Program-made: the position numbers and the translations under genes
Assembly: GCF_008727925.1 (NCBI RefSeq)
Contig: NZ_VTWT01000002.1
Coordinates: forward strand, 186,001-250,000
Direction: 5' to 3'
Length of the DNA: 64,000 nucleotides
Source: Adhaeribacter soli
GTDB taxonomy: Bacteria; Bacteroidota; Bacteroidia; Cytophagales; Hymenobacteraceae
Part shown: positions 1 through 64,000 of the stretch, piece by piece
Position numbering within the stretch: position 1 is the first letter of the stretch
How the letters are laid out: every line of letters starts with the position of its first letter
The notes under the pieces: model-generated
What the model was told of the DNA's origin: nothing
Database searches by the model: none
Seen by the model: the letters and a program-made list of their open reading frames with translations, nothing else

Positions 1-192
1 ATGAATAACGGAACAGTAAAATTCTTTAACGAGACGAAAGGCTTCGGTTTTATTAAAGACAACAATTCAAACACCGAGTACTTTGTACACGTTTCTGGTC
101 TTATCGACGAGGTAAGAGAAAATGACAACGTAACTTTCGAGCTTCAGGAAGGAAGAAAAGGACTTAACGCCATTAACGTTAAACGCGCTTAG
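1..192 (+). CDS. Cold-shock domain protein (Csp family)
   Basis: A 63-residue single cold-shock domain, a five-stranded OB fold that binds single-stranded RNA and DNA in the cytoplasm and melts mRNA structure. RNP1 is visible as KGFGFI (residues 13-18) and RNP2 as FVHV (28-31). Length is slightly under the usual 65-70 residues but the domain is complete. The ATG is the first base of the window, so the promoter and any cold-responsive 5' leader lie outside and regulation cannot be judged. A strong terminator follows, so the gene is probably monocistronic. Confidence 0.95.
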   Translation: MNNGTVKFFNETKGFGFIKDNNSNTEYFVHVSGLIDEVRENDNVTFELQEGRKGLNAINVKRA

Positions 193-218
193 TCTTTTAT
201 ATAAAAGAGAAATCGCTT

Positions 219-250
219 AAAAGCCCTGCCCTAACCGGCGGGGCTTTTTT
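219..250 (+). terminator. Rho-independent terminator of the cold-shock gene
   Basis: A GC-rich stem (AAAGCCC-GCC pairing with GGC-GGGCTTT) is followed by a run of T, starting about 27 bases after the stop codon. Confidence 0.85.
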
Positions 251-334
251 ATTTGCCTGCCCCCAAAGCATTTCAGGGATTAAGAAAGAAGATCTTTGAA
301 GGTTTGGAGGTTAATTAAACCCCTATAAGTATTC

Positions 335-727
335 TTAGCGCACCGCCCAGTTCCGGGCAGCGTTTACATCCTGAAAATATTCTACCGGATAAGGCAGGCG
401 CGGGCGCATCTTGCTCATCATGCTGCTCATGGCCATCTGATTGAACATGTCGTCGGAAACCACAATGGCCCATTTTTCAATATTCAGCGTAAGGAATTCG
501 GGCAACCATGTATTTACACTCCACTCCTGATCGGCCTGGCGGATCGCTTTCATCTCCTTCATGTTCGAAACCCAGCGCTTAATACCGTGCAAGCGCGAAA
601 GCTGCACCGCTTTGGTGCGTGCTTCCTGAAACTCTTCACTATTGGCAAACCCATGCCAGGTAAGAACAAGCAGGTTGTTTTCCTGCTCGAGCTCAATAGT
701 GGCAAACGGCTTGTCGAAATAGATCAT
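335..727 (-). CDS. SpoIIAA/STAS-like small protein (paralogue of the gene at 54084)
   Basis: A soluble protein of 130 residues. It resembles the SpoIIAA-like/STAS-like proteins common in Cytophagales: an N-terminal beta section (IELEQENNLLVLTWHG), an amphipathic helix, then a buried strand and a C-terminal strand-helix (YFQDVNAARNW). The same architecture, including the W-G, LxRxHG and K-xI-x-AD-xEW positions, recurs in the protein at 54084-54494. An in-frame GTG lies two codons upstream; ATG at 727 is preferred. No catalytic motif is visible. Function unknown; a regulatory or stress role is a guess. Confidence 0.75.
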   Translation of the reverse strand: MIYFDKPFATIELEQENNLLVLTWHGFANSEEFQEARTKAVQLSRLHGIKRWVSNMKEMKAIRQADQEWSVNTWLPEFLTLNIEKWAIVVSDDMFNQMAMSSMMSKMRPRLPYPVEYFQDVNAARNWAVR

Positions 728-854
728 AGGCACTTAAAAAAAATTAACACCCCTGAAAACAGGGCATCCTGACTGATAAAAGTCATTCCATCGTTCAAAG
801 ATATTTATTTTAGTAAATGCGTGCAAGCCACTACGTTTTTGGTTTCTGCTTTAA

Positions 855-884
855 AAACGGTAGCCGGTTGCAGACCGGCTACCG
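855..884 (-). terminator. Terminator of the TonB-dependent receptor gene
   Basis: Read on the minus strand, the stem CGGTAGCCGGT / ACCGGCTACCG is followed by TTTTTAAAG. It lies about 57 bases downstream of the receptor stop codon. Confidence 0.65.
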
Positions 885-940
885 CAATCGGTATAGGTTA
901 AGTTACAAAACCGGTATACTTCAGGTTATAAAATACCTTT

Positions 941-3433
941 TTAAAATTCAATGCGGTAATTCAGCACCGGAATAAGGCCGGTCTGGGTGATGGTTTTCAC
1001 TTCTTTCAGGTCCTGGTCATAAAACTGGCGGTACACGTTCAGGCGGTTGGTTACGTTCTGAATATCCAGGGATAGAACATACGAAGCCCTGGGTTTGTTT
1101 TTACGGTAACTTACCCGGATATCGGTACGGAAATAATCTTCGGCCTGCTTTGCGTAACTTTCCTTTTCCAGGTAAACCGCATGGCCTTCCTGAATCGACT
1201 TTTCCTGATCTATCGGGGTGTAGCGGTTGCCGCCAGCCCAGAGTAACCGAATATTAGCGCCGATCTGGTTGGTTTTTTCGGCACCTACTTTAAACTCCTT
1301 CCCTCCTACTACATTCAGAATATGGTTGCCGTTGAAGCGGGTGTTTCGTTCGATGCCATCGGCGGCGGTGTATCTGGAATTGTAAAGCGAACTGGTGATC
1401 AGGAAATAAATATTATTGGTGAAGAATTTTTCCAGGCTGAGTTCCAGTCCGTAATTCCGGCCGGTGCCCTGGCTAACCAGGCTGTCGGTGATAAATCCAT
1501 CTTCGGCATTCAGGGCGGCAAAGGAGCTTTTCGGGTCGGCGCCAATGGCTACATCGTAGAGCTGCTGGTAATAAGTTTCGGCTTTGAAACGGAGGTCTTC
1601 GCGCAGCATCTGATCGTAGGAAAGTACGAAATGACGGGCTTTGGTAAGTTCCAGGTTTTTGTTGAACTGGCTGTACTGTCCGTTTGCCAGTGGCTGCCGG
1701 GCAAAGTAAACGGCCATGGATTCGTGGCGGCTGTGCACGCCGAAAGCGGCTCCCAGGGCCTGCGTTGAAGAAAAATTCCAACGCAAGCCTAAGCGTGGTT
1801 CTACGGAAGTGTTGCCGTTCAGCCCCAGCCGGATAACGTGGAGCCCGGAATTCAGCGTCACGTTTTCCAGAATGCGGTATTTCCACTGTCCGTAGGTTTG
1901 TACAATGCCGGTAGCGCCGTCGTTATCCATGTAGCGCTGAAAAACCTTGTCTTCGTTCCGGCCTTCGCTGAAAAGGTCGAAACCCAGTCGGCTGTAAATA
2001 GCTCCGAAACGGATGGTGTGCTGATTGCTGAGCTTATGGTTATAAAGGGTAGAAACGCGGGCCGAGGTATTCCGGAATTCTTCCTGGTAAAAAGTGGTGG
2101 CTTTAAAATCGGTGCCGATGGAATCGTAGTAATATTTGTTGAAGTTGCCGGAAAGGGAAAGTACGGTTTCTAGGTAGGCGTTCGGGTTCACAAAGTAAAC
2201 GTGCGACAAGCCGGCCGCGCCCATTCCTGCCCGGAAAACATCATCAAAGCGATCCCTTTTCTCTACCCATTTGGAAGCATCCCGTTCGGCTTCGGCCACT
2301 TGAGAACTATAGCCGCCAAGCCCCCACACTGAAAACGTTCCGGCTTTAGCTGTTGGCAGGTGCATTTTAAAAGCCAAGTCCTGAAAATCCGGAGCAGCAT
2401 CGCCGGCAATTTTCACCCCGATTTTGTTCAGAATAGCTAAGGTAGAATAACGGTAGTTAGCCAGGTATGAGCCTTTTCCGCCTTCTTTAAACGGACCTTC
2501 GGCCGCAAAATCTACTCCCAGCACGCCGGCCTGAAAAGCATATTCCCGTTTCTCGTTATTGCCTTTCCGGAGCTTCATATCGAAAATTCCGGATAAGGCA
2601 TTACCGTATTCCGCCGGAAAAGCGCCGGTGTAGAAATCGGAATTATCGAGCATGTTCACGCTCAGGATGCTTACGCCGCCGCCGGAAGCTCCCTCCTGGC
2701 CGAAGTGACTGGGGTTTGGAATTTCCACGCCTTCCATGCGCCAGAGTACGCCCTTCGGAGAATTGCCGCGCACTACAATTTCATTACCGCCATCGTCTAC
2801 CGAGGCTACGCCGGCATAATTCAGGGCGGCGCGGGCCGGATCGTTGACGCTGGCGGCATAGCGTTTGGTTTCTTCTACCGAAATGGAGCGGGCGCTGAGC
2901 GTAGCCATTTCGTTCAGGGGCTGGCCTTTCTCCTGCTTTGCCCGCACCACTACTTCGTCCATTTCTTTAAAGGTTTCGGTAAGGCCGATGGAAAGCACCA
3001 GTTCTTTGCCGGAGCCCAGCAATAATTCCGAGATCACCTGTTCTTCGTAGCCGATGTAATTCACTTTAAGGGTATGGCGACCTACCGGCACTTTCTCGAT
3101 CCGGAAATTCCCGTCCAGGTCCGTTAAAGTTCCTTTCATGGGGTTGGTGGTTGTAACGGCTACCGAGGCTCCGATCACCGGGCTTTGCGATTCACGATCG
3201 ATGATGCGGCCGCGGATGGTTTGCGTCAGGCTCTGGGCTCGGAGCTGAAAAGGAAAAATCAGGAATAACAGGCAGGCCACTGCGACAAGAGCTTTCGGGT
3301 TTTTAGGGCTTTTTGTTACCGTTTTCCGGGCATTTGTTTCGAATTGCAGGCGGTACTCCTGCTGCGCCTTTTCCCAACCGGCAAAGTAATCGCGGATGTG
3401 CGTTGCTTTGGAAAAAAATGATTTCTGCTTCAT
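941..3433 (-). CDS. TonB-dependent outer-membrane receptor with carboxypeptidase-regulatory-like domain
   Basis: An 830-residue TonB-dependent receptor for energised uptake across the outer membrane; ligand unknown. It has a hydrophobic export segment at about residues 48-66, a CarboxypepD_reg-like beta-sandwich (about 70-165, IRGRIIDRESQSPVIGAS), a plug domain (about 175-290, with EIVVRGNSPKG and GIFDMKL) and a 22-strand-type barrel ending in aromatic LNYRIEF, the usual outer-membrane insertion signal. It has no STN domain of its own; the separate gene upstream on the same strand (3798-5633) carries one. The export segment is preceded by about 47 charged residues with no internal ATG, an unusually long signal-peptide n-region. 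It is the last gene of the sigma/FecR locus, after a 364-base gap that could hold its own promoter. Confidence 0.9.
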   Translation of the reverse strand: MKQKSFFSKATHIRDYFAGWEKAQQEYRLQFETNARKTVTKSPKNPKALVAVACLLFLIFPFQLRAQSLTQTIRGRIIDRESQSPVIGASVAVTTTNPMKGTLTDLDGNFRIEKVPVGRHTLKVNYIGYEEQVISELLLGSGKELVLSIGLTETFKEMDEVVVRAKQEKGQPLNEMATLSARSISVEETKRYAASVNDPARAALNYAGVASVDDGGNEIVVRGNSPKGVLWRMEGVEIPNPSHFGQEGASGGGVSILSVNMLDNSDFYTGAFPAEYGNALSGIFDMKLRKGNNEKREYAFQAGVLGVDFAAEGPFKEGGKGSYLANYRYSTLAILNKIGVKIAGDAAPDFQDLAFKMHLPTAKAGTFSVWGLGGYSSQVAEAERDASKWVEKRDRFDDVFRAGMGAAGLSHVYFVNPNAYLETVLSLSGNFNKYYYDSIGTDFKATTFYQEEFRNTSARVSTLYNHKLSNQHTIRFGAIYSRLGFDLFSEGRNEDKVFQRYMDNDGATGIVQTYGQWKYRILENVTLNSGLHVIRLGLNGNTSVEPRLGLRWNFSSTQALGAAFGVHSRHESMAVYFARQPLANGQYSQFNKNLELTKARHFVLSYDQMLREDLRFKAETYYQQLYDVAIGADPKSSFAALNAEDGFITDSLVSQGTGRNYGLELSLEKFFTNNIYFLITSSLYNSRYTAADGIERNTRFNGNHILNVVGGKEFKVGAEKTNQIGANIRLLWAGGNRYTPIDQEKSIQEGHAVYLEKESYAKQAEDYFRTDIRVSYRKNKPRASYVLSLDIQNVTNRLNVYRQFYDQDLKEVKTITQTGLIPVLNYRIEF

Positions 3434-3797
3434 AGTTTTTTAGACAATAAGGTTTCGGTAACAGCTGAAGGGCTGTTTTAAATAGTTTTAGCAGGAAAAT
3501 TTTGTGGGTGTTTTTGGGGAGGGAATTACCCTCCGGAGCAGGTTGTAGGTTTAGAAAGAGATGAGCGGAACCCACCCCTGGCCCCTCCGGGGAGGGGAAT
3601 TGTTTATCATCTTTAATTGTATCGCACAGGCCAAGGCATTGCTACCATTCTTTCATTCAACTTCTATTTGACCTGCAGTAGTTTTTTTGTGGCTACTCCT
3701 CACTGATTTACAAACTTCAGATCATTCGTAGGTCCAGGTTTCCGCTCCGCTCAAACTTGAACCAGCAAAAAGATTATGAATTAATTACCTGAATATT
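3434..3797. other. Gene-free gap with short repeats
   Basis: No credible gene. It holds a small GC-rich hairpin near 3574-3597 (CCCCTGGCCCCTCC and its partner) and one copy of a dispersed repeat at 3698-3764. Confidence 0.6.
3698..3764. repeat. Dispersed repeat, copy 1
   Basis: About 67 bases, from CCTCACTGA through TTCAGATCATT and TAGGTCCA to GCTCAAAC-TGAACC. A diverged copy lies at 47432-47500. Both are intergenic and neither encodes a protein. Confidence 0.75.
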
Positions 3798-5633
3798 CTA
3801 GAACCGCAAGCCGGCGTTGAAGCCGATCCACATTTTTACGTTGGTGCCGTTTTTGGAAGTATGATTGTAGAAGGTATTGTTTGCCAGGGTAGAACCTACG
3901 TTTTCGGAGCCTTTTTCCTGGTACCGCGATACGGAAACGTTGTAGGTAGGGCCGCCGAAAATGGCAAAGCGTTTGGCAAGCTGAATGGTGCCCAGGAGGC
4001 GGAATTTATTCAGCAGGTTCAATTCGTAATCTTCGTACAGGCCATCCGGAATATTTTTGTAGCTTTCTTCTACCACGTAGTAAGACAAGATATCAGTGTT
4101 CAGTTTCAGGCGCTTGCTCATGGCCCACTCCGAACCGAAACCGAAGCCGTAACCCCAGCGGTGTTTGTCGTTCAATTCTGCCCCTAAGGCCAGCAAGGTA
4201 TGGAATTTCGGCACTCCGATCTTAAAAGTAAAGTTGGCATCGAAGTCGTCGGCGGCATAAAATTCGGCTCTTTTGTAACCGCCTTTGTTCACGAAATTAA
4301 AAACCCCGATCGGTACGCCGGCGGCGCTGTCGGCAATGTTTATGAAAGCGATCTGAGTGCCTTTGGCACATCTGGCAATGTTGAGGAAACCGGCAGCCTG
4401 CACGCCGGAAACGGTATCGGCAATGTTTAAAAACCCGGCTAACTGAGCGCCGTCTACGTTTTTCGCCAGGTTCATATAGCCTGCACCCTGGGCGCCGTTC
4501 ACATTTTTAGCAATGTTCAGGAAACCGGCAAACTGTCCCCCGTTTATATGGCCTTCCGTTACGTTCATGTACCCGGCAAACTGTCCGCCTTTAATATTGC
4601 CGCCGGCGAAATTTATAAAGCTGCCAAATTGCCCGCCTTGTACCGCATATCCTTCGTTGCGCGTTGCAGCAAGTTCCCGGAGATCGGCACGGTGCTTCAC
4701 CACGTTAAAGAATCCGCTGAACTGCACTCCTTTCACGTACCCCTGTTCCAGGTTCCCGAAACCCGCAAACTCTACCCCTTCCAACGCGGCCGAAGTACCG
4801 GCCAGCAAATGTACCGATGTACGGTTCACGTAGCGGTTGGCAGCTGTTCCGTTGGTGCTGATGGGGAAAATAATGCCCAGGTGCGTATCGGTATACAGGA
4901 TGGAGTCGGAATTGGAGGCTCTTACTTCGTTGTTTAGGCGGGTGGCTCGCAACTTATCCAGGATCGTTTCTTTTTTCTCTTCGGCAGGGTTAGCGGCGCT
5001 GGTTTCACTTACGTTTTCACCGGCAGGTACCGCACTTTTTACTTCAAGTTCAGTAGCCTTTTCGGCAGCTTGTTCCGGTTGGGTTTCTGGTGTTGCAGTA
5101 TTTACAGTTCCGGAATTTGTGGTAGTGGCAGACGTTTCTTTTACCGAAGTTTCTTTTGCTGACGTCTCTTTTGCCAATGTTTCTTTTGCGGTAGTTTCTT
5201 TTGCCGTGGCCTGATTTTCCGGTTGCGGATGGGTTACCGTTTTGGCCGTCTGACTGGCTTTGTTTTCGGTAATCGAAGTTGGCAGTTTCTGGAAAGTGGT
5301 GGCTTTGGGTTTGTTCTTGGGAAACCCTTTTTTGATGATGATCTGCCCGTTTACCTGTTTGTAGCCCATGTCAGTTTTTTCCAGCAGCACATCCAGCACT
5401 TCGGATAAGGGCTTGTCTTTTACTTCGGCCGAAAATCTGGTTTTAGCCGGCAGTTCGTTGTTTAAATAGGAAAAACGGTAGCCGTATTTTTTCTGAATTT
5501 GTTGCAGCACTTGCGGCAGGGTGGCGTCTTTTACCTGAAGCGAAACTTTGGTATTCAGGTTTTGCGCCAGTAGCGTTTGCATTGAAAAAATAAGGCAAAG
5601 TACTCCCGTAATGAAGAAGCGTATAGTTCTCAT
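3798..5633 (-). CDS. STN-domain protein fused to LA_2272-like surface repeats
   Basis: A 611-residue exported protein: signal peptide (1-24), STN (secretin/TonB short N-terminal) domain at about 25-103 (VSLQVKDATLPQVLQQI), a Lys/Glu/Thr linker with five KETxA repeats (about 142-168), a linker to about 225, then tandem 20-22-residue repeats of the form GxQxAGxxNIA (about 285-435), and a C-terminal beta-rich region ending in GFNAGLRF. The repeats resemble the LA_2272 surface-repeat family. STN domains normally sit at the N-terminus of transducing TonB receptors and contact the FecR periplasmic domain. Here the gene starts 28 bases after the fecR-like stop, so the two are surely co-transcribed. 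I infer an outer-membrane or surface-linked signal transducer. The fusion is unusual. Confidence 0.8.
   Translation of the reverse strand: MRTIRFFITGVLCLIFSMQTLLAQNLNTKVSLQVKDATLPQVLQQIQKKYGYRFSYLNNELPAKTRFSAEVKDKPLSEVLDVLLEKTDMGYKQVNGQIIIKKGFPKNKPKATTFQKLPTSITENKASQTAKTVTHPQPENQATAKETTAKETLAKETSAKETSVKETSATTTNSGTVNTATPETQPEQAAEKATELEVKSAVPAGENVSETSAANPAEEKKETILDKLRATRLNNEVRASNSDSILYTDTHLGIIFPISTNGTAANRYVNRTSVHLLAGTSAALEGVEFAGFGNLEQGYVKGVQFSGFFNVVKHRADLRELAATRNEGYAVQGGQFGSFINFAGGNIKGGQFAGYMNVTEGHINGGQFAGFLNIAKNVNGAQGAGYMNLAKNVDGAQLAGFLNIADTVSGVQAAGFLNIARCAKGTQIAFINIADSAAGVPIGVFNFVNKGGYKRAEFYAADDFDANFTFKIGVPKFHTLLALGAELNDKHRWGYGFGFGSEWAMSKRLKLNTDILSYYVVEESYKNIPDGLYEDYELNLLNKFRLLGTIQLAKRFAIFGGPTYNVSVSRYQEKGSENVGSTLANNTFYNHTSKNGTNVKMWIGFNAGLRF
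5131..5205. repeat. Five tandem 15-bp units inside the STN gene
   Basis: Five imperfect 15-base units (core GTTTCTTTTGC on the plus strand) encode the K-E-T-x-A pentapeptide repeat in the linker of the STN protein. Because the unit is a multiple of three, copy-number change would keep the frame. Confidence 0.85.
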
Positions 5634-5661
5634 TATATAATTTTTAATTTTATAAAGTTCG

Positions 5662-6669
5662 TTAATTACATCCCTGACCGGAGATCAAGTACCGGTCGCC
5701 GTTTTTGGTGATCTTCAGATTGCCTGTAGCGGCCAGCACTTCCAATACTTCGTTTAATTCCGGATCCTGGAAAGAAGTGGTGAAGCGGCAGTTGCGTAGG
5801 GCATCGTTTTGAATGATAATGGTAATGTTAAAATAGTGTTCCAGTTCTTTGGTTAATTGTTCGAGCTGTAAATTGGTAAAAGCTAAGTTCTTTGTTTTCC
5901 AAGCCTGGAAATTTTTACTTTCTATTACTTTTTTAGCCGGAACGGTACCGTTTTCTTTTAAAACCCCTTCCTGACCCGGCACCAGGAAAATGGCATCGTC
6001 GGTTTCGGTGCGGGCAAAAGCCACTTTCCCGGTTACTACCTGCACCTTTACTTCTTTTGCATCGTAGGCCCGGAGGTTGAAGGAAGTGCCGATCACTTCG
6101 GTTTTCGTGCCCTGGGCGAAAATGGTGAAACGTTTGCCTTCGGCTTTGGCGACTTCAAAAAAAGCTTCGCCGGTTAGTTTTACAGTCCGGTTTTCCTTCT
6201 GAAAATTCTCCGGATAAGAAAACGTACTGTTCTGGTTCAGCGAAACTTTACTGCCATCGGCTAGCATGATGGTTTTGGTTTCGCCGGCGGCCGTTCTTAC
6301 TTCTGTCCAGTTTTGCGCCGGCGTACGGGTCAGGAAGTAAAAGCTTACCATAATGAACAGGGCGATGGAAGCGGCAATGCCGTACATCGGGCCGCGGTTC
6401 ATTTTCCGGACAACCGGCGCTTTCGGCGATTCGGCTTCGCGGGCCTGCACTTTCATCCGGAAGCGCTGCCAGCCTTTTTCCACGTCGGGTTCGTAGTTAT
6501 CTGAAGGCAAGGCGATGCCGGACCAGACTTTTTGAGCCTGTTTTAGTAGCGATTCCGCTTCCGGATCCTGTTCCCGCTGCTGCCGGAGCCAGGCCTGGTC
6601 TTCTTCCGGGGCATTTCCGCTGACGCCGGCTGCCAGCTTTTCCCAGAATTTTTCCCGCTTGTCTTCCAT
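5662..6669 (-). CDS. FecR-family anti-sigma factor
   Basis: A 335-residue inner-membrane anti-sigma factor that would hold the ECF sigma factor at the membrane and release it on a signal from the outer membrane. The cytoplasmic N-terminal helical part contains EDQAWLRQQREQDPEAE; one transmembrane helix lies near residues 95-113; the periplasmic FecR domain follows (WTEVRTAAGETKTIMLADG, VKLTGEAFFEV), then a C-terminal DUF4974-like domain (FTNLQLEQLTKELEHYFNI). A TTG lies two codons upstream; ATG at 6669 is preferred. It sits between the GIN-domain gene and the STN gene, which starts 28 bases downstream. Confidence 0.93.
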   Translation of the reverse strand: MEDKREKFWEKLAAGVSGNAPEEDQAWLRQQREQDPEAESLLKQAQKVWSGIALPSDNYEPDVEKGWQRFRMKVQAREAESPKAPVVRKMNRGPMYGIAASIALFIMVSFYFLTRTPAQNWTEVRTAAGETKTIMLADGSKVSLNQNSTFSYPENFQKENRTVKLTGEAFFEVAKAEGKRFTIFAQGTKTEVIGTSFNLRAYDAKEVKVQVVTGKVAFARTETDDAIFLVPGQEGVLKENGTVPAKKVIESKNFQAWKTKNLAFTNLQLEQLTKELEHYFNITIIIQNDALRNCRFTTSFQDPELNEVLEVLAATGNLKITKNGDRYLISGQGCN

Positions 6670-6834
6670 TTTCAATTATTAAACAAATAAAGGCGCTTCG
6701 CGCAATTAAAAATTAGAAATTACTTATCAGGTTGATTCGGTAATACTCTAAACCTGTTCTAAAATTTAATTAGCGGAGCAAACCACAAAAGTAAATTTTA
6801 TTTTCATTCACTTTTAATGGCATGTCGCAAGGCA

Positions 6835-7563
6835 TTAATCTACCTTACTGATGCTGCCGCTGCCCGAAACGGAGGAATTTTCCGCCGGATTGCCTTTGTA
6901 ATAAACCTTGCCGGAGCCGCTCACTTGCGCTGAAAGCTTTTCGATAGCCATAACTTCTGCCCTGCCGGAACCGCTGATGCCGATATCGGAGATTTTAGTA
7001 GTGAAACCGAAGGCTTTTAACTTGCCGGAACCGGAGATTTCCAAGTCGTGGGTGCTGGCATCGCCGTAGTAGGTTATTTCGCCGGAGCCGGAGATGCGGG
7101 TTTGTACATCGGCGGCCCCTTTCAGGGTTAGATTAACCGTGCTGCTGCCCGAAGTACTTACTTTAAAATCGTTTACCTGCCAGTCGGTGGCGCCAATTAC
7201 CCGGTTCGCACCCGATAAATTTATTTCTTTCAGGTTCGGCGTGGAAAGGTACACCCGCACTGGCTCGTCGATCTTTACGTTGTCTTTGTTGAATTCAATT
7301 TTCAGTTCGTTGTTGCGGGTAGTAGTAATTACTTCGGCCAAAACGTTCTCCTGACCTTCCAGTTTAATATCCTGCGCTGGTCCCTGGGTTAAATAAATCT
7401 CGAACTCACCGCCCACGCTAATGGCCTCGTAAGTGCCAACGGTCCGGGTTTTGGAAATGATGTCGCCTTTGCCGCGCAAAGTTTCTTTGTTGCAGGAAGT
7501 AAAAGCAAAGGCAGTAAGTAAAAGGCAAAATGCCAGGTAATTTCTGAAGAAAGAATATTTCAT
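6835..7563 (-). CDS. Head-GIN domain (DUF2807) lipoprotein
   Basis: A 242-residue lipoprotein: hydrophobic leader with lipobox FTSC (Cys about 24), then a right-handed beta-helix-like head-GIN/DUF2807 domain. The region is rich in ISGSG steps (ISGSGEI, ISGSGKL, ISGSGRA, VSGSGKV, VSGSGSI), each marking a turn. Such proteins are exported to the Bacteroidota cell surface or periplasm; their ligand is unknown. It lies between the ECF sigma gene (113 bases upstream) and the anti-sigma gene (about 165 bases downstream), all on one strand. That position is not the usual one, so it may be a regulon member or part of the sensing complex (inference). Confidence 0.87.
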   Translation of the reverse strand: MKYSFFRNYLAFCLLLTAFAFTSCNKETLRGKGDIISKTRTVGTYEAISVGGEFEIYLTQGPAQDIKLEGQENVLAEVITTTRNNELKIEFNKDNVKIDEPVRVYLSTPNLKEINLSGANRVIGATDWQVNDFKVSTSGSSTVNLTLKGAADVQTRISGSGEITYYGDASTHDLEISGSGKLKAFGFTTKISDIGISGSGRAEVMAIEKLSAQVSGSGKVYYKGNPAENSSVSGSGSISKVD

Positions 7564-7676
7564 TTTATCTTAGTTTTTAAGTCCGTTCTGGTAAGTCTGA
7601 AGAAGCCGGCGCCGGGTGTCTTCCCCTATAAAACATTTTCCCTATCCTCTACCCTACCATGCATCTGAAAAAAAAA

Positions 7677-8258
7677 TTAAAATAATTCTGAGATCAGAAG
7701 CAAAAGCAGCCCTACGAGGTATTCTTTCAGGTTTTCGCGGAGCCGCTGCAGGGCAATGCCCATGTGTTTTTCGACTGATTTCACCGAAACTTCCAGCCTT
7801 TCGGCAATTTCTTTGTAACTGAGTTCTTCGAAACGGCTCAGGGAAAATACCAGTCGGGTTTTAGGCGGAAGGCTGTCGATGGCCTGCAGAATTTGCGTTT
7901 CGGTTTCGAGCAAGTTCAGATTCTTTTCGGCCGTTTCGCCGCCGGCCAGTACCATTTCCAGCGGATCGATATCGGTATTCTTTTTTTGCTGCTTCAGGAA
8001 ATTCAGGGCGGTGTTGTAGCAGGAACGGTACAGGTAGGCCTGCATGGCGGCATCGAGCTGCAGGGTTTCGCGCATTTCCCATACTTTCATAAATACCTCC
8101 TGCACAATATCTTCGGCAAAACTGGCGTCGCGAAGAATGCGGTAAAGACTCTTACACAGACCCGCGTAATATTGCCGGAAAAGCATTTCTACTTTCTCTT
8201 CCGGGCTTAAATTCTGGTAAAACGACACTGCCTTGGCGACAGGTTTTTCTACTTCCAT
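7677..8258 (-). CDS. ECF RNA polymerase sigma factor (Bacteroidota sigma-70 family)
   Basis: A 193-residue ECF sigma factor with region 2 (FAEDIVQEVFMKVWE, about 47-61) and a region 4 helix-turn-helix (LSYKEIAERLEVSVKSVEKH), joined by a short linker. It ends in a hydrophobic stretch (LVGLLLLLISELF) that is longer and more hydrophobic than usual and might touch the membrane or the anti-sigma factor. As the first gene of the minus-strand locus it should direct transcription of the genes that follow, held in check by the FecR-like protein. The promoter is not resolved. Confidence 0.93.
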   Translation of the reverse strand: MEVEKPVAKAVSFYQNLSPEEKVEMLFRQYYAGLCKSLYRILRDASFAEDIVQEVFMKVWEMRETLQLDAAMQAYLYRSCYNTALNFLKQQKKNTDIDPLEMVLAGGETAEKNLNLLETETQILQAIDSLPPKTRLVFSLSRFEELSYKEIAERLEVSVKSVEKHMGIALQRLRENLKEYLVGLLLLLISELF

Positions 8259-8577
8259 TACAAGGGCTGCAAAACTTCCGCAAAAGTATTCTATTTTCTT
8301 TTAAAAGCCTGCTGAAATTGTGGGTTGTCTTTCATAATTTAATTAGTTGTTCTGGGGAGTTTTTCTGCCTGAAAAGCTACTGTTTTTCATAGCTGGCATT
8401 CTTTATCAGTAGCTGAAGTATTTCATTTCTCTTCCTATTCTTTTGTTCCCGAAAAACCACTGGGTGTTCCAAATGAAAAATAACTGCCCCTTCCCTCCTT
8501 TGTCGGGACAGGCTCTTGAAAAGGAGGGGAGCTCTACACTGCGAACTTCCCGCTATTCTACATCAGGTTGGGTATTG

Positions 8578-8614
8578 TCCTGAAAATCCTTTAATCCTGA
8601 AAATCCTGATTCTG
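8578..8614. repeat. CCTGAAAATCCT-type dispersed repeat, copy 1
   Basis: About 37 bases made of near-repeats of TCCTGAAAATCCT, ending in TGATTCTG. A close copy is at 47569-47607. Confidence 0.7.
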
Positions 8615-8655
8615 ATAATTAAATAGTAGCGCCCTTTGCTGTGCAGAATAGCCAT

Positions 8656-8688
8656 ATTGTGCAATATCAAAAAATGGCATTATATTTG
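8656..8688 (+). promoter_or_regulatory. Candidate Bacteroidota promoter for the 8796 operon
   Basis: TATATTTG (8681-8688) is a perfect match to the TAnnTTTG -7 element. ATTG about 21 bases upstream stands for the -33 TTTG. The start codon is 108 bases downstream. Confidence 0.45.
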
Positions 8689-8795
8689 GAAACCACTATA
8701 TCGATTCCGGATTTGCAGTTTAGTGGCCAGAAACTTCAGATCAGCTTTCCTTTTTATCCGCTTTTTATCCGCAAATTTTATTTAGAAAAAATACT

Positions 8796-9875
8796 ATGAA
8801 GAAATCTACTTTTTTTATGCCTTTAATAGCGGCAACGCTGCTGTTTACCGGCACCGTAAATGCCCAATCGAAACTTAGTAAAGCCAAAAATAATGCGAAG
8901 CTGGAAACTGCAACGGCTTCCGTTCCGGCTGCTGACCTGGCCGGAATCGTGGACAACACCCCGAAAGACGATACGCCTTTGGAGAAAGTACTCCGAGATG
9001 CGGACCCGATCATCGAGAAAACCGACAAAGGCAGCATTAACTGGACGTCGCAATACGTGGAGGCAACCGGCATTTCGATTCTGGATACCGAACGGTTTAA
9101 GAATGCGGCTCAGGCAAGGGTTATGGCTACCCGCGGCGCGGTGGTAGATGCCCAGCGCAACCTGCTGGAAACCATTAAAGGCGTGCAGGTAACAGGCGAA
9201 ACTACGGTGGAGAATTTTATGACGACCAGCGACAAAGTTACTACCAAAGTAGAAGGCGTGATAAAGGGCGCCTACATGGTAGGTAATCCGCGCACCACAC
9301 CGGATGGCGCCATTGAAGTTACGATGCGCGTGCCGCTATACGCGAAAAATGGTATTGCTTCCGCGGTAATTGAAGAAGTACCGGCTACTATTCAGGAACA
9401 TTCTAAACAGATCCAGATGGTCTCCGGTGGTCCGGAAGCTATTTCGGAAGCCGGACCTTTACAAGCAACCCCTGCTCCGATTGCTGCCAATGCCAAACAG
9501 GCCAGCGCTAAAACTTCGGCCGCTAAAACTGCCGGCTTAACCACCGAAAGCGGCAAACCCATCGTCTTCAACCTCGACGGCAAAGCCATGGATCCTTCCA
9601 TGTTCCCGGTAATTTTCGACCAGAAGGGCGAAGTTGCCCTGGATATGAGCAAGCTTTACGACCCGAATAAAGGCCAGTTCCCGAAGATCCTGCAATCTAC
9701 CAAAGACGTGATGAAGAATGCCAACTTTAAAAAAGGCGTGGAGATCATCGACCTGATCCAGGACAAAGCTACCGGGCAGCTCAAACTAGCCGATACAAAT
9801 AAAGCCAAAATTAACTGGGGAAAAATAGGGAACGTGGCCGGAAAAGTAGCGAGCTTCTTACTATTATTGATCTAA
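8796..9875 (+). CDS. Exported FlgT/LPP20-like protein
   Basis: A 359-residue protein with a signal peptide (1-23, ending VNAQ). Residues about 105-190 follow the pattern seen in LPP20 and the N-terminal domain of FlgT: AQARVMATRGAVVDAQRNLL, a GVQV step, a T-V-x-x-F segment, GVIKGA, and a final V-x-M-RVPLY strand. After an Ala-rich linker (about 205-240) a second region follows (VFNLDGKAMDPSMFPVIFD), and the protein ends in a short hydrophobic tail (FLLLLI). It is the first of three exported proteins on this strand; the next starts 32 bases later and shares the FlgT-like pattern. No flagellar genes are nearby, so a flagellar role is not supported. Function unknown. Confidence 0.7.
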   Translation: MKKSTFFMPLIAATLLFTGTVNAQSKLSKAKNNAKLETATASVPAADLAGIVDNTPKDDTPLEKVLRDADPIIEKTDKGSINWTSQYVEATGISILDTERFKNAAQARVMATRGAVVDAQRNLLETIKGVQVTGETTVENFMTTSDKVTTKVEGVIKGAYMVGNPRTTPDGAIEVTMRVPLYAKNGIASAVIEEVPATIQEHSKQIQMVSGGPEAISEAGPLQATPAPIAANAKQASAKTSAAKTAGLTTESGKPIVFNLDGKAMDPSMFPVIFDQKGEVALDMSKLYDPNKGQFPKILQSTKDVMKNANFKKGVEIIDLIQDKATGQLKLADTNKAKINWGKIGNVAGKVASFLLLLI

Positions 9876-9907
9876 AAGGCTATTTTTCAAACTGTTAATA
9901 CTACACT

Positions 9908-11212
9908 ATGAAAATACAAAAATTCACTCTGCTGCTGCTCTTCGTTTTTTGCTGGTTCAGCGGCTATTCCCAGAATAATGGCGTTTCTGAAGTTTCGGCC
10001 AAAGGCATAGGCGTAGCCCGCGCCGATGCGTTGCAGGATGCGCTGCGGAATGCGATCGGGCAGGCGACCGGCGTGGCTTTGTCTTCTACTACCCAGGTCG
10101 AGAACTTTGCCGTAATTTCCGACGCCATTGCCACGAACCAGAAAGGCTACATCAGTTCCTACAAGGTAACTTCCGAAGGGAAAGAAGGCGATACGTACGC
10201 CGTAAACGTGAAGGCGCTCGTAAGCATGTCGGCGCTGAAAGCGGATGCGCAATTGCTGTATAAAAGTATTGGTGGTGTGCGCTTCCTGGTTACTTATAAT
10301 CCGGAAGGCAAAACCAAAGATGAACTCAATTATTACGAATTTGCCGTAAACCGCATCAACACCTATCTGGGCAAACGGAATTACCGCTATGTAGAGCCGA
10401 ACCGCGCCAAAGAACTGCAGCGCGAAGCCATGAATATGGCCGAAGACGGCAGCACTACGCCCCTCACTTTCGTGCAGCAACTGGGTTTACTTTCCAACGC
10501 CCAGTTCATCATTTTCCTGAACAACGTGGCCGTAGATAAAAAATCGGAAGCCTTCGAAACCCGCACCCTTTCCAAACTTACCCTCGACCTTTCGACTTAC
10601 GATAACTGTACCGCCGAAGGCCTGGGCATGAAGCATTTCGAAAGCGATTACGTGAACGACGAAGGCGCGAAAACCCGTTTCGAGCTGATCACCGGTCAGC
10701 TGGATGAGAATATGGACGATGTGCTGAACACTTTTAACACCTACGTGGGTAACTGGGTAAACAACGGCACGCCTTACGAACTGCGCTTTTACCAGAGCGG
10801 CACTTACCGCGACCTCCGTACCCTCCGCGATAAAATGAAAGCGGACGCTAGTTTTGGCGGCGACCTGGAAATTGTAAGCGCCGAAAATTACACCAAAGTA
10901 AACTGCACCTTCCGCAAAAAACCCGATGAACTGGCCGATAAACTGCTGGACCTGGCCGATGCCATTCCGGCCCTGAAACCAAAGAATATGGACGTGAAAC
11001 TGATTTACGGCCGGCAGATCTCCTTTGCCCCGCAAACCGCCAAAGTAGCCGAGCTGCAGCAAGCCCAGAAGCTAAATCCGGACCTGAGCGCGGATGCCGG
11101 TTCGGAAGAAGCTGCTCCTGCCCCGCCTAAAACGATATCAAAAACGCCCGCAAAAGCGCCTGCTAAAAAACCGGCTGCTAAAGTTGTAACCAAGAAAATC
11201 GTAAAAAAATAA
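9908..11212 (+). CDS. Exported protein with FlgT-N-like domain
   Basis: A 434-residue protein: signal peptide (1-22, ending GYSQ), then a FlgT N-terminal-like domain at about 27-115 (ARADALQDALRNAIGQATGV; GYISSYKV; YAVNVKALV). A long mixed alpha/beta region follows (FLVTYNPEGK near 122, ELRFYQSGTYRDLRTLRDKM near 298). The C-terminal 40 residues are Ala/Pro/Lys-rich (about 395-434), a basic tail that could bind the cell wall or a polyanion (inference). Its stop is four bases before the next start, so these two genes are translationally close. Paralogous in its N-terminal half to the preceding gene. Function unknown. Confidence 0.7.
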   Translation: MKIQKFTLLLLFVFCWFSGYSQNNGVSEVSAKGIGVARADALQDALRNAIGQATGVALSSTTQVENFAVISDAIATNQKGYISSYKVTSEGKEGDTYAVNVKALVSMSALKADAQLLYKSIGGVRFLVTYNPEGKTKDELNYYEFAVNRINTYLGKRNYRYVEPNRAKELQREAMNMAEDGSTTPLTFVQQLGLLSNAQFIIFLNNVAVDKKSEAFETRTLSKLTLDLSTYDNCTAEGLGMKHFESDYVNDEGAKTRFELITGQLDENMDDVLNTFNTYVGNWVNNGTPYELRFYQSGTYRDLRTLRDKMKADASFGGDLEIVSAENYTKVNCTFRKKPDELADKLLDLADAIPALKPKNMDVKLIYGRQISFAPQTAKVAELQQAQKLNPDLSADAGSEEAAPAPPKTISKTPAKAPAKKPAAKVVTKKIVKK

Positions 11213-11216
11213 AGCT

Positions 11217-12233
11217 ATGCAAAAGAAAATAGTACTCTTTCTGATGTTCCTGCTCAGCAGCGCGTCTATTCTGAAAGCCCAGTTTCCCGAGGATAATCCT
11301 TATAACGGCGTGCCTTCCCACGTAACGGTTTTTGCCAAGGACGGCGATAAGTTCTGGCTTATTCTGAACGGGGAAAAACAGAATGAAAAACCGGCTGCCA
11401 ACGTTAAGATCGGCAACCTGACTTCCGGGGATTACAAGATAAAAGTGATCTTCGAAAACTCGAAAATTCCTTCTTTGGATGACCGGATGTACGCGCGCGA
11501 TTACGACAACAATGCCCTGAACGTGGTATATGAAATAAAGAAAAACAAGAAAGGCAATGCCATGGTAATGCGCCTGGTTAGCGCCGAAATTACTGGCAAA
11601 CCAAATCCCAAAAGGCCACGCCCGCAATTAGATGGTGACTTTGACCAGTTCGATAAGCCCCAGAATTCCAATCAGGCGGGAACAAATCCTGCTATTCCGC
11701 AACCGGTTCCCGGACAAAAGCCCGGGCAGGTGCCAATGCCGGTCATGACCACGAAGGATAATGTAGTTGAGGTGAATGACGGCCAGGTAACCCACCAAAC
11801 AAATATGAATACCGGCGCCGTTACCATAACCGATAATGCTACCGGAAAACCGGTTTTCACGAATAATGTTGAAGTTCAGCCCGCCAATCCAGGAAAACCG
11901 GTTCCGGCCTCTGGCGCTGCAAAACCAACTCCGGCCGGCTGCAGCAAACCTATGGCGGATGCTACTTTCCAGACCCAGCTTGCATCCATAAAAAAGCAAA
12001 ACTTCTCCGATACCAAAATGAAAGTGGCTAAAACCATGATCAGCAAAAACTGCCTGAGCACCAACCAGGTAACCGCCGTGCTGAATACCCTCAGCATGGA
12101 ATCTGACAAAGTACAGATGGCCAAGTTTGCTTACCCGTACACCATCGACAAAGAAAACTACCTGACCATTACCGATATCTTTAAATTCAGTTCTTCAACC
12201 AGTGAGCTGACAAAATTTTTAGATGCCCAATAA
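11217..12233 (+). CDS. Exported DUF4476-domain protein
   Basis: A 338-residue protein with a signal peptide (1-21), an N-terminal beta domain (about 30-125, resembling the domain that precedes DUF4476 in Bacteroidota proteins), a Pro/Asn/Gly-rich linker (about 130-235) and a C-terminal DUF4476 helical domain (about 240-336). The DUF4476 pattern is clear: PMADATFQTQLASIKKQ, FSDTKMKVAK, CLSTNQV, KFAYPYTIDKENY. Last gene of the exported trio, four bases after its neighbour, and followed by a strong terminator. Domain function unknown. Confidence 0.85.
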   Translation: MQKKIVLFLMFLLSSASILKAQFPEDNPYNGVPSHVTVFAKDGDKFWLILNGEKQNEKPAANVKIGNLTSGDYKIKVIFENSKIPSLDDRMYARDYDNNALNVVYEIKKNKKGNAMVMRLVSAEITGKPNPKRPRPQLDGDFDQFDKPQNSNQAGTNPAIPQPVPGQKPGQVPMPVMTTKDNVVEVNDGQVTHQTNMNTGAVTITDNATGKPVFTNNVEVQPANPGKPVPASGAAKPTPAGCSKPMADATFQTQLASIKKQNFSDTKMKVAKTMISKNCLSTNQVTAVLNTLSMESDKVQMAKFAYPYTIDKENYLTITDIFKFSSSTSELTKFLDAQ

Positions 12234-12264
12234 ACGGTACAGAAACGGTATAAAAAACCCGGAA

Positions 12265-12307
12265 AAAAGCAAAGCTCTTTCAGGAATGAAGGAGCTTTGC
12301 TTTTTTT
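12265..12307 (+). terminator. Terminator of the exported-protein operon
   Basis: Stem AAAGCAAAGCTC / GAGCTTTGCTTT with a short loop, followed by a T run. Confidence 0.9.
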
Positions 12308-12488
12308 AAGACGATGCAATCTTATTTCAAAAAAACTGAAATGCTTCAGCCGTAATGCAAAAAAAAGCTTTCACTTATCAGGATTTATGATGCATGCAGC
12401 CCAATTTGAAACATAAAGTGATTAAAAATAACCGGCACAGCCTTGCATCCTCTAACATCTCAAAACAGACTCTGCTCATTATCAACAC

Positions 12489-12520
12489 GTTATTTTTAAC
12501 ATCAAAATGTTATTTTTAAC
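12489..12520. promoter_or_regulatory. Paired operator-like sites GTTATTTTTAAC
   Basis: GTTATTTTTAAC occurs at 12489-12500 and again at 12509-12520. The repeat interval is exactly 20 bases, about two helical turns, and each site has GTTA/TAAC inverted ends. The pair lies just upstream of a promoter-like element, which suits an activator or repressor binding as two dimers (inference). Confidence 0.45.
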
Positions 12521-12533
12521 CTTAAAATAAATT

Positions 12534-12563
12534 TTTGTTATTTCTTATTATTCCCTAATATTG
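12534..12563 (+). promoter_or_regulatory. Candidate Bacteroidota promoter
   Basis: TTTG (12534-12537) and TAATATTG (12556-12563) are 18 bases apart, one mismatch from the TTTG/TAnnTTTG consensus. If used, the transcript has a long leader of roughly 230 bases. Confidence 0.4.
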
Positions 12564-12800
12564 TGCGCTTTGTTCAAACTAGCAAACGCACCTTAACAAG
12601 TTGCCTTATTGAGTTAACCTGAATTTTAAGGCGCGGGCTTTTTAGCTCAGAGAACGGTTCAGGCTTTACAATATTAATTTATGCAGTTCAATAAATTTAA
12701 TTGTGTCGGATTGACTTTTATATTTTTACTTTTAAAATAATTTATAAATTAACACCCAACATTTAAAAGCAAACTATCAATTAACTTAAACTTTCAAATC

Positions 12801-13535
12801 ATGAAAAAAACAGCTACTCTTTTAGGTGCATTTGCACTTAGCCTTTTAAGCTTCCAGAGCTTTTCCCAGGTAAAACTTGGACTGAAAGCCGGAGCCAACA
12901 TCAGTACTTTCGGTTATGATTTTAAAGATTCCGAAGAAGAGACTTTATCAAATGATATTACCAAAAATAAAATCGGATATCATGTTGGTTTAGCCGCTGA
13001 ATTTGGTTTCACTGATAACCTTAGCTTGCAATCCGGTTTAATCTGGACAAATAAGGGTGCCAAATATGATTACAGCCTGTCTGAAGACGGAGTAGAAATG
13101 GAAATTAAAGGTAAGACTTCTTTAAATTACCTGGAGATTCCTCTAAACTTAACCTATAAAATCAGCAACTTCCAGATTCAGGCAGGTCCTTATGTAGCCT
13201 ACGGTATTGGTGGAAAAGAAGAATTAGAATCAAAATTCACTTTCATGGGTGAGACTGATACAGATAAAGATGATGCTGATGTAAAATTCAAAAACACAGT
13301 TGAAGAAAGTGATTTTGATGAGGAAAATACTACTTTCTATCGGGCTCTGGATCTTGGCTTAAATTTTGGTATTGGTTACATGGCCGGTCCAGTATTATTA
13401 AATGCTAATTATTCTTTAGGTATGTCGAACTTAACACCTGATTTTGATGGTGATGATGATGACTCTGCTGATGACAGCAAAATTAAAAACAGAGTAATCG
13501 GTATTTCTGCTACTTATTTCTTTGGTGGTAAATAA
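12801..13535 (+). CDS. Outer-membrane beta-barrel protein (PorT-like family)
   Basis: A 244-residue protein with a signal peptide (1-22) and the small eight-stranded barrel pattern of Bacteroidota outer-membrane beta-barrel proteins: VKLGLKAGANIS, HVGLAAEFGF, SLQSGLIWTNKG, YLEIPLNLTY, FQIQAGPYVAYG, LDLGLNFGIGY, ending in RVIGISATYFFGGK. Three extracellular loops are strongly acidic (SEEE near 50, about 150-175, and DFDGDDDDSADDS near 213), which could bind divalent cations (inference). Visibly AT-richer than its neighbours. Monocistronic, with a terminator 50 bases downstream. Confidence 0.88.
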   Translation: MKKTATLLGAFALSLLSFQSFSQVKLGLKAGANISTFGYDFKDSEEETLSNDITKNKIGYHVGLAAEFGFTDNLSLQSGLIWTNKGAKYDYSLSEDGVEMEIKGKTSLNYLEIPLNLTYKISNFQIQAGPYVAYGIGGKEELESKFTFMGETDTDKDDADVKFKNTVEESDFDEENTTFYRALDLGLNFGIGYMAGPVLLNANYSLGMSNLTPDFDGDDDDSADDSKIKNRVIGISATYFFGGK

Positions 13536-13580
13536 TCCCATTAGTCAGTAAAATAAACAGCCTGATTTCAGGCATTTTTA

Positions 13581-13623
13581 AAAAAAACAGCCGCCGTATT
13601 CATTCACGGCGGCTGTTTTTTTT
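13581..13623 (+). terminator. Terminator of the barrel gene
   Basis: Stem AACAGCCGCCGT / ACGGCGGCTGTT flanked by A and T runs. Confidence 0.9.
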
Positions 13624-13835
13624 ACTTGAAAGATAGTAACAGCTGCTTTACCAACCGGCATTAACCTCTGAACAACAACGCTACACTCCCGTGGCCGGGC
13701 TTCCGGAATGCGGTCCTTCCCAACAATGCGGGCGCCCGAAAACCCGCGACATCCAACAAAGGATCATTAAAAGAAATGACCAGGATCATAGACCTTTAGC
13801 CGTTTCCCGGCGAACTTTCCGAAAAAAAAGAATCT

Positions 13836-14405
13836 ATGAAAAAGTTAATGTATGGCTATGTAGCAATGGCAGCTTTTGCACTGGCCTCCTGTACCCAAAC
13901 CAATCAACCCGAATCAGCAACCGCGGCCACTGAATCGCATCTGCAGGAAGAAGGTGCTGCGGCTGCCGGGCAATCGGCGGTAGCGGACAATGAATCGCAG
14001 AAAAATGTGGTGCAAACGGCGGTTGGTTCCCCGGATCATACTACCCTGGTTACGGCCGTAAAAACGGCGGGGCTGGTAGATGTGCTTTCGAATGCCGGTC
14101 CGTTTACAGTCTTTGCGCCAACCAACGAGGCCTTTGCCAAACTACCAAAAGGAACCGTAGAAGGCTTGCTGAAAGAAGAAAAGCGTAGCGACCTGCGGAA
14201 TATTCTGCAATACCACGTGTATGTGGGTGCGCTTAATGCCGAAAGCTTTGAAGATGGTCAGAGTTTAGGGCAGGTGAACGGCGGCCGCGTAACCATGGGC
14301 GTGAAAGACGGCAAAGTTACCGTAAACGGCGCTACCATTCTGGCCTCCATTCCTACTTCCAACGGCGTAGTGCACGTTATAGACCAGGTTTTACTACCGC
14401 AATAA
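13836..14405 (+). CDS. Fasciclin (FAS1) domain lipoprotein
   Basis: A 189-residue lipoprotein: leader with lipobox LASC (Cys about 19), an Ala/Glu-rich linker (20-65) and one FAS1 domain (about 66-188). The H1 box reads TVFAPTNEAFAKLP and the H2 box GVVHVIDQVLLP; the YH between them is present (LQYHVY). FAS1 domains mediate adhesion, usually to other surface molecules. Monocistronic with its own terminator. The 300 bases upstream (13536-13835) hold the previous terminator and no other gene. Confidence 0.93.
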   Translation: MKKLMYGYVAMAAFALASCTQTNQPESATAATESHLQEEGAAAAGQSAVADNESQKNVVQTAVGSPDHTTLVTAVKTAGLVDVLSNAGPFTVFAPTNEAFAKLPKGTVEGLLKEEKRSDLRNILQYHVYVGALNAESFEDGQSLGQVNGGRVTMGVKDGKVTVNGATILASIPTSNGVVHVIDQVLLPQ

Positions 14406-14429
14406 GCAACGTTTTAGGTTTAGAGCCAG

Positions 14430-14468
14430 AAGCCCGTCGTTTCCGTTTCCGGAAGCGGCGGGCTTTTT
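14430..14468 (+). terminator. Terminator of the fasciclin gene
   Basis: Stem AGCCCGtCGtTTCC / GGAAGCGGCGGGCT followed by TTTT. Confidence 0.8.
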
Positions 14469-14544
14469 GGCAAGTAAGGTATTTTAATTACCGGGTTTAT
14501 ACGGGCAAAACCATAGCATTCTTCCATTAAATCTTCCGTAAAAA

Positions 14545-15684
14545 TCAATACCGGTTCATTTTCAGCAACGCCTTTACTTCCTTCAAACCGTCTTCGGTTT
14601 TCAGGCGGGTTGTCAGCTCTTCCAGCACTTTAATATTCTGCTTCAGCGCTTTTGCTTCGTATTTCAGGTCTACGTATTTCAAGGAGCCGGGGAACATTGC
14701 GTATCGCCGTAAGGCCTGAAACCGCGGATGTTGCGGCACCATAAACGCTTCTTCTTCCAGATCGGCAACCTGTTCTTTGAGCACCTGGTTGTAAATACTT
14801 AGCTTTTCGTCGGTCAGTTTATTAAGGTTGGTTTCCTCGGCCTGAATCCATTCCAGCTCCAGTTTCAGCAACGTGTGCAGGTCGTTGTTTTTATAAGCAA
14901 TGGTAAGCTCTTTCATCAGGGCTTCTTTACGGGTTTTCTGGCCGGCATCGGGCTCCAGATCGGGGTGCAGCATTTTGGCCAGTTGCTTGTAAATGGTACC
15001 AATGCTTTTGTTCCGCAGTTCTTCGGCCAGGCGTTCGCGTGCTTCTTTTTCGAGCTGTTTTTTAGTCTTCTTTCGTACTGTTTTGGCTTTTTCCTTTGGT
15101 TCGGCCTGCCGTTCAAAGTCGCCTTCAAGCTCGTTTATCTTTTGGAAGATCCCTTCCTGGCTGGCGTTCAGGTCCAGGTCTGAAAGGTCCATATCAAAAC
15201 CCATCGCGTCAAACACCTCCGACATCTGCTTTTTCATTTGTTCGGCATCCTGCTTTTCGGCTTCTTCCAGGGTCATTCCTTCCAGGGTTTCGAACATCTC
15301 TTGGAGTTCGGCATCCGGTTCCCCGGGCAAGCCGTTCAAAACCTCGTTCAGCAGGTTTATCAGGATCTCCTTCAGAACTTTCCGCTCTCCTTTAGGCAGT
15401 TTTTTGGGCTCAGTATAATACGGGTAAAGGCTGAAGAGCAACCCGCGCCGAAGTGCCAGTTCATCTGTTTCCAGAGGGTGAATTTGCGCCACATAATAGT
15501 TCAGCTTCTCTTCCAGGATCTGCCCATCGGAAGCAATTTGCCTTTGCAGTTTCTCTATTCGTTTCACCAGCCGGTTAAAGGTTTGCTGAGCCTTGCTGAG
15601 CACCTGCTTTTCTTTTTTTCCAATGGTAAGACCCCGAGAAGCTGGGTTATTTTCTTCAGCGGCGGTTTTCTTTGGTTTGGGCAT
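14545..15684 (-). CDS. J-domain-like (DnaJ-related) coiled-coil protein
   Basis: A 379-residue, highly charged cytoplasmic protein. A helical N-terminal part (about 20-180) precedes a Lys/Glu coiled coil (about 195-225) and a J-domain-like segment near 230-275: IYKQLAKMLHPDLEPDAGQK, then an ELTIAYKNNDLHTLL helix. The HPD tripeptide that activates Hsp70 ATPase is present. The J domain sits in the middle of the protein and not at the N-terminus, and the zinc-finger and Gly/Phe regions of DnaJ are absent, so this is a class C-type co-chaperone at most. The partner is unknown. It follows the DUF4126-like gene by 41 bases and may share its transcript. Confidence 0.7.
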   Translation of the reverse strand: MPKPKKTAAEENNPASRGLTIGKKEKQVLSKAQQTFNRLVKRIEKLQRQIASDGQILEEKLNYYVAQIHPLETDELALRRGLLFSLYPYYTEPKKLPKGERKVLKEILINLLNEVLNGLPGEPDAELQEMFETLEGMTLEEAEKQDAEQMKKQMSEVFDAMGFDMDLSDLDLNASQEGIFQKINELEGDFERQAEPKEKAKTVRKKTKKQLEKEARERLAEELRNKSIGTIYKQLAKMLHPDLEPDAGQKTRKEALMKELTIAYKNNDLHTLLKLELEWIQAEETNLNKLTDEKLSIYNQVLKEQVADLEEEAFMVPQHPRFQALRRYAMFPGSLKYVDLKYEAKALKQNIKVLEELTTRLKTEDGLKEVKALLKMNRY

Positions 15685-15725
15685 AAGCTCCGGATTTCAA
15701 ACGAAGAATCGGTAAAAACAGAACG

Positions 15726-16208
15726 TTACCTCCGGAGCAAGGCTACCCCGCCGGACCCAACCAAGGCATCTTCCACCAGCCCTAAAGCCATATCCGGTAA
15801 GCCGCTCCTTTGCCCCAGCATTTTACGGAGGTAAAAGAAACCGTAAGAAGCAGCCAGCGCGCCGGCCATGCCCAGCAAGGCCCCGTTGAGCTTGGGTTTT
15901 TCGTTCGCACCGGCTACCGTTGCCCCCACCACGGCTCCCGATAAAACCCGGAATGCCAGTTGCGGAAATACGATCCGGTTAGGCGTAAGGGGAAGTTTAT
16001 CGCCGATCACTTCTGCCCCTGCCAGGAATTTCAACCCGGTAGCTACGATTGGCCGCTGCAGATACCTTAGACGCGTATTGTACAAGGCTCCGGCCGGATC
16101 GTTGGCCAGGAAGTGACTTAACAGGGCGGGCGCTGCCATGGCGCGCATGCCGGCTATGGCACCTAAGCCCAAAGCCTGCAGATTTACGTTTGGTTTCTTA
16201 TTTTTCAT
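15726..16208 (-). CDS. DUF4126-like small membrane protein
   Basis: A 160-residue hydrophobic protein with about three or four membrane segments (LGLGAIAGMRAMAAPALL near 13-30; FRVLSGAVVGATVAG near 87-101; ALLGMAGALAASYGFFYL near 110-127). The GAIAGMRAMAAPAL start and the AGAEVIGDKLP motif (62-72) match the DUF4126 family of small Gly/Ala-rich membrane proteins, function unknown. It is upstream of and probably co-transcribed with the J-domain-like gene. Confidence 0.65.
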   Translation of the reverse strand: MKNKKPNVNLQALGLGAIAGMRAMAAPALLSHFLANDPAGALYNTRLRYLQRPIVATGLKFLAGAEVIGDKLPLTPNRIVFPQLAFRVLSGAVVGATVAGANEKPKLNGALLGMAGALAASYGFFYLRKMLGQRSGLPDMALGLVEDALVGSGGVALLRR

Positions 16209-16548
16209 GAGCTTCTCAGGAGGTTAAATTGTGTAACTGAAACCTATACGCAAGCCGTTATCTTTTGATTTCCAAACCTCTTATGGCAATAAGTAAAAGG
16301 CATTGGTATTTGGATATTGGTATCCGGACCAGGATTATTCAAGCCTTTTTAAGTAAGCAGATCCGGTAATAGTATTTTCTTTCAGGTCAGGGGGTTATTT
16401 TAGTCCTGCTGTTTAGTTTATTTTCCAGTAACGGGTATACAGTTAGAACCGCCAGACGCTGGAATTCCCGAAAAAACGATATCCTTATTCACAAAAAAAC
16501 CGGAACGCATGCATCCCGGTTTTTAAACAGCTTCTGAATATTGGCAGA
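16209..16548. other. Gene-free gap
   Basis: Nothing coding is seen. It holds the terminator at 16493-16524 and presumably the promoter for the minus-strand pair starting at 16208. Confidence 0.5.
16493..16524 (-). terminator. Terminator of the M48 peptidase gene
   Basis: AAAAACCGG / CCGGTTTTT stem with flanking A and T runs, just after the stop codon of the minus-strand peptidase gene. It could work in both directions. Confidence 0.75.
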
Positions 16549-18570
16549 TCAATTTTTCTTAAGCTTGTCCGATTTCAGTTCCTTTTCGATGCCGGCCGTG
16601 ATGGAATGCACCTGCCTTACCAGCCGTTTATCGGTTAACCGCATTCTTTTAACTACCTGTTTGCCGCCGAAATTCTGGTTCTTTCCCGAAATATTCAGCG
16701 TAGAGGCCTGAATGGAAAATGCATAACGGTTATTCGGGTTGCTTAAGGCAAAGAGCATCCGGTAAGCATAGAAGGCAGTTAATGGCGGAAGCGCAAAGTA
16801 ATGGCGGAATTTTTTATAGGTTTTATCCAGGGCATTAATGCTGAAAAATTCCACCTGCCCGATCTGATGGTCTTTGCAATATTGCCAGTAAGCTGGCTCG
16901 TACATGCCTAATTGAAAGTAATTATAGTTGTTTCTATCTGCCTGCCGCCAAACGCTCATCATATCGAACACGGCAACAGCTTCTTCGGTTTGCCGGGTAA
17001 AGTAATCGGTGGCAAAATGGATTTCGCGGGCAGTTCCTTTTCCTTTAAAATAAGATGTAAGCAACAGCTGCTGAGCGGCTTGCTTCTGTTCGCTTTCCAG
17101 CCAGGAATTGCGGTAGCCGTAAAGGTAATCTTTGGTATAGGCAATGTCGTCTATTAAAAGCAGCTTTCTGGTGCCGGCCGGCAAATTCAGGTCCTGCCGC
17201 AGCAGTGCCTGGGCAAACTCCGGGTAGCGCGCCTCCGGACTGGCTAAATACCGCTCCAGGCTTTCGGTGCGCTGCTTTTCATTTTTAGCATAATACAGTG
17301 CCTTGCTTAAATGCACCTCGGTAAGGTTGGCGGCCTCGGCCTTGCCGGCAAAATACGCAAAGGCCTGGTCGTAGGTCTGGTAAGAGGCCTGGTTCAGGGT
17401 GGGGTGTTGGGCATTCAGGGCAGCCACCAGGTTACTGTCAGGCAGCAGGAAGCCGAGATTTTTGGTGATCCCTTCTTTCTTTGCAAAATAGTTATGCTGC
17501 ATGTGCGCGGTCAGGAAACCCCGGTCGCCCAGGGTCTGGTCGGCATAAACCATTTTCCGGATACCCTCCACCAGCAACATGAGGTAATGCGGGTTTTCGG
17601 GTTGCGATAGATGGGCCACGTAGGCATTACTGACCACCGAGATCAGGCTGTTCTGGCTGGCCATCAGGTTCAGTTTTTCCTGAGTCGCCAAAGCTTTCAG
17701 GCGGTTAAATTTCTCCTCATCTACAATAAAGTTATGGGTATTGCTTCCGGAAGCGTTCTTTTGAAAACGCATGGCCGTCTGAAAACGCAGCATGGTGGCC
17801 GGGTGGCTGCCGTACGATTTTAAACTGGCTTCGTAGGTTTTGCTTTCCTGCAGTTCATGCCGTTTTTCCAGATCAAGTAAGATCTTAGTGAGCGCTACCA
17901 TTCCTTGCGGATCATATCCCGCCTTATAGGCTAAATTAAAGCCGACACTATCGGCCTCCGATTCCTGCAAGCGGCTGTATTTCATTTGCTTTGCGTTCAG
18001 GATCAGATCGGCAAACGGGATCAGGCGGTTAAGTTTGCGCTGGCTTTTCAGGCTCCCCATATAACCGTTGCGGCCATGCGTATAGAGGTAATGCGTAAGC
18101 TCGTGGCCAAGTAAGTAAGCCAGCGTTGCTTCGTCTTTCATGTTCGGAAGCATCCCGATATTAAAGAAAATGCTGCCTTCCGGCATGGCACTGGCATTTT
18201 CTTCGGGCGAACGGGCAATGTAAACTTTTATGGCGCCATTATTTTTCAGGGAATCCGGCAAGATCCGGTACATTACCTGGTTCAGGTAATCTTCCATTTC
18301 GGTAAAGCCATAATAGATATTGCCCATGCTTAACTCCCGCTTTATGGCGTAAGCTACATCTTCCGAAAACCTTTCCGAATCGCGGAGCTTAATGGTGGGT
18401 GCCTGGTTCTTTCCCAATACCTGCCGGTATTTCTCCGGTAAAGGCACTTTGTAAGCTTCCGGGGTCTGGGCCGGGAATTTGTACTTAAACCAATCTGAGG
18501 TTTGGGAGAAAGCTAACTGAGTACCGAACAGGCAGGTAAGCAGGCAAAGGGAATGTAAACGTTTCAACAT
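16549..18570 (-). CDS. M48-family zinc metallopeptidase, exported
   Basis: A 673-residue protein with a signal peptide (1-23). The peptidase domain (about 70-270) has HELTH at 156-160 (zinc ligands H156 and H160, catalytic E157) and the downstream glutamate ligand in SEAD near 205, as in BepA/Oma1-type M48 peptidases. The C-terminal 400 residues are helical and probably TPR-like, which fits a periplasmic quality-control protease acting on outer-membrane proteins (family inference). It is divergent from the M20 peptidase gene at 18927; their shared upstream region carries an inverted-repeat element. Confidence 0.9.
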   Translation of the reverse strand: MLKRLHSLCLLTCLFGTQLAFSQTSDWFKYKFPAQTPEAYKVPLPEKYRQVLGKNQAPTIKLRDSERFSEDVAYAIKRELSMGNIYYGFTEMEDYLNQVMYRILPDSLKNNGAIKVYIARSPEENASAMPEGSIFFNIGMLPNMKDEATLAYLLGHELTHYLYTHGRNGYMGSLKSQRKLNRLIPFADLILNAKQMKYSRLQESEADSVGFNLAYKAGYDPQGMVALTKILLDLEKRHELQESKTYEASLKSYGSHPATMLRFQTAMRFQKNASGSNTHNFIVDEEKFNRLKALATQEKLNLMASQNSLISVVSNAYVAHLSQPENPHYLMLLVEGIRKMVYADQTLGDRGFLTAHMQHNYFAKKEGITKNLGFLLPDSNLVAALNAQHPTLNQASYQTYDQAFAYFAGKAEAANLTEVHLSKALYYAKNEKQRTESLERYLASPEARYPEFAQALLRQDLNLPAGTRKLLLIDDIAYTKDYLYGYRNSWLESEQKQAAQQLLLTSYFKGKGTAREIHFATDYFTRQTEEAVAVFDMMSVWRQADRNNYNYFQLGMYEPAYWQYCKDHQIGQVEFFSINALDKTYKKFRHYFALPPLTAFYAYRMLFALSNPNNRYAFSIQASTLNISGKNQNFGGKQVVKRMRLTDKRLVRQVHSITAGIEKELKSDKLKKN

Positions 18571-18724
18571 AGATCAGAATCCTCAACCAAATTTATAACA
18601 AAGCGGCTTCTTTCACAAAAGAACCGGACGAACTGCCGGAAAAATTTGACAGCAATTTTGTTTAAGCAGGTGAAAGCGTAGGTGACTTCCGGAATATTTT
18701 GCAAATTCCGGCACCTGAATAGCG

Positions 18725-18876
18725 GACTTTACGCAAGTTTTCTTGAGGTCCCCCTTTGGAGGGGGTAGGGGGAGGACAGGAGAATTATCTGATTTTTAAT
18801 GAAGATCAAATAAAGTGAAAATCCTCCCCCTACCCCCTCCAAAGGGGGACCTTTCTCCTGCTTGCATAACGTCAGT
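18725..18876. mobile_element. MITE/REP-like inverted-repeat element, copy 1
   Basis: A 152-base palindromic element. Outer ends read ACTTTACGCAAG and CTTGCATAACGTCAGT. Inner arms of about 28 bases (GTCCCCCTTTGGAGGGGG.. and its complement ..CCCCCTCCAAAGGGGGAC) enclose an AT-rich loop. A second full copy is at 50435-50588 and a half copy at 23515-23543. No coding capacity; it sits between two divergent peptidase genes. Confidence 0.8.
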
Positions 18877-18926
18877 TAATAATTTCCGGAAATACCTACT
18901 TTCTTGCAGGCACAATAAAACAGTAC

Positions 18927-20381
18927 ATGAAAAAGCTCCTCCTTTCGCTATTGGTTTTTCTGCTGCTTTTTATAGCGTTTCTGGTTATCCGGACCGTTAC
19001 CTTCCGTTCCCGGCAACTGCAGGTGGCCGCATTACCCAAAGTTCCGGTTTCCGATTCGGCCAAATTCCATCTGGCTGAAGCGATCCGAATCAGAACTATT
19101 TCGCCCGAAGATCCGGCGGCATTCGATTCAACTGCTTTTTACCGGTTCCGGGAATTCCTGCGCAAAACGTACCCGCTTTCGGAGCAAAGACTGCAGCCGA
19201 AAACGATCAATAAATTCAGCTTGCTATACAAATGGGAAGGCTCCGATGCCGGCTTGAAACCGGTGATCTTAATGGGGCACCTGGATGTAGTGCCGGTGGC
19301 AGAGGAAAGCCTGAAGGATTGGAAAGCGGCGCCTTTTGGCGGGGAAATAAAAGACGGTTACATCTGGGGCCGCGGCGCGATCGATGACAAAATGAGCGTG
19401 ATCGGCATCCTGGAAGCTACGGAAAAGCTGCTGGAGCAAGGCTTTCAACCGAAACGCACGCTTTACCTGGCTTTTGGGCACGACGAAGAAATTGGCGGCA
19501 GAAACGGCGCGCAGGCTATTGTAAAGCATTTGCAAACCGAAAACGTAAAGGCCGAATTTGTACTCGACGAAGGGTATGCCATTACCCAGAAACTGGTTCC
19601 GGGCCTGGATACCGACGTGGCCCTGATCGGGATCGCCGAGAAAGGTTTTGCTTCGCTGGAACTGACGGCAACCGTAGAAGGCGGCCATTCTTCCATGCCG
19701 AAAAACGAAACCGCGATCGATGTAATTTCTCAGGCCCTGGTAACGTTGCGGAAGCATCCGTTTAAACCCACCATTACGCCGCCGGTGCAGGAATTCATTA
19801 AAACCCTGGGGCCGGAAATGCCGGCGTTTCAGAAGTTTGCTTTTGCCAATGCCTGGCTCCTGGAACCGCTTATTTTGAAAACCTACCAGAAAACGCCATC
19901 CGGCAATGCCTTGGTTTCTACCACCATGGCGCCTACCATTTTCCGGAGCGGCCTGAAAGAAAACGTGATCCCGGCCGAAGCCACCGCGGTGATCAACTTC
20001 CGGCTGCTGCCGGGCACCCGTATAAACAGTATTGTTTCGGAGGTAAAAAGGGTGATCAAAGACGACCGCATCCGGATTAAGCTAAAGCCCTTCAGCAGCG
20101 AGCCTTCGCCGGTTTCCGGAATCGAAACAGCCGGCTACAACTTGCTAACCCAAACCATTAAGCAAACCTTCCCCAACACCTTAACTTCTCCCAGCCTGGT
20201 ACTTGCCGCCACCGACAGCCGCTTTTACTACGCCCTCAGCCCGAATGTTTACCGCTTCCTGCCTTACAAGATCAACAAGGAAAATATTAATGCCTTTCAC
20301 GGGGTGAATGAACGGATTGCGGTGGAGGAGTTTGAAGATGCGGTTCGGTTTTACGAGCGGTTGGTGCGGAATGTGGATTGA
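18927..20381 (+). CDS. M20-family peptidase (carboxypeptidase S / PM20D1-like)
   Basis: A 484-residue hydrolase with an N-terminal membrane anchor (about 4-22). Di-zinc M20 motifs are all visible: GHLDVVPV (metal His and Asp), WGRGAIDDK (bridging Asp), GHDEEIGG (catalytic Glu and ligand Glu), LDEGYA, and a late NAFHGVNE (ligand His). The lid domain (GGHSSMP) is also present. The family cleaves C-terminal residues or N-acyl amino acids; the substrate here is unknown. Convergent with the vapBC-tex region downstream. Confidence 0.92.
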   Translation: MKKLLLSLLVFLLLFIAFLVIRTVTFRSRQLQVAALPKVPVSDSAKFHLAEAIRIRTISPEDPAAFDSTAFYRFREFLRKTYPLSEQRLQPKTINKFSLLYKWEGSDAGLKPVILMGHLDVVPVAEESLKDWKAAPFGGEIKDGYIWGRGAIDDKMSVIGILEATEKLLEQGFQPKRTLYLAFGHDEEIGGRNGAQAIVKHLQTENVKAEFVLDEGYAITQKLVPGLDTDVALIGIAEKGFASLELTATVEGGHSSMPKNETAIDVISQALVTLRKHPFKPTITPPVQEFIKTLGPEMPAFQKFAFANAWLLEPLILKTYQKTPSGNALVSTTMAPTIFRSGLKENVIPAEATAVINFRLLPGTRINSIVSEVKRVIKDDRIRIKLKPFSSEPSPVSGIETAGYNLLTQTIKQTFPNTLTSPSLVLAATDSRFYYALSPNVYRFLPYKINKENINAFHGVNERIAVEEFEDAVRFYERLVRNVD

Positions 20382-20405
20382 AGTTTAATACCGATAAAAA
20401 ATATT

Positions 20406-20505
20406 AGCCCCGTTCCTTCCTTCTCAGGAAAAGCGGGACTTCAGTACTTTCAAACATAATATTTTCCTGCTTAACCATCCCTTTTAAAGCGGCCAGTTTG
20501 CTTTG
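20406..20505. repeat. Displaced, diverged copy of the tex 3' end and terminator
   Basis: This 100-base stretch aligns end to end, with scattered substitutions and small gaps, to 21119-21216, the end of tex and its terminator. On the minus strand it still encodes QSKLAALKGMVK, close to the tex C-terminus QSKLAALKGMFK, but the stop codon TAG is now CAG. It begins 12 bases after the vapC stop codon and therefore brackets vapBC with the genuine copy. Confidence 0.85.
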
Positions 20506-20517
20506 TATATAAACCTT

Positions 20518-20889
20518 CTACTTCTGATAAAGCAACAAAGAAGCTTCATCAATTTGGGATAGCTGTTTATCAGCAGTTACAAGAGGTAAACCGGCATACA
20601 AAGCAGAAGCAACAATTATAGCATCGGGCAATTTAATTTTATATTGCCTTCTTAGCGTAATTACTTCTGCTTTTATTGCCATATTTATATCAATAACAGT
20701 CGCTTCTTTAATTAGTTTCTGAATAACTCTCAGGTCCGACTCCCCTAATTCTTTATAACCGAGTAGTTCCAGTTCGGTAATAAAGGAAATGTAAATGTGT
20801 TTTCCATTAAGAAGTTCAGCAATAGTTTCGTCGCCGGAAATCAGGTAAAGCAGGATATTGGTATCAACGAACAGGCTACTCCCACTCAT
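20518..20889 (-). CDS. vapC: VapC-type PIN-domain toxin
   Basis: A 123-residue PIN-domain ribonuclease toxin. The acidic metal-binding residues are visible: D9 (FVDTNILLY), E39/E41 (ITELELLG), D89 (KLPDAIIVASA) and D107 (VTADKQL). Its start overlaps the end of the antitoxin gene by 14 bases (20876-20889), a typical translationally coupled pair. VapC toxins usually cut tRNA or rRNA in the cytoplasm. The module lies between two copies of the tex 3' end and so looks acquired. Confidence 0.92.
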   Translation of the reverse strand: MSGSSLFVDTNILLYLISGDETIAELLNGKHIYISFITELELLGYKELGESDLRVIQKLIKEATVIDINMAIKAEVITLRRQYKIKLPDAIIVASALYAGLPLVTADKQLSQIDEASLLLYQK

Positions 20890-21040
20890 CGCGCAATGCC
20901 TTTTGAACCGCTAAAGGATCTTGTTGCAGCTTTACCTTTCCGCAATACTCATATGCATTTAAGCCTTTCTTTGTTTTCAGATTTGCCAGAATACGCTGAA
21001 TATGCTGTTTATCTAAGCCTTTTTTAATGATAGTAACCAT
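20876..21040 (-). CDS. vapB: VapB-type antitoxin (54 residues)
   Basis: A short gene overlapping vapC by 14 bases. The 54-residue product starts MVTIIKKGLDKQHIQRIL and ends DPLAVQKALRDEWE. The C-terminal KxQQDPLAVQKALRDEWE pattern is the toxin-wrapping tail seen in Bacteroidota antitoxins paired with PIN toxins. The N-terminus should form the dimerisation or DNA-binding part and autoregulate the pair (family knowledge). Promoter expected in 21041-21118. Confidence 0.88.
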   Translation of the reverse strand: MVTIIKKGLDKQHIQRILANLKTKKGLNAYEYCGKVKLQQDPLAVQKALRDEWE

Positions 21041-21118
21041 ATCAGATTCGTTAGTAAGTAAATTTAACCATTTTTACTCGGATTTTAAAAGTTTGTTATT
21101 TGTCATTAAAAAGTTAAG

Positions 21119-21216
21119 AGCCCCGCTCCTTCCTCCTCAGGAAAAAGCGGGGCTTCTCAATTTCAATCTAATTCTTCCTACTTAAACATCCCTTTCAAAG
21201 CAGCCAGTTTGCTCTG
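21119..21216. repeat. tex 3' end and terminator, genuine copy of the duplicated segment
   Basis: This 98-base segment covers the last codons of tex, its stop codon and the hairpin AGCCCCGCT / AGCGGGGCT (21119-21153), which serves as the minus-strand terminator. It is repeated in diverged form at 20406-20505. Confidence 0.85.
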
Positions 21217-23439
21217 GAAATCGCCTTCCGGTTCGGCTTCTTTTCTTGGGGCATTGCTACGTTGCTTACCGCCGCTTCCACCGCCAGCAGGTTTCGCTGC
21301 CATCGGGTCCGATTTCATGGAAAGGGCGATGCGTTTGCGGTTGGCGTCTACTTCCAGTACCGTTACTTCCACGCGTTGCGCTACTTTAACGGCTTCGGCC
21401 GGATTGGAGATGAAGCGGTCCGATAAATGGCTCACGTGTACGAGGCCATCCTGGTGCACCCCGATGTCTACGAAGGCGCCGAACGCGGTGATGTTGGTTA
21501 CGATGCCCGGCAGTTTCATACCCACCCGGAGGTCGGAGATTTCGTTGATGCCATCGGTAAAACTGAAGGCTTCGAAGCTTTCGCGCGGGTCGCGGCCGGG
21601 TTTGGCAAGTTCTTTTACAATGTCCTGGAGCGTTGGCAGACCTACGGTTTCGGTTACGTATTTCTTCAGGTCGATCTTGTTGCGGAGTTCGGCGTTTTTC
21701 ATCAGCTCGGCAATGGACGTGTTCAGATCTTTGGCCATCTTTTCTACCACGTCGTAGCTTTCCGGGTGCACGGCGCTGGCATCGAGCGGATTTTCGGCGT
21801 TGCGGATGCGTAAGAAACCTGCTGCCTGCTCAAAGGCTTTATCGCCTAAACGCGGTACTTTTTTCAGGTCTAAGCGCGAACGGAACGGGCCGTTGGCGTT
21901 GCGGTAATCGATGATGTTCTGGGCCAGGCTCGGGCCTAAACCGGAAACGTAGGTCAACAGCTGCTTGCTGGCGGTGTTCACTTCCACGCCCACGGCGTTT
22001 ACGGAGCTCATTACCACATCGTCCAGGGAATGCTTCAAAGCGGTCTGGTCTACGTCGTGCTGGTACTGTCCTACCCCGATGGATTTCGGATCGAGTTTTA
22101 CCAGTTCGGCCAGCGGGTCCATTAAACGGCGGCCGATGGAAACGGCGCCCCGCACGGTTACGTCGTAATCCGGGAATTCTTCGCGGGCAACGTCGGAAGC
22201 AGAATAGATAGAAGCTCCGCTTTCGTTTACCATAACCACGGCAATGCTTTTCGGCAGGTTCAGGCTTTTTACAAAAGCTTCCGTTTCGCGGCTGGCGGTA
22301 CCGTTACCGATGGCAATGGCTTCTACGTCGAATTTTGCGGCTAATTTCTCTACCGTTTCTGCAGCCATTTTGGCCTGTCCTGCACCCGTGTGCGGGTACA
22401 CGTTTTCGTTGTGCAGCAGTTTGCCCTGCTTGTCTAATACTACCAGTTTGCAACCGGTTCTGAAGCCCGGGTCTAAAGCCAGCACGGTTTTCTGACCCAA
22501 TGGAGCAGCTAAAAGAAGCTGACGAAGGTTGTCGGCGAAAACGCGGATGGCTTCTTCGTCGGCGCGCTTTTTGGAGCTCATGCGCACTTCGGTTTCCATA
22601 GAAAACTTCAGCATGCGTTTGTAGCTGTCCTTGATCGCCAGTTTCACCTGTTCGGCAGCAGCATTATGACCCGTTACGAATTGGCGCTCTAAAATTTCGA
22701 TCGCCGCTTCTTCTTCCGGCTGGGCATCGAGCATCAGGATCATTTCTTTTTCACCGCGGCGCAAGGCCAACACTCTATGCGAAGGCGCTTTTTCGATCGG
22801 CTCTTCCCACTCGAAATAATCTTTGTACTTCTGGCCTTCTTCTTCTTTGCCCGCTACTACGCGGCTTTTGAACACGCCTTTTTTCTCGAACAGGTTACGA
22901 ATTTTCGTACGCGCTTCGGCATCTTCGTTCACCCATTCGGCAATAATGTCGCGGGCGCCGGCCAGGGCTTCTTCCTTGTCTTTTACTTCTTTTTCTTCGC
23001 TTATAAACTGTTCCGCTTCGACGTCTACATCGAAAGCGGCTTGTTCGAAGAGTTTGGTAGCCAGCGGCTCCAGGCCTTTTTCGCGGGCGATGGTAGCTTT
23101 GGTACGGCGCTTCGGTTTGTAAGGCAAATAAATATCTTCGAGCACGGCCATGGTTTCGGCCGCCATGATCTTGGCTTCGAGTTCCGGCGTGAGTTTTTCC
23201 TGGTCTTTGATGGATTTCAGGATGGCTTCACGGCGTTTTTCCAGTTCGCGGAGCTGCTCCAGGCGGTCGCGGATGGCCGCGATCTGCACTTCGTCGAGCT
23301 CGCCGGTAACTTCTTTCCGGTAACGGGCAATGAAAGGCACGGTGGCGCCTTCGGCTAATAAGTTGGCCGTAGCTTCCAGCGATTTTAAGCCGATGTTCAG
23401 CTCGGAAGCTATTTTAATATAATGTTGAATGTCGTCCAT
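21178..23439 (-). CDS. tex: Tex family RNA-binding transcription accessory protein
   Basis: A 753-residue protein with the full Tex layout: N-terminal helical domain (VPFIARYRKEVTGELDEVQ near 35), a YqgF/RNase H-like domain (VLALDPGFRTGCKLVVLD near 325), helix-hairpin-helix modules (YVSGLGPSLAQNIIDYR; LKKVPRLGDKAFEQAAGFLR) and a C-terminal S1 domain (GIVTNITAFGAFVDIGVHQD near 655). Tex binds nucleic acid and affects transcription and RNA metabolism. The tail is a Gly/Ser/Lys-rich linker ending KLAALKGMFK. Four tandem octamers lie just upstream of the start. The 3' end is duplicated beyond the neighbouring vapBC. Confidence 0.96.
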   Translation of the reverse strand: MDDIQHYIKIASELNIGLKSLEATANLLAEGATVPFIARYRKEVTGELDEVQIAAIRDRLEQLRELEKRREAILKSIKDQEKLTPELEAKIMAAETMAVLEDIYLPYKPKRRTKATIAREKGLEPLATKLFEQAAFDVDVEAEQFISEEKEVKDKEEALAGARDIIAEWVNEDAEARTKIRNLFEKKGVFKSRVVAGKEEEGQKYKDYFEWEEPIEKAPSHRVLALRRGEKEMILMLDAQPEEEAAIEILERQFVTGHNAAAEQVKLAIKDSYKRMLKFSMETEVRMSSKKRADEEAIRVFADNLRQLLLAAPLGQKTVLALDPGFRTGCKLVVLDKQGKLLHNENVYPHTGAGQAKMAAETVEKLAAKFDVEAIAIGNGTASRETEAFVKSLNLPKSIAVVMVNESGASIYSASDVAREEFPDYDVTVRGAVSIGRRLMDPLAELVKLDPKSIGVGQYQHDVDQTALKHSLDDVVMSSVNAVGVEVNTASKQLLTYVSGLGPSLAQNIIDYRNANGPFRSRLDLKKVPRLGDKAFEQAAGFLRIRNAENPLDASAVHPESYDVVEKMAKDLNTSIAELMKNAELRNKIDLKKYVTETVGLPTLQDIVKELAKPGRDPRESFEAFSFTDGINEISDLRVGMKLPGIVTNITAFGAFVDIGVHQDGLVHVSHLSDRFISNPAEAVKVAQRVEVTVLEVDANRKRIALSMKSDPMAAKPAGGGSGGKQRSNAPRKEAEPEGDFQSKLAALKGMFK

Positions 23440-23460
23440 TTTTTGAATTTGAAAATTTGG

Positions 23461-23492
23461 AGATTTGAAGATTTGAAGATTTGAAGATTTGG
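23461..23492. repeat. Four tandem octamers upstream of tex
   Basis: AGATTTGA is repeated four times (last unit AGATTTGG), 22-53 bases upstream of the tex start codon, in its leader or promoter. Related AATTTGAAAATTTGG sequence continues toward the gene. Confidence 0.85.
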
Positions 23493-23514
23493 AAATTATT
23501 CCTGAATGCGTGAA

Positions 23515-23543
23515 TCCTCCCCCTACCCCCTCTAAAGGGGGAC
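23515..23543. repeat. Half copy of the GGGGGAGG inverted-repeat element
   Basis: TCCTCCCCCTACCCCCTC followed by TAAAGGGGGAC matches one arm of the elements at 18725 and 50435, without the partner arm or the outer ends. Confidence 0.75.
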
Positions 23544-23704
23544 TGATCGGAAATGCGTTCAGAGAATATTCAGTTCTTCAAATGTTTGTGATTCGTATTT
23601 TAAAACTGGTTTTGTCTTTTATCAGACTTCAAAAATACGGTTTAATTAGAGGAAGCCAAAGTGGTTGACAGGCTTGAATTTGAAGAATGTTTTTGTATAG
23701 GAGT

Positions 23705-24082
23705 TCAGGGTGAATCCGAATGCTGTTTTTCTTCAAACCGACTGAGCTTAAATTCTACAATGGGAACCACGAGGATCGGGAAAATAGCGAACCAGAAGAC
23801 AATTATCAGAAACAGGGCATCCGGCGATATGCTATCATGCAGCCAATATAAGGTAGCCAAAGCCAGAAGGGCAGCAAGCTGGATAAAGAGCAACAGCAGC
23901 TTGGCCGCCAGCTTGTTGGCATAATGCCAGTTGGCAACACTTTTCCGGGCGCGGTTGGTGCGGTAACCATAAAACCAGTTGATATGGCGGGGCGGCTTTA
24001 AATAAAAGAAAATTCCAAAGGCCAGCAGCAAGCCATACATTCCGCCAATAAAGTACAGCGAGGTCCGGACTTCTTCGTTCAT
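23705..24082 (-). CDS. SdpI-like membrane protein 1
   Basis: A 125-residue membrane protein with three hydrophobic helices (about 6-28, 62-83, 88-112). Between the first two is the SdpI hallmark: PPRHINWFYGYRT followed by ANWHYANKLAAKLLLL. SdpI in Bacillus protects against the SdpC toxin, but most family members have no known role. Its C-terminus is charged (KLSRFEEKQHSDSP). A paralogue lies 88 bases upstream on the same strand. Confidence 0.85.
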   Translation of the reverse strand: MNEEVRTSLYFIGGMYGLLLAFGIFFYLKPPRHINWFYGYRTNRARKSVANWHYANKLAAKLLLLFIQLAALLALATLYWLHDSISPDALFLIIVFWFAIFPILVVPIVEFKLSRFEEKQHSDSP

Positions 24083-24170
24083 TTTAACCTTCGTTCGAGA
24101 AATGTAAGCTTAATTTCAGGGGAATTTGCTACCGTTTAATTTGCTACCGATTCCGGCCGGGTATAGGTTT

Positions 24171-24554
24171 TCAGGCAGAACCAGCTTTATGCCTTTCTTC
24201 CAGTTTGCCCAGTTTAATTTCTACCACCGGAATTATGATGACCTGGAGCAAACACATCCCCATTATACAGATCAGATATAAACCATCTACCGGTATTTTA
24301 TTATGCAGAAAATATACAGAAGCCAAGGCTAATACCAATGAAACAGTTGCGATCAGGAGCATCAGTCTGGGCGCTAATTTATTCGCATAATCCCATGCTT
24401 CCTGGCTCGCACCGGCATTGCCGGACCGGTACCCATAAATGCTATTAACTTTTTTAGGCGGTTTTATCATCAGGAAAATGCTGGTAACCGCCAATAGACC
24501 GTAAATACCGGTAACGATTATAAGCAGGATTTTAATTTCTATCGCCTGGTCCAT
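24171..24554 (-). CDS. SdpI-like membrane protein 2
   Basis: A 127-residue paralogue of the neighbour, with the same three-helix layout and hallmark PPKKVNSIYGYRS ... AWDYANKLAPRLMLL, ending KLGKLEERHKAGSA. The reading frame is open for 15 codons further upstream, but the ATG at 24554 aligns with the paralogue's start and is preferred. Divergent from the exported protein at 24686, sharing about 130 bases of upstream DNA. Likely a tandem duplication; both copies keep the motif. Confidence 0.83.
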   Translation of the reverse strand: MDQAIEIKILLIIVTGIYGLLAVTSIFLMIKPPKKVNSIYGYRSGNAGASQEAWDYANKLAPRLMLLIATVSLVLALASVYFLHNKIPVDGLYLICIMGMCLLQVIIIPVVEIKLGKLEERHKAGSA

Positions 24555-24685
24555 GTTTTTTAAATTTATGTGAGCAATGCCTTTGGCTTTTACGCTCAAA
24601 AAGATAGCGTTTTCTGCTGAAAATCTCTTTAACTTTGGTACAGTTTTTTATGCTGAAAACAATAGCATCTGAATTTCCGCTTTTT

Positions 24686-25213
24686 ATGAAAAAAATACTT
24701 TTTGCTTTTTTACTGGTTTTAGGTACTTCTGCCGCTTTTGCACAAACCCAAAAAGGTACCGAAACCAAGACCAAAACCAAATCTAAAACCACCACTGCTC
24801 CTGCCAAAACGGCCAAACCTGCTCCTAAAAAACCGGCAGAAAAAGTGAATCAGGAAACCCCGGAACAGAAAGCCGCCCGCGAGAAAATGGCCATCGAAAA
24901 AGGCCGGGCGCTTACCGAAAACATGAACAAAAACCTGCAGTTCTCGCCGAAGCAATACGAAGAGGTGCTGAAAATAAACCAGCGGAGCATCAGCCAGGTA
25001 GAATATGCCAAGGTGCGCTACATCAAGAACCTCCGGAAGATGAACAACGAGATCCAGAACATCGGGGCTAGCCGGATGAGCTTGCTTAAGGATGTGCTTA
25101 CGCCGCAACAATTCCAGACCTACAACCAGAAGCGGGCCGAAAAAATGGGTTTGCCGGGCGAAGGATCACCCCAGCAATCGCCTCAGCCCGGGCGGGAATC
25201 GTACGATAATTAA
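24686..25213 (+). CDS. Small exported Lys-rich protein
   Basis: A 175-residue exported protein: signal peptide (1-20, FLLVLGTSAAFAQ), a Thr/Lys/Ala/Pro linker (21-60, KTKTKSKTTTAPAKTAKPA), then a helical domain (about 63-150) with EKGRALTENMNKNLQFSPKQ and LLKDVLTPQQFQTYNQKR. That helical part resembles the LTPEQ-type helical repeats of CpxP/Spy-like or DUF4168-like periplasmic proteins, but the match is loose. The open frame extends 17 codons upstream; the ATG before KKILFAF gives a clean signal peptide. Ends in a Pro/Gln/Ser tail. Function unknown. Confidence 0.75.
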   Translation: MKKILFAFLLVLGTSAAFAQTQKGTETKTKTKSKTTTAPAKTAKPAPKKPAEKVNQETPEQKAAREKMAIEKGRALTENMNKNLQFSPKQYEEVLKINQRSISQVEYAKVRYIKNLRKMNNEIQNIGASRMSLLKDVLTPQQFQTYNQKRAEKMGLPGEGSPQQSPQPGRESYDN

Positions 25214-25250
25214 CAGAAAAACCTCAGACTGCCAGCTGAGGTTTTTTGTT
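25213..25250 (+). terminator. Terminator of the Lys-rich protein gene
   Basis: AACAGAAAAACCTCAG pairs with CTGAGGTTTTTTGTT, right after the stop codon. Confidence 0.85.
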
Positions 25251-25322
25251 CTGAAAGCATAGCGATTTGGTAAAAGTTACCGTATTGTTTCAGTATATTT
25301 CGTCGCCTAATTCCGAAACGTC

Positions 25323-25592
25323 ATGACCGACAAAAACCAATACATTGTAACTACCGCCGACGGCCAGACCATAGACCTGACCAAAGCCAAAGCCCTGAAA
25401 GGAAACAACCTCTACCCTTTCGGCCCGCATAACTTTGCTATTTACCAGACGCCGGATTACCAGTTCGTAAAAGCCACGAACCGCGGCGAACGCGAAATTA
25501 TGCTCAACTATTACGAGCTAATTCCGGAGAACGAAGCCCTCGATTACAAGCACCCGTACGTGCGCGAAGACGAAGTGGTGGACATGAACTAA
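25323..25592 (+). CDS. Conserved-looking small cytoplasmic protein
   Basis: An 89-residue soluble protein, no signal peptide or membrane segment. It starts MTDKNQYIVTTADGQTIDL, has NLYPFGPHNFAIYQTPDYQF in the middle and an acidic end (REDEVVDMN). Codon use and GC match the neighbours, which supports a real gene. I do not recognise the family. It stands alone between a terminator and an AT-rich gap. Confidence 0.6.
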   Translation: MTDKNQYIVTTADGQTIDLTKAKALKGNNLYPFGPHNFAIYQTPDYQFVKATNRGEREIMLNYYELIPENEALDYKHPYVREDEVVDMN

Positions 25593-25915
25593 ATAGTTAG
25601 ACCCGTTAAGTAAGCCGCATCAATATAGGTTTGGGGTTTTACCAATATAATTTCGGTAATTTATGATTTATCAGATCTGACTTCCAGGATCCTGAGAGTC
25701 CTTACGTTAGTACTTTGAGATTGATGAATTCTCCTTCACTAAATGCAAGTAGTTTGTTATAGTTAATCTAAACTATTCAGTTTATTTTTATCTTTCCATT
25801 TCAAATTATGGAAAGATACTCTTAGTTTTTGGATAATTACTTGGCTATCAGAAATGTGAAAGATCGAAATTGCTTTGAATGGCCGAAATAAATTTAAATA
25901 AAATCTATACTCACA
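25593..25915. other. AT-rich gene-free gap
   Basis: 323 bases with no credible gene; base composition is shifted to AT like the lipoprotein gene that follows. Confidence 0.5.
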
Positions 25916-26686
25916 ATGAGAAAACTAATTTTATTATTCCTATTTCTGCCATTTCTAAATGGATGTTCAAAAGATGATGGACAGGGTCCTGTTCAAAAAC
26001 CGACTATTTCTCCCAATTATAATAAGTGCCTATTGGCAACTATAGACGACGCAAGGCAATATGGGGATTTTACTTATGATACACAAGACCGGTTAATCGG
26101 ATACAAAAACAGGTCAAAAATCCAGCCTTATTCCTATAAATTAATTTATGATTCAAATAATAGAATTATCAGAACCAATTCATATTTAGATACCACGTTA
26201 ATCCATTACTCTCTTAATACCTACAGCCCCGCAGGTTTATTAGCTAAAACAACGAACTATTCGCCTTCAGGAATGCCTGCTAATGTTGTTGTATTTGAAT
26301 ATAATTCATCCAACCAACTTTCTAAAATGACATGTACGGATAGTACCATTCTTCTTTTCTATAAGGAATATTTCTACACCAATAATACTTTACTTGAGAA
26401 AGTTTATGGATCGGGAGGGGCAACTAACTTTCAACATTCCAGAGAATATGAATTTGGAAGTAATAAGCACATCTTCGATGATTTTGCTGACCCGCTTGAA
26501 CCCAATAAGAAGTACCCGGGAAATGTAGTTAAATATACTTTCCGAGATAATAATAATGTAGTGGTCGCTAATCAATCTTATACTACCCAACAAGATTTCA
26601 ATCAGGCAGGATACCTAACAAAATCCGTAAATACCACCTTGGCCGGAAAAGTATTTACCGACCTTTACACATATAATTGCAAATAA
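25916..26686 (+). CDS. AT-rich lipoprotein with YD-repeat-like segments
   Basis: A 256-residue lipoprotein: leader MRKLILLFLFLPFLNGC with lipobox LNGC (Cys17). The body is beta-rich with YD/RHS-like or DUF4595-like steps: FTYDTQDRLIGYKN, LIYDSNNRIIRTNS, YSPAGLLAKTTNY, EYNSSNQLSKMTC. Such proteins are common, often species-specific, surface lipoproteins in Bacteroidota. Base composition is clearly AT-richer than the surrounding genes and both flanks share this, suggesting recent acquisition of about 1.4 kb (25593-27016). Function unknown. Confidence 0.75.
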   Translation: MRKLILLFLFLPFLNGCSKDDGQGPVQKPTISPNYNKCLLATIDDARQYGDFTYDTQDRLIGYKNRSKIQPYSYKLIYDSNNRIIRTNSYLDTTLIHYSLNTYSPAGLLAKTTNYSPSGMPANVVVFEYNSSNQLSKMTCTDSTILLFYKEYFYTNNTLLEKVYGSGGATNFQHSREYEFGSNKHIFDDFADPLEPNKKYPGNVVKYTFRDNNNVVVANQSYTTQQDFNQAGYLTKSVNTTLAGKVFTDLYTYNCK

Positions 26687-27016
26687 TTACACGTAATCTC
26701 ATTGCTGAAAAGCCTAAGAGCTAAATAATTGAAATTTTGCTAAATGCATTATTGATGTTGTAATATTAAAATTTGATCCTTCTGATACTTTGCCAAGTAA
26801 ACTTGTAGTGAAAATTTTATTTATAACCAGCTTTAGAACTTAAACTTAATGTAACTTCAGAAGTTTTCAGAATCTTTAAATTCAGAAGTTACTACTAAAC
26901 AGGTTTGATATTTAAAATTTACATATAAAGTACAAACAGGTTTATTTGCAACAGAAAAAGCAAAGCTCAATCATAATCCCGATATGCTCCGCTTTGTTTG
27001 TAGCCCATTTCTTAGA
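26687..27016. other. AT-rich gene-free gap
   Basis: 330 bases, AT-rich, no gene, no clear repeat. It closes the AT-rich block begun near 25593. Confidence 0.5.
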
Positions 27017-27631
27017 TTAAAACAGCCCGAAAAGCTCGATATTGATTTTGTTGATGATGTAACCCAGATCTTCGGGGCGGGCTACAAAATCCATGTTATT
27101 CACGTCGATGGTAATTACCTTGCCGTATTTGTAATTGGCGATCCAGTCGTCGTAGTGTTCGTTCAGTTTCTTTAAATAATCGAGTCGGATGCCGCTTTCG
27201 TAGTCGCGGTTGCGTTTTTCGATCTGGCCGATCAGTTTTGGCAGATCTGCTTTCAAGTATATTAATAAATCCGGCGGTTTCACCATGGTGATCATGCTTT
27301 CGAAAAGCCGGAAGTAATTCTGGTAATCGCGCTCGCTCAGCATGCCGGAGCTGTGCAGGTTTTTGGCAAAAATATAGGCGTCTTCGTAAATGGTCCGGTC
27401 CTGGACTACGCCTCTGGTACGGTTCTGAATTTGCTGGGTTTGCTGAAAACGGCTGTTCAGAAAAAATACCTGCAAATGGAAGGCCCAGCGCGGCATGTCT
27501 TCATAAAAATCTTTCAGGTACGGATTATCTTCCACGCTTTCCAGGTGAACATCCCAGTTGTAATGCTGGGCCAGCTTGGAAGCTAACGTTGTTTTTCCGG
27601 CGCCAATGTTGCCGGCAATTGCAATGTGCAT
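27017..27631 (-). CDS. Deoxynucleoside kinase (dAdo/dGuo kinase family)
   Basis: A 204-residue cytoplasmic kinase that phosphorylates deoxynucleosides in the salvage pathway. The P-loop GNIGAGKT is at residues 7-14; the DRT-type motif appears as VQDRTIYEDAYIFA; the lid-like arginines are in EKRNRDYESGIRL. Length is typical. An ORF extension upstream is open but MHIAIAGNIGAGK is the natural start (27631). Which base it prefers cannot be read from sequence alone. Confidence 0.93.
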   Translation of the reverse strand: MHIAIAGNIGAGKTTLASKLAQHYNWDVHLESVEDNPYLKDFYEDMPRWAFHLQVFFLNSRFQQTQQIQNRTRGVVQDRTIYEDAYIFAKNLHSSGMLSERDYQNYFRLFESMITMVKPPDLLIYLKADLPKLIGQIEKRNRDYESGIRLDYLKKLNEHYDDWIANYKYGKVITIDVNNMDFVARPEDLGYIINKINIELFGLF

Positions 27632-27655
27632 GATCTTAAAAATTACCGGCGGCAA

Positions 27656-27993
27656 AGGTAAGCGAAAGCCCGGACCAAAATAAGGATAATGGTCACTTTT
27701 AACTTATAGATAATTTCAAATATATAATTTTTCATATAAACCTAAAGCCTCAGCCTTTCTGCCTGATTTAGAACGATTTCAAGGATTATTGCAGAATTCT
27801 TGAAAATATTTGGTTAAAAATGTAACCTTTTTCGCGATTTCGATTGAAGGCTGCAAACGCATTTTATATAATTATTTTAAAATTTTTTGAATAAAAAAGT
27901 TGCATTTCTGAAAACCACTTGCAATATTTCAGAAAACTTAAAACATTTTTAAGTCGAATTAAATAATTCACTCACCCAAAACCATCTATTTTT
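27656..27993. other. AT-rich divergent intergenic region
   Basis: 338 bases between the kinase and the M43 protease, AT-rich, no gene. It should carry promoters for both; no element is convincing enough to place. Confidence 0.45.
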
Positions 27994-29319
27994 ATGAAGA
28001 AAACTTACGCTTTCTTAGCGGCGGGAATCCTGTGCGCATCCACCGCTTTTGCCCAGTCCGGGAATTTTTCTCGTTGCTCCGCCATGGAAGCGCTGCATGA
28101 ACAAATGCAGCAGGACCCGCAAATGAAGCTTCGCATGGACGACATCGAGGCCTTTACACAACGCTACGCGAAGAACACGGCCAACAAACGCACGGCCGGA
28201 GTAATTACTATTCCGGTAGTGGTGCACGTGGTTTACAACACAGCCAGCCAGAACATTTCCGATTGCCAGATCCAGAGCCAGATGGCGGTGCTGAACGAAG
28301 ACTTCCGGAAACTGAACGCCGACAATGCCAAAACGCCGGCTTTATTTGCCGGGGTTGCGGCCGACACCGAAATCCAGTTTGTACTGGCTACGGTAGACCC
28401 GAACGGCAACCCGACCACCGGAATCACGCGCACGCAAACCCGTACCAAATCTTTTTCCACCAACAACGCTATTAAGTACACCAGCCAGGGCGGTAAAGAT
28501 GCCTGGAACACCAGCAAATACCTGAACTTCTGGACCGCGCCTAAACTCTCCAGCCAGGGGCAGCAATTATTGGGTTACGGGCAGTTCCCGGGCGGTAGCG
28601 CCGCTACCGACGGTGTGGTAATGGCTTATGCTGCTTTCGGTTCCCGGGCGAAATGTCCGTCCGGCGTGTATTACACAGGCTATGATCTGGGCCGCACCAC
28701 CACACACGAAGTAGGCCACTTCCTGAACCTGCGCCACATCTGGGGCGATGCTACCTGCGGCAACGATCAGGTTTCCGATACTCCAACCCAGCAAACCGCC
28801 AACTACGGCTGCCCTACTTTCCCGCACGTTACCTGCAGCAACCAGGGCGATATGACCATGAACTTTATGGATTACACCGATGATCCTTGCATGTACATGT
28901 TCACGGCCGGTCAGAAGGCGCGGATGCAGGCGGTACTTGCTCCCGGAGGCTTCCGCGCCAGTTTAGCCAGCTCTACTGCAGCCGCTCCAGTTACCAGCCA
29001 AACTGCGCAAACCACTACCGAGGCTACCAGAGTAATGAATATTGCTCCTGCCCTCGTATTCCCGAACCCGGTAAAAGCCGACATGAATGTAAGCTATGCC
29101 GTAACTGCTGAAAACGCGAACGTACAGGTAGAAATTTACAACATCTTAGGCGCCCTGGTAGGCAGCTACTACGAAGGCAGCAAACCAACCGGCACGCACG
29201 TGTTCAGCATAAGCGCCGATAACGATACCAAATTCGGCGCCCTGAAAAACGGCATGTACATTTGCCGCATTAAAGGCGCGGAAGCCGGAAAAGTGATCCG
29301 CTTTATAGTGGAACGGTAA
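27994..29319 (+). CDS. M43-family zinc metalloprotease with T9SS sorting domain
   Basis: A 441-residue secreted protease: signal peptide (1-20), propeptide-like region (21-65), M43 (pappalysin/cytophagalysin) catalytic domain (about 66-320) and a C-terminal type IX secretion domain (about 345-441). The zinc site is HEVGHFLNLRH (three His ligands plus catalytic Glu) and the Met-turn is NFMDYTDD. Four Cys around CGNDQVSD, YGCP, VTCSN and DPCMYMF suggest two disulfides. The sorting domain reads FPNPVKADM and ends GMYICRIKGAEAGKVIRFIV. It is probably exported to the surface or medium through a T9SS encoded elsewhere. Confidence 0.95.
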   Translation: MKKTYAFLAAGILCASTAFAQSGNFSRCSAMEALHEQMQQDPQMKLRMDDIEAFTQRYAKNTANKRTAGVITIPVVVHVVYNTASQNISDCQIQSQMAVLNEDFRKLNADNAKTPALFAGVAADTEIQFVLATVDPNGNPTTGITRTQTRTKSFSTNNAIKYTSQGGKDAWNTSKYLNFWTAPKLSSQGQQLLGYGQFPGGSAATDGVVMAYAAFGSRAKCPSGVYYTGYDLGRTTTHEVGHFLNLRHIWGDATCGNDQVSDTPTQQTANYGCPTFPHVTCSNQGDMTMNFMDYTDDPCMYMFTAGQKARMQAVLAPGGFRASLASSTAAAPVTSQTAQTTTEATRVMNIAPALVFPNPVKADMNVSYAVTAENANVQVEIYNILGALVGSYYEGSKPTGTHVFSISADNDTKFGALKNGMYICRIKGAEAGKVIRFIVER

Positions 29320-29341
29320 GGAAAACGCTACTGAATTAAAA

Positions 29342-29373
29342 GAAAAAGTCCGGCTGCTTAGCCGGACTTTTTT
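29342..29373 (+). terminator. Terminator of the M43 protease gene
   Basis: Stem AAAAGTCCGGCT / AGCCGGACTTTT followed by T. The remaining 213 bases to the next gene hold a CATCCCGACCAAAGGGAG repeat-like stretch and no gene. Confidence 0.88.
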
Positions 29374-29586
29374 GATTTTAGAACTACCGTTCATCCTACT
29401 CCAACTGCGTCATCCCGACCAAAGGGAGAGATCTCCGGAATAAGGCACCAAAGCCAGAATAGCAGCAACTTCTAAATTTCATAGGAGCTGTATTGATTGC
29501 CTTGCAGGCAAGGTCAGTTCCAAACTGACCAGATGGATACCCACAAGTTACGCTTTGCTAAACTTGCGGGATAATTGAAATTTAAA

Positions 29587-30159
29587 CTACTCTTCCCCAT
29601 CCCCGAAAAGCCAGAACGACCGTTTCGGTTCTTCCTTCTTTTTCTTCCGGTTGAAAATGCCGCCGGACTTTTCGTCTTCGTCGGAATTTCCGAACAAGCG
29701 GAATTTCTTTTTCTTTTCTTTTACCAGGATGTAGCGGACTGAAAAACCACGTTGCAACTCGAACCAGTCTTCATGGTTGGCATGGAAAGCAGGTTTAATA
29801 TCGCCGGAAATCACAATGCGAAAGATCGGCAATTTCATTTCCAAGCCTAAAATAGCATCGCCGCCGTAAAATACGCCCGAGTCTTTTAAGTTGCCCACGT
29901 GCGCACCGGCCCCGATGTAGTAATTGAAACCTTTAAAAATAATGGGAAAATGCTGCTCGAACAGCAGCGTGCCGCTAGCTTCGCGGGATCCGATCATGCC
30001 CAGGCCTTCGAGGGTACTTTTGGGCAGAATTTTCTGCTGCACCGTTAAGCCTACGCTTTCTTTGGCGATCCGCACACCCAGGGCAGTCCGGTACTTCTGC
30101 GCCTGCACCAGGTTACTTCCTGCCATCATTATTAACCCAATCAAAAAAATACGCTTCAT
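29587..30159 (-). CDS. Exported protein with charged cytoplasmic-like tail (possible small barrel)
   Basis: A 190-residue protein with a signal peptide (1-20, ending VQAQ). Residues 21-145 look like a small outer-membrane barrel, with alternating strands such as YRTALGVRIAKESVGLTVQQ and FNYYIGAGAHVGN. The last 45 residues are strikingly basic and acidic by turns (KEKKKKFRLFGNSDEDEKSG, NRKKKKEEPKRSFWLFGDGEE) and repeat the FRLFG/FWLFG motif. The frame extends 20 codons upstream; ATG at 30159 gives the signal peptide. Not recognised beyond this. Confidence 0.7.
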   Translation of the reverse strand: MKRIFLIGLIMMAGSNLVQAQKYRTALGVRIAKESVGLTVQQKILPKSTLEGLGMIGSREASGTLLFEQHFPIIFKGFNYYIGAGAHVGNLKDSGVFYGGDAILGLEMKLPIFRIVISGDIKPAFHANHEDWFELQRGFSVRYILVKEKKKKFRLFGNSDEDEKSGGIFNRKKKKEEPKRSFWLFGDGEE

Positions 30160-30309
30160 TCTGAATTTACAATTACCGCTTCCGCACGAAGTTACACATT
30201 CCGGTTTACTACGGTTCAAAAATCAGGCCTGAACGTTGGCCTTATCTTTAATCGAACCGAACCAGCTACGGGAAATTGCTTATATTTGACTGAAAACGAT
30301 ATTATGATC

Positions 30310-30534
30310 ATGTCAAAAACCAGACTAACAGTAAACAACAACGGCTCTTTAAGAGTGGAAGGCGATTTCGAAATTGTAGATGCGCAAGGGAATGTATATG
30401 GCCTAAACGGCCGGGAACTGGTAAGCATCTGCCGTTGCGGCTTATCGAAAAACAAACCTTTCTGCGACGGTTCCCACAAAGGGCATTTCGAACACAACGC
30501 CGTAGCTTTCGACCTGCCGCCTAAAAAAGTTTAA
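30310..30534 (+). CDS. CDGSH-type iron-sulfur protein
   Basis: A 74-residue protein built around one CDGSH motif, CRCGLSKNKPFCDGSH, which binds a 2Fe-2S cluster through three Cys and one His. These small redox-active proteins act in iron-sulfur or redox homeostasis; the partner is unknown. ATG codons at 30304 and 30310 are both possible, giving 76 or 74 residues. It is followed 18 bases later by a GNAT acetyltransferase gene on the same strand, likely one transcript. Confidence 0.92.
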   Translation: MSKTRLTVNNNGSLRVEGDFEIVDAQGNVYGLNGRELVSICRCGLSKNKPFCDGSHKGHFEHNAVAFDLPPKKV

Positions 30535-30552
30535 TTCAGGATCGCCGCTTTT

Positions 30553-31053
30553 ATGGCTGAACTATTTTTAACGCCGGTTTCGGCAACCGATCTTCCCCGG
30601 TTGCGGGAACTGGCTTTGGCAACCTGGGAACCAACCTACAAAGACATCCTTTCGCGCGAGCAGTTGCTGTTCATGCAGGAAGAAATTTATACCCTGCCGG
30701 CTTTACAAAAGCAACAAAACGAAGGGCAGGAATTCTTTTTTATTTCCGTGAATGCAGCATTGGTTGGCTTTTTATCGGTTACGTTGAAAGACGCAACAGA
30801 AGGACGCTACAAGCTGAACAAAATTTATTTACTGCCCCAAAGGCAAGGAAAAGGCTTTGGAAAAAAAGCGCTTTCAGCGGCCGGAGAACTGGTAAAAAGT
30901 AAAGGAGGAAAAGTACTGGAACTGAACGTGAACCGGTATAACCCGGCCCGGCACTTTTATGAACACTGCGGCTACACCATCATCCGGGAAGAGGATATTC
31001 CGATCGGTCCTTACTGGATGAATGATTTTGTAATGGAGAAAAGGCTTGATTAA
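30553..31053 (+). CDS. GNAT-family N-acetyltransferase
   Basis: A 166-residue GCN5-related acetyltransferase. The acetyl-CoA pyrophosphate loop is visible as QRQGKGFGKKAL (about 97-108), preceded by the KIYLLP strand, and the C-terminal NRYNPARHFYEHCGYTIIRE matches the usual NxxAxxFYxxxGF step. Substrate unknown. Starts 18 bases after the CDGSH gene. Confidence 0.93.
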   Translation: MAELFLTPVSATDLPRLRELALATWEPTYKDILSREQLLFMQEEIYTLPALQKQQNEGQEFFFISVNAALVGFLSVTLKDATEGRYKLNKIYLLPQRQGKGFGKKALSAAGELVKSKGGKVLELNVNRYNPARHFYEHCGYTIIREEDIPIGPYWMNDFVMEKRLD

Positions 31054-31106
31054 AAAGGCTGCAATCTCATAAATATCTGAACCAGTTTTTGAATTTGTTC
31101 CTGACA

Positions 31107-31156
31107 AAAAAATCTCTGTAGCGCAGGGTTTAAACCCTGCGCTACAGAGATTTTTT
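31107..31156. repeat. Perfect 50-bp palindrome
   Basis: A perfect palindrome with no loop, centred between 31131 and 31132, with GGGTTTAAACCC at its core and AAAAAATCTCTGTAGCGC as the outer arm. A run of A enters it and a run of T leaves it, so it can end transcription from both the GNAT gene (plus) and the DUF2062 gene (minus). Confidence 0.9.
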
Positions 31157-31182
31157 GATTTTTGATTTATGGGAAAATCTAC

Positions 31183-31671
31183 TTAAAGCGCCACTCCCTG
31201 GCGGCGCACCACGCGTTTAAACAGAGGCAGGGTAAGGTAATAAACTGCCAATCCGGCCGGAATGGCCAGCAGCGCCCAGGCGGCAATTCCCAGTAAATTC
31301 GCTACCCATAGTTTATTGAAGGTGGCTACCCAGTCTTTTTTAATCATATCCATAATCTGCTGCAGCGAATAACGCAAAGGGGTGCCGCCGAACAGGAAAA
31401 TGCCCAGCTTCACCAGCGGAATGGCAATTAAGATCTGGATCGGGTTTACAAAATAACTGATAAGCAACAAGATAGGACTGTTCAGGCGGAGGCGGGCTGC
31501 TACCAGCGTGCCGATAATGGTGGTTACGCCAAAAGCCGGGATCAGCCCGATCACGGCGCCCAGCGAAACGGTTAACGATAATTTTTCCGGCGTAATACCA
31601 GCTTTGAGCAAATCCAGGAGCGGGTTTACCAGTTTGCGTTTAAAGAAATTTTCCTGCGTAGCGGTTTCCAA
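31183..31671 (-). CDS. DUF2062-domain membrane protein
   Basis: A 162-residue inner-membrane protein. The DUF2062 pattern is present: FFKRKLVNPLLDLLKAGITP, LGAVIGLIPAFGVTTI, then ISYFVNPIQILIAIP, with three or four hydrophobic helices. The family's function is not known. No in-frame ATG precedes the conserved start, so a TTG at 31671 is the likely initiator; this is uncertain. Stands between a palindromic terminator and the divergent xseA gene. Confidence 0.8.
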   Translation of the reverse strand: METATQENFFKRKLVNPLLDLLKAGITPEKLSLTVSLGAVIGLIPAFGVTTIIGTLVAARLRLNSPILLLISYFVNPIQILIAIPLVKLGIFLFGGTPLRYSLQQIMDMIKKDWVATFNKLWVANLLGIAAWALLAIPAGLAVYYLTLPLFKRVVRRQGVAL

Positions 31672-31966
31672 GGGTTTTAAAAAATGTAGGGCTGCGGGTA
31701 TGAAGAAGCTAAAGGCATCTTTGGGTTTATACGGAAAAAACGGCTCAGGTAACCTGATTTCGGCGCTTTTTTTCGGTTAAATTGCTATAATTTTTCCTCA
31801 CGGTTTCCGGTTCTGCAAAAACAGCACCAGTTTCATTTTTCTGCCAACGGTGCAAATTAGTTTTGCCCGATATATCCGGTTTAATTTACCGGCAGAAATT
31901 TAAAATCAGTCTTGTTTTCACATAAATTTTCTAACTTAGCTTTGCAAAAATCAGGAGGCAGGCAGC

Positions 31967-33532
31967 ATGGGTTTATTTACAAAAATAACATACAACGAGG
32001 TATCGTACAGTACCCGCGCCAGTCAGCCTTTAACCCTTTTTCAGCTGCACAACCGGCTGCGCGAAGCCATCGAGAATGCGTTCCCGGCTTCTTATTGGGT
32101 GGTGGCCGAAATTTCGGAAGTACGCGTGCACCACAGCGGCCATGGCTACCTCACCCTTACCGAAAAAGACAAGCGCAACCAGAACAACTTAATTGCCCAG
32201 GCCCGCGGCACCATCTGGAAACAGAATTACCGCGAGATCAGCACTTATTTCGAAGCCCAAACCGGCCATAAACTCCGGAGCGGCCTCAAGATCCTGTTCA
32301 ACGCCAGCGTGCGGTTCCATGAACTTTACGGTTTCAACCTCGACATCCTGGACATCGATCCGAATTACACGATCGGCGATCTCGCGCGGCAACGGCAGGA
32401 AACCCTGAACAAACTGGAAGCCAACGGCCTGCTCGAAAAAAACAAAAAACGTTTCCTGCCGGAAGTTCCGCAACGCATCGCGGTCATTTCTTCGGCCACG
32501 GCCGCCGGTTACGGCGATTTCATGAACCAGCTGAACCTGAACCCCTACGGCTACCATTTTAAAACCACGCTGTTCGAAGCCAGTGTGCAGGGCAACGAAG
32601 CGGCCGCCTCTGTAATGCAGGCGTTTCGGCTGATAGAGCGGCAGCAAACGAAATTCGATGCCGTGGTGCTGATCCGCGGCGGCGGCGCGCAAACCGACCT
32701 GCTGTGCTTCGATGATTATGAACTGGCCGCCGCCATCGGTAATTTCCCGCTGCCGGTGCTTACGGGTATCGGCCACGAGCGCGACGAAACCATTGCCGAC
32801 CTGGTGGCGCACACCAAACTGAAAACCCCTACCGCGGTAGCCGCTTTCCTGATAGACCTGTTCCTTACTTTTGAAGGCGAACTGGATAGCATTTACGAAG
32901 ACCTGAAGGACCTGGCCGCTGCCATTGTAAAACGCAAAACTGCTGTCCTGGAAAACCAGCTGTTAACGTTATCGCAGAGCACTAACCGGTTTCTGAAGCA
33001 GCAGGATTACAAACTCGAATGCCTGGTGCGGAGCCTGTCGGTAAAGCCGAAAAAATACCTGAACGAACAGGACAAATATCTAAGCTGCCACGAACTGAAC
33101 CTGATCAATTTCACCCGGAAAATACTGGATAACGCATCTCAGAAACTGGTGCAGCAAACCGGCAAGCTGGAAACCCAAAGCCGTCAGAGTCTGCAGCAAA
33201 AAGAACAGTCGCTGGCGCACACCATTTACTGTTTAAGCACAGCGGCCCGGAATAATATTTCAAATAAGAAACTCCGTTTCCAGCTCTTCCCAAGCAAACT
33301 GTTAACGGCCGCCCAGAAGTTTTGCCGCGAAAAAGAATACCGTTTGCAGCTTACCGAAATGCAGGTAAAAAGCCGCGACCCGGAACAAATGCTGCTCCGT
33401 GGCTACACGCTCACTTACGTGAACGGCAAGCTGGTGCGAAGCGCCAAAGACCTGCAACCCGGTGCCGTAATTCAAACTTATTTTGCCGACGGCGGCGCCG
33501 AAAGTACCATTACCAACCTAACGATCTTATGA
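31967..33532 (+). CDS. xseA: Exodeoxyribonuclease VII large subunit
   Basis: A 521-residue catalytic subunit of exonuclease VII, which degrades single-stranded DNA in both directions in mismatch repair and recombination. An N-terminal OB fold (YWVVAEISEVRVHHSGHGYL near 44) binds DNA; the catalytic core has RIAVISSATAAGYGDF, AVVLIRGGGAQTDLLCFDD and GIGHERDETIADLVAHTKLKTPTA; a long helical region (about 300-470) binds the small subunit, and the end (DPEQMLLRGYTLTY) is typical. Longer than the usual 400-450. An AGGAGG at 31953-31958 sits eight bases before the ATG, a strong Shine-Dalgarno rarely seen in this phylum. Confidence 0.96.
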   Translation: MGLFTKITYNEVSYSTRASQPLTLFQLHNRLREAIENAFPASYWVVAEISEVRVHHSGHGYLTLTEKDKRNQNNLIAQARGTIWKQNYREISTYFEAQTGHKLRSGLKILFNASVRFHELYGFNLDILDIDPNYTIGDLARQRQETLNKLEANGLLEKNKKRFLPEVPQRIAVISSATAAGYGDFMNQLNLNPYGYHFKTTLFEASVQGNEAAASVMQAFRLIERQQTKFDAVVLIRGGGAQTDLLCFDDYELAAAIGNFPLPVLTGIGHERDETIADLVAHTKLKTPTAVAAFLIDLFLTFEGELDSIYEDLKDLAAAIVKRKTAVLENQLLTLSQSTNRFLKQQDYKLECLVRSLSVKPKKYLNEQDKYLSCHELNLINFTRKILDNASQKLVQQTGKLETQSRQSLQQKEQSLAHTIYCLSTAARNNISNKKLRFQLFPSKLLTAAQKFCREKEYRLQLTEMQVKSRDPEQMLLRGYTLTYVNGKLVRSAKDLQPGAVIQTYFADGGAESTITNLTIL

Positions 33533-33780
33533 ACCAGAACTTAACCTATAAAGAAGCTACGCAGGAACTGGAAGCCATCCTGAAAGCCATAGAAACCGAT
33601 GCCGTAGATGTAGACGAACTCACGCAGAAAGTGCAGCGCTCTTCGGAGCTGATCAAGATCTGCAAGCAGAAACTACGCACCGCCGAAGAAGCCATTAACC
33701 AGGTTTTCGACGATATTGAATGCAACGCCCCTACCAAACCTGCTTCGGATAACCCGGGCAGCACCGGCCGTTTATTTTAA
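33529..33780 (+). CDS. xseB: Exodeoxyribonuclease VII small subunit
   Basis: An 83-residue helical hairpin protein, the small subunit of exonuclease VII, which binds the coiled-coil arm of XseA. The family pattern is clear: LTYKEATQELEAILKAIETD, then VDELTQKVQRSSELIKICKQ and the TAEEAINQVFDDIE helix. It overlaps xseA by four bases (ATGA, 33529-33532), so translation is coupled. Confidence 0.95.
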   Translation: MNQNLTYKEATQELEAILKAIETDAVDVDELTQKVQRSSELIKICKQKLRTAEEAINQVFDDIECNAPTKPASDNPGSTGRLF

Positions 33781-33797
33781 AATTGCTATCTTACCGG

Positions 33798-34484
33798 ATG
33801 GAAAAACTACTTTTACTTCACGGCGCGTTGGGTTGTCAGGCCCAGTTCGAAAAATTAAAAGAAGCCTTAGCCGATTCTTACGAAGTGCATACGCTGGATT
33901 TCTATGGCCATGGCACGGAAACGTTTACGGATCAACCTTTCCGAATTCAGGATTTTGCCGAACAGGTAAAGGCCTGGCTCGAAGCAAACCAAATAGACCG
34001 GATCTCGATCTTTGGCTATAGCATGGGCGGTTACGTGGCATTGTACCTGGCTTCGAAATATCCCGGAAAAGTAAGATGCATTTTCACCCTGGCTACCAAA
34101 TTCGACTGGAACGAAGCTTCGGCGGAAAAGGAAACCAAGCTCCTGGACCCGGAAAAGATTGAAGCGAAAGTTCCGATGTTTGCCGAAGAACTGGCCAGCC
34201 GCCATGGGGCACATTACTGGAAAAACGTGCTCCGGAAAACCGCCGAAATGATGCAGGAACTGGGAAAACAAAAAGCCCTTTCGGAAGATGACCTTGCCCA
34301 AATTGAACCTCCGGTACTGATAAGCGTAGGCGACCGCGATACGATGGTTTCGTTAGAGGAAACGGCTGCCGTTGCCAAAAGCCTGAAAAATGGCGCGTTG
34401 CTGGTAATGCCGCATACCATTCATCCGCTGGAAAAAGTATCCCTGAACAGACTGATTTTTGAATGCCGGCAGTTTTTTGGGTAA
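33798..34484 (+). CDS. Alpha/beta-fold hydrolase
   Basis: A 228-residue soluble hydrolase. The nucleophile elbow is GYSMGGYVA (Ser about 75); the oxyanion region is LLLHGALG near the N-terminus; the acid is in SVGDRDTMV and the base in HTIHPLE. Size fits the small esterase/lipase or MenH-like group. Substrate unknown. A TTG lies five codons upstream; ATG at 33798 fits the beta-strand start. It follows xseB by 17 bases and is probably co-transcribed. Confidence 0.88.
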   Translation: MEKLLLLHGALGCQAQFEKLKEALADSYEVHTLDFYGHGTETFTDQPFRIQDFAEQVKAWLEANQIDRISIFGYSMGGYVALYLASKYPGKVRCIFTLATKFDWNEASAEKETKLLDPEKIEAKVPMFAEELASRHGAHYWKNVLRKTAEMMQELGKQKALSEDDLAQIEPPVLISVGDRDTMVSLEETAAVAKSLKNGALLVMPHTIHPLEKVSLNRLIFECRQFFG

Positions 34485-34519
34485 TTCAGTTTTTCGGCTG
34501 ATTAAGCTACCATTTTCAG

Positions 34520-34564
34520 AAGGCTACCTGCATTAAGTATTGCTTAAAGCAGGTAGCTTTTTTT
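34520..34564 (+). terminator. Terminator of the xse operon
   Basis: GCTACCTGC-TTAAG stem, with loop, pairs with CTTAA-GCAGGTAGC, followed by seven T. Confidence 0.85.
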
Positions 34565-34575
34565 ATTTCCGCTAT

Positions 34576-34776
34576 CTGGCGCAAGTGTTAAGCGAAAGCG
34601 TCACTTGGGCTTAAAAGACAAGGGCAAGTCTCCAGACTTGCGTGCATTGGCCCCACCCAACCCTCCCCTAATTCAGGGGAGGGCTTTTTGAATAAGTTCG
34701 TCTGGTTCTCATGCATATAAGCTTGGACTTCCTCCTGTCAGGCCCAAGTTTCGCTTTCGCTTAACACTTGCGCCAG
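34576..34776. mobile_element. MITE-like element with 35-bp terminal inverted repeats
   Basis: A 201-base element. The left end CTGGCGCAAGTGTTAAGCG at 34576 and the right end ending CGCTTAACACTTGCGCCAG at 34776 pair over 35 bases with two mismatches. Inside are a CAAGTCTCCAGACTTG hairpin and a CCCTCCCC/GGGGAGGG hairpin. No coding capacity. It lies between the xse operon and the M13 peptidase, with terminators on both sides. Confidence 0.8.
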
Positions 34777-34782
34777 GAAAAC

Positions 34783-34815
34783 AAAAAAGAGGAGCCTTTC
34801 GACTCCTCTTTTTTG
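34783..34815. terminator. Bidirectional terminator
   Basis: AAAAAAGAGGAG pairs with CTCCTCTTTTTT around a CCTTTCGA loop, between convergent genes. Confidence 0.88.
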
Positions 34816-34837
34816 TTTGAAACGGTACCGTTTTCAG

Positions 34838-36928
34838 TTACCAGATGCGGATCCGCTCACTTTCCGGACGCACCATTTTATCGCCTTCTTTGCAGTTGAA
34901 TGCTTTGTAGAATTGCGGCATGTTGGATAATGGGCCGTTGCAGCGGAATTTGCCCGGCGAATGCGGGTCGGTCTGTACCTGCTGATGGAGATATTCATCG
35001 GTGGCGTTTATCCGCCAGTTCTGGGCCCAGGCCAGGAAGAAACGCTGCTCCTGGGTAAAGCCATCGTATTTCGGATCGGTTTTGCCGGCGTTGGCTTTCT
35101 GCAATGCGGTAAAGGCAATATTCAACCCGCCAATATCGGCAATGTTTTCGCCCATGGTCAGCTGACCGTTAATAAATACGCTGTCAAGGGGCTGGTACGC
35201 GCTGTATTGCTTGTCTACCATTTCGGTATGCTTGGCAAAACGTTCGGCATCCTCTTTCGTCCACCAGTCCTTCAGGTTTCCTTCAGCATCGTATTGCCGG
35301 CCCTGATCGTCGAAACCGTGGGTTAGTTCGTGACCAATTACCGCGCCCATACCGCCATAATTCACAGCGTCGTCGGCTTTAGGATCGAAGAACGGCGGCT
35401 GCAGGATACCGGCCGGGAACACGATCTCGTTCATAGACGGATTGTAATAGGCATTGACCGTTGGCGGGGACATGTGCCACTCGTTGCGGTCTAACGGTTT
35501 GCCGAACTTGGAGGCCATGTCGTTGTAAGAAAACTGGCGGGAACGCAACACATTGGCTACAAAAGGTCCGCGGTTTACGTCAAACGTGCTGTAATCTTTC
35601 CACTTATCCGGATATCCGATCTTAATCGCGAAGGCATCTAGCTTTTTCATGGCCATCTCCTTCGTTGCTTCGCTCATCCAGTCCAGATTTTTCACATGTT
35701 CCTGGAAAGCGGCCTGCAGGTTCTTGATCATGGTCAGGGCTTTGGCTTTGGCTTCCGGCGAGAAGGTTTTCTCTACGTACAACTGGCCCAGCGCTTCGCC
35801 GAGGGCATTATCGGTGGAACGGGCCATGCGCTTCCAGCGAGGCTGCATTTTTTTGGCGCCGCTCAGGACTTTGCTGTAGAAATTAAAGTTTGCCTGCACA
35901 AAAGCATTAGGCAGAGAGTTGGCCAGGGAAGAAGCCATCCGCAAACGCATGTAGGTTTTCCAGTCCGCCACCGGCACCGATTTCAGCATGCTGTTCAGCT
36001 CTTTGAAGAAAGCGGGCTGGCCTACAATAATTTCCTTTGCGTTGCCCAGTTTCATGTTCGTAAGCCAGGCATTCACGTTCAGGTTAGGCATTAGCTTCTG
36101 GAATTCCTGCACCGACATTTTATTGTAGTTCGCATACGGATCGCGAAGCTCTACTCTGGACTTGGAAGCTTTAGCCAGACGGGTTTCAATGGCCATTACC
36201 TTAGCCGCATTCGCCATAGCCTGCTTTTCGGTATCGCCCAGCAGGGTGAACATGTTGCGCAGGTAATTCAGGTACTCCGTCCGGATCATCTGCGAACGTT
36301 TGTCGTCTTTCAGGTAGTAATCGCGGTCCGGTAAACCCGTTCCGCCCTGGTTTACAAAAATGGCGTACTGCGTGCTGATTTTATCGTCCTGCCCTACATA
36401 CACCGAGAACATGGGGTTGAAGCCATACATTTGGTGCTGCGCCAGTACAGGCAACAAACCTTTCATGTCCTTCACGGCATTCAGGCGGTCGAACTCAGGC
36501 TTGATCGGCGCAAGGCCGGCGTTCTCAATTCCAACGGAATCCATGCCGGAATAAAAATAATCGCCTACTTTCTGCGCGTTGCTTCCCTTGGCAGCGCCCT
36601 GCGTGGCAGCAGAATTGGTCAGGAGTTCCCGCAAAATGGCATTGTTCCGTTCGGCCACTTCGTTAAAACTGCTCCAGCTGCTTTCAGTTGCCGGTACCGG
36701 GTTATTCTTGATCCAGTTGCCGTTTGCATACAGGTAAAAATCTTCACACGGCGAAACCGATTTGTCGATGTTCGGGATATCGATGCCGATGCCCTTGGTA
36801 ACCGGTGCCGGTGCTGCCGGGGTGGTTACCGTAGCTGTGGTTTTCTGCTGCGCTTCCGGCGCTTTACACTGCGTCATCAGCAAGCCGGCAAGCGCTACCG
36901 ATAACGGAATTAGTGAGGTCTTCTTCAT
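34838..36928 (-). CDS. M13-family (neprilysin-like) metallopeptidase lipoprotein
   Basis: A 696-residue exported peptidase with a lipobox-type leader (LLMTQC, Cys about 21). The zinc site is HELTH in VIGHELTHGFDDQG, the third ligand is in ENIADIGGLNIAF, and the substrate-binding NAYYNPSMNEIVFPAGIL is present, all characteristic of M13. The N-terminal half is the helical cap domain. M13 enzymes cut oligopeptides; this one is probably in the periplasm or on the surface. The open frame runs 31 codons upstream; ATG at 36928 starts the leader. Confidence 0.95.
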   Translation of the reverse strand: MKKTSLIPLSVALAGLLMTQCKAPEAQQKTTATVTTPAAPAPVTKGIGIDIPNIDKSVSPCEDFYLYANGNWIKNNPVPATESSWSSFNEVAERNNAILRELLTNSAATQGAAKGSNAQKVGDYFYSGMDSVGIENAGLAPIKPEFDRLNAVKDMKGLLPVLAQHQMYGFNPMFSVYVGQDDKISTQYAIFVNQGGTGLPDRDYYLKDDKRSQMIRTEYLNYLRNMFTLLGDTEKQAMANAAKVMAIETRLAKASKSRVELRDPYANYNKMSVQEFQKLMPNLNVNAWLTNMKLGNAKEIIVGQPAFFKELNSMLKSVPVADWKTYMRLRMASSLANSLPNAFVQANFNFYSKVLSGAKKMQPRWKRMARSTDNALGEALGQLYVEKTFSPEAKAKALTMIKNLQAAFQEHVKNLDWMSEATKEMAMKKLDAFAIKIGYPDKWKDYSTFDVNRGPFVANVLRSRQFSYNDMASKFGKPLDRNEWHMSPPTVNAYYNPSMNEIVFPAGILQPPFFDPKADDAVNYGGMGAVIGHELTHGFDDQGRQYDAEGNLKDWWTKEDAERFAKHTEMVDKQYSAYQPLDSVFINGQLTMGENIADIGGLNIAFTALQKANAGKTDPKYDGFTQEQRFFLAWAQNWRINATDEYLHQQVQTDPHSPGKFRCNGPLSNMPQFYKAFNCKEGDKMVRPESERIRIW

Positions 36929-37085
36929 AGAAAGTAGGTTTAAGGCTGAAAATTTAGGCATAAAATTTAAAAATAGTATCATACCCGCCTTAATTCCTTT
37001 ATTTCGCCTGTTTCCGGACACAAGTGTTCTCTTTCAGACATCTGATTTTCCGTTCCGGGTGCTACTGATTTCAGGAAAGCCGGCA

Positions 37086-37122
37086 AACAAAAAAGCCCCG
37101 CTTGCGGCGGGGCTTTTTTGTT
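37086..37122 (-). terminator. Terminator of the large TonB-dependent receptor gene
   Basis: AACAAAAAAGCCCCGC / GCGGGGCTTTTTTGTT, a strong symmetrical hairpin 24 bases after the receptor stop codon. Confidence 0.92.
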
Positions 37123-37145
37123 AAAAACTATAGCGTTTGAATTCC

Positions 37146-39986
37146 TTAGAAAGAAACCGAAGCGCCTAACGTATAGGTGCGGCCACGGTTGAAGAACGCT
37201 TCCAGAGTAGAAGGATCTGAAGGTGTAGAGCTGGTATTTACGTTCATAATGTAGTATTCATTCAGTAGGTTAAGAATAGAACCATTCAGGCTGAGTTTAT
37301 AATCTTTGTAGAATTTGAATGAATAACCGGTGTGAAGGTCTACGTTCCGGCTGGTTGGCAAACGGTATGAATCCTGCGGTACCGCCGCCTTCAGTGTGGC
37401 CGGATCGAAGTTAGCATAGTTTTTGGCAAACATAAGGTAAGTAGGACGGATGTAAAAACCCTGGAAAGGCTCGTAGCGGAAACCCAACATGAATTGATTT
37501 TGCGCTGATCCGCCAACATGAACATCTTTAGCATTCAGTTCGAAAGTTGGCAGTTCCGTACCATCGTCGTCAAATCCGCGCGCAATTCCACTGGATGTCC
37601 ACCGCCAGTCACCCAGCGAAATGGCAGCATTCAAATCGATTTTGCTGCTGATGCTTTGGGCTAATTCCAGCTCCACTCCTATGTGCCGGGCATCCATACC
37701 GCTTACGTTGAAAGATATATTACCTTCTCTGCCGTCGGTTCTTGGCATGGAAACCGTGCTGGATTTATCCATCCAGGTGGAATGGTAGGCATTTAAATTT
37801 GCCTTGAAGTTGCCATGGTTTATTCCGTACCCTAATTCAAAAGACATTACTTTTTCATTATTGGCATTCGGAATTATTTCCCCGGCGCTGCGGGAGAAAA
37901 TAAAATCAATGAATGGGGGACGGCTTATAAAACCGGCATTGAAGAAAATATTATTGAATTCGTTCAGGTTATAATTCAAACCTCCTTTAACCGAATAGCC
38001 GATCTTTTTAATTGGGTCGCTTTCATACAGTTTGCCTTCTCCTGCTACCTGCTGATAAGACCGCGTATTATAAAGTACCGGAGAATTGGTATTCAGGCTT
38101 AAGGTAGTATCAACGCTTGGTCTGCCTGGCTTGGCAATTGTTTTTACAATAATGTAATCGGCTGGCGTGTAATTAATACCGTTGTTTAGTACCGTGCGAT
38201 TGTAGGCTATGCCAACTTCCTGCCCATTAACATTATAAATCTTGGCTCTGGAATAGTTTAACCGGTTGTAATACGTCTGCGAAATGGTTCCGCTTAAAAA
38301 GGCAGAAATCACATTCGATTTATACTCCGCCATTGCGAACCCTCCAATGGATTTTACAATGCCATCGTAAGTATTGCCGTACTGATCGCCTTTGTAAAGC
38401 CTTTTGTTCTCATCAAGGTTAGCGCTGGTACCTGCCTGGCCAATTGCCTTGGTAGTTGTATATTCGCCGCCTAACAGGTCGGTAACTTCCACATAATGTT
38501 CGCCTTTATAAGACCGGCCATCCACCCCGAGTGAGATCGTTGTATTATCGTTCATCCGATAGTCCAGGCCCGAAATAAAACCATACCAGCGATGGTTGTT
38601 AATTGAGCTTCTCAGGATATTGGTAGCCAGCTTTTCTGTGTAGTTCTTATTGTAAATGGACTGAAAATTAGTATGCCCATCATTCCCGACACTGCTTGAG
38701 CTAAGAAATGAACCGCCACCATTACCAATGGAAGCATAAACCACATTCGACAGGAATAATTTATCTGAAATGGTCCAGAAGTGGTTCAGGTTTACCTGGG
38801 GCTTATGATAAAAATTCTGCTGGCTGTTAAATTTCTCCCGGTTGTGAGTAGTATCGTTGCCGGAAACTGTAAAGCGGTCTAGTTTACCATAATCAGCATT
38901 ATAATCAAAGCCATAATTACCGGTTACTTCGCCCGTTGTAGTATTATACAGGTTCGTAGCGCCAAGCTCTTTCGCTTTTTCAGTACTGAAATCCCTTAAT
39001 TTATACAAACTGTTATGATAGGAACGCTGTCCGTGGGTTTGAGGAGAGCCTAAGCCGGTTAACGACAACGTATGGGAGCCAAATCTTTTACTGATATTCG
39101 CAAAGTAAGTATAGGCATCATCGAAGGTACCTTCTACCCAGCCATCGCCTTTCCGGCGTGAACCGAAAACAGTAATGTTCCAGTCCCCTTTCAGCTGTCC
39201 GCTCGAAAGCATTAAAGATGTTTTGGTATAATTGTTAGAACCTATTTCCTGGCGGGCAATTACAGCCCGTTTGCTATCAAAGCCGCGGGTAATTACGTTC
39301 ATAGTTCCACCAACAGAAGGCGTTGCCAGTTTAGAAGCGCTTAAGCCGCGCTGCACCTGAATGGATTTGGTTACATCGCCCAGGTCCCAGTTAGACCAGT
39401 ACACGCGCCCGTTTTCCATATCGTTAACAGGCACCCCGTTTACCATTACAGCCACATTATTAGCACTAAAGCCCCGAATGCTGATTTCCGCATCCCCGGC
39501 TCCACCACCAGCCGAGTTCGCATAAACCCCAGGTGTTTCATTCAGAATAAGCGGAAGGTCCCGGCCGGCTAAGCTTTCCCGAATGGTAGATTCTTTAATT
39601 GCTGAGAATGCCACCGGGGTTTCGCGTTCTACGGCTACGTCGGCCACTACTTCTACTTCATTCAGAATGGCATTGTCTTCCTGCAGGCGCAGGTTCATGG
39701 AAATGTCTTTATCGGAAATGGTTACTCTTTGCGTTAAGGTAACGTAGCCAATGTAGGTAGCAATTAAGCTGTAAGTGCCTGGCTTGAGGTTGGAGATTTT
39801 GTAATTTCCGTCCAGGTCCGTCATGGCGCCTACGCTTGTTTCGCCGCTTTTGGCCTGGATGCTGGCTCCGATCAGGGCTTCTCCGGTGCTGCTATCCAGT
39901 AATTTACCCTTTATCGCGAAGGATTGGGCCATTGCCGCCTGTGCCATAAAAGACAGCACAAATAATGCGGATAGAATTTTTTTCAT
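37146..39986 (-). CDS. TonB-dependent outer-membrane receptor
   Basis: A 946-residue receptor: signal peptide (1-20), CarboxypepD_reg-like domain (about 24-112, IKGKLLDSSTGEALIGASIQ), plug (about 125-235, EISIRGFSANNVAVMVNGVP) and a large barrel ending TLGASVSF. A SusD partner is not adjacent, so it is probably not a glycan SusC pair; siderophore or metal-complex uptake is as likely (inference). It has a good Bacteroidota promoter immediately upstream and its own terminator. No STN domain. Confidence 0.93.
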   Translation of the reverse strand: MKKILSALFVLSFMAQAAMAQSFAIKGKLLDSSTGEALIGASIQAKSGETSVGAMTDLDGNYKISNLKPGTYSLIATYIGYVTLTQRVTISDKDISMNLRLQEDNAILNEVEVVADVAVERETPVAFSAIKESTIRESLAGRDLPLILNETPGVYANSAGGGAGDAEISIRGFSANNVAVMVNGVPVNDMENGRVYWSNWDLGDVTKSIQVQRGLSASKLATPSVGGTMNVITRGFDSKRAVIARQEIGSNNYTKTSLMLSSGQLKGDWNITVFGSRRKGDGWVEGTFDDAYTYFANISKRFGSHTLSLTGLGSPQTHGQRSYHNSLYKLRDFSTEKAKELGATNLYNTTTGEVTGNYGFDYNADYGKLDRFTVSGNDTTHNREKFNSQQNFYHKPQVNLNHFWTISDKLFLSNVVYASIGNGGGSFLSSSSVGNDGHTNFQSIYNKNYTEKLATNILRSSINNHRWYGFISGLDYRMNDNTTISLGVDGRSYKGEHYVEVTDLLGGEYTTTKAIGQAGTSANLDENKRLYKGDQYGNTYDGIVKSIGGFAMAEYKSNVISAFLSGTISQTYYNRLNYSRAKIYNVNGQEVGIAYNRTVLNNGINYTPADYIIVKTIAKPGRPSVDTTLSLNTNSPVLYNTRSYQQVAGEGKLYESDPIKKIGYSVKGGLNYNLNEFNNIFFNAGFISRPPFIDFIFSRSAGEIIPNANNEKVMSFELGYGINHGNFKANLNAYHSTWMDKSSTVSMPRTDGREGNISFNVSGMDARHIGVELELAQSISSKIDLNAAISLGDWRWTSSGIARGFDDDGTELPTFELNAKDVHVGGSAQNQFMLGFRYEPFQGFYIRPTYLMFAKNYANFDPATLKAAVPQDSYRLPTSRNVDLHTGYSFKFYKDYKLSLNGSILNLLNEYYIMNVNTSSTPSDPSTLEAFFNRGRTYTLGASVSF

Positions 39987-40010
39987 GCAGTATGAAATAG
40001 TTAAACCTTA

Positions 40011-40042
40011 CAAAGATACTGCTTAACCGCGGGAAGTAAAAA
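40011..40042 (-). promoter_or_regulatory. Bacteroidota promoter of the large TonB-dependent receptor
   Basis: On the minus strand TATCTTTG (40011-40018) is a perfect TAnnTTTG -7 element, with TTTTTAC 17-18 bases upstream in place of the -33 TTTG. The start codon is 25 bases beyond the -7 element, so the leader is short. Confidence 0.65.
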
Positions 40043-40098
40043 TAGGTGCACTAAAATTGAATTAAAGTTTTTTCAGTTCGATCTGACAGCACTTTTCT

Positions 40099-40434
40099 CT
40101 AAATCAATTCTTTAGCCGGGTCCCAGAAGTACTTTTCAAAATCCACGATCCGGTCGTTTTCCACTTGCAGGCCTTCGGCTTCGAGGTAGTTTTTCATGGC
40201 ATCAGGTGCGCCGAAATGCTGCTTGCCGGTAAGCAGGCCATTGCGGTTCACTACCCGGTAGGCAGGCACGTCGGTTATGGGGTGCGCTGCGATCAGGGCC
40301 CACCCTACCATGCGCGCCGAACCTTTGGAACCCAGGTAGGCGGCAATGGCTCCGTAAGAAGTAACCCTGCCTTTTGGGATCAGCTTCACGACTTCGTAAA
40401 CATCCTTAAAAAAATTTCGCTCTTTTTCTTTCAT
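40099..40434 (-). CDS. Alkyltransferase-like protein (ATL, MGMT family)
   Basis: A 111-residue protein with the DNA-binding fold of O6-alkylguanine-DNA alkyltransferase: PKGRVTSYGAIAAYLGSKGS (helix-turn-helix) and RMVGWALIAAHP with the arginine-finger helix. The active-site PCHRV is replaced by PAYRV (Ala for Cys), so it cannot transfer alkyl groups. ATL proteins bind alkylated bases and flag them for nucleotide excision repair. Confidence 0.92.
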   Translation of the reverse strand: MKEKERNFFKDVYEVVKLIPKGRVTSYGAIAAYLGSKGSARMVGWALIAAHPITDVPAYRVVNRNGLLTGKQHFGAPDAMKNYLEAEGLQVENDRIVDFEKYFWDPAKELI

Positions 40435-41127
40435 AGAAATTAAACCTTTGCTGCAGAAGGCAATCTAAGTTTTTTACTTTAAAATGCTACGGTTTTTCCT
40501 GCCGGCTTCTGCTTGAAATAGGTTAGCTTCAGATCCATTTTTCGGATCTGCATGCAACTACCTATAAGCCAAATACTAACGGGAATTTGGCAAAAATAAT
40601 TCGGCGGGGCTATATAAGTTCAACCTTTTACGGCCGTTAATTAAACAATTGTTTAAACTAATTTGAATCCGAATTGTGTTTTAGAGAATTGAAGTATAAT
40701 ATTGACAGGCGAACTTAATGATATAATCCGGAAGAATCCGGTAAAACCGGCTAAGTTCTGCCCGTTTAAGCACCTGAACCCGAACTACTAAAAACAAACT
40801 ACAATGACATTTTATAACCGATTCACCTCCCTCAGCGGCACCCATCGTTTAAAATTCCTTTTAAACTACCTTATTTTCAGTGAAAACAAATTTCTGGTTC
40901 CCTGTACCATTCGGGTGAACCGGTAAAACTGTGCTCCGGAGTTTTGTACAAGCTCCTTTCTAAATTGCAGTTTTGCAGTACAGGTTGCAGTACCATTTAT
41001 TTGCTGGCCGTAATCTGATTTTAAAACCGTACCGGTTTACCTTCAAAAACTAAATCCGCTGCTTTTGCGGCCTGATTTTTAAATTTCCGGATTAAAATGG
41101 CCGGAAAGATTTTCGCCTTCAGACTAT
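40435..41127. other. 693-base gene-free region upstream of the efflux operon
   Basis: No recognisable gene. The only short frame is a 40-codon ORF at 40804-40926 with no family resemblance. The promoter of the efflux operon should be here; no regulator gene is adjacent, unlike many RND loci. Confidence 0.5.
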
Positions 41128-42240
41128 ATGAAAATAAAATATATTGTTTACGCCATTCTGATCATTGGCTTTGCCTCATTGGTTTATTACCGTATTTCCC
41201 AGAATAAAGCTCAGAAAGAAATGGGTGGCGGCCGCGGCGGTGCCGGTGGTCCGGGCAAAGGCCCTGGTGGTAAAGGAGGCGGCATGCCACCCATGCGCGT
41301 GAACGGCGTGGTGCTGCAGCCGCAGCCCTTCGCCAGCAAATTAGCCGTTACCGGTTCCATAGAAGCCAACGAACAGGTAGAGATCCGAAGCGAGATTTCC
41401 GGCCTGGTGCGCAGCATTTCTTTCGAGGAAGGCTCCAGCGTTTCCAAGGGCCAGGTGCTGCTTAAAATTGATGATGCCGAACTTCGCGCGCAAATCGCCC
41501 AAGCCCAAACCAAACAGAGCCTGGCTGCCGAAAATGAAAGACGCGCCAATCTGCTTTTAAAGAAAGAAGCCATCAGCCAGGAAGAATACGACGTAGCCCG
41601 GGCTGACCTGAAATCGGCGCAGGCGCAAACCCAACTTATTCAGGCCCAACTGGCTAAAACCAGCATCCGCGCGCCGTTTTCCGGCCGCATCGGTTTGCGG
41701 GCCATTTCGGTGGGCGGCTACCTTACGCCGCAAACCGTGGTGGCCAATCTGGTAAACATGAATCCGGTTAAGATTTCTTTCTCGGTTCCGGAAAAATACT
41801 CCAACCAGGTAAAAGTAAATACGCCCATAAACTTTACGGTTGCCGGTTCCGGTAAAGTGTACACCGCTACCGTTTACGCCATTGAACCAGGAATTGAAGC
41901 CGCTACCCGAACCTTACAGTTAAGGGCCCGGGCCGAAAATCCGGACGGGACGTTGCTGCCGGGTTCCTTCGCCAATATCGAGCTGCCGCTAAGCGTAGTT
42001 GAAAATGCCTTGCTGGTTCCTTCCGAAGCCATTATTCCAATTCAGGGCGGTAAGAAAGTTTTTGTAACCGAAAACGGTAAGGCCAAGGAAGTAAAAATCG
42101 AAACTTCTACCCGCACGGAAAAAGATGTACTGGTTACCGCAGGTTTAGCCGCCGGCGATACCGTGCTGACTACCGGAATTATGACGTTGAAAGCAGGAAG
42201 CCCGGTGAAAGTAAAAATTGCTGCCGGGCAGCCTAAATAA
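41128..42240 (+). CDS. RND efflux periplasmic adaptor (membrane fusion protein)
   Basis: A 370-residue adaptor that links the inner-membrane pump to the outer-membrane channel. An N-terminal membrane anchor (about 4-22) is followed by a Gly-rich linker (32-52), a biotinyl-lipoyl-like domain (VEIRSEISGLVRSISFEEGS), a helical hairpin (about 125-165), the returning lipoyl half (TSIRAPFSGRIGLRAISVGG) and a beta-barrel domain (VNMNPVKISFSVPE). First gene of a three-gene operon, 13 bases before the pump gene. Confidence 0.95.
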   Translation: MKIKYIVYAILIIGFASLVYYRISQNKAQKEMGGGRGGAGGPGKGPGGKGGGMPPMRVNGVVLQPQPFASKLAVTGSIEANEQVEIRSEISGLVRSISFEEGSSVSKGQVLLKIDDAELRAQIAQAQTKQSLAAENERRANLLLKKEAISQEEYDVARADLKSAQAQTQLIQAQLAKTSIRAPFSGRIGLRAISVGGYLTPQTVVANLVNMNPVKISFSVPEKYSNQVKVNTPINFTVAGSGKVYTATVYAIEPGIEAATRTLQLRARAENPDGTLLPGSFANIELPLSVVENALLVPSEAIIPIQGGKKVFVTENGKAKEVKIETSTRTEKDVLVTAGLAAGDTVLTTGIMTLKAGSPVKVKIAAGQPK

Positions 42241-42253
42241 AGATATTTAAACT

Positions 42254-45200
42254 ATGAGTTTATCAACCACCAGTATAAAGCGGCCGGTATTCACCATCGT
42301 GATCAACCTGATCCTGATGCTGTTCGGGGTGATCGGGTACACGTTCCTGGGTGTGCGCGAATACCCGTCCATCGACCCGGCCATCGTTTCGGTAAGTACC
42401 AGTTACTCCGGTGCTAATGCCGACATTATTGAATCCCAGATCACGGAACCGCTCGAAAAAGCCATCAACTCGATCGACGGTATCCGGAATATTTCTTCTT
42501 CCAGTAACCAGGGCCGGAGCAACATTAACATCGAATTCAACCTGGAAAAAGACCTGGAAGAAGCGGCTAACGACGTGCGCGACAAAGTTTCGCAGGCGGT
42601 CCGCAACTTACCCGAAGACATCGATTCTCCGCCGGTGGTTTCCAAGGCCGATGCCGATGCCGAATCGATCATTACCATGACGGTGCGCAGCGAAACCCGC
42701 AGCCAGCTGGAACTGAGCGATTACGCCGAAAACGTTATTTCCCAGCGCCTGCAAACTATTCCGGGCGTAAGTGCGGTGCAGATCTGGGGCCAGAAACGCT
42801 ACGCCATGCGCCTCTGGCTCGACCCGGTTAAACTGGCTTCCTACGGCTTAACCGTGAGCGATGTGCGCAATGCCCTGAACCGCGAAAACGTGGAGCTTCC
42901 TTCCGGAAAAGTGACCGGCGCCAATACCGAACTCGTGGTAAAAACCATGGGAAACCTTACCAATGCCGAGCAATTCAATAACCTGATCGTAAAATCGGAA
43001 GGCGATAAAATTATTCGTTTCAGCGATCTGGGAACAGCCGAACTCGGGCCGGAAAACCTGGAAACGAAAATGACGGAATCGGGTCGCCCGATGGTGGGTC
43101 TGGCCATTATTCCGCAGCCGGGCACCAATTACCTGCAAATTGCCGAGCGTTTTTACGAGCAGTACGAAAAACTAAAAAATGAACTGCCGAAGGATATGGA
43201 GCTGGACATTGCCATGGACAATACCGTTTTTATTAAGAAATCGGTAGTGGAAGTAGGCGAAACCATTCTCATTTCCCTGGTACTCGTTATCCTGATCATT
43301 TACCTCTTCTTCCGCGACTGGAGCATTGCCTTCCGTCCGCTTATTGATATTCCGGTTTCCCTCATTGCCACCTTCTTTATCATGTACCTGTGCGGGTTCT
43401 CGGTAAACGTGCTCACGCTGCTGGCCATTGTACTGGCAACGGGTCTGGTAGTGGACGATGGTATTGTGGTTACCGAAAACATCTTTAAGAAAGTGGAAGA
43501 AGGCATGAGTCCGATCGAAGCGGCTATTAAAGGCTCGAACGAGATCTTCCTGGCCGTAATTTCCATTTCCATTACGCTGGCCGCGGTGTTCCTGCCGGTA
43601 ATTTTCCTGGAAGGTTTCGTAGGGCGTTTGTTCCGCGAATTCGGGGTGGTCATCGGGGCAGCCGTACTGATATCGGCCTTCGTGTCGCTCACGCTCACGC
43701 CGATGCTGAATGCTTACCTGATGAAAAAAGGCGGGCATTCCAAGTCTAAATTCTACGAAATGACCGAGCCTTATTTCGAAAAACTGAATAAAGGTTATGC
43801 CAATGCGCTGGCCGGTTTTATGAAACGGAAATGGCTGAGCGCTCCTATTTTGCTGCTTTGTCTGGGCATGATCGCGCTTTTCTATACCAATCTGCAGAAA
43901 GAAACGGCTCCTTACGACGACCGCAGCATGTTGCGTTTGCAGGTTTCGGCTCCGGAAGGCGCTTCTTATGAATACACCGACCGGTTCATGAAAGAAATTA
44001 CTCAACTGGTGAATGATTCGGTGCCGGAAAAACAGGTAGCGCTGGTCATTACTTCGCCTGGTTTTGGCGGAGCCGGTTCCGTGAACAGCGGGATGGTGCG
44101 TCTGGCTTTGAAAGACCCTTCGGAGCGGGAACGTAGCCAGAAAGAAATTGCCGACTACATGAGCAAACAGACCAAACGTTATTCCGAAGCCCGGACCACC
44201 GTAATTCAGCAGCCAACTATTTCAGTAAACCGCCGCGGCGGGATGCCGATCCAGTACATTATTCAGGCGCCGAACTTCGAGAAACTACAGGAGAAAATCC
44301 CGCAGTTCCTGGATGAAGCCAACCAGGACCCTACTTTTAGCATGGTGGATGTGAACCTGAAATTCAACAAGCCGGAAATTAACATTACTATAGACCGGGA
44401 AAAGGCACAAAGCTTAGGCGTTTCAGTTATTGATGTAGCCCAAACCCTGCAATTATCGTTGAGCGGACAGCGTTTCGGGTACTTTATCATGAACGGGCGT
44501 CAGTACCAGGTAATCGGTCAGTTTGAAGAATCGAACCGCGATGCCCCGATCGATCTTACTTCGCTTTTTGTGCGGAGCAATACCGGCCAGTTGATTCAAT
44601 TGGATAACCTGGTGAAGATCGATGAAAGAAGTGCGCCGCCGCAGCTTTACCACAATAACCGGTACATGTCGGCTACGGTAATGGCCAGCTTAGCGCCGGG
44701 CCAAAGCATTGGCGACGGCATCGAGGCCATGAACCGGATCCGGGACAAAGTTTTGGACGATACCTTCTCTACCGACCTGGGCGGGGAATCGCGCGACTTT
44801 GTGGAAAGCAGCTCGAATACCATGTTTGCTTTCGGTCTGGCCCTGCTCCTGATCTACCTTATTCTGGCCGCGCAGTTCGAAAGCTTTATCGACCCGCTCA
44901 TCATTATTTTAACGGTGCCGATGGCGGTAGCCGGAGCTTTGCTTTCGTTGTGGCTGTTCGGACAAACGTGGAACATTTTCAGCCAGATCGGGACCATTAT
45001 GCTCATAGGACTGGTAACGAAAAACGGTATCCTGATCGTGGAATTTGCCAACCAGCTCCGCGAACAGGGCAAGTCGAAAATGGAAGCGATCATGGAAGCT
45101 TCGGAAGCCCGTTTGCGACCGATCCTGATGACGAGTCTGGCCATTGCGTTGGGTGCCTTGCCAATTGCCATGGCATTGGGTGCAGCATCGCAGAGCCGTA

Positions 45201-45367
45201 TGGGTATGGGTATTGTGATTGTGGGCGGAACGATGTTCTCCCTTATCCTGACCTTGTTCGTAATTCCGGCTATTTATGCCATGTGGTCTAAAGCCCGGAA
45301 ACACCACCCGGAATTCGACCATATTGAGGAATACGAAAGAGAGGTCCACCTGAAAGCCACCCATTAA
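42254..45367 (+). CDS. RND multidrug efflux pump (AcrB/HAE1 family)
   Basis: A 1037-residue proton-driven inner-membrane pump with 12 transmembrane helices in two groups of six, each followed by a large periplasmic loop. Proton-relay residues are visible: the Asp pair in GLVVDDGIVVTEN (TM4) and the Lys in GLVTKNGILIVEF (TM10). The N-terminus KRPVFTIVINLILMLFG and a later GFVGRLFREFG are family signatures. It exports drugs or other small amphiphiles; the substrate is unknown. Length is typical. Confidence 0.97.
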   Translation: MSLSTTSIKRPVFTIVINLILMLFGVIGYTFLGVREYPSIDPAIVSVSTSYSGANADIIESQITEPLEKAINSIDGIRNISSSSNQGRSNINIEFNLEKDLEEAANDVRDKVSQAVRNLPEDIDSPPVVSKADADAESIITMTVRSETRSQLELSDYAENVISQRLQTIPGVSAVQIWGQKRYAMRLWLDPVKLASYGLTVSDVRNALNRENVELPSGKVTGANTELVVKTMGNLTNAEQFNNLIVKSEGDKIIRFSDLGTAELGPENLETKMTESGRPMVGLAIIPQPGTNYLQIAERFYEQYEKLKNELPKDMELDIAMDNTVFIKKSVVEVGETILISLVLVILIIYLFFRDWSIAFRPLIDIPVSLIATFFIMYLCGFSVNVLTLLAIVLATGLVVDDGIVVTENIFKKVEEGMSPIEAAIKGSNEIFLAVISISITLAAVFLPVIFLEGFVGRLFREFGVVIGAAVLISAFVSLTLTPMLNAYLMKKGGHSKSKFYEMTEPYFEKLNKGYANALAGFMKRKWLSAPILLLCLGMIALFYTNLQKETAPYDDRSMLRLQVSAPEGASYEYTDRFMKEITQLVNDSVPEKQVALVITSPGFGGAGSVNSGMVRLALKDPSERERSQKEIADYMSKQTKRYSEARTTVIQQPTISVNRRGGMPIQYIIQAPNFEKLQEKIPQFLDEANQDPTFSMVDVNLKFNKPEINITIDREKAQSLGVSVIDVAQTLQLSLSGQRFGYFIMNGRQYQVIGQFEESNRDAPIDLTSLFVRSNTGQLIQLDNLVKIDERSAPPQLYHNNRYMSATVMASLAPGQSIGDGIEAMNRIRDKVLDDTFSTDLGGESRDFVESSSNTMFAFGLALLLIYLILAAQFESFIDPLIIILTVPMAVAGALLSLWLFGQTWNIFSQIGTIMLIGLVTKNGILIVEFANQLREQGKSKMEAIMEASEARLRPILMTSLAIALGALPIAMALGAASQSRMGMGIVIVGGTMFSLILTLFVIPAIYAMWSKARKHHPEFDHIEEYEREVHLKATH

Positions 45368-45387
45368 TTTACATTACGATTTTTAAG

Positions 45388-46704
45388 ATGAAGCATAGAT
45401 TTATTTTCCTGGTGGTGCTGTTCCTGGGCGGTTGGTTTTCGGTTACCGAAGCCAAAGCTCAGGAAGTGCTTACCCTGGAAGACGCCGTAAAAATTGCCCT
45501 GGAACGAAACTACGACATTAAGTTTTCTTCCAACAACGTTAAAATTGAAGACCTGAACGTGAGCCTGGCCAATGCCGGGATTCTGCCGACAGTAGATGCA
45601 ACGCTGAACAACAACAATGGTATCCAGAACAGCACCCAAACCCAGGCCGATGGCTCGGTACGGGAACGGAACAATGCCCGCAATTCGAACCTGAACTACG
45701 GAGTAGGTCTTAACTGGACCATTTTCGACGGCTTTGGCATGTTTGCCCGTTACGATCAGTTAAAGGAATTCCGGGCGCTGAGCGAAACCGAGCTGCAGCA
45801 AACCGTTCTTACGCGGGTGGCCGATGTCATGAGCACGTATTTCAACCTGGTGCAGCAACAGCAGCAGCTCCGGGCTTACGATACAGCTATCGCTATTTCG
45901 CGGCAGCGCTTGAATATTGCCCAGAACCGGTTCACTATTGGCAAGGCGGCCCGACTGGCAGTACTGAACGCACAAGTAGATTTGAATACGGATACGACCA
46001 ATTTGCTTCGGCAGCAGGAGCTTTACGCCAATACCAAAACCCTGCTGAACGAGATCCTGGCCCGTGATGTAAATACCGATTTCCGGGTGGCCGAAACGAT
46101 CAGCATCGATACCGGCTTAACCTTAGGGGCCCTATCTGAACTGGCGGCCCAGCAAAACCCTTCGTTAAAAGCGGCTGTGATAAACAAGCGGGTGGCGGAA
46201 CTGGATTTGAAACAGGTTCGGGCAAACCGCTTGCCGAGGGTAGGCGTGAATACGGGCTATAATTTCAGCCGTTCGGAATCGGCCCTGGGTTTTGCCACGC
46301 AATCTACCGGGCGCGGCCTGACCTACGGTTTATCGGCTTCGGTTAATTTATTTAACGGTGGTTTGCAGCGGCGTAACGAGAAAATTGCCAACATCCAGAT
46401 CGAAAATGCCAGAATAGACCAGGAACGGATAAACCAGAATATCAACGCGCAATTAACTACTGCCTACCAGACCTATCTGACCAGTTTGTCTTTGGTGAAC
46501 CTGGAGCGTAATAACCAGGAAATTGCCAGAAGGAACCAGGAAATCACGCTGGAAAAATACCGTTTGGGCACGCTTACGCCTGTAGAGTTCCGCGATGCGC
46601 AATTAAATTATCTGAACGCCCAGGTGCGGTACAGCAATGCGCAGTTTCAGGCGAAATTAGCGGAGATTGCTTTGAAGGAGATTGCCGGTAATCTGAGTTT
46701 GTAA
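45388..46704 (+). CDS. TolC-family outer-membrane efflux channel
   Basis: A 438-residue outer-membrane protein with a signal peptide (1-24). The paired TolC repeats are visible as long amphipathic helices (LEDAVKIALERNYDIKFSSN near 31; ALSELAAQQNPSLKAAVINK near 248) and the motif ITLEKYRLGTLTPVEFRDAQ near the end. It completes the RND exporter. Starts 20 bases after the pump gene and is followed by a terminator. Confidence 0.95.
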   Translation: MKHRFIFLVVLFLGGWFSVTEAKAQEVLTLEDAVKIALERNYDIKFSSNNVKIEDLNVSLANAGILPTVDATLNNNNGIQNSTQTQADGSVRERNNARNSNLNYGVGLNWTIFDGFGMFARYDQLKEFRALSETELQQTVLTRVADVMSTYFNLVQQQQQLRAYDTAIAISRQRLNIAQNRFTIGKAARLAVLNAQVDLNTDTTNLLRQQELYANTKTLLNEILARDVNTDFRVAETISIDTGLTLGALSELAAQQNPSLKAAVINKRVAELDLKQVRANRLPRVGVNTGYNFSRSESALGFATQSTGRGLTYGLSASVNLFNGGLQRRNEKIANIQIENARIDQERINQNINAQLTTAYQTYLTSLSLVNLERNNQEIARRNQEITLEKYRLGTLTPVEFRDAQLNYLNAQVRYSNAQFQAKLAEIALKEIAGNLSL

Positions 46705-46724
46705 AACTTCCTGTTGTTTTAGGG

Positions 46725-46758
46725 AAGCCCGGTTGTGCATGCAACCGGGCTTTTTTTT
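46725..46758 (+). terminator. Terminator of the efflux operon
   Basis: AAGCCCGGTTG / CAACCGGGCTT stem with eight T. Confidence 0.93.
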
Positions 46759-46869
46759 GGCTTTATTTTTTCGTTTGGCAGGTTAGCGTTTTAGCTGTAT
46801 ACAAATTTCTCATCCTGAGCGCCGGCGAAGGACCTTGGGGTTAAGCAGTTTTTTAGCTTTTCGCTAGCC

Positions 46870-47089
46870 GTTGTTGGTGTTTTCACCATAGCCGTCAGGT
46901 TAAGCAAAAGGCCGGTCATTCCGAGCAACGTCGAGGAAACTTATACATACTTCTATGACAAAAAGAGCGTAGCAAGATTTGTCTTACCGCTTGATCTTTA
47001 AACCCTAGCCTTATAAGTTCCCTCGGCTTCCCTCGGGATGGTCTAATAAATTGGCTTAGCCTGACGGCTATGGTGAAAACCCCAACAAC
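46870..47089. mobile_element. MITE-like element with 36-bp terminal inverted repeats
   Basis: A 220-base element. Left end GTTGTTGGTGTTTTCACCAT and right end ATGGTGAAAACCCCAACAAC pair over 36 bases with two mismatches. An inner imperfect palindrome (ATTCCGAGCAACGTCGAGG to CCTCGGCTTCCCTCGGGAT) gives a second hairpin. No coding capacity; not the same sequence as the elements at 34576 or 18725. Confidence 0.78.
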
Positions 47090-47431
47090 CATTCTGCTGC
47101 CTGAAATCCGGCTTTACCATCCGGCCAGTGCTCCGGTCTGTGCGCCACAGACCGGGGTGTAATGTTCTGCCAATTTTTAATTATGTCATAGGTAGCGATA
47201 GCGAAGGACCTTGTTGACTTTGAGTAGTTTTTCTGCTTGAAAAGGTTCGGTTTTGTATTGCCAGCTTTTTACCTTTATTAAATTCTGAGCTTATTTTCTT
47301 TTACTTATTGTGCCGAAGTATTGGGAAATTCCCACTTGATATAAATTGGTCATTCTCTTTGGCATATTCTGATATTTACGAAATTATTATCTGCTCAGAA
47401 TTAACTTCTGAAACCGTTTCTGAGGCTGTCG

Positions 47432-47500
47432 CCTCACTGAAGTAACAAACTTCAGATCATTTATAGGTCCAAGTTACCGCTTCGCTCAAACCTGAACCTG
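47432..47500. repeat. Dispersed repeat, copy 2
   Basis: Diverged copy of 3698-3764, sharing CCTCACTGA, AACTTCAGATCATT, TAGGTCCA and CGCTCAAAC-TGAACC in the same order. Confidence 0.75.
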
Positions 47501-47568
47501 CGAATAGGAGAATGAAGTAAATCCGTCTCTTTAAAAGAAGGAAAATAACCCAAACCCATAAGTTCTAT

Positions 47569-47607
47569 AGTCCTGAAAATCTTTAAATCCTGGAAATCCT
47601 GATTCTG
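47569..47607. repeat. CCTGAAAATCCT-type dispersed repeat, copy 2
   Basis: About 39 bases, near-identical in order to 8578-8614; it touches the stop codon of the lipocalin-like gene at 47610. Confidence 0.7.
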
Positions 47608-47609
47608 GG

Positions 47610-47972
47610 TCAGGTAACAGTGCGTCCGAAAACGATCTCCAGACCGGAGCTGAAGTAGAGGGTCATTTTCTGGGTAGTGCCTTCCCCCTCCTGGTCTTCG
47701 CGAAAACGGGTGATAATGGCATTCAGGGGTTCCGGAGTATCGTCGAAGAAGTTAAGTTGCGGATTGTAGATAATCTCGTTTTCCCGGAACATTTCCCAGC
47801 GGCCCGTGGCGGTATTGCCGTTCCGGGAAACAAAAGTGCCGTCCTGGTTCAGGTCGAGCGTACTGGTGCTGTGGAAAAAGGAATCCGCGCTCTGACCGGT
47901 GAACCGCTCAAGCGTTTTCCAGGTTCCAAACAGCTGGCTTGGAGTAAGGCTATTTAAATCTAAATATCTCAC
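47610..47972 (-). CDS. Lipocalin-like small protein
   Basis: A 120-residue protein with a lipocalin-like start (LFGTWKTLERF, matching the GxW motif) and alternating strands (TLDLNQDGTFVSRNGN; GRWEMFRENEIIYN). No signal peptide is present. The only good start is a GTG at 47972, nine bases after the stop of the CHASE-domain gene, so the two are probably translated from one message. Ligand unknown. Confidence 0.7.
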   Translation of the reverse strand: MRYLDLNSLTPSQLFGTWKTLERFTGQSADSFFHSTSTLDLNQDGTFVSRNGNTATGRWEMFRENEIIYNPQLNFFDDTPEPLNAIITRFREDQEGEGTTQKMTLYFSSGLEIVFGRTVT

Positions 47973-47981
47973 AGACGGCGT

Positions 47982-49226
47982 TTAACCATTTTTTGCTTTT
48001 AACCGGGCGTTTTCATCTTTCAGGGCCTGCAATTGCTTTTCCAATTCCAGGTTCCGGAACTTCACTTTAACTTCCAGATCTTCGTAAGAATTTTTCAGGT
48101 GTTCGGTGTACAGGTTCAGTTTCTCGTTTTGCGCGGCCAGTTCTTCTGTTCTTTCCGCTACCTTTTTATCCAGGTCGGCATTCAGAGCGCGTAGCTCGGC
48201 GGTCATTTTTTCGGCCAGCAGCATGGCTTTCAGGCGGGTATCGGCCAAAGAACGGAGGAGGAAAAAGATCATGAAACTTAATACAATACCCCCAATCAGA
48301 ATTACCAGGGAAAGATTCCCTTCGTAAGCGTGCCGGAATTTTTCAGTTGCCGTCAGCCGAATGGTCCAGGTATTGCCATATACCGGGAAGGTATTGGTAA
48401 AAATAAGGTCGGAATTAGATTCAGCCTTTTCGACGCTGGAGAAAAGCAGATTTTCATGATCGGTAGATTCTTTGTCGAAAAGCTCTATCTCGAAAAGCTC
48501 GCGGTAATTCTTTAACTCTGCGTTCCGGAGCCCGCCCATAAAGTTACGGGCAATAAAAGGTGCGAACGTCCAGCCCAGGAATTCTCCTTTCGGCGTGAGG
48601 GCGTTTTGGGAGTCGCGGAAAACCGGTACATAGATCAGAAACCCGGGTAATTGCTCCTGGTCCTGCACCAGCTCCACCTTGCCTGAAAGTGCGGGATCAT
48701 CATGGTCGCGGGCCCGCACCATGGCCTTCCGGCGAATCGGTTCCGAACCCATATCGAAGCCCAGGGCTCTTCGGTTCCGTTTAAAGGGTTCAATAAACCT
48801 GATCACAAACAGGTCGGGCGCCTGAGGCGTTTTGCCGAAACCGGCAATATTGAATTCCGGCTGGCTTTCTGCACGGACCTGTTTTAGAAAAGCAGCAGAA
48901 TCCTGCTTTAAAACCGGAACGGCCAATCCGATGCCGTTTATACCCGGATAGTAAGTATCCAGCTCGAGGGCGGAAACAAACATACCCCACTCCTCCTGCC
49001 TTACATCTCCCGAACTTTTCAGGAAAGCCGCACTGGCGATGAGCTCGTCTACGTACGACTGCAAACGGTCCTGGATCTGCCCTTTTATATTGGCGGTGAG
49101 GTTATTGAATTCGATCTCCTGCCTTTGCTGGGTCAGCCGGTTGGAATTATACCAGAAATAGCCGGTATTCAGCAGGCCTGCCAGTAAAACCAAATATGGA
49201 AGTGCGTTGTAGATCTTTTCTTTCAT
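47982..49226 (-). CDS. CHASE-domain sensor protein without an output domain
   Basis: A 414-residue membrane protein: transmembrane helix 1 (about 5-24), extracytoplasmic CHASE domain (about 55-270, FVSALELDTYYPGINGIGLA, FIEPFKRNRRALGFDMGSEP), transmembrane helix 2 (about 305-327, LVILIGGIVLSFMIFFLL), then a long coiled coil (about 330-414, AELRALNADLDKKVAERTEE). CHASE proteins normally continue into a kinase, cyclase or GGDEF/EAL domain; this one stops after the coiled coil. The stop is clean and the downstream 9 bases lead into another gene, so it does not look truncated. ATG at 49226 is preferred over an upstream TTG. Confidence 0.87.
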   Translation of the reverse strand: MKEKIYNALPYLVLLAGLLNTGYFWYNSNRLTQQRQEIEFNNLTANIKGQIQDRLQSYVDELIASAAFLKSSGDVRQEEWGMFVSALELDTYYPGINGIGLAVPVLKQDSAAFLKQVRAESQPEFNIAGFGKTPQAPDLFVIRFIEPFKRNRRALGFDMGSEPIRRKAMVRARDHDDPALSGKVELVQDQEQLPGFLIYVPVFRDSQNALTPKGEFLGWTFAPFIARNFMGGLRNAELKNYRELFEIELFDKESTDHENLLFSSVEKAESNSDLIFTNTFPVYGNTWTIRLTATEKFRHAYEGNLSLVILIGGIVLSFMIFFLLRSLADTRLKAMLLAEKMTAELRALNADLDKKVAERTEELAAQNEKLNLYTEHLKNSYEDLEVKVKFRNLELEKQLQALKDENARLKAKNG

Positions 49227-49446
49227 GCAAAGGGGCAACGGTTAACTTTGATACTTGCGTTTTGTTTTTCTTTCCGGCTGCAAAACTAAAGCAAAGCTAA
49301 ACGTTCTGCAGGCTTCACCCTATTTTATGTTCAGGTTCTAAGCTGGCTTTCCTTTAAACGAATTAAAAGCCTGTTTCTGTTTTTGACTTGTTTCAGATTT
49401 ATATCAGCCGTTTCCTTTAAAGTTAAGCAATTCGGCCAACATAAAC

Positions 49447-50262
49447 CTACTTTACCTGGCAGCTGGGGCAAAAGTAGGTAGCCCGGCCGCCAACGGTGGT
49501 TTTTAAAATTTCGGTCTGGCACCGGTAGCAGTGTTTGTGGGTATTCTCTTCCGGATGCGGGGAAGTGTCCCATTCGCGGGCGTGGATCAGAAAAGTAGCC
49601 GGAAGTTCGCGGTAAACGGCTTCCTTGTCGATAGCAGTTTTTAGCACTTCCTGCATAGCGTTTACCAGGTTTTGCAATTGCGAAGAAGTTAGTTCTCCCG
49701 CTATTGTTTCCGGATGGATCCCGGCCTGATACAGGATCTCATCGACGAGCCAGTTGCCGATACCAGCCAAAAGCTTTTGATCGAGCAAAACAGGTTTGAT
49801 CGGGCTTTTCCGTTTCTGCAAACCCTTCTGCAATACATCGGCGGAAATTTCCAGCGCATCGGGGCCGAGGGCTTTGGCTTTTATATAAGCTTCTTCGCTA
49901 TCCCATAAACCGATCCGGCCGAATTTCCGGGAATCTACAAAGGCCAGTTTAAAGCCGCTGTCGAAGTAAAAAGTGGCTCTTTCAAAACGCGGGGCATCTT
50001 CCGGGATACGGTAGTAATGCAGATCGCCGGTCATGCCAAAATGCAGGCTGATCACTTTTCCGTTGTCTAAGGCTACGAGTAAATGTTTTCCGATGCGGGT
50101 GGTACTGACCATTTGCCGGCCCATAATTTCTTCGTGGAGTTCTTCGGGCGGAAGAGCAAGCTGACGTTTCGGATCTTCGGTGGTAAAACCGTTAATTTTC
50201 TGATGCAGACTGGTTTGTTCCAGGTAACGGCGCAAGGTTTCTACTTCCGGCAGTTCAGGCAT
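49447..50262 (-). CDS. mutM: Formamidopyrimidine/endonuclease VIII-like DNA glycosylase
   Basis: A 271-residue base-excision repair enzyme that removes oxidised bases. The N-terminal catalytic proline and glutamate are in MPELPEVETLR; the helix-two-turn-helix includes KLLAGIGNWLVDEILYQAGI; the zinc finger at the C-terminus has four Cys (CYRCQTEI and YFCPSC). Family members are hard to split into Fpg and Nei by eye; the PELPEVE start fits both. The 220 bases between it and the CHASE gene are empty. Confidence 0.93.
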   Translation of the reverse strand: MPELPEVETLRRYLEQTSLHQKINGFTTEDPKRQLALPPEELHEEIMGRQMVSTTRIGKHLLVALDNGKVISLHFGMTGDLHYYRIPEDAPRFERATFYFDSGFKLAFVDSRKFGRIGLWDSEEAYIKAKALGPDALEISADVLQKGLQKRKSPIKPVLLDQKLLAGIGNWLVDEILYQAGIHPETIAGELTSSQLQNLVNAMQEVLKTAIDKEAVYRELPATFLIHAREWDTSPHPEENTHKHCYRCQTEILKTTVGGRATYFCPSCQVK

Positions 50263-50434
50263 TTTTTTCGTTGTTCGTTGTTCGTTGCTCGTATTACAGT
50301 GATTGAATGGTATACGAATTTCATTGCCAGCTGCTATCCGTCAGCTAAAACAGACGACAATGAATTTTCTGCAAATCAGGCTTTATTTAACGATTTACAC
50401 TTTCCATTTATTTGGGAAAGCTCAGGCTGAAGTA

Positions 50435-50588
50435 ACTGATTTTACGCAAGGAGGAGAAAAGTCCCCCTTTGGAGGGGGTAGGGGGAGGAAAGGGGATTTA
50501 TCTGATTATTTTTTTAAAATCATGTAACGTAAAATCCTCCCCCTACCCCCTCCAAAGGGGGACCTCAAAAAGCTTGCGTAACGGCAGT
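50435..50588. mobile_element. MITE/REP-like inverted-repeat element, copy 2
   Basis: A 154-base second copy of the element at 18725-18876. Outer ends ACTGATTTTACGCAAG and CTTGCGTAACGGCAGT, inner arms GTCCCCCTTTGGAGGGGG and its complement. Its ends are less degraded than in copy 1. It lies between mutM and the broken radical-SAM gene. Confidence 0.82.
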
Positions 50589-50657
50589 AAAGTAATTCAA
50601 CTGAAACTCAAATATATTGAGCATACACGACCAACGAACAACGAAATTTCCTTCCAT

Positions 50658-51725
50658 TTAAAACAGCCCCAGTTGCTTGCCGGTCATTTTGCAGAAGTGC
50701 GAATAGTTGTAGGGTTTAATTTTGCGGCCGCTCAGGTACTTCTTTTTGCTTATTCTGAACAGGTTGGCAATGTTGGCGGCAAAATTTCCTTCGCCTATAA
50801 TGCGGGTTCCGAAACAGCTGTCGTTCAGTTTGCCGCCGTGGCAATGTGCAATCTGGTACAGCACTTTATCGGCCCGGTCGGGATAAGCTTTGCGCACCCA
50901 GTCTTCAAATATTTTCCCGATGCTGCCGTTCAGGCGCACAATGGTATAAGCCGCGTTGCTGGCACCGGCTTCGGAAGCGGCTTTCATTAATTCCGGAATT
51001 TCGAAATCGTTTAAAGCCGGAATAATGGGGGCCAGCATTATGTTAACCGGAATACCGGCGTCGGATAGTTGTTTCACCACTTCCAGGCGTTTTTTCCCGG
51101 ATACAGTCCTTGGTTCCAGTTTCTGGCGTAGCTTTTCGTTCAGGGTGGTTATGGAAATGCTTACGTGCACCAGGTCCAAGTCATTCAGTTTTTTCAGCAG
51201 GTCGAGGTCGCGGAGAATCAGAGAATTTTTGGTGATCAGGCTTACCGGATGCCGATAGCGCAACAGTACTTCCAGGAGTTTGCGGGTAATCTGTTTTTTG
51301 GCTTCAATGGGCTGGTAGCAATCTGTATTTCCGGCTAGCATAATGGGTTTTGGTTCCCATTTGGGACTTTCCAGTTGTTTAGCGAGCACCAGCGGGGCAT
51401 TTTCTTTTATAATGATCTTGCTTTCGAAATCGAGGCCGGCACCGTAGCCCCATTACTCGTGGGTGTTGCGGGCAAAGCAGTATACACAACCGTGCTCACA
51501 GCCCTGGTACGGGTTCATGGAATAGCCTGCACCCAGGTCCGGGCTGTCTATTTTGTTTACTATTTTTTTCGGCAGTTCTACGAAATACTCCATTTTGGGC
51601 GCTTCGGCCAGCCAAGGTTCATCCAAGCCTGCCATATGCTCGGTAACGTATTCGTGTTTCTGAAATTTATTGGCAGGATTAAATTGCGCCCCTCTACCCT
51701 TCCAAAGTTCATCCTTTTTTTCCAT
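50658..51725 (-). pseudogene. PA0069-family radical-SAM gene broken by one in-frame stop
   Basis: The frame from 51725 to 50658 reads as one 354-residue radical-SAM protein except for a TAA at 51453-51455. The N-terminal part has the cluster motif CEHGCVYC (three Cys for 4Fe-4S and SAM) and ends RNTHE; the next codons after the stop resume in the same frame as WGYGAGLDFESKIIIKENAP. In this family the usual reading is THEYWGY, so the stop stands exactly at a Tyr codon (one base change from TAC or TAT). Downstream parts (PIMLAGNTDCYQPIE; VSISITTLNEKLRQKLEPR) are intact, suggesting a recent mutation, a sequencing error or, less likely, readthrough. Family function is poorly known. Confidence 0.88.
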
Positions 51726-52039
51726 GCTTAAAGTTAAGAATTTGCTAATTTTTTAACCATTTTCCAGCCAATATTTTTAGTTAAATTATCAAAAACGAAT
51801 AACAGCCGACTAAAGCCAGCATTTTACTAATAAAATTAGTCATTCTATACATTACCAGGTGTACCAAGGTTCAATCCCTGATGAATTTTCCGGGCAAAAA
51901 CACAACCCTCCCCTCATAATCAATTGTCAATTAAGTGTTTGCATCCGGAAAAACAAGGATTCACATTGATAATACAGGAAATACTTAAGGTCCGCATTCC
52001 CGTACTAAGAGGGTATGTTTTTACTTAATCCTAACTACT
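51726..52039. other. Gene-free gap
   Basis: 314 bases with no gene; AT-rich. It should hold divergent promoters. Confidence 0.45.
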
Positions 52040-52672
52040 ATGAAAAAGAAATGGATCTCAGCGTTTGCAGCCGGTTTAATATTTGTTTCCGTAGGCCTGA
52101 CCAGTTGCGGCACCGACCAAAGCGGCGGCCAAAGGTATGATGCTCCCGGAACAGGCTCATCAAGCGACATGAACACTGCCAATACACCAGGTAAATCAGG
52201 AACAACCAGTGGCGCTACGGGCAACAATCCGTCCGGCGGCACTACGGGAGGTTCTACAACTGGCTCTACCTCCGGTTCTACGGGCGGAAGCACAACCGGA
52301 GGTTCTACTACAAGTGGAGGTTCCACTACCAGCGGCGGAACCACTAATGGAGGTTCTACTGGCGGCACTACTTCTGGTGGAGGAACAACTTCAGGGGGAG
52401 GAACTACCTCTGGCGGCACAACCACCGGCAGCACTACCGGCACTACCTCCACTCCTACTACCACCGGAACAACTTCTGGTACTACTACTGGTGGCACTAC
52501 CTCAGGTACAACTACAGGAACAACCGGAGGAACTACAACAGGCGCTACAAGCGGAACGACATCCGGCGGCACTTCAGGAGGAACTACTTCCGGAACAACA
52601 ACCGGGGGCACAAACTCCAGTACAACCGGGGGAACCACTTCCGGCACAACGTCAGGAAATACAACCTATTAA
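52040..52672 (+). CDS. Gly/Ser/Thr-repeat lipoprotein
   Basis: A 210-residue lipoprotein: leader with lipobox GLTSC (Cys about 23), a short linker, then about 160 residues almost entirely of Gly, Ser and Thr (units such as GGTTSGTT and GGSTTSGG). This should be a flexible, disordered surface chain, possibly a glycosylation carrier given the Ser/Thr density (inference). The opposite strand is open too because of the codon pattern, but encodes only a Pro/Val shadow. A strong hairpin terminator follows. Confidence 0.8.
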   Translation: MKKKWISAFAAGLIFVSVGLTSCGTDQSGGQRYDAPGTGSSSDMNTANTPGKSGTTSGATGNNPSGGTTGGSTTGSTSGSTGGSTTGGSTTSGGSTTSGGTTNGGSTGGTTSGGGTTSGGGTTSGGTTTGSTTGTTSTPTTTGTTSGTTTGGTTSGTTTGTTGGTTTGATSGTTSGGTSGGTTSGTTTGGTNSSTTGGTTSGTTSGNTTY

Positions 52673-52729
52673 TTTTAACTGAACCCTATATAGAAGTTTT
52701 CTTTACCTTAGCTATTTCATTGTAAAAAT

Positions 52730-52776
52730 AAAGCAGAAAAGCCGCCGCCTGTAAAAGGCGGCGGCTTTTCTGCTTT
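52730..52776. terminator. Bidirectional terminator
   Basis: AAAGCAGAAAAGCCGCCGCC pairs with GGCGGCGGCTTTTCTGCTTT around TGTAAAA, between two convergent genes. Confidence 0.93.
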
Positions 52777-52797
52777 ATTTCAGATACTGTTTTGGTT

Positions 52798-53868
52798 TTA
52801 AAGATTGCGTTCAGCGCCCGGGTTCCGGACATCGCCGGTCAATGGATCGTAGTAACGGTTTCTGGGGCCGGGTTCTCCGTAAAAACCATCGTAGCCAACG
52901 CTCAGCGAGCCGGCGGTATTGCCATATTCCATATCCGTACCCAGTTGGCTATCTTGGTCGTTGCCGGAGCCTTGCCGGAAACCGCGCTGATGGGAACCAT
53001 AATACTGGTAAGGCGGATAATTCTGATGCGTGCGTAAATTTAGTTCTTCCGAAATACTACCGCCGGTAGTGTTGCCGTATTCGCCGCGGTTGTACTGGCT
53101 TAAAGCCGAATCGTAGATCTCGTAACGGGCATCGTCGGAGCTTCTGTCGGTTGCCCGGTTTCCGGAAACACCTGAACGTCCGGAAGGAAGCCAACCGCGG
53201 GTTGTATCGGCCCCCTGAGAGCCGTAGCGGGTAGTTCCGTCGTAGGTTTCTTTCTCGCCTTCGGCAAAGCTGTTGCGGTCGCGGTAGGCGCCGTAGATGC
53301 GATGCTGGGGCTGATAGCTCCGGTCATGATGGCCGCTGGTCCAGGGATCGTTGCTGGTATTGTGGCCGCCGCGGCTGGATCCGTAACCTTGCGCCCCGCC
53401 ATAGCTGCCCATGGAGCCGGCATTGCGCGAAGCCCCGTAAGTGCCCCCGGTGCCGTAGTCGCTCTGGTCGCGGCCGTAGTCGCCGCCGGTGCGGGAACTT
53501 CCGGCGTGGCCGTAGCCGTAATCTTCGCCAAAATTCCGGTCGTTCAGTTGGCGGTAACCCGCATCTGTTCTTTCGGTGTCTAACCGGTAGGCGCCCCGGA
53601 AATCGTCGTACTGGTTGCGGCTGCGCTCCGGCTGATCGTAGTCGAAATTGTAATCCTGGTTGCGGCGGTTCTCCGGATTCAGGCCATAGCCGGAGCCGAA
53701 ATTATCTTCGCGGTTCTGGTTATGCTCCCGGCTGTTATCCGGCCGGCTAAAGCGCGGATCCCGCTCGTTACCGTAATGATGGTATTGCTGAATATTGCTA
53801 TTTCCTCGTTGCGACTGGTTCAGATCTTCCCAATCGTTGTTTTCGCTATATGAAGGATGACGGTACAT
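52798..53868 (-). CDS. Low-complexity Gly/Tyr/Arg/Asn/Asp-rich protein
   Basis: A 356-residue cytoplasmic-type protein with no signal peptide or membrane helix. It is almost wholly low complexity: QSQRGNSNIQQYHHYGNERD, then YGYGHAGSSRTGGDYGRDQS and many RGG- or GYG-like steps, with few hydrophobic residues. The composition is that of prion-like or RGG proteins that phase separate in eukaryotes; in Bacteroidota similar proteins accompany stress genes. ATG at 53868 is preferred over an upstream in-frame codon. Function unknown. Confidence 0.7.
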   Translation of the reverse strand: MYRHPSYSENNDWEDLNQSQRGNSNIQQYHHYGNERDPRFSRPDNSREHNQNREDNFGSGYGLNPENRRNQDYNFDYDQPERSRNQYDDFRGAYRLDTERTDAGYRQLNDRNFGEDYGYGHAGSSRTGGDYGRDQSDYGTGGTYGASRNAGSMGSYGGAQGYGSSRGGHNTSNDPWTSGHHDRSYQPQHRIYGAYRDRNSFAEGEKETYDGTTRYGSQGADTTRGWLPSGRSGVSGNRATDRSSDDARYEIYDSALSQYNRGEYGNTTGGSISEELNLRTHQNYPPYQYYGSHQRGFRQGSGNDQDSQLGTDMEYGNTAGSLSVGYDGFYGEPGPRNRYYDPLTGDVRNPGAERNL

Positions 53869-54083
53869 AATCTTCTGGTTTAAGGTAAAACAATGGAACA
53901 ATTTCTTATAAACGGATCCGGATAAAACCGGTTGGTTTACCTCCGGATTTATTCAGATCAAAAACGCGGGTTTATAGCAAAAACAAGATTTTACATAATC
54001 TTTATCTTGAAAAGATTTAAAATCAATATATTATGGTTATACTTGGTAAAAGCAGGCTTCATTTCACCTAACCGTTTTTAAAT

Positions 54084-54494
54084 ATGTTGCATAAAACCAT
54101 TTCCCCGCATTTTGAAAACGAATGCTGCAGCATAGAACATCACCCGGATGCTGGCTGTGTAATGATGACCTGGAAAGGCTTACTCCCCAGCCAGGCGTTC
54201 CGCGAGATCTACATGCAGGCCCTTTCGCTGTTCCGGATGCATGGTTACTCGAAGCTTTTAACGGACGCCCGACGCATGAAAACCATTGGCAGCGCCGATG
54301 CGGAATGGGTAATTTCCTACTGGATGCCCAGCGCCATTGCGGCCGGTTTCCGCTTTAATGCTATTGTAGAATCCGATTATATTTTCAACCAGGATTCGCT
54401 CAACAACATCATCGAAAAAACCGATCCTTTACTGGTTACCTTCAAGTATTTCAAAGACCCGGAAACTGCCTTGTTCTGGCTTAAAAGCTGCTGA
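54084..54494 (+). CDS. SpoIIAA/STAS-like small protein (paralogue of the gene at 335)
   Basis: A 136-residue soluble protein with the same layout as the gene at 335-727: VMMTWKGLLPSQAFREIYMQ, FRMHGYSKLLTDARRMKTIG, ADAEWVISYWMP, and a C-terminal YFKDPETALFWL. Conserved identities at W-G, RxHG, K-I-AD-EW and YF suggest one family of regulators or binding proteins. Two internal Cys (CC near 14) are absent from its paralogue. Function unknown. Confidence 0.75.
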   Translation: MLHKTISPHFENECCSIEHHPDAGCVMMTWKGLLPSQAFREIYMQALSLFRMHGYSKLLTDARRMKTIGSADAEWVISYWMPSAIAAGFRFNAIVESDYIFNQDSLNNIIEKTDPLLVTFKYFKDPETALFWLKSC

Positions 54495-54521
54495 CCATTT
54501 CCGGCAGGCAACCGGCAGGCT

Positions 54522-54743
54522 TTATTTGGTTCGTAAATTATTGGCATTGCTGCCGTCCAGCTTACGGGTATCTTCTTCTTTCTTGGCCGCTACATTCCCT
54601 TCTTCAATATTTCCTTCGGGCTCGGTATCCAGGTTATCGGTTTTCATGCCTTCTACCGGTTCCGGATTATCATCAGGCAAGCGCTTGCTTTCGTCGGAAT
54701 TCGTGATCTTGTCTTTTTCGAAAGGTTTTTCCGGTTCGTTCAT
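54522..54743 (-). CDS. Small acidic hydrophilic protein
   Basis: A 73-residue, strongly charged, probably disordered protein (MNEPEKPFEKDKITNSDESK; EGNIEEGNVAAKKEEDTRKL). No hydrophobic core. Codon use matches the neighbours. Unrecognised; it resembles the short stress-linked disordered proteins common in this lineage. Overlaps no other gene and is 28 bases from the previous stop, on the other strand. Confidence 0.55.
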   Translation of the reverse strand: MNEPEKPFEKDKITNSDESKRLPDDNPEPVEGMKTDNLDTEPEGNIEEGNVAAKKEEDTRKLDGSNANNLRTK

Positions 54744-54790
54744 ATTGCTGGCTTTTTAAGGTGAAAGGATAGCGTTTTCAGCGCGATTTA

Positions 54791-55051
54791 TTAATCGTTT
54801 TCGTTGTTGGCGTCGCCATCGTTGGTATCGCGGTCTTCCAGGCTCCGACTGGGGTTAGCCGCCCGGGTACCATCGAAATTTTCATCGGAAGTTGGCGAAC
54901 CGCCGCGGCGCACGCCGGTTGGGCTGATATCCGGGGGCGTTGCTTCGCCGGAGGTTTCCTGGTTGGCGATCCGGATGGCTTCCTGACGCTGAAATTCAGC
55001 ATCCTGCTCTTCGGGCGTTAGTGGCCGCTGGTCTTGATATTCAGAATTCAT
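54791..55051 (-). CDS. Small hydrophilic disordered protein
   Basis: An 86-residue protein starting MNSEYQDQRPLTPEEQDAEF and ending DTNDGDANNEND. The open frame continues upstream, but the ATG at 55051 gives a compact product. Rich in Asp, Asn, Arg and Pro, with no hydrophobic core. The third short charged gene in this cluster. Function unknown. Confidence 0.55.
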   Translation of the reverse strand: MNSEYQDQRPLTPEEQDAEFQRQEAIRIANQETSGEATPPDISPTGVRRGGSPTSDENFDGTRAANPSRSLEDRDTNDGDANNEND

Positions 55052-55202
55052 AGCAGTTTGGTTAGTGTAAGAATTTCTCCTGCTAATACTCTTGTTTACC
55101 GTTTTATGTTTTGCCTTACCGGAATATGATCCCTGAAAAGCAACATTTTCTGTGTTAATGCGGTAAAGCAGAAAACGATTACAAAATTCTAACCTAATTA
55201 CT

Positions 55203-55688
55203 ATGAAAAATTTAGTTTCTGTTTTAGCAGGTTTCCTGTTCGTATTTTTAGCCTGCACCAGCACCCAGGCCCAATCTACTTCCGGAACCGGCACTGAAGT
55301 TACCCGGAAATCCAAAGCCAAAGGGGAAATGTCCGGCACTACCACCATGCCCTCCAATGCCATGCGCGAAGGCGTTATGATGGAAGGCGACAAAATTTTA
55401 ATAACCCGCAACGGCCAGACCACCATCATGACCAAGGATACTACTTTTGCAAACGGAACCATGATCATGAGCAACGGTATGGTTAAAATGGCCGACGGCA
55501 CCACCATGAACATGAAAAACGGCGACCGCATGGACATGAACGGCAACATGATGCAAGGCCGGATGAGCCAGGAGAACCACGAAGGTCACGACCACATGCG
55601 CACTAAAACTGAAAAAGACGGCGACGTGAAAATGAAATCGGACACCGAAAAACTGAAAATAGAAAAAGGAAAAAAGAAAAAAGGGTAA
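55203..55688 (+). CDS. Exported Met-rich protein (DUF6799-like repeats)
   Basis: A 161-residue exported protein: signal peptide or lipoprotein-type leader (about 1-23, FLACTSTQAQS), then Met-rich steps MIMSNGMVKMADGTTMNMKN and DRMDMNGNMMQGRM (about 80-125), then a charged tail (KLKIEKGKKKKG). The NG-x-M/x-M-x-DG-T pattern resembles the DUF6799 repeat of Bacteroidota. The Met and His content (NHEGHDHM) could bind copper or silver (inference). Divergent from the 86-residue gene. Confidence 0.72.
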   Translation: MKNLVSVLAGFLFVFLACTSTQAQSTSGTGTEVTRKSKAKGEMSGTTTMPSNAMREGVMMEGDKILITRNGQTTIMTKDTTFANGTMIMSNGMVKMADGTTMNMKNGDRMDMNGNMMQGRMSQENHEGHDHMRTKTEKDGDVKMKSDTEKLKIEKGKKKKG

Positions 55689-55716
55689 CGGAAAGTTACC
55701 CCCTGAACAACTTCTT

Positions 55717-55753
55717 AAAAGCTGCTCCCATTTACCTTGGGAGTAGCTTTTTT
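55717..55753 (+). terminator. Terminator of the Met-rich gene
   Basis: AAAAGCTGCTCCCA pairs with TGGGAGTAGCTTTT, followed by T. Confidence 0.85.
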
Positions 55754-55823
55754 GCTTTAAAAGCCTAAGTTTTTCAGGGTTTAACCAGTATATTTGTTTT
55801 CCTGAAAACAGTAGCCTTTCTGC

Positions 55824-56459
55824 ATGAAAAACCTGAAACCGAACGAACGCGAACTTATAAAGCTTACCAATTTCTTTAAGAAAAGGGCCGAAAAATTAAT
55901 TCAGGAAGGGCAACTGAACGAACAGGAACAGCAGGTTACCGAGGCCTGCGAAAACCTGGCCAACAGCCTGTATGCCCATGCCGCCAACCGCGAAGCGGTA
56001 CTGGAAAAGCGCAAAAAACTAAGCGAGATCGTTAAAGACCAGGCCGTTTGCCCGAAATGCAACAAAAGTACGCACCTGAAACTGAACGGCGTGGCGTTAA
56101 GCGAACAAGGCTGGCGCTCGAACAAATACAAGTGCCGCCGCTGCAACATTACCTTTACCTGGAACCGGCCGAACAACCCCTGGGATCTGGTACCTTACCT
56201 CCGCCAGGTGATTGCCGAAATGGACGTAACCGCCCACAACGAGCAACTGCCGTCCCAAACCCGCGAACATGCCGCTTATAACCGCGACATGATGCAGGAA
56301 AACCTGGCGAAGCTGGAACCGGTCCTGCAAACGTCTGACGAAGAACTGGCGGAAATGGAACAGCGCGAAAAGGAAATGGCAAAGCTTATCCACGAGTTTA
56401 AGAATTACCTGCTCATCGAGAAAATTAAAATGGATAACTGGAAAGAACCGGAAGCATAA
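55824..56459 (+). CDS. Zinc-ribbon coiled-coil protein
   Basis: A 211-residue soluble protein: a helical N-terminal part (1-72), a zinc ribbon with four Cys at 76, 79, 104 and 107 (CPKCNKS and CRRCNIT), and a helical C-terminal part (about 140-205). Zinc ribbons of this type bind nucleic acid or protein; no further family is recognised. Single gene with its own terminator. Confidence 0.72.
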   Translation: MKNLKPNERELIKLTNFFKKRAEKLIQEGQLNEQEQQVTEACENLANSLYAHAANREAVLEKRKKLSEIVKDQAVCPKCNKSTHLKLNGVALSEQGWRSNKYKCRRCNITFTWNRPNNPWDLVPYLRQVIAEMDVTAHNEQLPSQTREHAAYNRDMMQENLAKLEPVLQTSDEELAEMEQREKEMAKLIHEFKNYLLIEKIKMDNWKEPEA

Positions 56460-56483
56460 TCCGCAAGCAAATATTCCAGCAAT

Positions 56484-56513
56484 AAAAAGGCCCCGCTCTG
56501 CGGGGCCTTTTTG
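56484..56513 (+). terminator. Terminator of the zinc-ribbon gene
   Basis: AAAAAGGCCCCGC / GCGGGGCCTTTTT stem, about 25 bases after the stop codon. Confidence 0.92.
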
Positions 56514-56672
56514 GGTTTAAGGAGGAGAAAACCCGTAAAATTTCATTTCAGGAATTAAGTAGCAAGCGTAAAATAACTGCATAGCCTGCAAGGAAATACA
56601 ATCATAAAAAATACTGAATTATAGATTTTTATTTGTCCAGGTACTTATATCCAGATACCAATATCCTTTTAC

Positions 56673-58136
56673 TTACTTTGCCAAAAGGGAAGCTAAGAAT
56701 GCTTCGGCGCTAAAACCATTTCGCTGAATTTCCTTCACGATCATCTTTACTTTTTTTGCCGTTACGGCCAGGTTAAACCTCAGCAATCTTTCAATATCCT
56801 GCCGGAAACCGGTTATGATCTGAATGGCGTCTACTTTCTGGGTATTAGGCAATAGAATAAGCAGGGCATGGTGGGTGTAAGACAAGCTCAGAAAATTGGA
56901 CGGCGCCAGATTCGGTTTTATTTCATCGGCCACTTCCTTCAGTAATCTTACCACCCGGTTCCCCAGCCGGTTACGGTCGGCGGCCGAGAGCTGCAGCTGC
57001 AGAATACCGATGGTCCCCGGAAAAGCGCCACTCCGGTACCGTTCCATTTCGTGTTCCAGAAAAAGCGAAAAGGAATCCTGCGAAATTACACCCGGGGCCA
57101 TTACGCCGGCCTGTTGTTCGTCGCCGCTCCGGTTCAGGGCCGCCGTGGCGCCGGCTGCCGTAAGCTTAAGCGCCGCCACATCGAAACTGACTAAATGCTC
57201 CGGCTCCGATTCGGTATGGCAACTGTTGCAAAAAGCTTTGATTTCCGGGTCCCGGGTCTGGTGGCGGCAAATGTGGCAGGTTTGAATTTCCGAAGGTTTG
57301 CTATAATCTACGCTTACTTTCATGACGGCAGCCTCGCTGTTTTGCTTGAACAGGGTATTCTTTTCCGGCACGCCGTTCTCCGAAACGGTAGCCGCCTGGC
57401 TTGCGTGCAAAAAGGGATTATGACTGGCGAACAGAAGGGTTTTGCAATGGGGGCAGATATCGCGGAGACTAAATGAATCACTGAAACACTCGGGGCACAA
57501 CTGTAGCCGGGAAATAAAATCAGGATCGAAAAAACCTTTTTTCACGCCTTCGTTCACCGCTTCCATAACCTGCTCAAATTGGTGGCTTTTGCAGCTTACT
57601 GTTAGGATCGGAAAACTGTAGCCGATAACCGAATCGGGATCGGGAACCGGTATCAGGCTTGCCTTCCTCGAAGCCAGGTACCGGATAGCTTTCATGAGCA
57701 GTGGCTTTTCGTTTTCTGAACCGTGGGCTGCTTTCAATATTTCCCGGTTGCGTTGCAGGAGCTGTTCCATTAAATTGCTGATGCCGGCCAGCTGCACCGC
57801 CGGAATTACCCCGTCTACCAATTGCCGGATCATTTCCTTTTGCGGCGCGGCTGCGGCAAGCAGGAAAACAGGTTTTAAATAAAGCAATTCGGAAAAAGAA
57901 CCCCTTAACTCGAAAAGAAACCGTTCACAAGCAACCGGTTCGCAATAATCCAGGATGAGGGCATCGTATTCGGTGGTTGCTGCAGCGGTCAGTCCTTCGA
58001 ATTGGTTTATATAAAGGATGGTTTTTCCTTTTCCATCGGGCAGCAGGTGGCCTAGGAGACGGGCAGCCGGGCGGCTTACTGAAAAATCAGGCGAAGCAAT
58101 TTGCTCGGAAAAGGCATTAAACTTGGGTTTATTCAT
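56673..58136 (-). CDS. TackOD1-like regulator with two zinc ribbons and a degenerate GGDEF domain
   Basis: A 487-residue cytoplasmic protein. Residues about 35-135 look like a receiver-type alpha/beta domain (ILYINQFEGL, YDALILDY) without a clear phospho-acceptor. Residues about 147-235 match the TackOD1 pattern: RPVPDPDSVIGYSFP-like segment (LIPVPDPDSVIGYSFPI) followed by a zinc ribbon with Cys 214, 217, 228 and 231. A second ribbon has Cys 287, 290, 303 and 306. The C-terminal 130 residues fold like GGDEF (FPGTIGILQLQLSAADRNRL; ALLILLPNTQKVDAIQI), but the GGDEF loop reads SYTHHA, so it cannot make c-di-GMP. TackOD1 is often linked to polysaccharide genes; here it is divergent from a Wza-like gene. 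A regulator of that locus is a fair inference. Confidence 0.68.
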   Translation of the reverse strand: MNKPKFNAFSEQIASPDFSVSRPAARLLGHLLPDGKGKTILYINQFEGLTAAATTEYDALILDYCEPVACERFLFELRGSFSELLYLKPVFLLAAAAPQKEMIRQLVDGVIPAVQLAGISNLMEQLLQRNREILKAAHGSENEKPLLMKAIRYLASRKASLIPVPDPDSVIGYSFPILTVSCKSHQFEQVMEAVNEGVKKGFFDPDFISRLQLCPECFSDSFSLRDICPHCKTLLFASHNPFLHASQAATVSENGVPEKNTLFKQNSEAAVMKVSVDYSKPSEIQTCHICRHQTRDPEIKAFCNSCHTESEPEHLVSFDVAALKLTAAGATAALNRSGDEQQAGVMAPGVISQDSFSLFLEHEMERYRSGAFPGTIGILQLQLSAADRNRLGNRVVRLLKEVADEIKPNLAPSNFLSLSYTHHALLILLPNTQKVDAIQIITGFRQDIERLLRFNLAVTAKKVKMIVKEIQRNGFSAEAFLASLLAK

Positions 58137-59053
58137 ACAGATAAGCTTTAGAAACTAGCAATTGGGAAATAACTGCCGTTACAGCCTGCTAAAATTCCTG
58201 CTGCTTTTCTTTACTCTTCAGCTTTTAGAGGCACCACAGCACACATTCATGATCAACTCCGGCCGGCACTAACTTTTTTTAACCGGCAATCAGGCTCTTT
58301 CAGGGCAAAATTTCCCTGTTCGGCTTTTTTGGCCGGAAACAGTAGCGTTTTTACCTGAAAGACAGGGAATAAACTCGGAGAAGCAGGAATAGCGCGTGAT
58401 CGTTTTAAAATGCAGCACCCTTGGGGCTGATTTCTTCAGCTTTTAACCTGGCAGGTCAGATCTGTACAGCATCTGCTTTTTCCGGTGGGGTTGAGCTGTT
58501 TTCCTTTAAACTATCCGTTTTTACGAAAAAGGCGCAAATGGTTGAACTTTAATTAGAATTATTATGAAATAAATTAACAAAATAGTGCAAATTAAAGGTG
58601 AATGCCAAAAATCGGAAAGGAAGGGTAAGAACTTCATTGTCAGTTTAAGGCCGTTGACAAACAGGGAGAGAATTTGAAATTTCTTCCTTTTTTAATTTAC
58701 TTTAGCGTATGTGTTTTCAAAAAATATGCTACTTAGCTCATTGGTTAAGCACTCGTAAAAATTACCTAGCTTTATACCTATAGGCTGCTTTATAGCTTAA
58801 TTTCCTTAAAACACAACATCAAAGCCTTACTCCGCCAGATTCATATATTTCAATTCTCCGGCCTGCTTCCAGGGTAATATTACTTTAACCTTTAAAAACC
58901 GTTTCCCCACTACTTAAAGCTCCTGTCCGGGTAACTATGCCTACCCCCAACCGTATTGGAATAAACAACTAATTATTTGTAATATTCAAATTTTATAATA
59001 AATAGAATTGCTTATTATAAGTACTTATTTACCACTCTAAACCTTCCGTTTGT
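58137..59053. other. 917-base divergent regulatory region
   Basis: The largest intergenic span here, between the TackOD1-like gene and the polysaccharide operon. AT-rich toward the export genes. TTTG at 58673 with TACTTTAG at 58698 is a weak promoter candidate; a second part (58730-58990) is free of any gene. No tRNA or riboswitch is recognisable. Confidence 0.55.
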
Positions 59054-59842
59054 ATGAAACCGTACCGCTTCGCTGTATATGTATTAATAAGTGCCTACGT
59101 GCTTTTTCTATCGGCATGCGGCAGCTCCCGGAAAGCCATTTATTTCAGCCAGAACGGCAAAAGCGAGTTTCCGGCTGCTACCCAGAGTTTAGAGCCGGTA
59201 ATTCAACCCAACGATCTGTTAAGCATTACGGTAACCAGCCTCAATCCGCAGGCCTCCGAAGTTTTCAACTCCCTTAATGCCACGGCTGACCGGCCTTCTA
59301 CAGCCACCGCTACCACCTCACAAGCCACCGGCTATCTGGTAGATACGGAAGGCAACATTAAACTCCCTTATTTAGGCGAAATAAAAGCTGCCGGCTTAAC
59401 TAAAAAAGCCTTGCAGGACGGCATCCGGAACGAGATTCTCCGCCGCAAATTACTCCTGGACCCGATCGTGGACATTCGCTACCTGAACTACAAGGTTTCA
59501 GTATTGGGCGAAGTGGCGCGGCCGTCGGTCCTGACTATTCCCAACGAAAAAATAACCTTCCTGGAAGCTTTAGGCCTGGCCGGCGACTTAACGATCTTCG
59601 CCAACCGCGACAATGTTTTGCTCATCCGGGAAGAAAATGGAAAGAAAATGCTCCACCGGATAGATCTGACTTCCAACGAGCTTTTCACTTCCCCATATTA
59701 TTATCTCAAATCGAACGACATTATTTATGTAGAACCAAATAAGGCCAAGATCAGCAACGCCAGCGGCGCCCGCACCTGGTTGCCGGTCATTCTCAGCGCC
59801 TTGTCTTTAGCCGTTGTCAGTATCGATCTTTTCACCCGATAA
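59054..59842 (+). CDS. Wza-like polysaccharide export lipoprotein
   Basis: A 262-residue outer-membrane polysaccharide export protein: lipobox LSAC (Cys22), a polysaccharide-export domain (VIQPNDLLSITVTSLNPQ near 52), SLBB-type beta-grasp (YLNYKVSVLGEVARPSVLTI) and a C-terminal membrane helix (WLPVILSALSLAVVSIDLF). Wza forms the channel for capsule or exopolysaccharide export. Shorter than E. coli Wza (about 380), as usual in Bacteroidota. First gene of the operon, 11 bases before the Wzc-like gene. Confidence 0.93.
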   Translation: MKPYRFAVYVLISAYVLFLSACGSSRKAIYFSQNGKSEFPAATQSLEPVIQPNDLLSITVTSLNPQASEVFNSLNATADRPSTATATTSQATGYLVDTEGNIKLPYLGEIKAAGLTKKALQDGIRNEILRRKLLLDPIVDIRYLNYKVSVLGEVARPSVLTIPNEKITFLEALGLAGDLTIFANRDNVLLIREENGKKMLHRIDLTSNELFTSPYYYLKSNDIIYVEPNKAKISNASGARTWLPVILSALSLAVVSIDLFTR

Positions 59843-59853
59843 TCCCTAAAGCT

Positions 59854-62250
59854 ATGCTTCAAGTCAATAAAGATATTCCTAATTCAGAGGAGAGCATGTT
59901 CTCTTCGTTAATGTTCCGGTTTCTGCCCTACTGGCCGCTTTTTGCCGGTTTGCTGGTAGTTTCCTTATTCGGAGCATGGGGTTACCTCCGTTATCTGTCC
60001 GTGCCTACCTACGAAGTTTCCGCCTCCCTGCTTATAAAGGACGAAAAGAAAGGCATAAATGACCCGCGCATGATGGAAGCGATAGATGCTTTTGCTTCCA
60101 GTAAACTGGTGGACAACGAAATTAAAGTGATCCAGTCGCGCGGCCTGATGAACAAGGTGGTGGACACGCTCATGCTGTATGCCCAGGTATTTGAAGAAGA
60201 TCAGTTCAGATCCATCCCGGCGTATGCCTCTTCTCCCGTTATTATAAAAGTGAAGAACCCGGAAAGAATCAGCGAAGTGCCCCAGGTGTATTTCACGTTT
60301 AACGAAGGCACTCATAAAATTAAATTTCAGGAAAAAGAATACCCGCTCGATGAATGGGTACGGACCCCTTACGGCATTATGTTGTTCCAGCGGAACGAAA
60401 AACAAAGTGCAGCGCCAATAGGACCTTTGTATTTTTCCCTGATCCCGACCCGCCAAGTTACCGATGGACTGCTGGCCAATCTGAAGATAGAACCTGCCAA
60501 CAAGCTTTCTACCGTTATAAATATTACGCTCGAAGATCCCGTTCCACAACGCGGCGAGGCCATTCTGAACAACCTTATTTACGCTTACGACCAAGCTGCC
60601 CTGAACGAACGGAATACCCTGGCTGCTAACACCATGGCTTTTATTGAGGACCGGATAAAACTGATAGAAAAAGACCTGGAAAACGTAGAGGAAAAAGTGC
60701 AGCAATACAAATCGTCGCAAGGCGTGGTAAACCTGGGTGAGCAAAGCAAATTGTACCTGCAGAGCGTAGGCGAAAACGACCGCAAAATTGCAGACATCAA
60801 CATTCAGCTGGCGGTATTGCAGAAAGTAGAGAATTACGTGATCTCCAAGAATAAAGCAACAGGCATTGTACCTTCTACCCTGGGAGTGAACGACCCGGTA
60901 CTTGAGCAGCTGCTGCAGAAACTCTACAATGCCGAGACTCAGTACAATAACTTAAAGAACACCACGGCCGAAAACAATCCCATTCTGCTTGCTTTAGCCG
61001 ATGAAATACAAAAAGTGCGGCCCGGCATTCTGGAAAACATCCGGAACCAGCGCGATAATTTAATTGCCAGTCGGGCTCACCTGGCAACCACCAACAGCTC
61101 CTTTAACGTTGCCCTGCAGGCCATTCCGAAAAAGGAAAAAGAATTACTGGAAATAAGCCGGCAGCAGGCCATTAAAAATAACGCGTACAGCTTCCTGCTG
61201 CAGAAACGGGAAGAAACCGCCCTTTCGCACGCCCCTTCCGCCGGCGACAGCCGCGTGGTGGACCTGGCCGAATCTTCTATTTTGCCGGTAAGCCCGAAAG
61301 CGTTTGCGGTTTATTTAATGGCGGTAATGGCGGCCCTTGGTTTCGGGGTGAGTATTATAGTTGGCAAAGAGCAACTTACCGGAAAAATTCTATTCCGAAC
61401 CGATATTGAAGAACGCACGAACGTACCGATTGTAATTGAACTTTCCGAAGTAAAACGCCAGAAAGAGACCTTGTTTGCCGAACCGGAAGAAGTTTGCGTT
61501 ATTGAGCAGTTCCGGCAAATGCGGGCTACCATGGGTTTGTTTGGGCGATCGTTCAACCGGAAAAAGATCATGATCACTTCCAGCGTGGCCGGCGAAGGTA
61601 AAAGCTTTGTGAGTACCAACCTGGCTTACAGCCTGGCTACCTCCGGGAAAAAAGTAGTGCTGCTCGACTTCGACTTACGCAACCCGAATACCTCGCTCAT
61701 GTTCGATCTCTTTAAGCAAAACGGCATTATTGAGTACCTGAACGACGAAGTACGGCTGGAAACTATAATCCGGGAGACCAGTTTCAAGAACCTGAGCGTG
61801 GTACCGGCCGGCATGGACATTGGCGATCATACCGAGTTGCTCCTCAACGGCAAGCTCGACGAGCTGTTCGAAGGCCTGGAAAAACAATTCGATTACATTC
61901 TGGTAGATACGCCGCCGGTGGAACTGGTTTCGGATGCCTATCTGCTCTCCGAATATTGCGACGCGAACCTCTTTATTATGCGGCATGGCTATACGCCTAA
62001 AACGAAAATAAAACGCCTGAACCAGAATCCGCGCCTCAGGGCCATGAATAACCTGGGCATTGTATTTACCGCCGTAAAATCGAGGGGCTTTATTAAGGGC
62101 GATGGCTACGGTTATGGCTACGGCTACGAAGGCCGCTACCGCGAGAAAGGTTTCAAAACCCAGGATACCCAGGCAAAATCGCAACTCGCTTTTTTCAGCC
62201 AGAAACTCCTGCCCAAATTCAAATTATTCCGGGAACGGATCGACGGCTGA
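59854..62250 (+). CDS. Wzc-like tyrosine kinase and chain-length regulator
   Basis: A 798-residue inner-membrane protein: Wzz-type N-terminus with a helix at about 28-48, a long periplasmic coiled coil (about 260-440), a GNVR-like segment (AIPKKEKELLEISRQQ), a second helix (about 485-505, YLMAVMAALGFGVSIIVG), then a BY-kinase. Walker A is SSVAGEGKSFVSTN, Walker A' VVLLDFDLRN and Walker B YILVDTPP. The C-terminal tyrosine cluster is GDGYGYGYGYEGRY (about 750-763), the autophosphorylation tail. It controls polymer length and export with the Wza-like protein. Confidence 0.95.
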   Translation: MLQVNKDIPNSEESMFSSLMFRFLPYWPLFAGLLVVSLFGAWGYLRYLSVPTYEVSASLLIKDEKKGINDPRMMEAIDAFASSKLVDNEIKVIQSRGLMNKVVDTLMLYAQVFEEDQFRSIPAYASSPVIIKVKNPERISEVPQVYFTFNEGTHKIKFQEKEYPLDEWVRTPYGIMLFQRNEKQSAAPIGPLYFSLIPTRQVTDGLLANLKIEPANKLSTVINITLEDPVPQRGEAILNNLIYAYDQAALNERNTLAANTMAFIEDRIKLIEKDLENVEEKVQQYKSSQGVVNLGEQSKLYLQSVGENDRKIADINIQLAVLQKVENYVISKNKATGIVPSTLGVNDPVLEQLLQKLYNAETQYNNLKNTTAENNPILLALADEIQKVRPGILENIRNQRDNLIASRAHLATTNSSFNVALQAIPKKEKELLEISRQQAIKNNAYSFLLQKREETALSHAPSAGDSRVVDLAESSILPVSPKAFAVYLMAVMAALGFGVSIIVGKEQLTGKILFRTDIEERTNVPIVIELSEVKRQKETLFAEPEEVCVIEQFRQMRATMGLFGRSFNRKKIMITSSVAGEGKSFVSTNLAYSLATSGKKVVLLDFDLRNPNTSLMFDLFKQNGIIEYLNDEVRLETIIRETSFKNLSVVPAGMDIGDHTELLLNGKLDELFEGLEKQFDYILVDTPPVELVSDAYLLSEYCDANLFIMRHGYTPKTKIKRLNQNPRLRAMNNLGIVFTAVKSRGFIKGDGYGYGYGYEGRYREKGFKTQDTQAKSQLAFFSQKLLPKFKLFRERIDG

Positions 62251-62647
62251 AATGAAAGATTTAAACGCTAAGGAATATGCATTAAAAAGTATTCACAGGC
62301 GCATCAGCCTTTTATTTACATTAGAATAATTCAATTTACATAAACATACTGCAAGTTGTACGGTTCTTATATAAACGCCTGTACGAAAGCAGCCAGACGG
62401 ATCTAAAATGGTAGGTTTTCGGGTTAAAAAAGTAAAGACAACCTGCTGATTTAAAAATAAATTCAGACGCTCCTCCAAAAAGAACTTCTGCAAAGCTGGT
62501 TTAATACCCGGCTTATAAATAAAATGCTAAAGTGCTTTTAAATACACCTCCCTGAAATATAGCGCAATTTTTCTCCCGGTTACGCCCTGTGACTGAGGTC
62601 GGCGAAGCCTTATCCTTTCACCAAGCTCTTCAACAAAACAAAAAATT
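62251..62647 (+). other. 397-base leader between the kinase and the UpxY gene
   Basis: No convincing gene; a 25-codon frame (62252-62329) has no family resemblance. A UpxY-type antiterminator may act on this kind of untranslated leader (inference). Confidence 0.4.
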
Positions 62648-63151
62648 ATGGACTCGAAATGGTATGCTGTTTACACCAAACCCCGCTGGGAAAAAAAAGT
62701 GGCCGAAGAGCTAACCTTTCAGGGGTTTACCAATTACTGCCCCCTGCACCGGGTTACCCGCCAGTGGAGCGACCGGAAAAAAACAATTGAAGAGCCTTTG
62801 TTCACCTCCTATGTATTTGTAAAAGTAACGGAAAAGCAACTCGGCGAACTTCGGAAAGTAAACGGCATCCTGAACCTGGTTCATTGGCTGGGCCGACCGG
62901 CCGTTATTCCCGAAGCGGAGATCAACGCGATCCGGCAGTTCTTAAACGAACATCGCAACGTAAAACTGGAGAAAACCGCCCTTCAGGTAAACGATACCAT
63001 TAAAGTTACCCAGGGCACTTTCCAGGAAAAAGAAGGTACGGTAGTGGCCATAAAAAACCACACGGTTAAAGTTGCCCTTCCTTCGCTAGGCTTCACGCTT
63101 TACGTTGAAACCGACCTCGACTCCATCGAAAAGATAACTGAAAAGTGCTGA
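62648..63151 (+). CDS. UpxY-type NusG paralogue (transcription antiterminator)
   Basis: A 167-residue NusG-like protein: NGN domain (about 3-105, KWYAVYTKPRWEKKVAEELT; LFTSYVFVKVTEKQ) and KOW domain (about 118-165, VTQGTFQEKEGTVVAIKN). In Bacteroides, UpxY paralogues bind nascent capsule transcripts and stop early termination (named precedent: UpaY and related). It follows the Wzc-like gene by 397 bases and precedes an epimerase gene by 113, in a polysaccharide cluster. Size and context fit this role. Confidence 0.9.
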   Translation: MDSKWYAVYTKPRWEKKVAEELTFQGFTNYCPLHRVTRQWSDRKKTIEEPLFTSYVFVKVTEKQLGELRKVNGILNLVHWLGRPAVIPEAEINAIRQFLNEHRNVKLEKTALQVNDTIKVTQGTFQEKEGTVVAIKNHTVKVALPSLGFTLYVETDLDSIEKITEKC

Positions 63152-63264
63152 AATAACCTTCCCCGTTTTTACCCCGGTCTGCAGCAAGTCCATTTGCAAG
63201 CAGCAACCATGGGTTTACCGAATGCCCCTTCCTGTTTTTGTCCTGCACCTTTAAATCTTACAAT

Positions 63265-64000
63265 ATGAAAGTATTAGTTACCGGAACAGCCGGTTTTGTA
63301 GGTTTTTTCTTAGCCGAACAATTGCTCCGCCGCGGCGACGAAGTGGTAGGCGTAGACAACATCAATGACTATTACGATCAGCGGCTGAAATTCGACCGCT
63401 TGGCCGAAAGCGGTATCCGGGAGCACTTAATTGCCTGGAACAAAGAAGTTAAAAGCATTCGCCACCCGGGTTACCGCTTCATCCGCATGAACCTGGAAGA
63501 CAAAAACGAATTAATGGCCCTATGCGCCCGCGAACAGTTCGATGTAATTGTACATTTAGCCGCCCAGGCCGGCGTGCGTTATTCCATTACCAACCCAGAT
63601 GCCTATGCCCAATCCAATTTAATAGGTTTTCTGAACATTCTGGAAGCCAGCCGGCATAATAAAATAAAACACCTGGTTTATGCCAGCTCCTCGAGCGTTT
63701 ACGGCATGAACGAAGAAATGCCGTTCTCGGTAAAACACAATGTAGAACACCCGGTTTCGCTTTACGCGGCCAGCAAAAAAGCCAATGAGCTTATGGCGCA
63801 CACCTACAGCCACTTATACCGCATCCCTACTTCCGGGCTCCGCTTCTTTACCGTTTATGGTCCCTGGGGCCGGCCGGATATGGCGTATTTCCTGTTTGCC
63901 GAAGCCATCCGGAAAAACAAGCCGATCCAGGTATTCAATCACGGTAAAATGAAAAGGGATTTTACTTACATCGACGATATTATTCAGGGAATTATAAACG
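63265..64000 (+). CDS. NAD-dependent sugar-nucleotide epimerase (partial)
   Basis: The first 245 residues of a short-chain dehydrogenase/reductase-type epimerase; the gene runs off the window. The Rossmann motif is GTAGFVG (7-13) and the catalytic Tyr/Lys are in YAASKK with Ser in ASSSSVYG. The region GLRFFTVYGPWGRPDMAYF is typical of UDP-glucuronate 4-epimerase-like enzymes. It would make a UDP-sugar for the polysaccharide locus. The start ATG has no Shine-Dalgarno. Confidence 0.9.
   Translation, partial: MKVLVTGTAGFVGFFLAEQLLRRGDEVVGVDNINDYYDQRLKFDRLAESGIREHLIAWNKEVKSIRHPGYRFIRMNLEDKNELMALCAREQFDVIVHLAAQAGVRYSITNPDAYAQSNLIGFLNILEASRHNKIKHLVYASSSSVYGMNEEMPFSVKHNVEHPVSLYAASKKANELMAHTYSHLYRIPTSGLRFFTVYGPWGRPDMAYFLFAEAIRKNKPIQVFNHGKMKRDFTYIDDIIQGIIN

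What the first reader, a model, noticed from the sequence alone, without database searches (positions are those of the whole stretch)
941..8258. Surface-signalling locus with the STN domain moved off the receptor onto a surface-repeat protein
ECF sigma, FecR anti-sigma and a TonB receptor form the classic trans-envelope signalling trio, but the receptor lacks an STN domain. STN instead heads a separate protein whose C-terminal half is GxQxAGxxNIA surface repeats (LA_2272-like), and its gene starts 28 bases after fecR. A GIN-domain lipoprotein is also interposed between sigma and fecR. Together this suggests a variant in which a repeat-rich surface protein, and not the transporter, signals to FecR. 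This is the best candidate here for an undescribed system.
Basis: partly seen in the sequence, partly recalled or inferred. Interest (0 to 1): 0.66.

Follow-up and report, generated by a model that had tools for sequence, protein, structure and literature searches.

The report
FecR signalling without a TonB transporter
In this Adhaeribacter bacterium and many of its relatives, the outer-membrane half of a classic surface-to-gene switch appears to be not a nutrient transporter but a small repeat-bearing outer-membrane barrel on a long flexible tether, a widespread and apparently undescribed variant of a known signalling system.

Summary
Minus strand: ECF sigma (7677-8258), GIN/DUF2807 lipoprotein (6835-7563), FecR with STN-like C-terminus (5662-6675), STN-repeat protein (3798-5633, 28 nt after fecR), STN-less TonB receptor (941-3433). 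The repeat protein is STN, a disordered tether of about 170 residues, 15/16-residue repeats and a C-terminal 8-stranded OmpA-like outer-membrane barrel, with no plug. A query lacking STN finds relatives in 75/295 genomes of the class and 86/194 of the order. STN-bearing members directly follow fecR in 91/96 cases, STN-less members in 0/40 (p=3e-29). About half of the loci have no TonB receptor nearby, and none of those receptors carries STN. A few loci fuse the same repeat barrel to a membrane-anchored N-terminus behind the sigma gene, the Dma layout. A promoter-like element, unique in the genome, precedes GIN in nine of nine close relatives. Best reading: FecR-type surface signalling whose outer-membrane partner is a tethered repeat barrel instead of a TonB transporter. 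'STN moved off the receptor' is not supported: the arrangement is old and standard for this family. The STN-FecR contact, signal and regulon are inferred, not shown. New variant of a known kind.

The parts
7677..8258 (-). ECF sigma factor (193 aa)
   Evidence: TIGR02985 9e-45, Sigma70_r2/r4
7626..7658 (-). promoter-like two-block element GGTAGGGT-N15-TGTTTTATAG, 62 nt before the GIN start codon; inferred target of the sigma factor
   Evidence: conserved without mismatch upstream of GIN in 9/9 close relatives while flanking intergenic DNA diverges; single copy in the 4.97 Mb genome at up to 2 mismatches; 0.05 expected by chance in the window at up to 3
6835..7563 (-). GIN/DUF2807 lipoprotein (242 aa); recurrent member of these loci
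   Evidence: PF10988 1e-44; GIN gene near 40/103 repeat-protein loci against about 3.5 per genome
5662..6675 (-). FecR-type anti-sigma regulator: cytosolic N-terminus, TM helix about residues 98-116, periplasmic FecR domain 125-218
   Evidence: PF04773 6e-18; TM read from the sequence
5683..5886 (-). STN-like C-terminal domain of FecR (FecR_C, residues 264-331), part of the expected docking site
   Evidence: PF16344 4e-16; docking role from the PupR:PupB crystal structure (PMC7186176)
3798..5633 (-). STN-tether-repeat-barrel protein (611 aa), proposed outer-membrane partner of FecR
   Evidence: 91/96 relatives with STN directly follow fecR
5328..5552 (-). STN domain, residues 28-102
   Evidence: PF07660 7e-11; AF2 pLDDT mostly 64-82; the model's best match is the PilQ N0 domain and the PupB signalling domain (9cuv) is also listed (all E above 0.001)
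4770..5327 (-). low-complexity, predicted disordered tether, residues 103-288
   Evidence: AF2 pLDDT 21-40 over most of it; spacer between STN and repeats 100-250 residues, median 141, in relatives
4314..4730 (-). array of 15/16-residue GxQxAGxxNxA repeats, residues 302-440
   Evidence: number of repeats mostly 4-11 in relatives
3801..4283 (-). C-terminal 8-stranded OmpA-like outer-membrane beta-barrel, residues 451-611
   Evidence: AF2 pLDDT mostly 68-85 with lower loops; VIA-align Z 11-13 to OmpA, OprF, NspA and designed TM barrels; C-terminal Phe; alternating hydropathy z=3.0
941..3433 (-). TonB-receptor-like protein (830 aa) with CarboxypepD_reg and weak plug, no STN; frequent but optional neighbour
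   Evidence: CREG-TBDR present in 53/103 loci

Best explanation
The locus is a FecI/FecR-type cell-surface signalling system whose outer-membrane partner is a non-transporter. The STN-repeat protein is exported, its C-terminal 8-stranded barrel inserts in the outer membrane, the 16-residue repeat array is held there, and a disordered tether of about 170 residues lets the N-terminal STN domain reach across the periplasm and dock on the periplasmic part of FecR. A change at the outer membrane (ligand on repeats or barrel, or assembly stress) alters the docking, FecR is cleaved or freed, and the ECF sigma acts on the element at 7626-7658 to express GIN, fecR and the STN-repeat gene. Shown here: gene content and order, its conservation, the domain layout, the barrel fold prediction, the unique conserved element. 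Inferred from FecA/FecR, PupB/PupR and FoxA/FoxR: STN-FecR docking and proteolysis. Unknown: the signal, and whether TonB energy is needed (not expected, as there is no plug).
For: Adjacency: STN-bearing repeat proteins directly follow fecR in 91/96, STN-less ones in 0/40, Fisher p 3e-29; in the subset found with a query without STN 63/68 vs 0/34. TonB receptor optional: CREG-TBDR near 53 of 103 loci; none of those near repeat proteins carries STN. Own genome: two FecR, each with one adjacent STN protein. In a class sample of 80 genomes, 10 have a single FecR and in 8 of these it lies next to an STN-repeat gene. FecR lineages tend to keep their partner type: 4 label changes on the tree vs 14.3 when shuffled, 0/500 as low. 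STN co-diverges weakly with the periplasmic parts of FecR (partial Mantel 0.17 and 0.15; 1 and 4 of 300 permutations as high) but not with its cytosolic part (-0.01). Fusion evidence: in L051, L141, L147, L124 a repeat barrel is fused to an N-terminal segment plus TM directly behind a sigma gene. Barrel. STN resembles the PupB signalling domain and secretin N0. Promoter-like element. Docking precedent: PMC7186176, PMC11637429.
Against: No complex could be predicted, so docking is by analogy only. The Mantel signal is weak and distances are near saturation. The genome also holds an orphan STN-TonB receptor (L072) that could in principle contact FecR. Three STN-repeat genes lie in stretches without a detected fecR (L133, L145, and L137 near a contig end), one lies at a contig edge (L126) and one is a second tandem copy (L138). 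The full-length model is poor (pLDDT 44); only STN and barrel are credible, and topology (repeats outside or in the periplasm) is open. The element is conserved sequence, not a mapped promoter.
Confidence: 0.76

Rival explanations
1. The neighbouring TonB receptor (or the genome's orphan STN-TonB receptor) is the true transducer to FecR and the STN-repeat protein is a regulated output or adhesin with a relic STN domain.
For: A CREG-TBDR is a frequent neighbour (53/103 loci), and an orphan STN-CREG-TonB receptor exists elsewhere in the genome (L072).
Against: The neighbouring receptor has no STN and is absent from about half the loci, whereas the STN-repeat gene is next to fecR in 91/96. STN is kept across the class, and repeat proteins without STN are never next to fecR.
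Confidence: 0.12
2. A sub-version of the main mechanism that differs in the signal: the STN-repeat protein is a protector or envelope-assembly sensor. STN holds FecR uncleaved unless barrel assembly at the outer membrane fails, so the signal is folding or outer-membrane state and not a ligand.
For: FoxA signalling domain protects FoxR from proteolysis without signal (PMC11637429); Dma proteins, with the same tether-barrel plan, control outer-membrane vesiculation (PMC13088901); an element before GIN-fecR-STNrepeat suggests autoregulation.
Against: No direct data; variable repeat number fits ligand contact as well.
Confidence: 0.35
3. Operon neighbours without functional link: STN-repeat and fecR merely travel together.
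For: Bacterial operons can persist by shared regulation (general knowledge).
Against: Adjacency depends on the presence of STN (91/96 vs 0/40), STN being the known FecR-binding domain; the barrel is also fused to a membrane-anchored N-terminus behind sigma genes.
Confidence: 0.04

Closest known systems
FecA-FecR-FecI / PupB-PupR / FoxA-FoxR cell-surface signalling
   Same: ECF sigma, FecR-type anti-sigma with TM and STN-like C-terminus, outer-membrane partner beginning with an STN signalling domain, adjacent genes
   Different: The partner is not a TonB-dependent transporter: no plug, a small 8-stranded barrel, a long disordered tether and a repeat array. Whether TonB energy is needed is not known.
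[quoted passage not shown] PMC13088901)
   Same: Disordered tether and C-terminal outer-membrane beta-barrel linked to an ECF sigma factor in Bacteroidota. Some relatives of the window's repeat barrel (L051, L141, L147, L124) have the one-chain Dma layout.
   Different: In the window the chain is split: FecR is the membrane regulator and STN replaces the anti-sigma/TM head of the barrel protein.
Surface-repeat proteins
   Same: Weak match of the repeat region to VC2662_fam, E 0.0004-0.001, far below its cut-off
   Different: No STN or fecR link was tested for that family here; membership is not established.

Membership tests
FecR-type cell-surface signalling (CSS) | ECF sigma factor next to a FecR-type anti-sigma | tested here: met
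   GIN lies between them in the window, but sigma and fecR are direct neighbours in most other loci
FecR-type cell-surface signalling (CSS) | FecR with single TM and periplasmic domain ending in an STN-like domain | tested here: met
   PF04773 and PF16344; TM read from the sequence at about residues 98-116
FecR-type cell-surface signalling (CSS) | outer-membrane partner with N-terminal STN encoded next to fecR | tested here: met
   PF07660; predicted C-terminal OM-barrel fold; 28 nt gap
FecR-type cell-surface signalling (CSS) | the STN-bearing partner is a TonB-dependent transporter with plug | tested here: not met
   no Plug or TonB barrel family in the 611-aa protein; 8-stranded barrel
FecR-type cell-surface signalling (CSS) | physical STN-FecR interaction controlling proteolysis | not testable with these tools
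   complex prediction not available; weak co-divergence only
Dma anti-sigma family | anti-sigma domain and inner-membrane TM in the same chain as the barrel | tested here: not met
   window protein starts with a signal peptide and STN; TM and anti-sigma head are on FecR
Dma anti-sigma family | long disordered tether and C-terminal outer-membrane barrel | tested here: met
   (predictions)
Dma anti-sigma family | partner sigma of group ECF21 | not tested
LA_2272-type surface repeat | match to a curated repeat model | tested here: inconclusive
   only VC2662_fam, below its cut-off

The most novel reading that the evidence does not exclude
Bacteroidota use a common outer-membrane sensor module (16-residue repeats on an OmpA-like barrel with a long tether) that can be wired to ECF sigma factors in two ways, through STN docking on FecR or by direct fusion to a membrane-anchored anti-sigma head. 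This would be a TonB-independent branch of surface signalling in which the tether bridges the periplasm; its barrel family is present in about a quarter of the sampled genomes of the class.
Probability: 0.5. Interest if true: 0.75.

Novelty: new variant of a known kind. Interest (0 to 1): 0.62.

Why it matters
Classical surface signalling couples gene control to a TonB-dependent transporter, and how its signalling domain reaches the inner membrane is stated as an open problem (PMC11637429). Here the partner has a tether that may be long enough to cross the periplasm and no transporter at all, so recognition, energy input and docking can be separated experimentally. The same barrel appears in a Dma-like fusion, which links two signalling classes. 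Because the arrangement is common in this class of Bacteroidota, many fecR loci gain a concrete partner protein, and this one also a testable promoter element.

Tried and rejected
STN 'moved off the receptor': rejected; the STN-repeat architecture occurs across the class, and no receptor beside repeat proteins in these loci carries STN. Apparent fecR-less loci L040, L043, L053, L108: rejected; fecR is there but was masked by spurious ORFs. One antiparallel strand per repeat: not favoured, since repeat counts of both parities are equally common; a beta-solenoid is an alternative and the model does not decide. Full-length AF2 is too poor for conclusions beyond STN and barrel. The large alignment A1 could not be used to search named genomes; A2 gave five named loci. 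Literature searches for FecR with STN in Bacteroidetes found nothing relevant, and the 2024 PNAS Dma paper is not held, so the claim 'undescribed' is limited to this library. Standard sigma-70 promoter and terminator scans gave no more than chance.

Full report
WHAT IS THERE. The five genes are as described, all on the minus strand. FecR carries the FecR domain and an STN-like C-terminal domain. The next gene, 28 nt further on, codes for 611 residues: signal peptide, STN (28-102), a low-complexity tether, 15/16-residue repeats with the motif GxQxAGxxNxA from residue 302 to about 440, and a C-terminal domain ending in Phe. The TonB receptor has CarboxypepD_reg and a weak plug but no STN. By its nearest named relatives the genome is an Adhaeribacter (A. 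terrigena, rhizoryzae, aerolatus, aquaticus).

STRUCTURE. AlphaFold2 of the whole chain is poor (pLDDT 44), but STN is modelled with block means mostly 64-82, and the model's matches include PilQ N0 and the PupB signalling domain (no match reaches E 0.001). Residues 243-611 alone give an 8-stranded C-terminal domain, pLDDT mostly 68-85, which aligns with Z 11-13 to OmpA, OprF, NspA and designed transmembrane barrels. The C-terminal domain shows alternating hydropathy (z 3.0), and the chains of this family end in Phe in 85 of 136 cases against 13.7% of other proteins. The repeat region is not resolved: repeat numbers of both parities occur about equally, which argues against one antiparallel barrel strand per repeat.

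CONSERVATION. A profile of the repeat and barrel part only, without STN, finds relatives in 75/295 genomes of the class and 86/194 of the order. Of 136 repeat proteins in the fetched loci, 96 have STN; 91 of these directly follow fecR on the same strand. None of the 40 without STN does (Fisher p 3e-29; in the subset from the STN-free query 63/68 vs 0/34; four fecR genes were recovered by tblastn after spurious ORFs had hidden them, and one STN, L152, was assigned by eye). Related loci are not independent, so the p-value overstates the certainty, but the pattern holds across many families. Outside the class, the 13 fetched repeat proteins lack STN and fecR. About half of the loci have no TonB receptor within 5 kb; GIN is near 40 of 103 loci and a second repeat protein, usually without STN, in 25. 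With about 3.5 GIN genes per genome, roughly 1% would be expected by chance.

WHO TALKS TO FECR. The window's genome has two FecR proteins, one beside an STN-TonB receptor and one beside the STN-repeat protein, plus an orphan STN-TonB receptor. In a sample of 80 class genomes, ten have a single FecR and in eight it sits by an STN-repeat gene. Repeat proteins and FecR co-occur (17 both, 3 repeat only, 10 FecR only, 50 neither; p 6e-8). On a FecR tree the partner type changes 4 times against 14.3 in shuffles (quick tree). STN distances track those of the FecR periplasmic parts weakly but not the cytosolic part.

FUSIONS. L051, L141 and L147, and probably L124, have a sigma gene followed by a single protein with a short N-terminal segment, a TM helix, a long linker and the same repeat barrel; no Pfam family marks the N-terminal segment, so calling it an anti-sigma domain is inference from position and layout. 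This is the layout reported for Dma anti-sigma factors (PMC13088901). The barrel is thus tied to sigma genes in two ways.

REGULATION. In nine of nine close loci the sigma-GIN gap holds GGTAGGGT-N15-TGTTTTATAG with no mismatch, 62-83 nt before GIN. In the genome it occurs once at up to two mismatches; at three mismatches two further matches appear, and the reversed control pattern gives four. Degenerate copies precede fecR in L033, L034, L038, L039 and L136. The likely target of the sigma factor is therefore its own locus; this is inference from conservation.

MECHANISM. By analogy with PupB:PupR, where the signalling domain binds the periplasmic domain of the FecR-type regulator (PMC7186176), and FoxA:FoxR, where it shields the anti-sigma until the signal comes (PMC11637429), STN of the repeat protein should dock on FecR. 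The tether would give the reach that is a stated problem for FoxA. The signal is unknown: a ligand at the repeats, or the state of the outer membrane.

VERDICT. A real, widespread variant of FecR-type surface signalling with a non-transporter partner; it is not an ordinary member of the transporter-coupled family because the TonB-transporter feature was tested and not met. Searches of the open literature library found no description, but that library is partial.

Noticed in passing
L064:4985-7684 (G040): A close relative of the window's TonB receptor that does carry an STN domain but has no fecR or sigma gene beside it.
   Followed up: partly
L072 (G000:C10 about 451800): Orphan STN-CarboxypepD-TonB receptor in the window's own genome, downstream of an ftsY-like gene, without FecR.
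   Followed up: partly
L185-L187, L199 (other classes of the phylum): STN-less repeat barrels in genomes outside the class, often two matches per genome and not near fecR or sigma; role unknown.
   Followed up: partly
L138:4320-8578: Tandem second copy of the STN-repeat gene behind one fecR.
   Followed up: no
window 3540-3600 and 8500-8540: CCCCTCC..GGAGGGG inverted-repeat-like elements in intergenic DNA on both sides of the locus.
   Followed up: no
L166, L184 (G128, G088): FecR followed by an STN protein with neither CarboxypepD nor repeats detected in the part seen: perhaps a further class of FecR partner.
   Followed up: no
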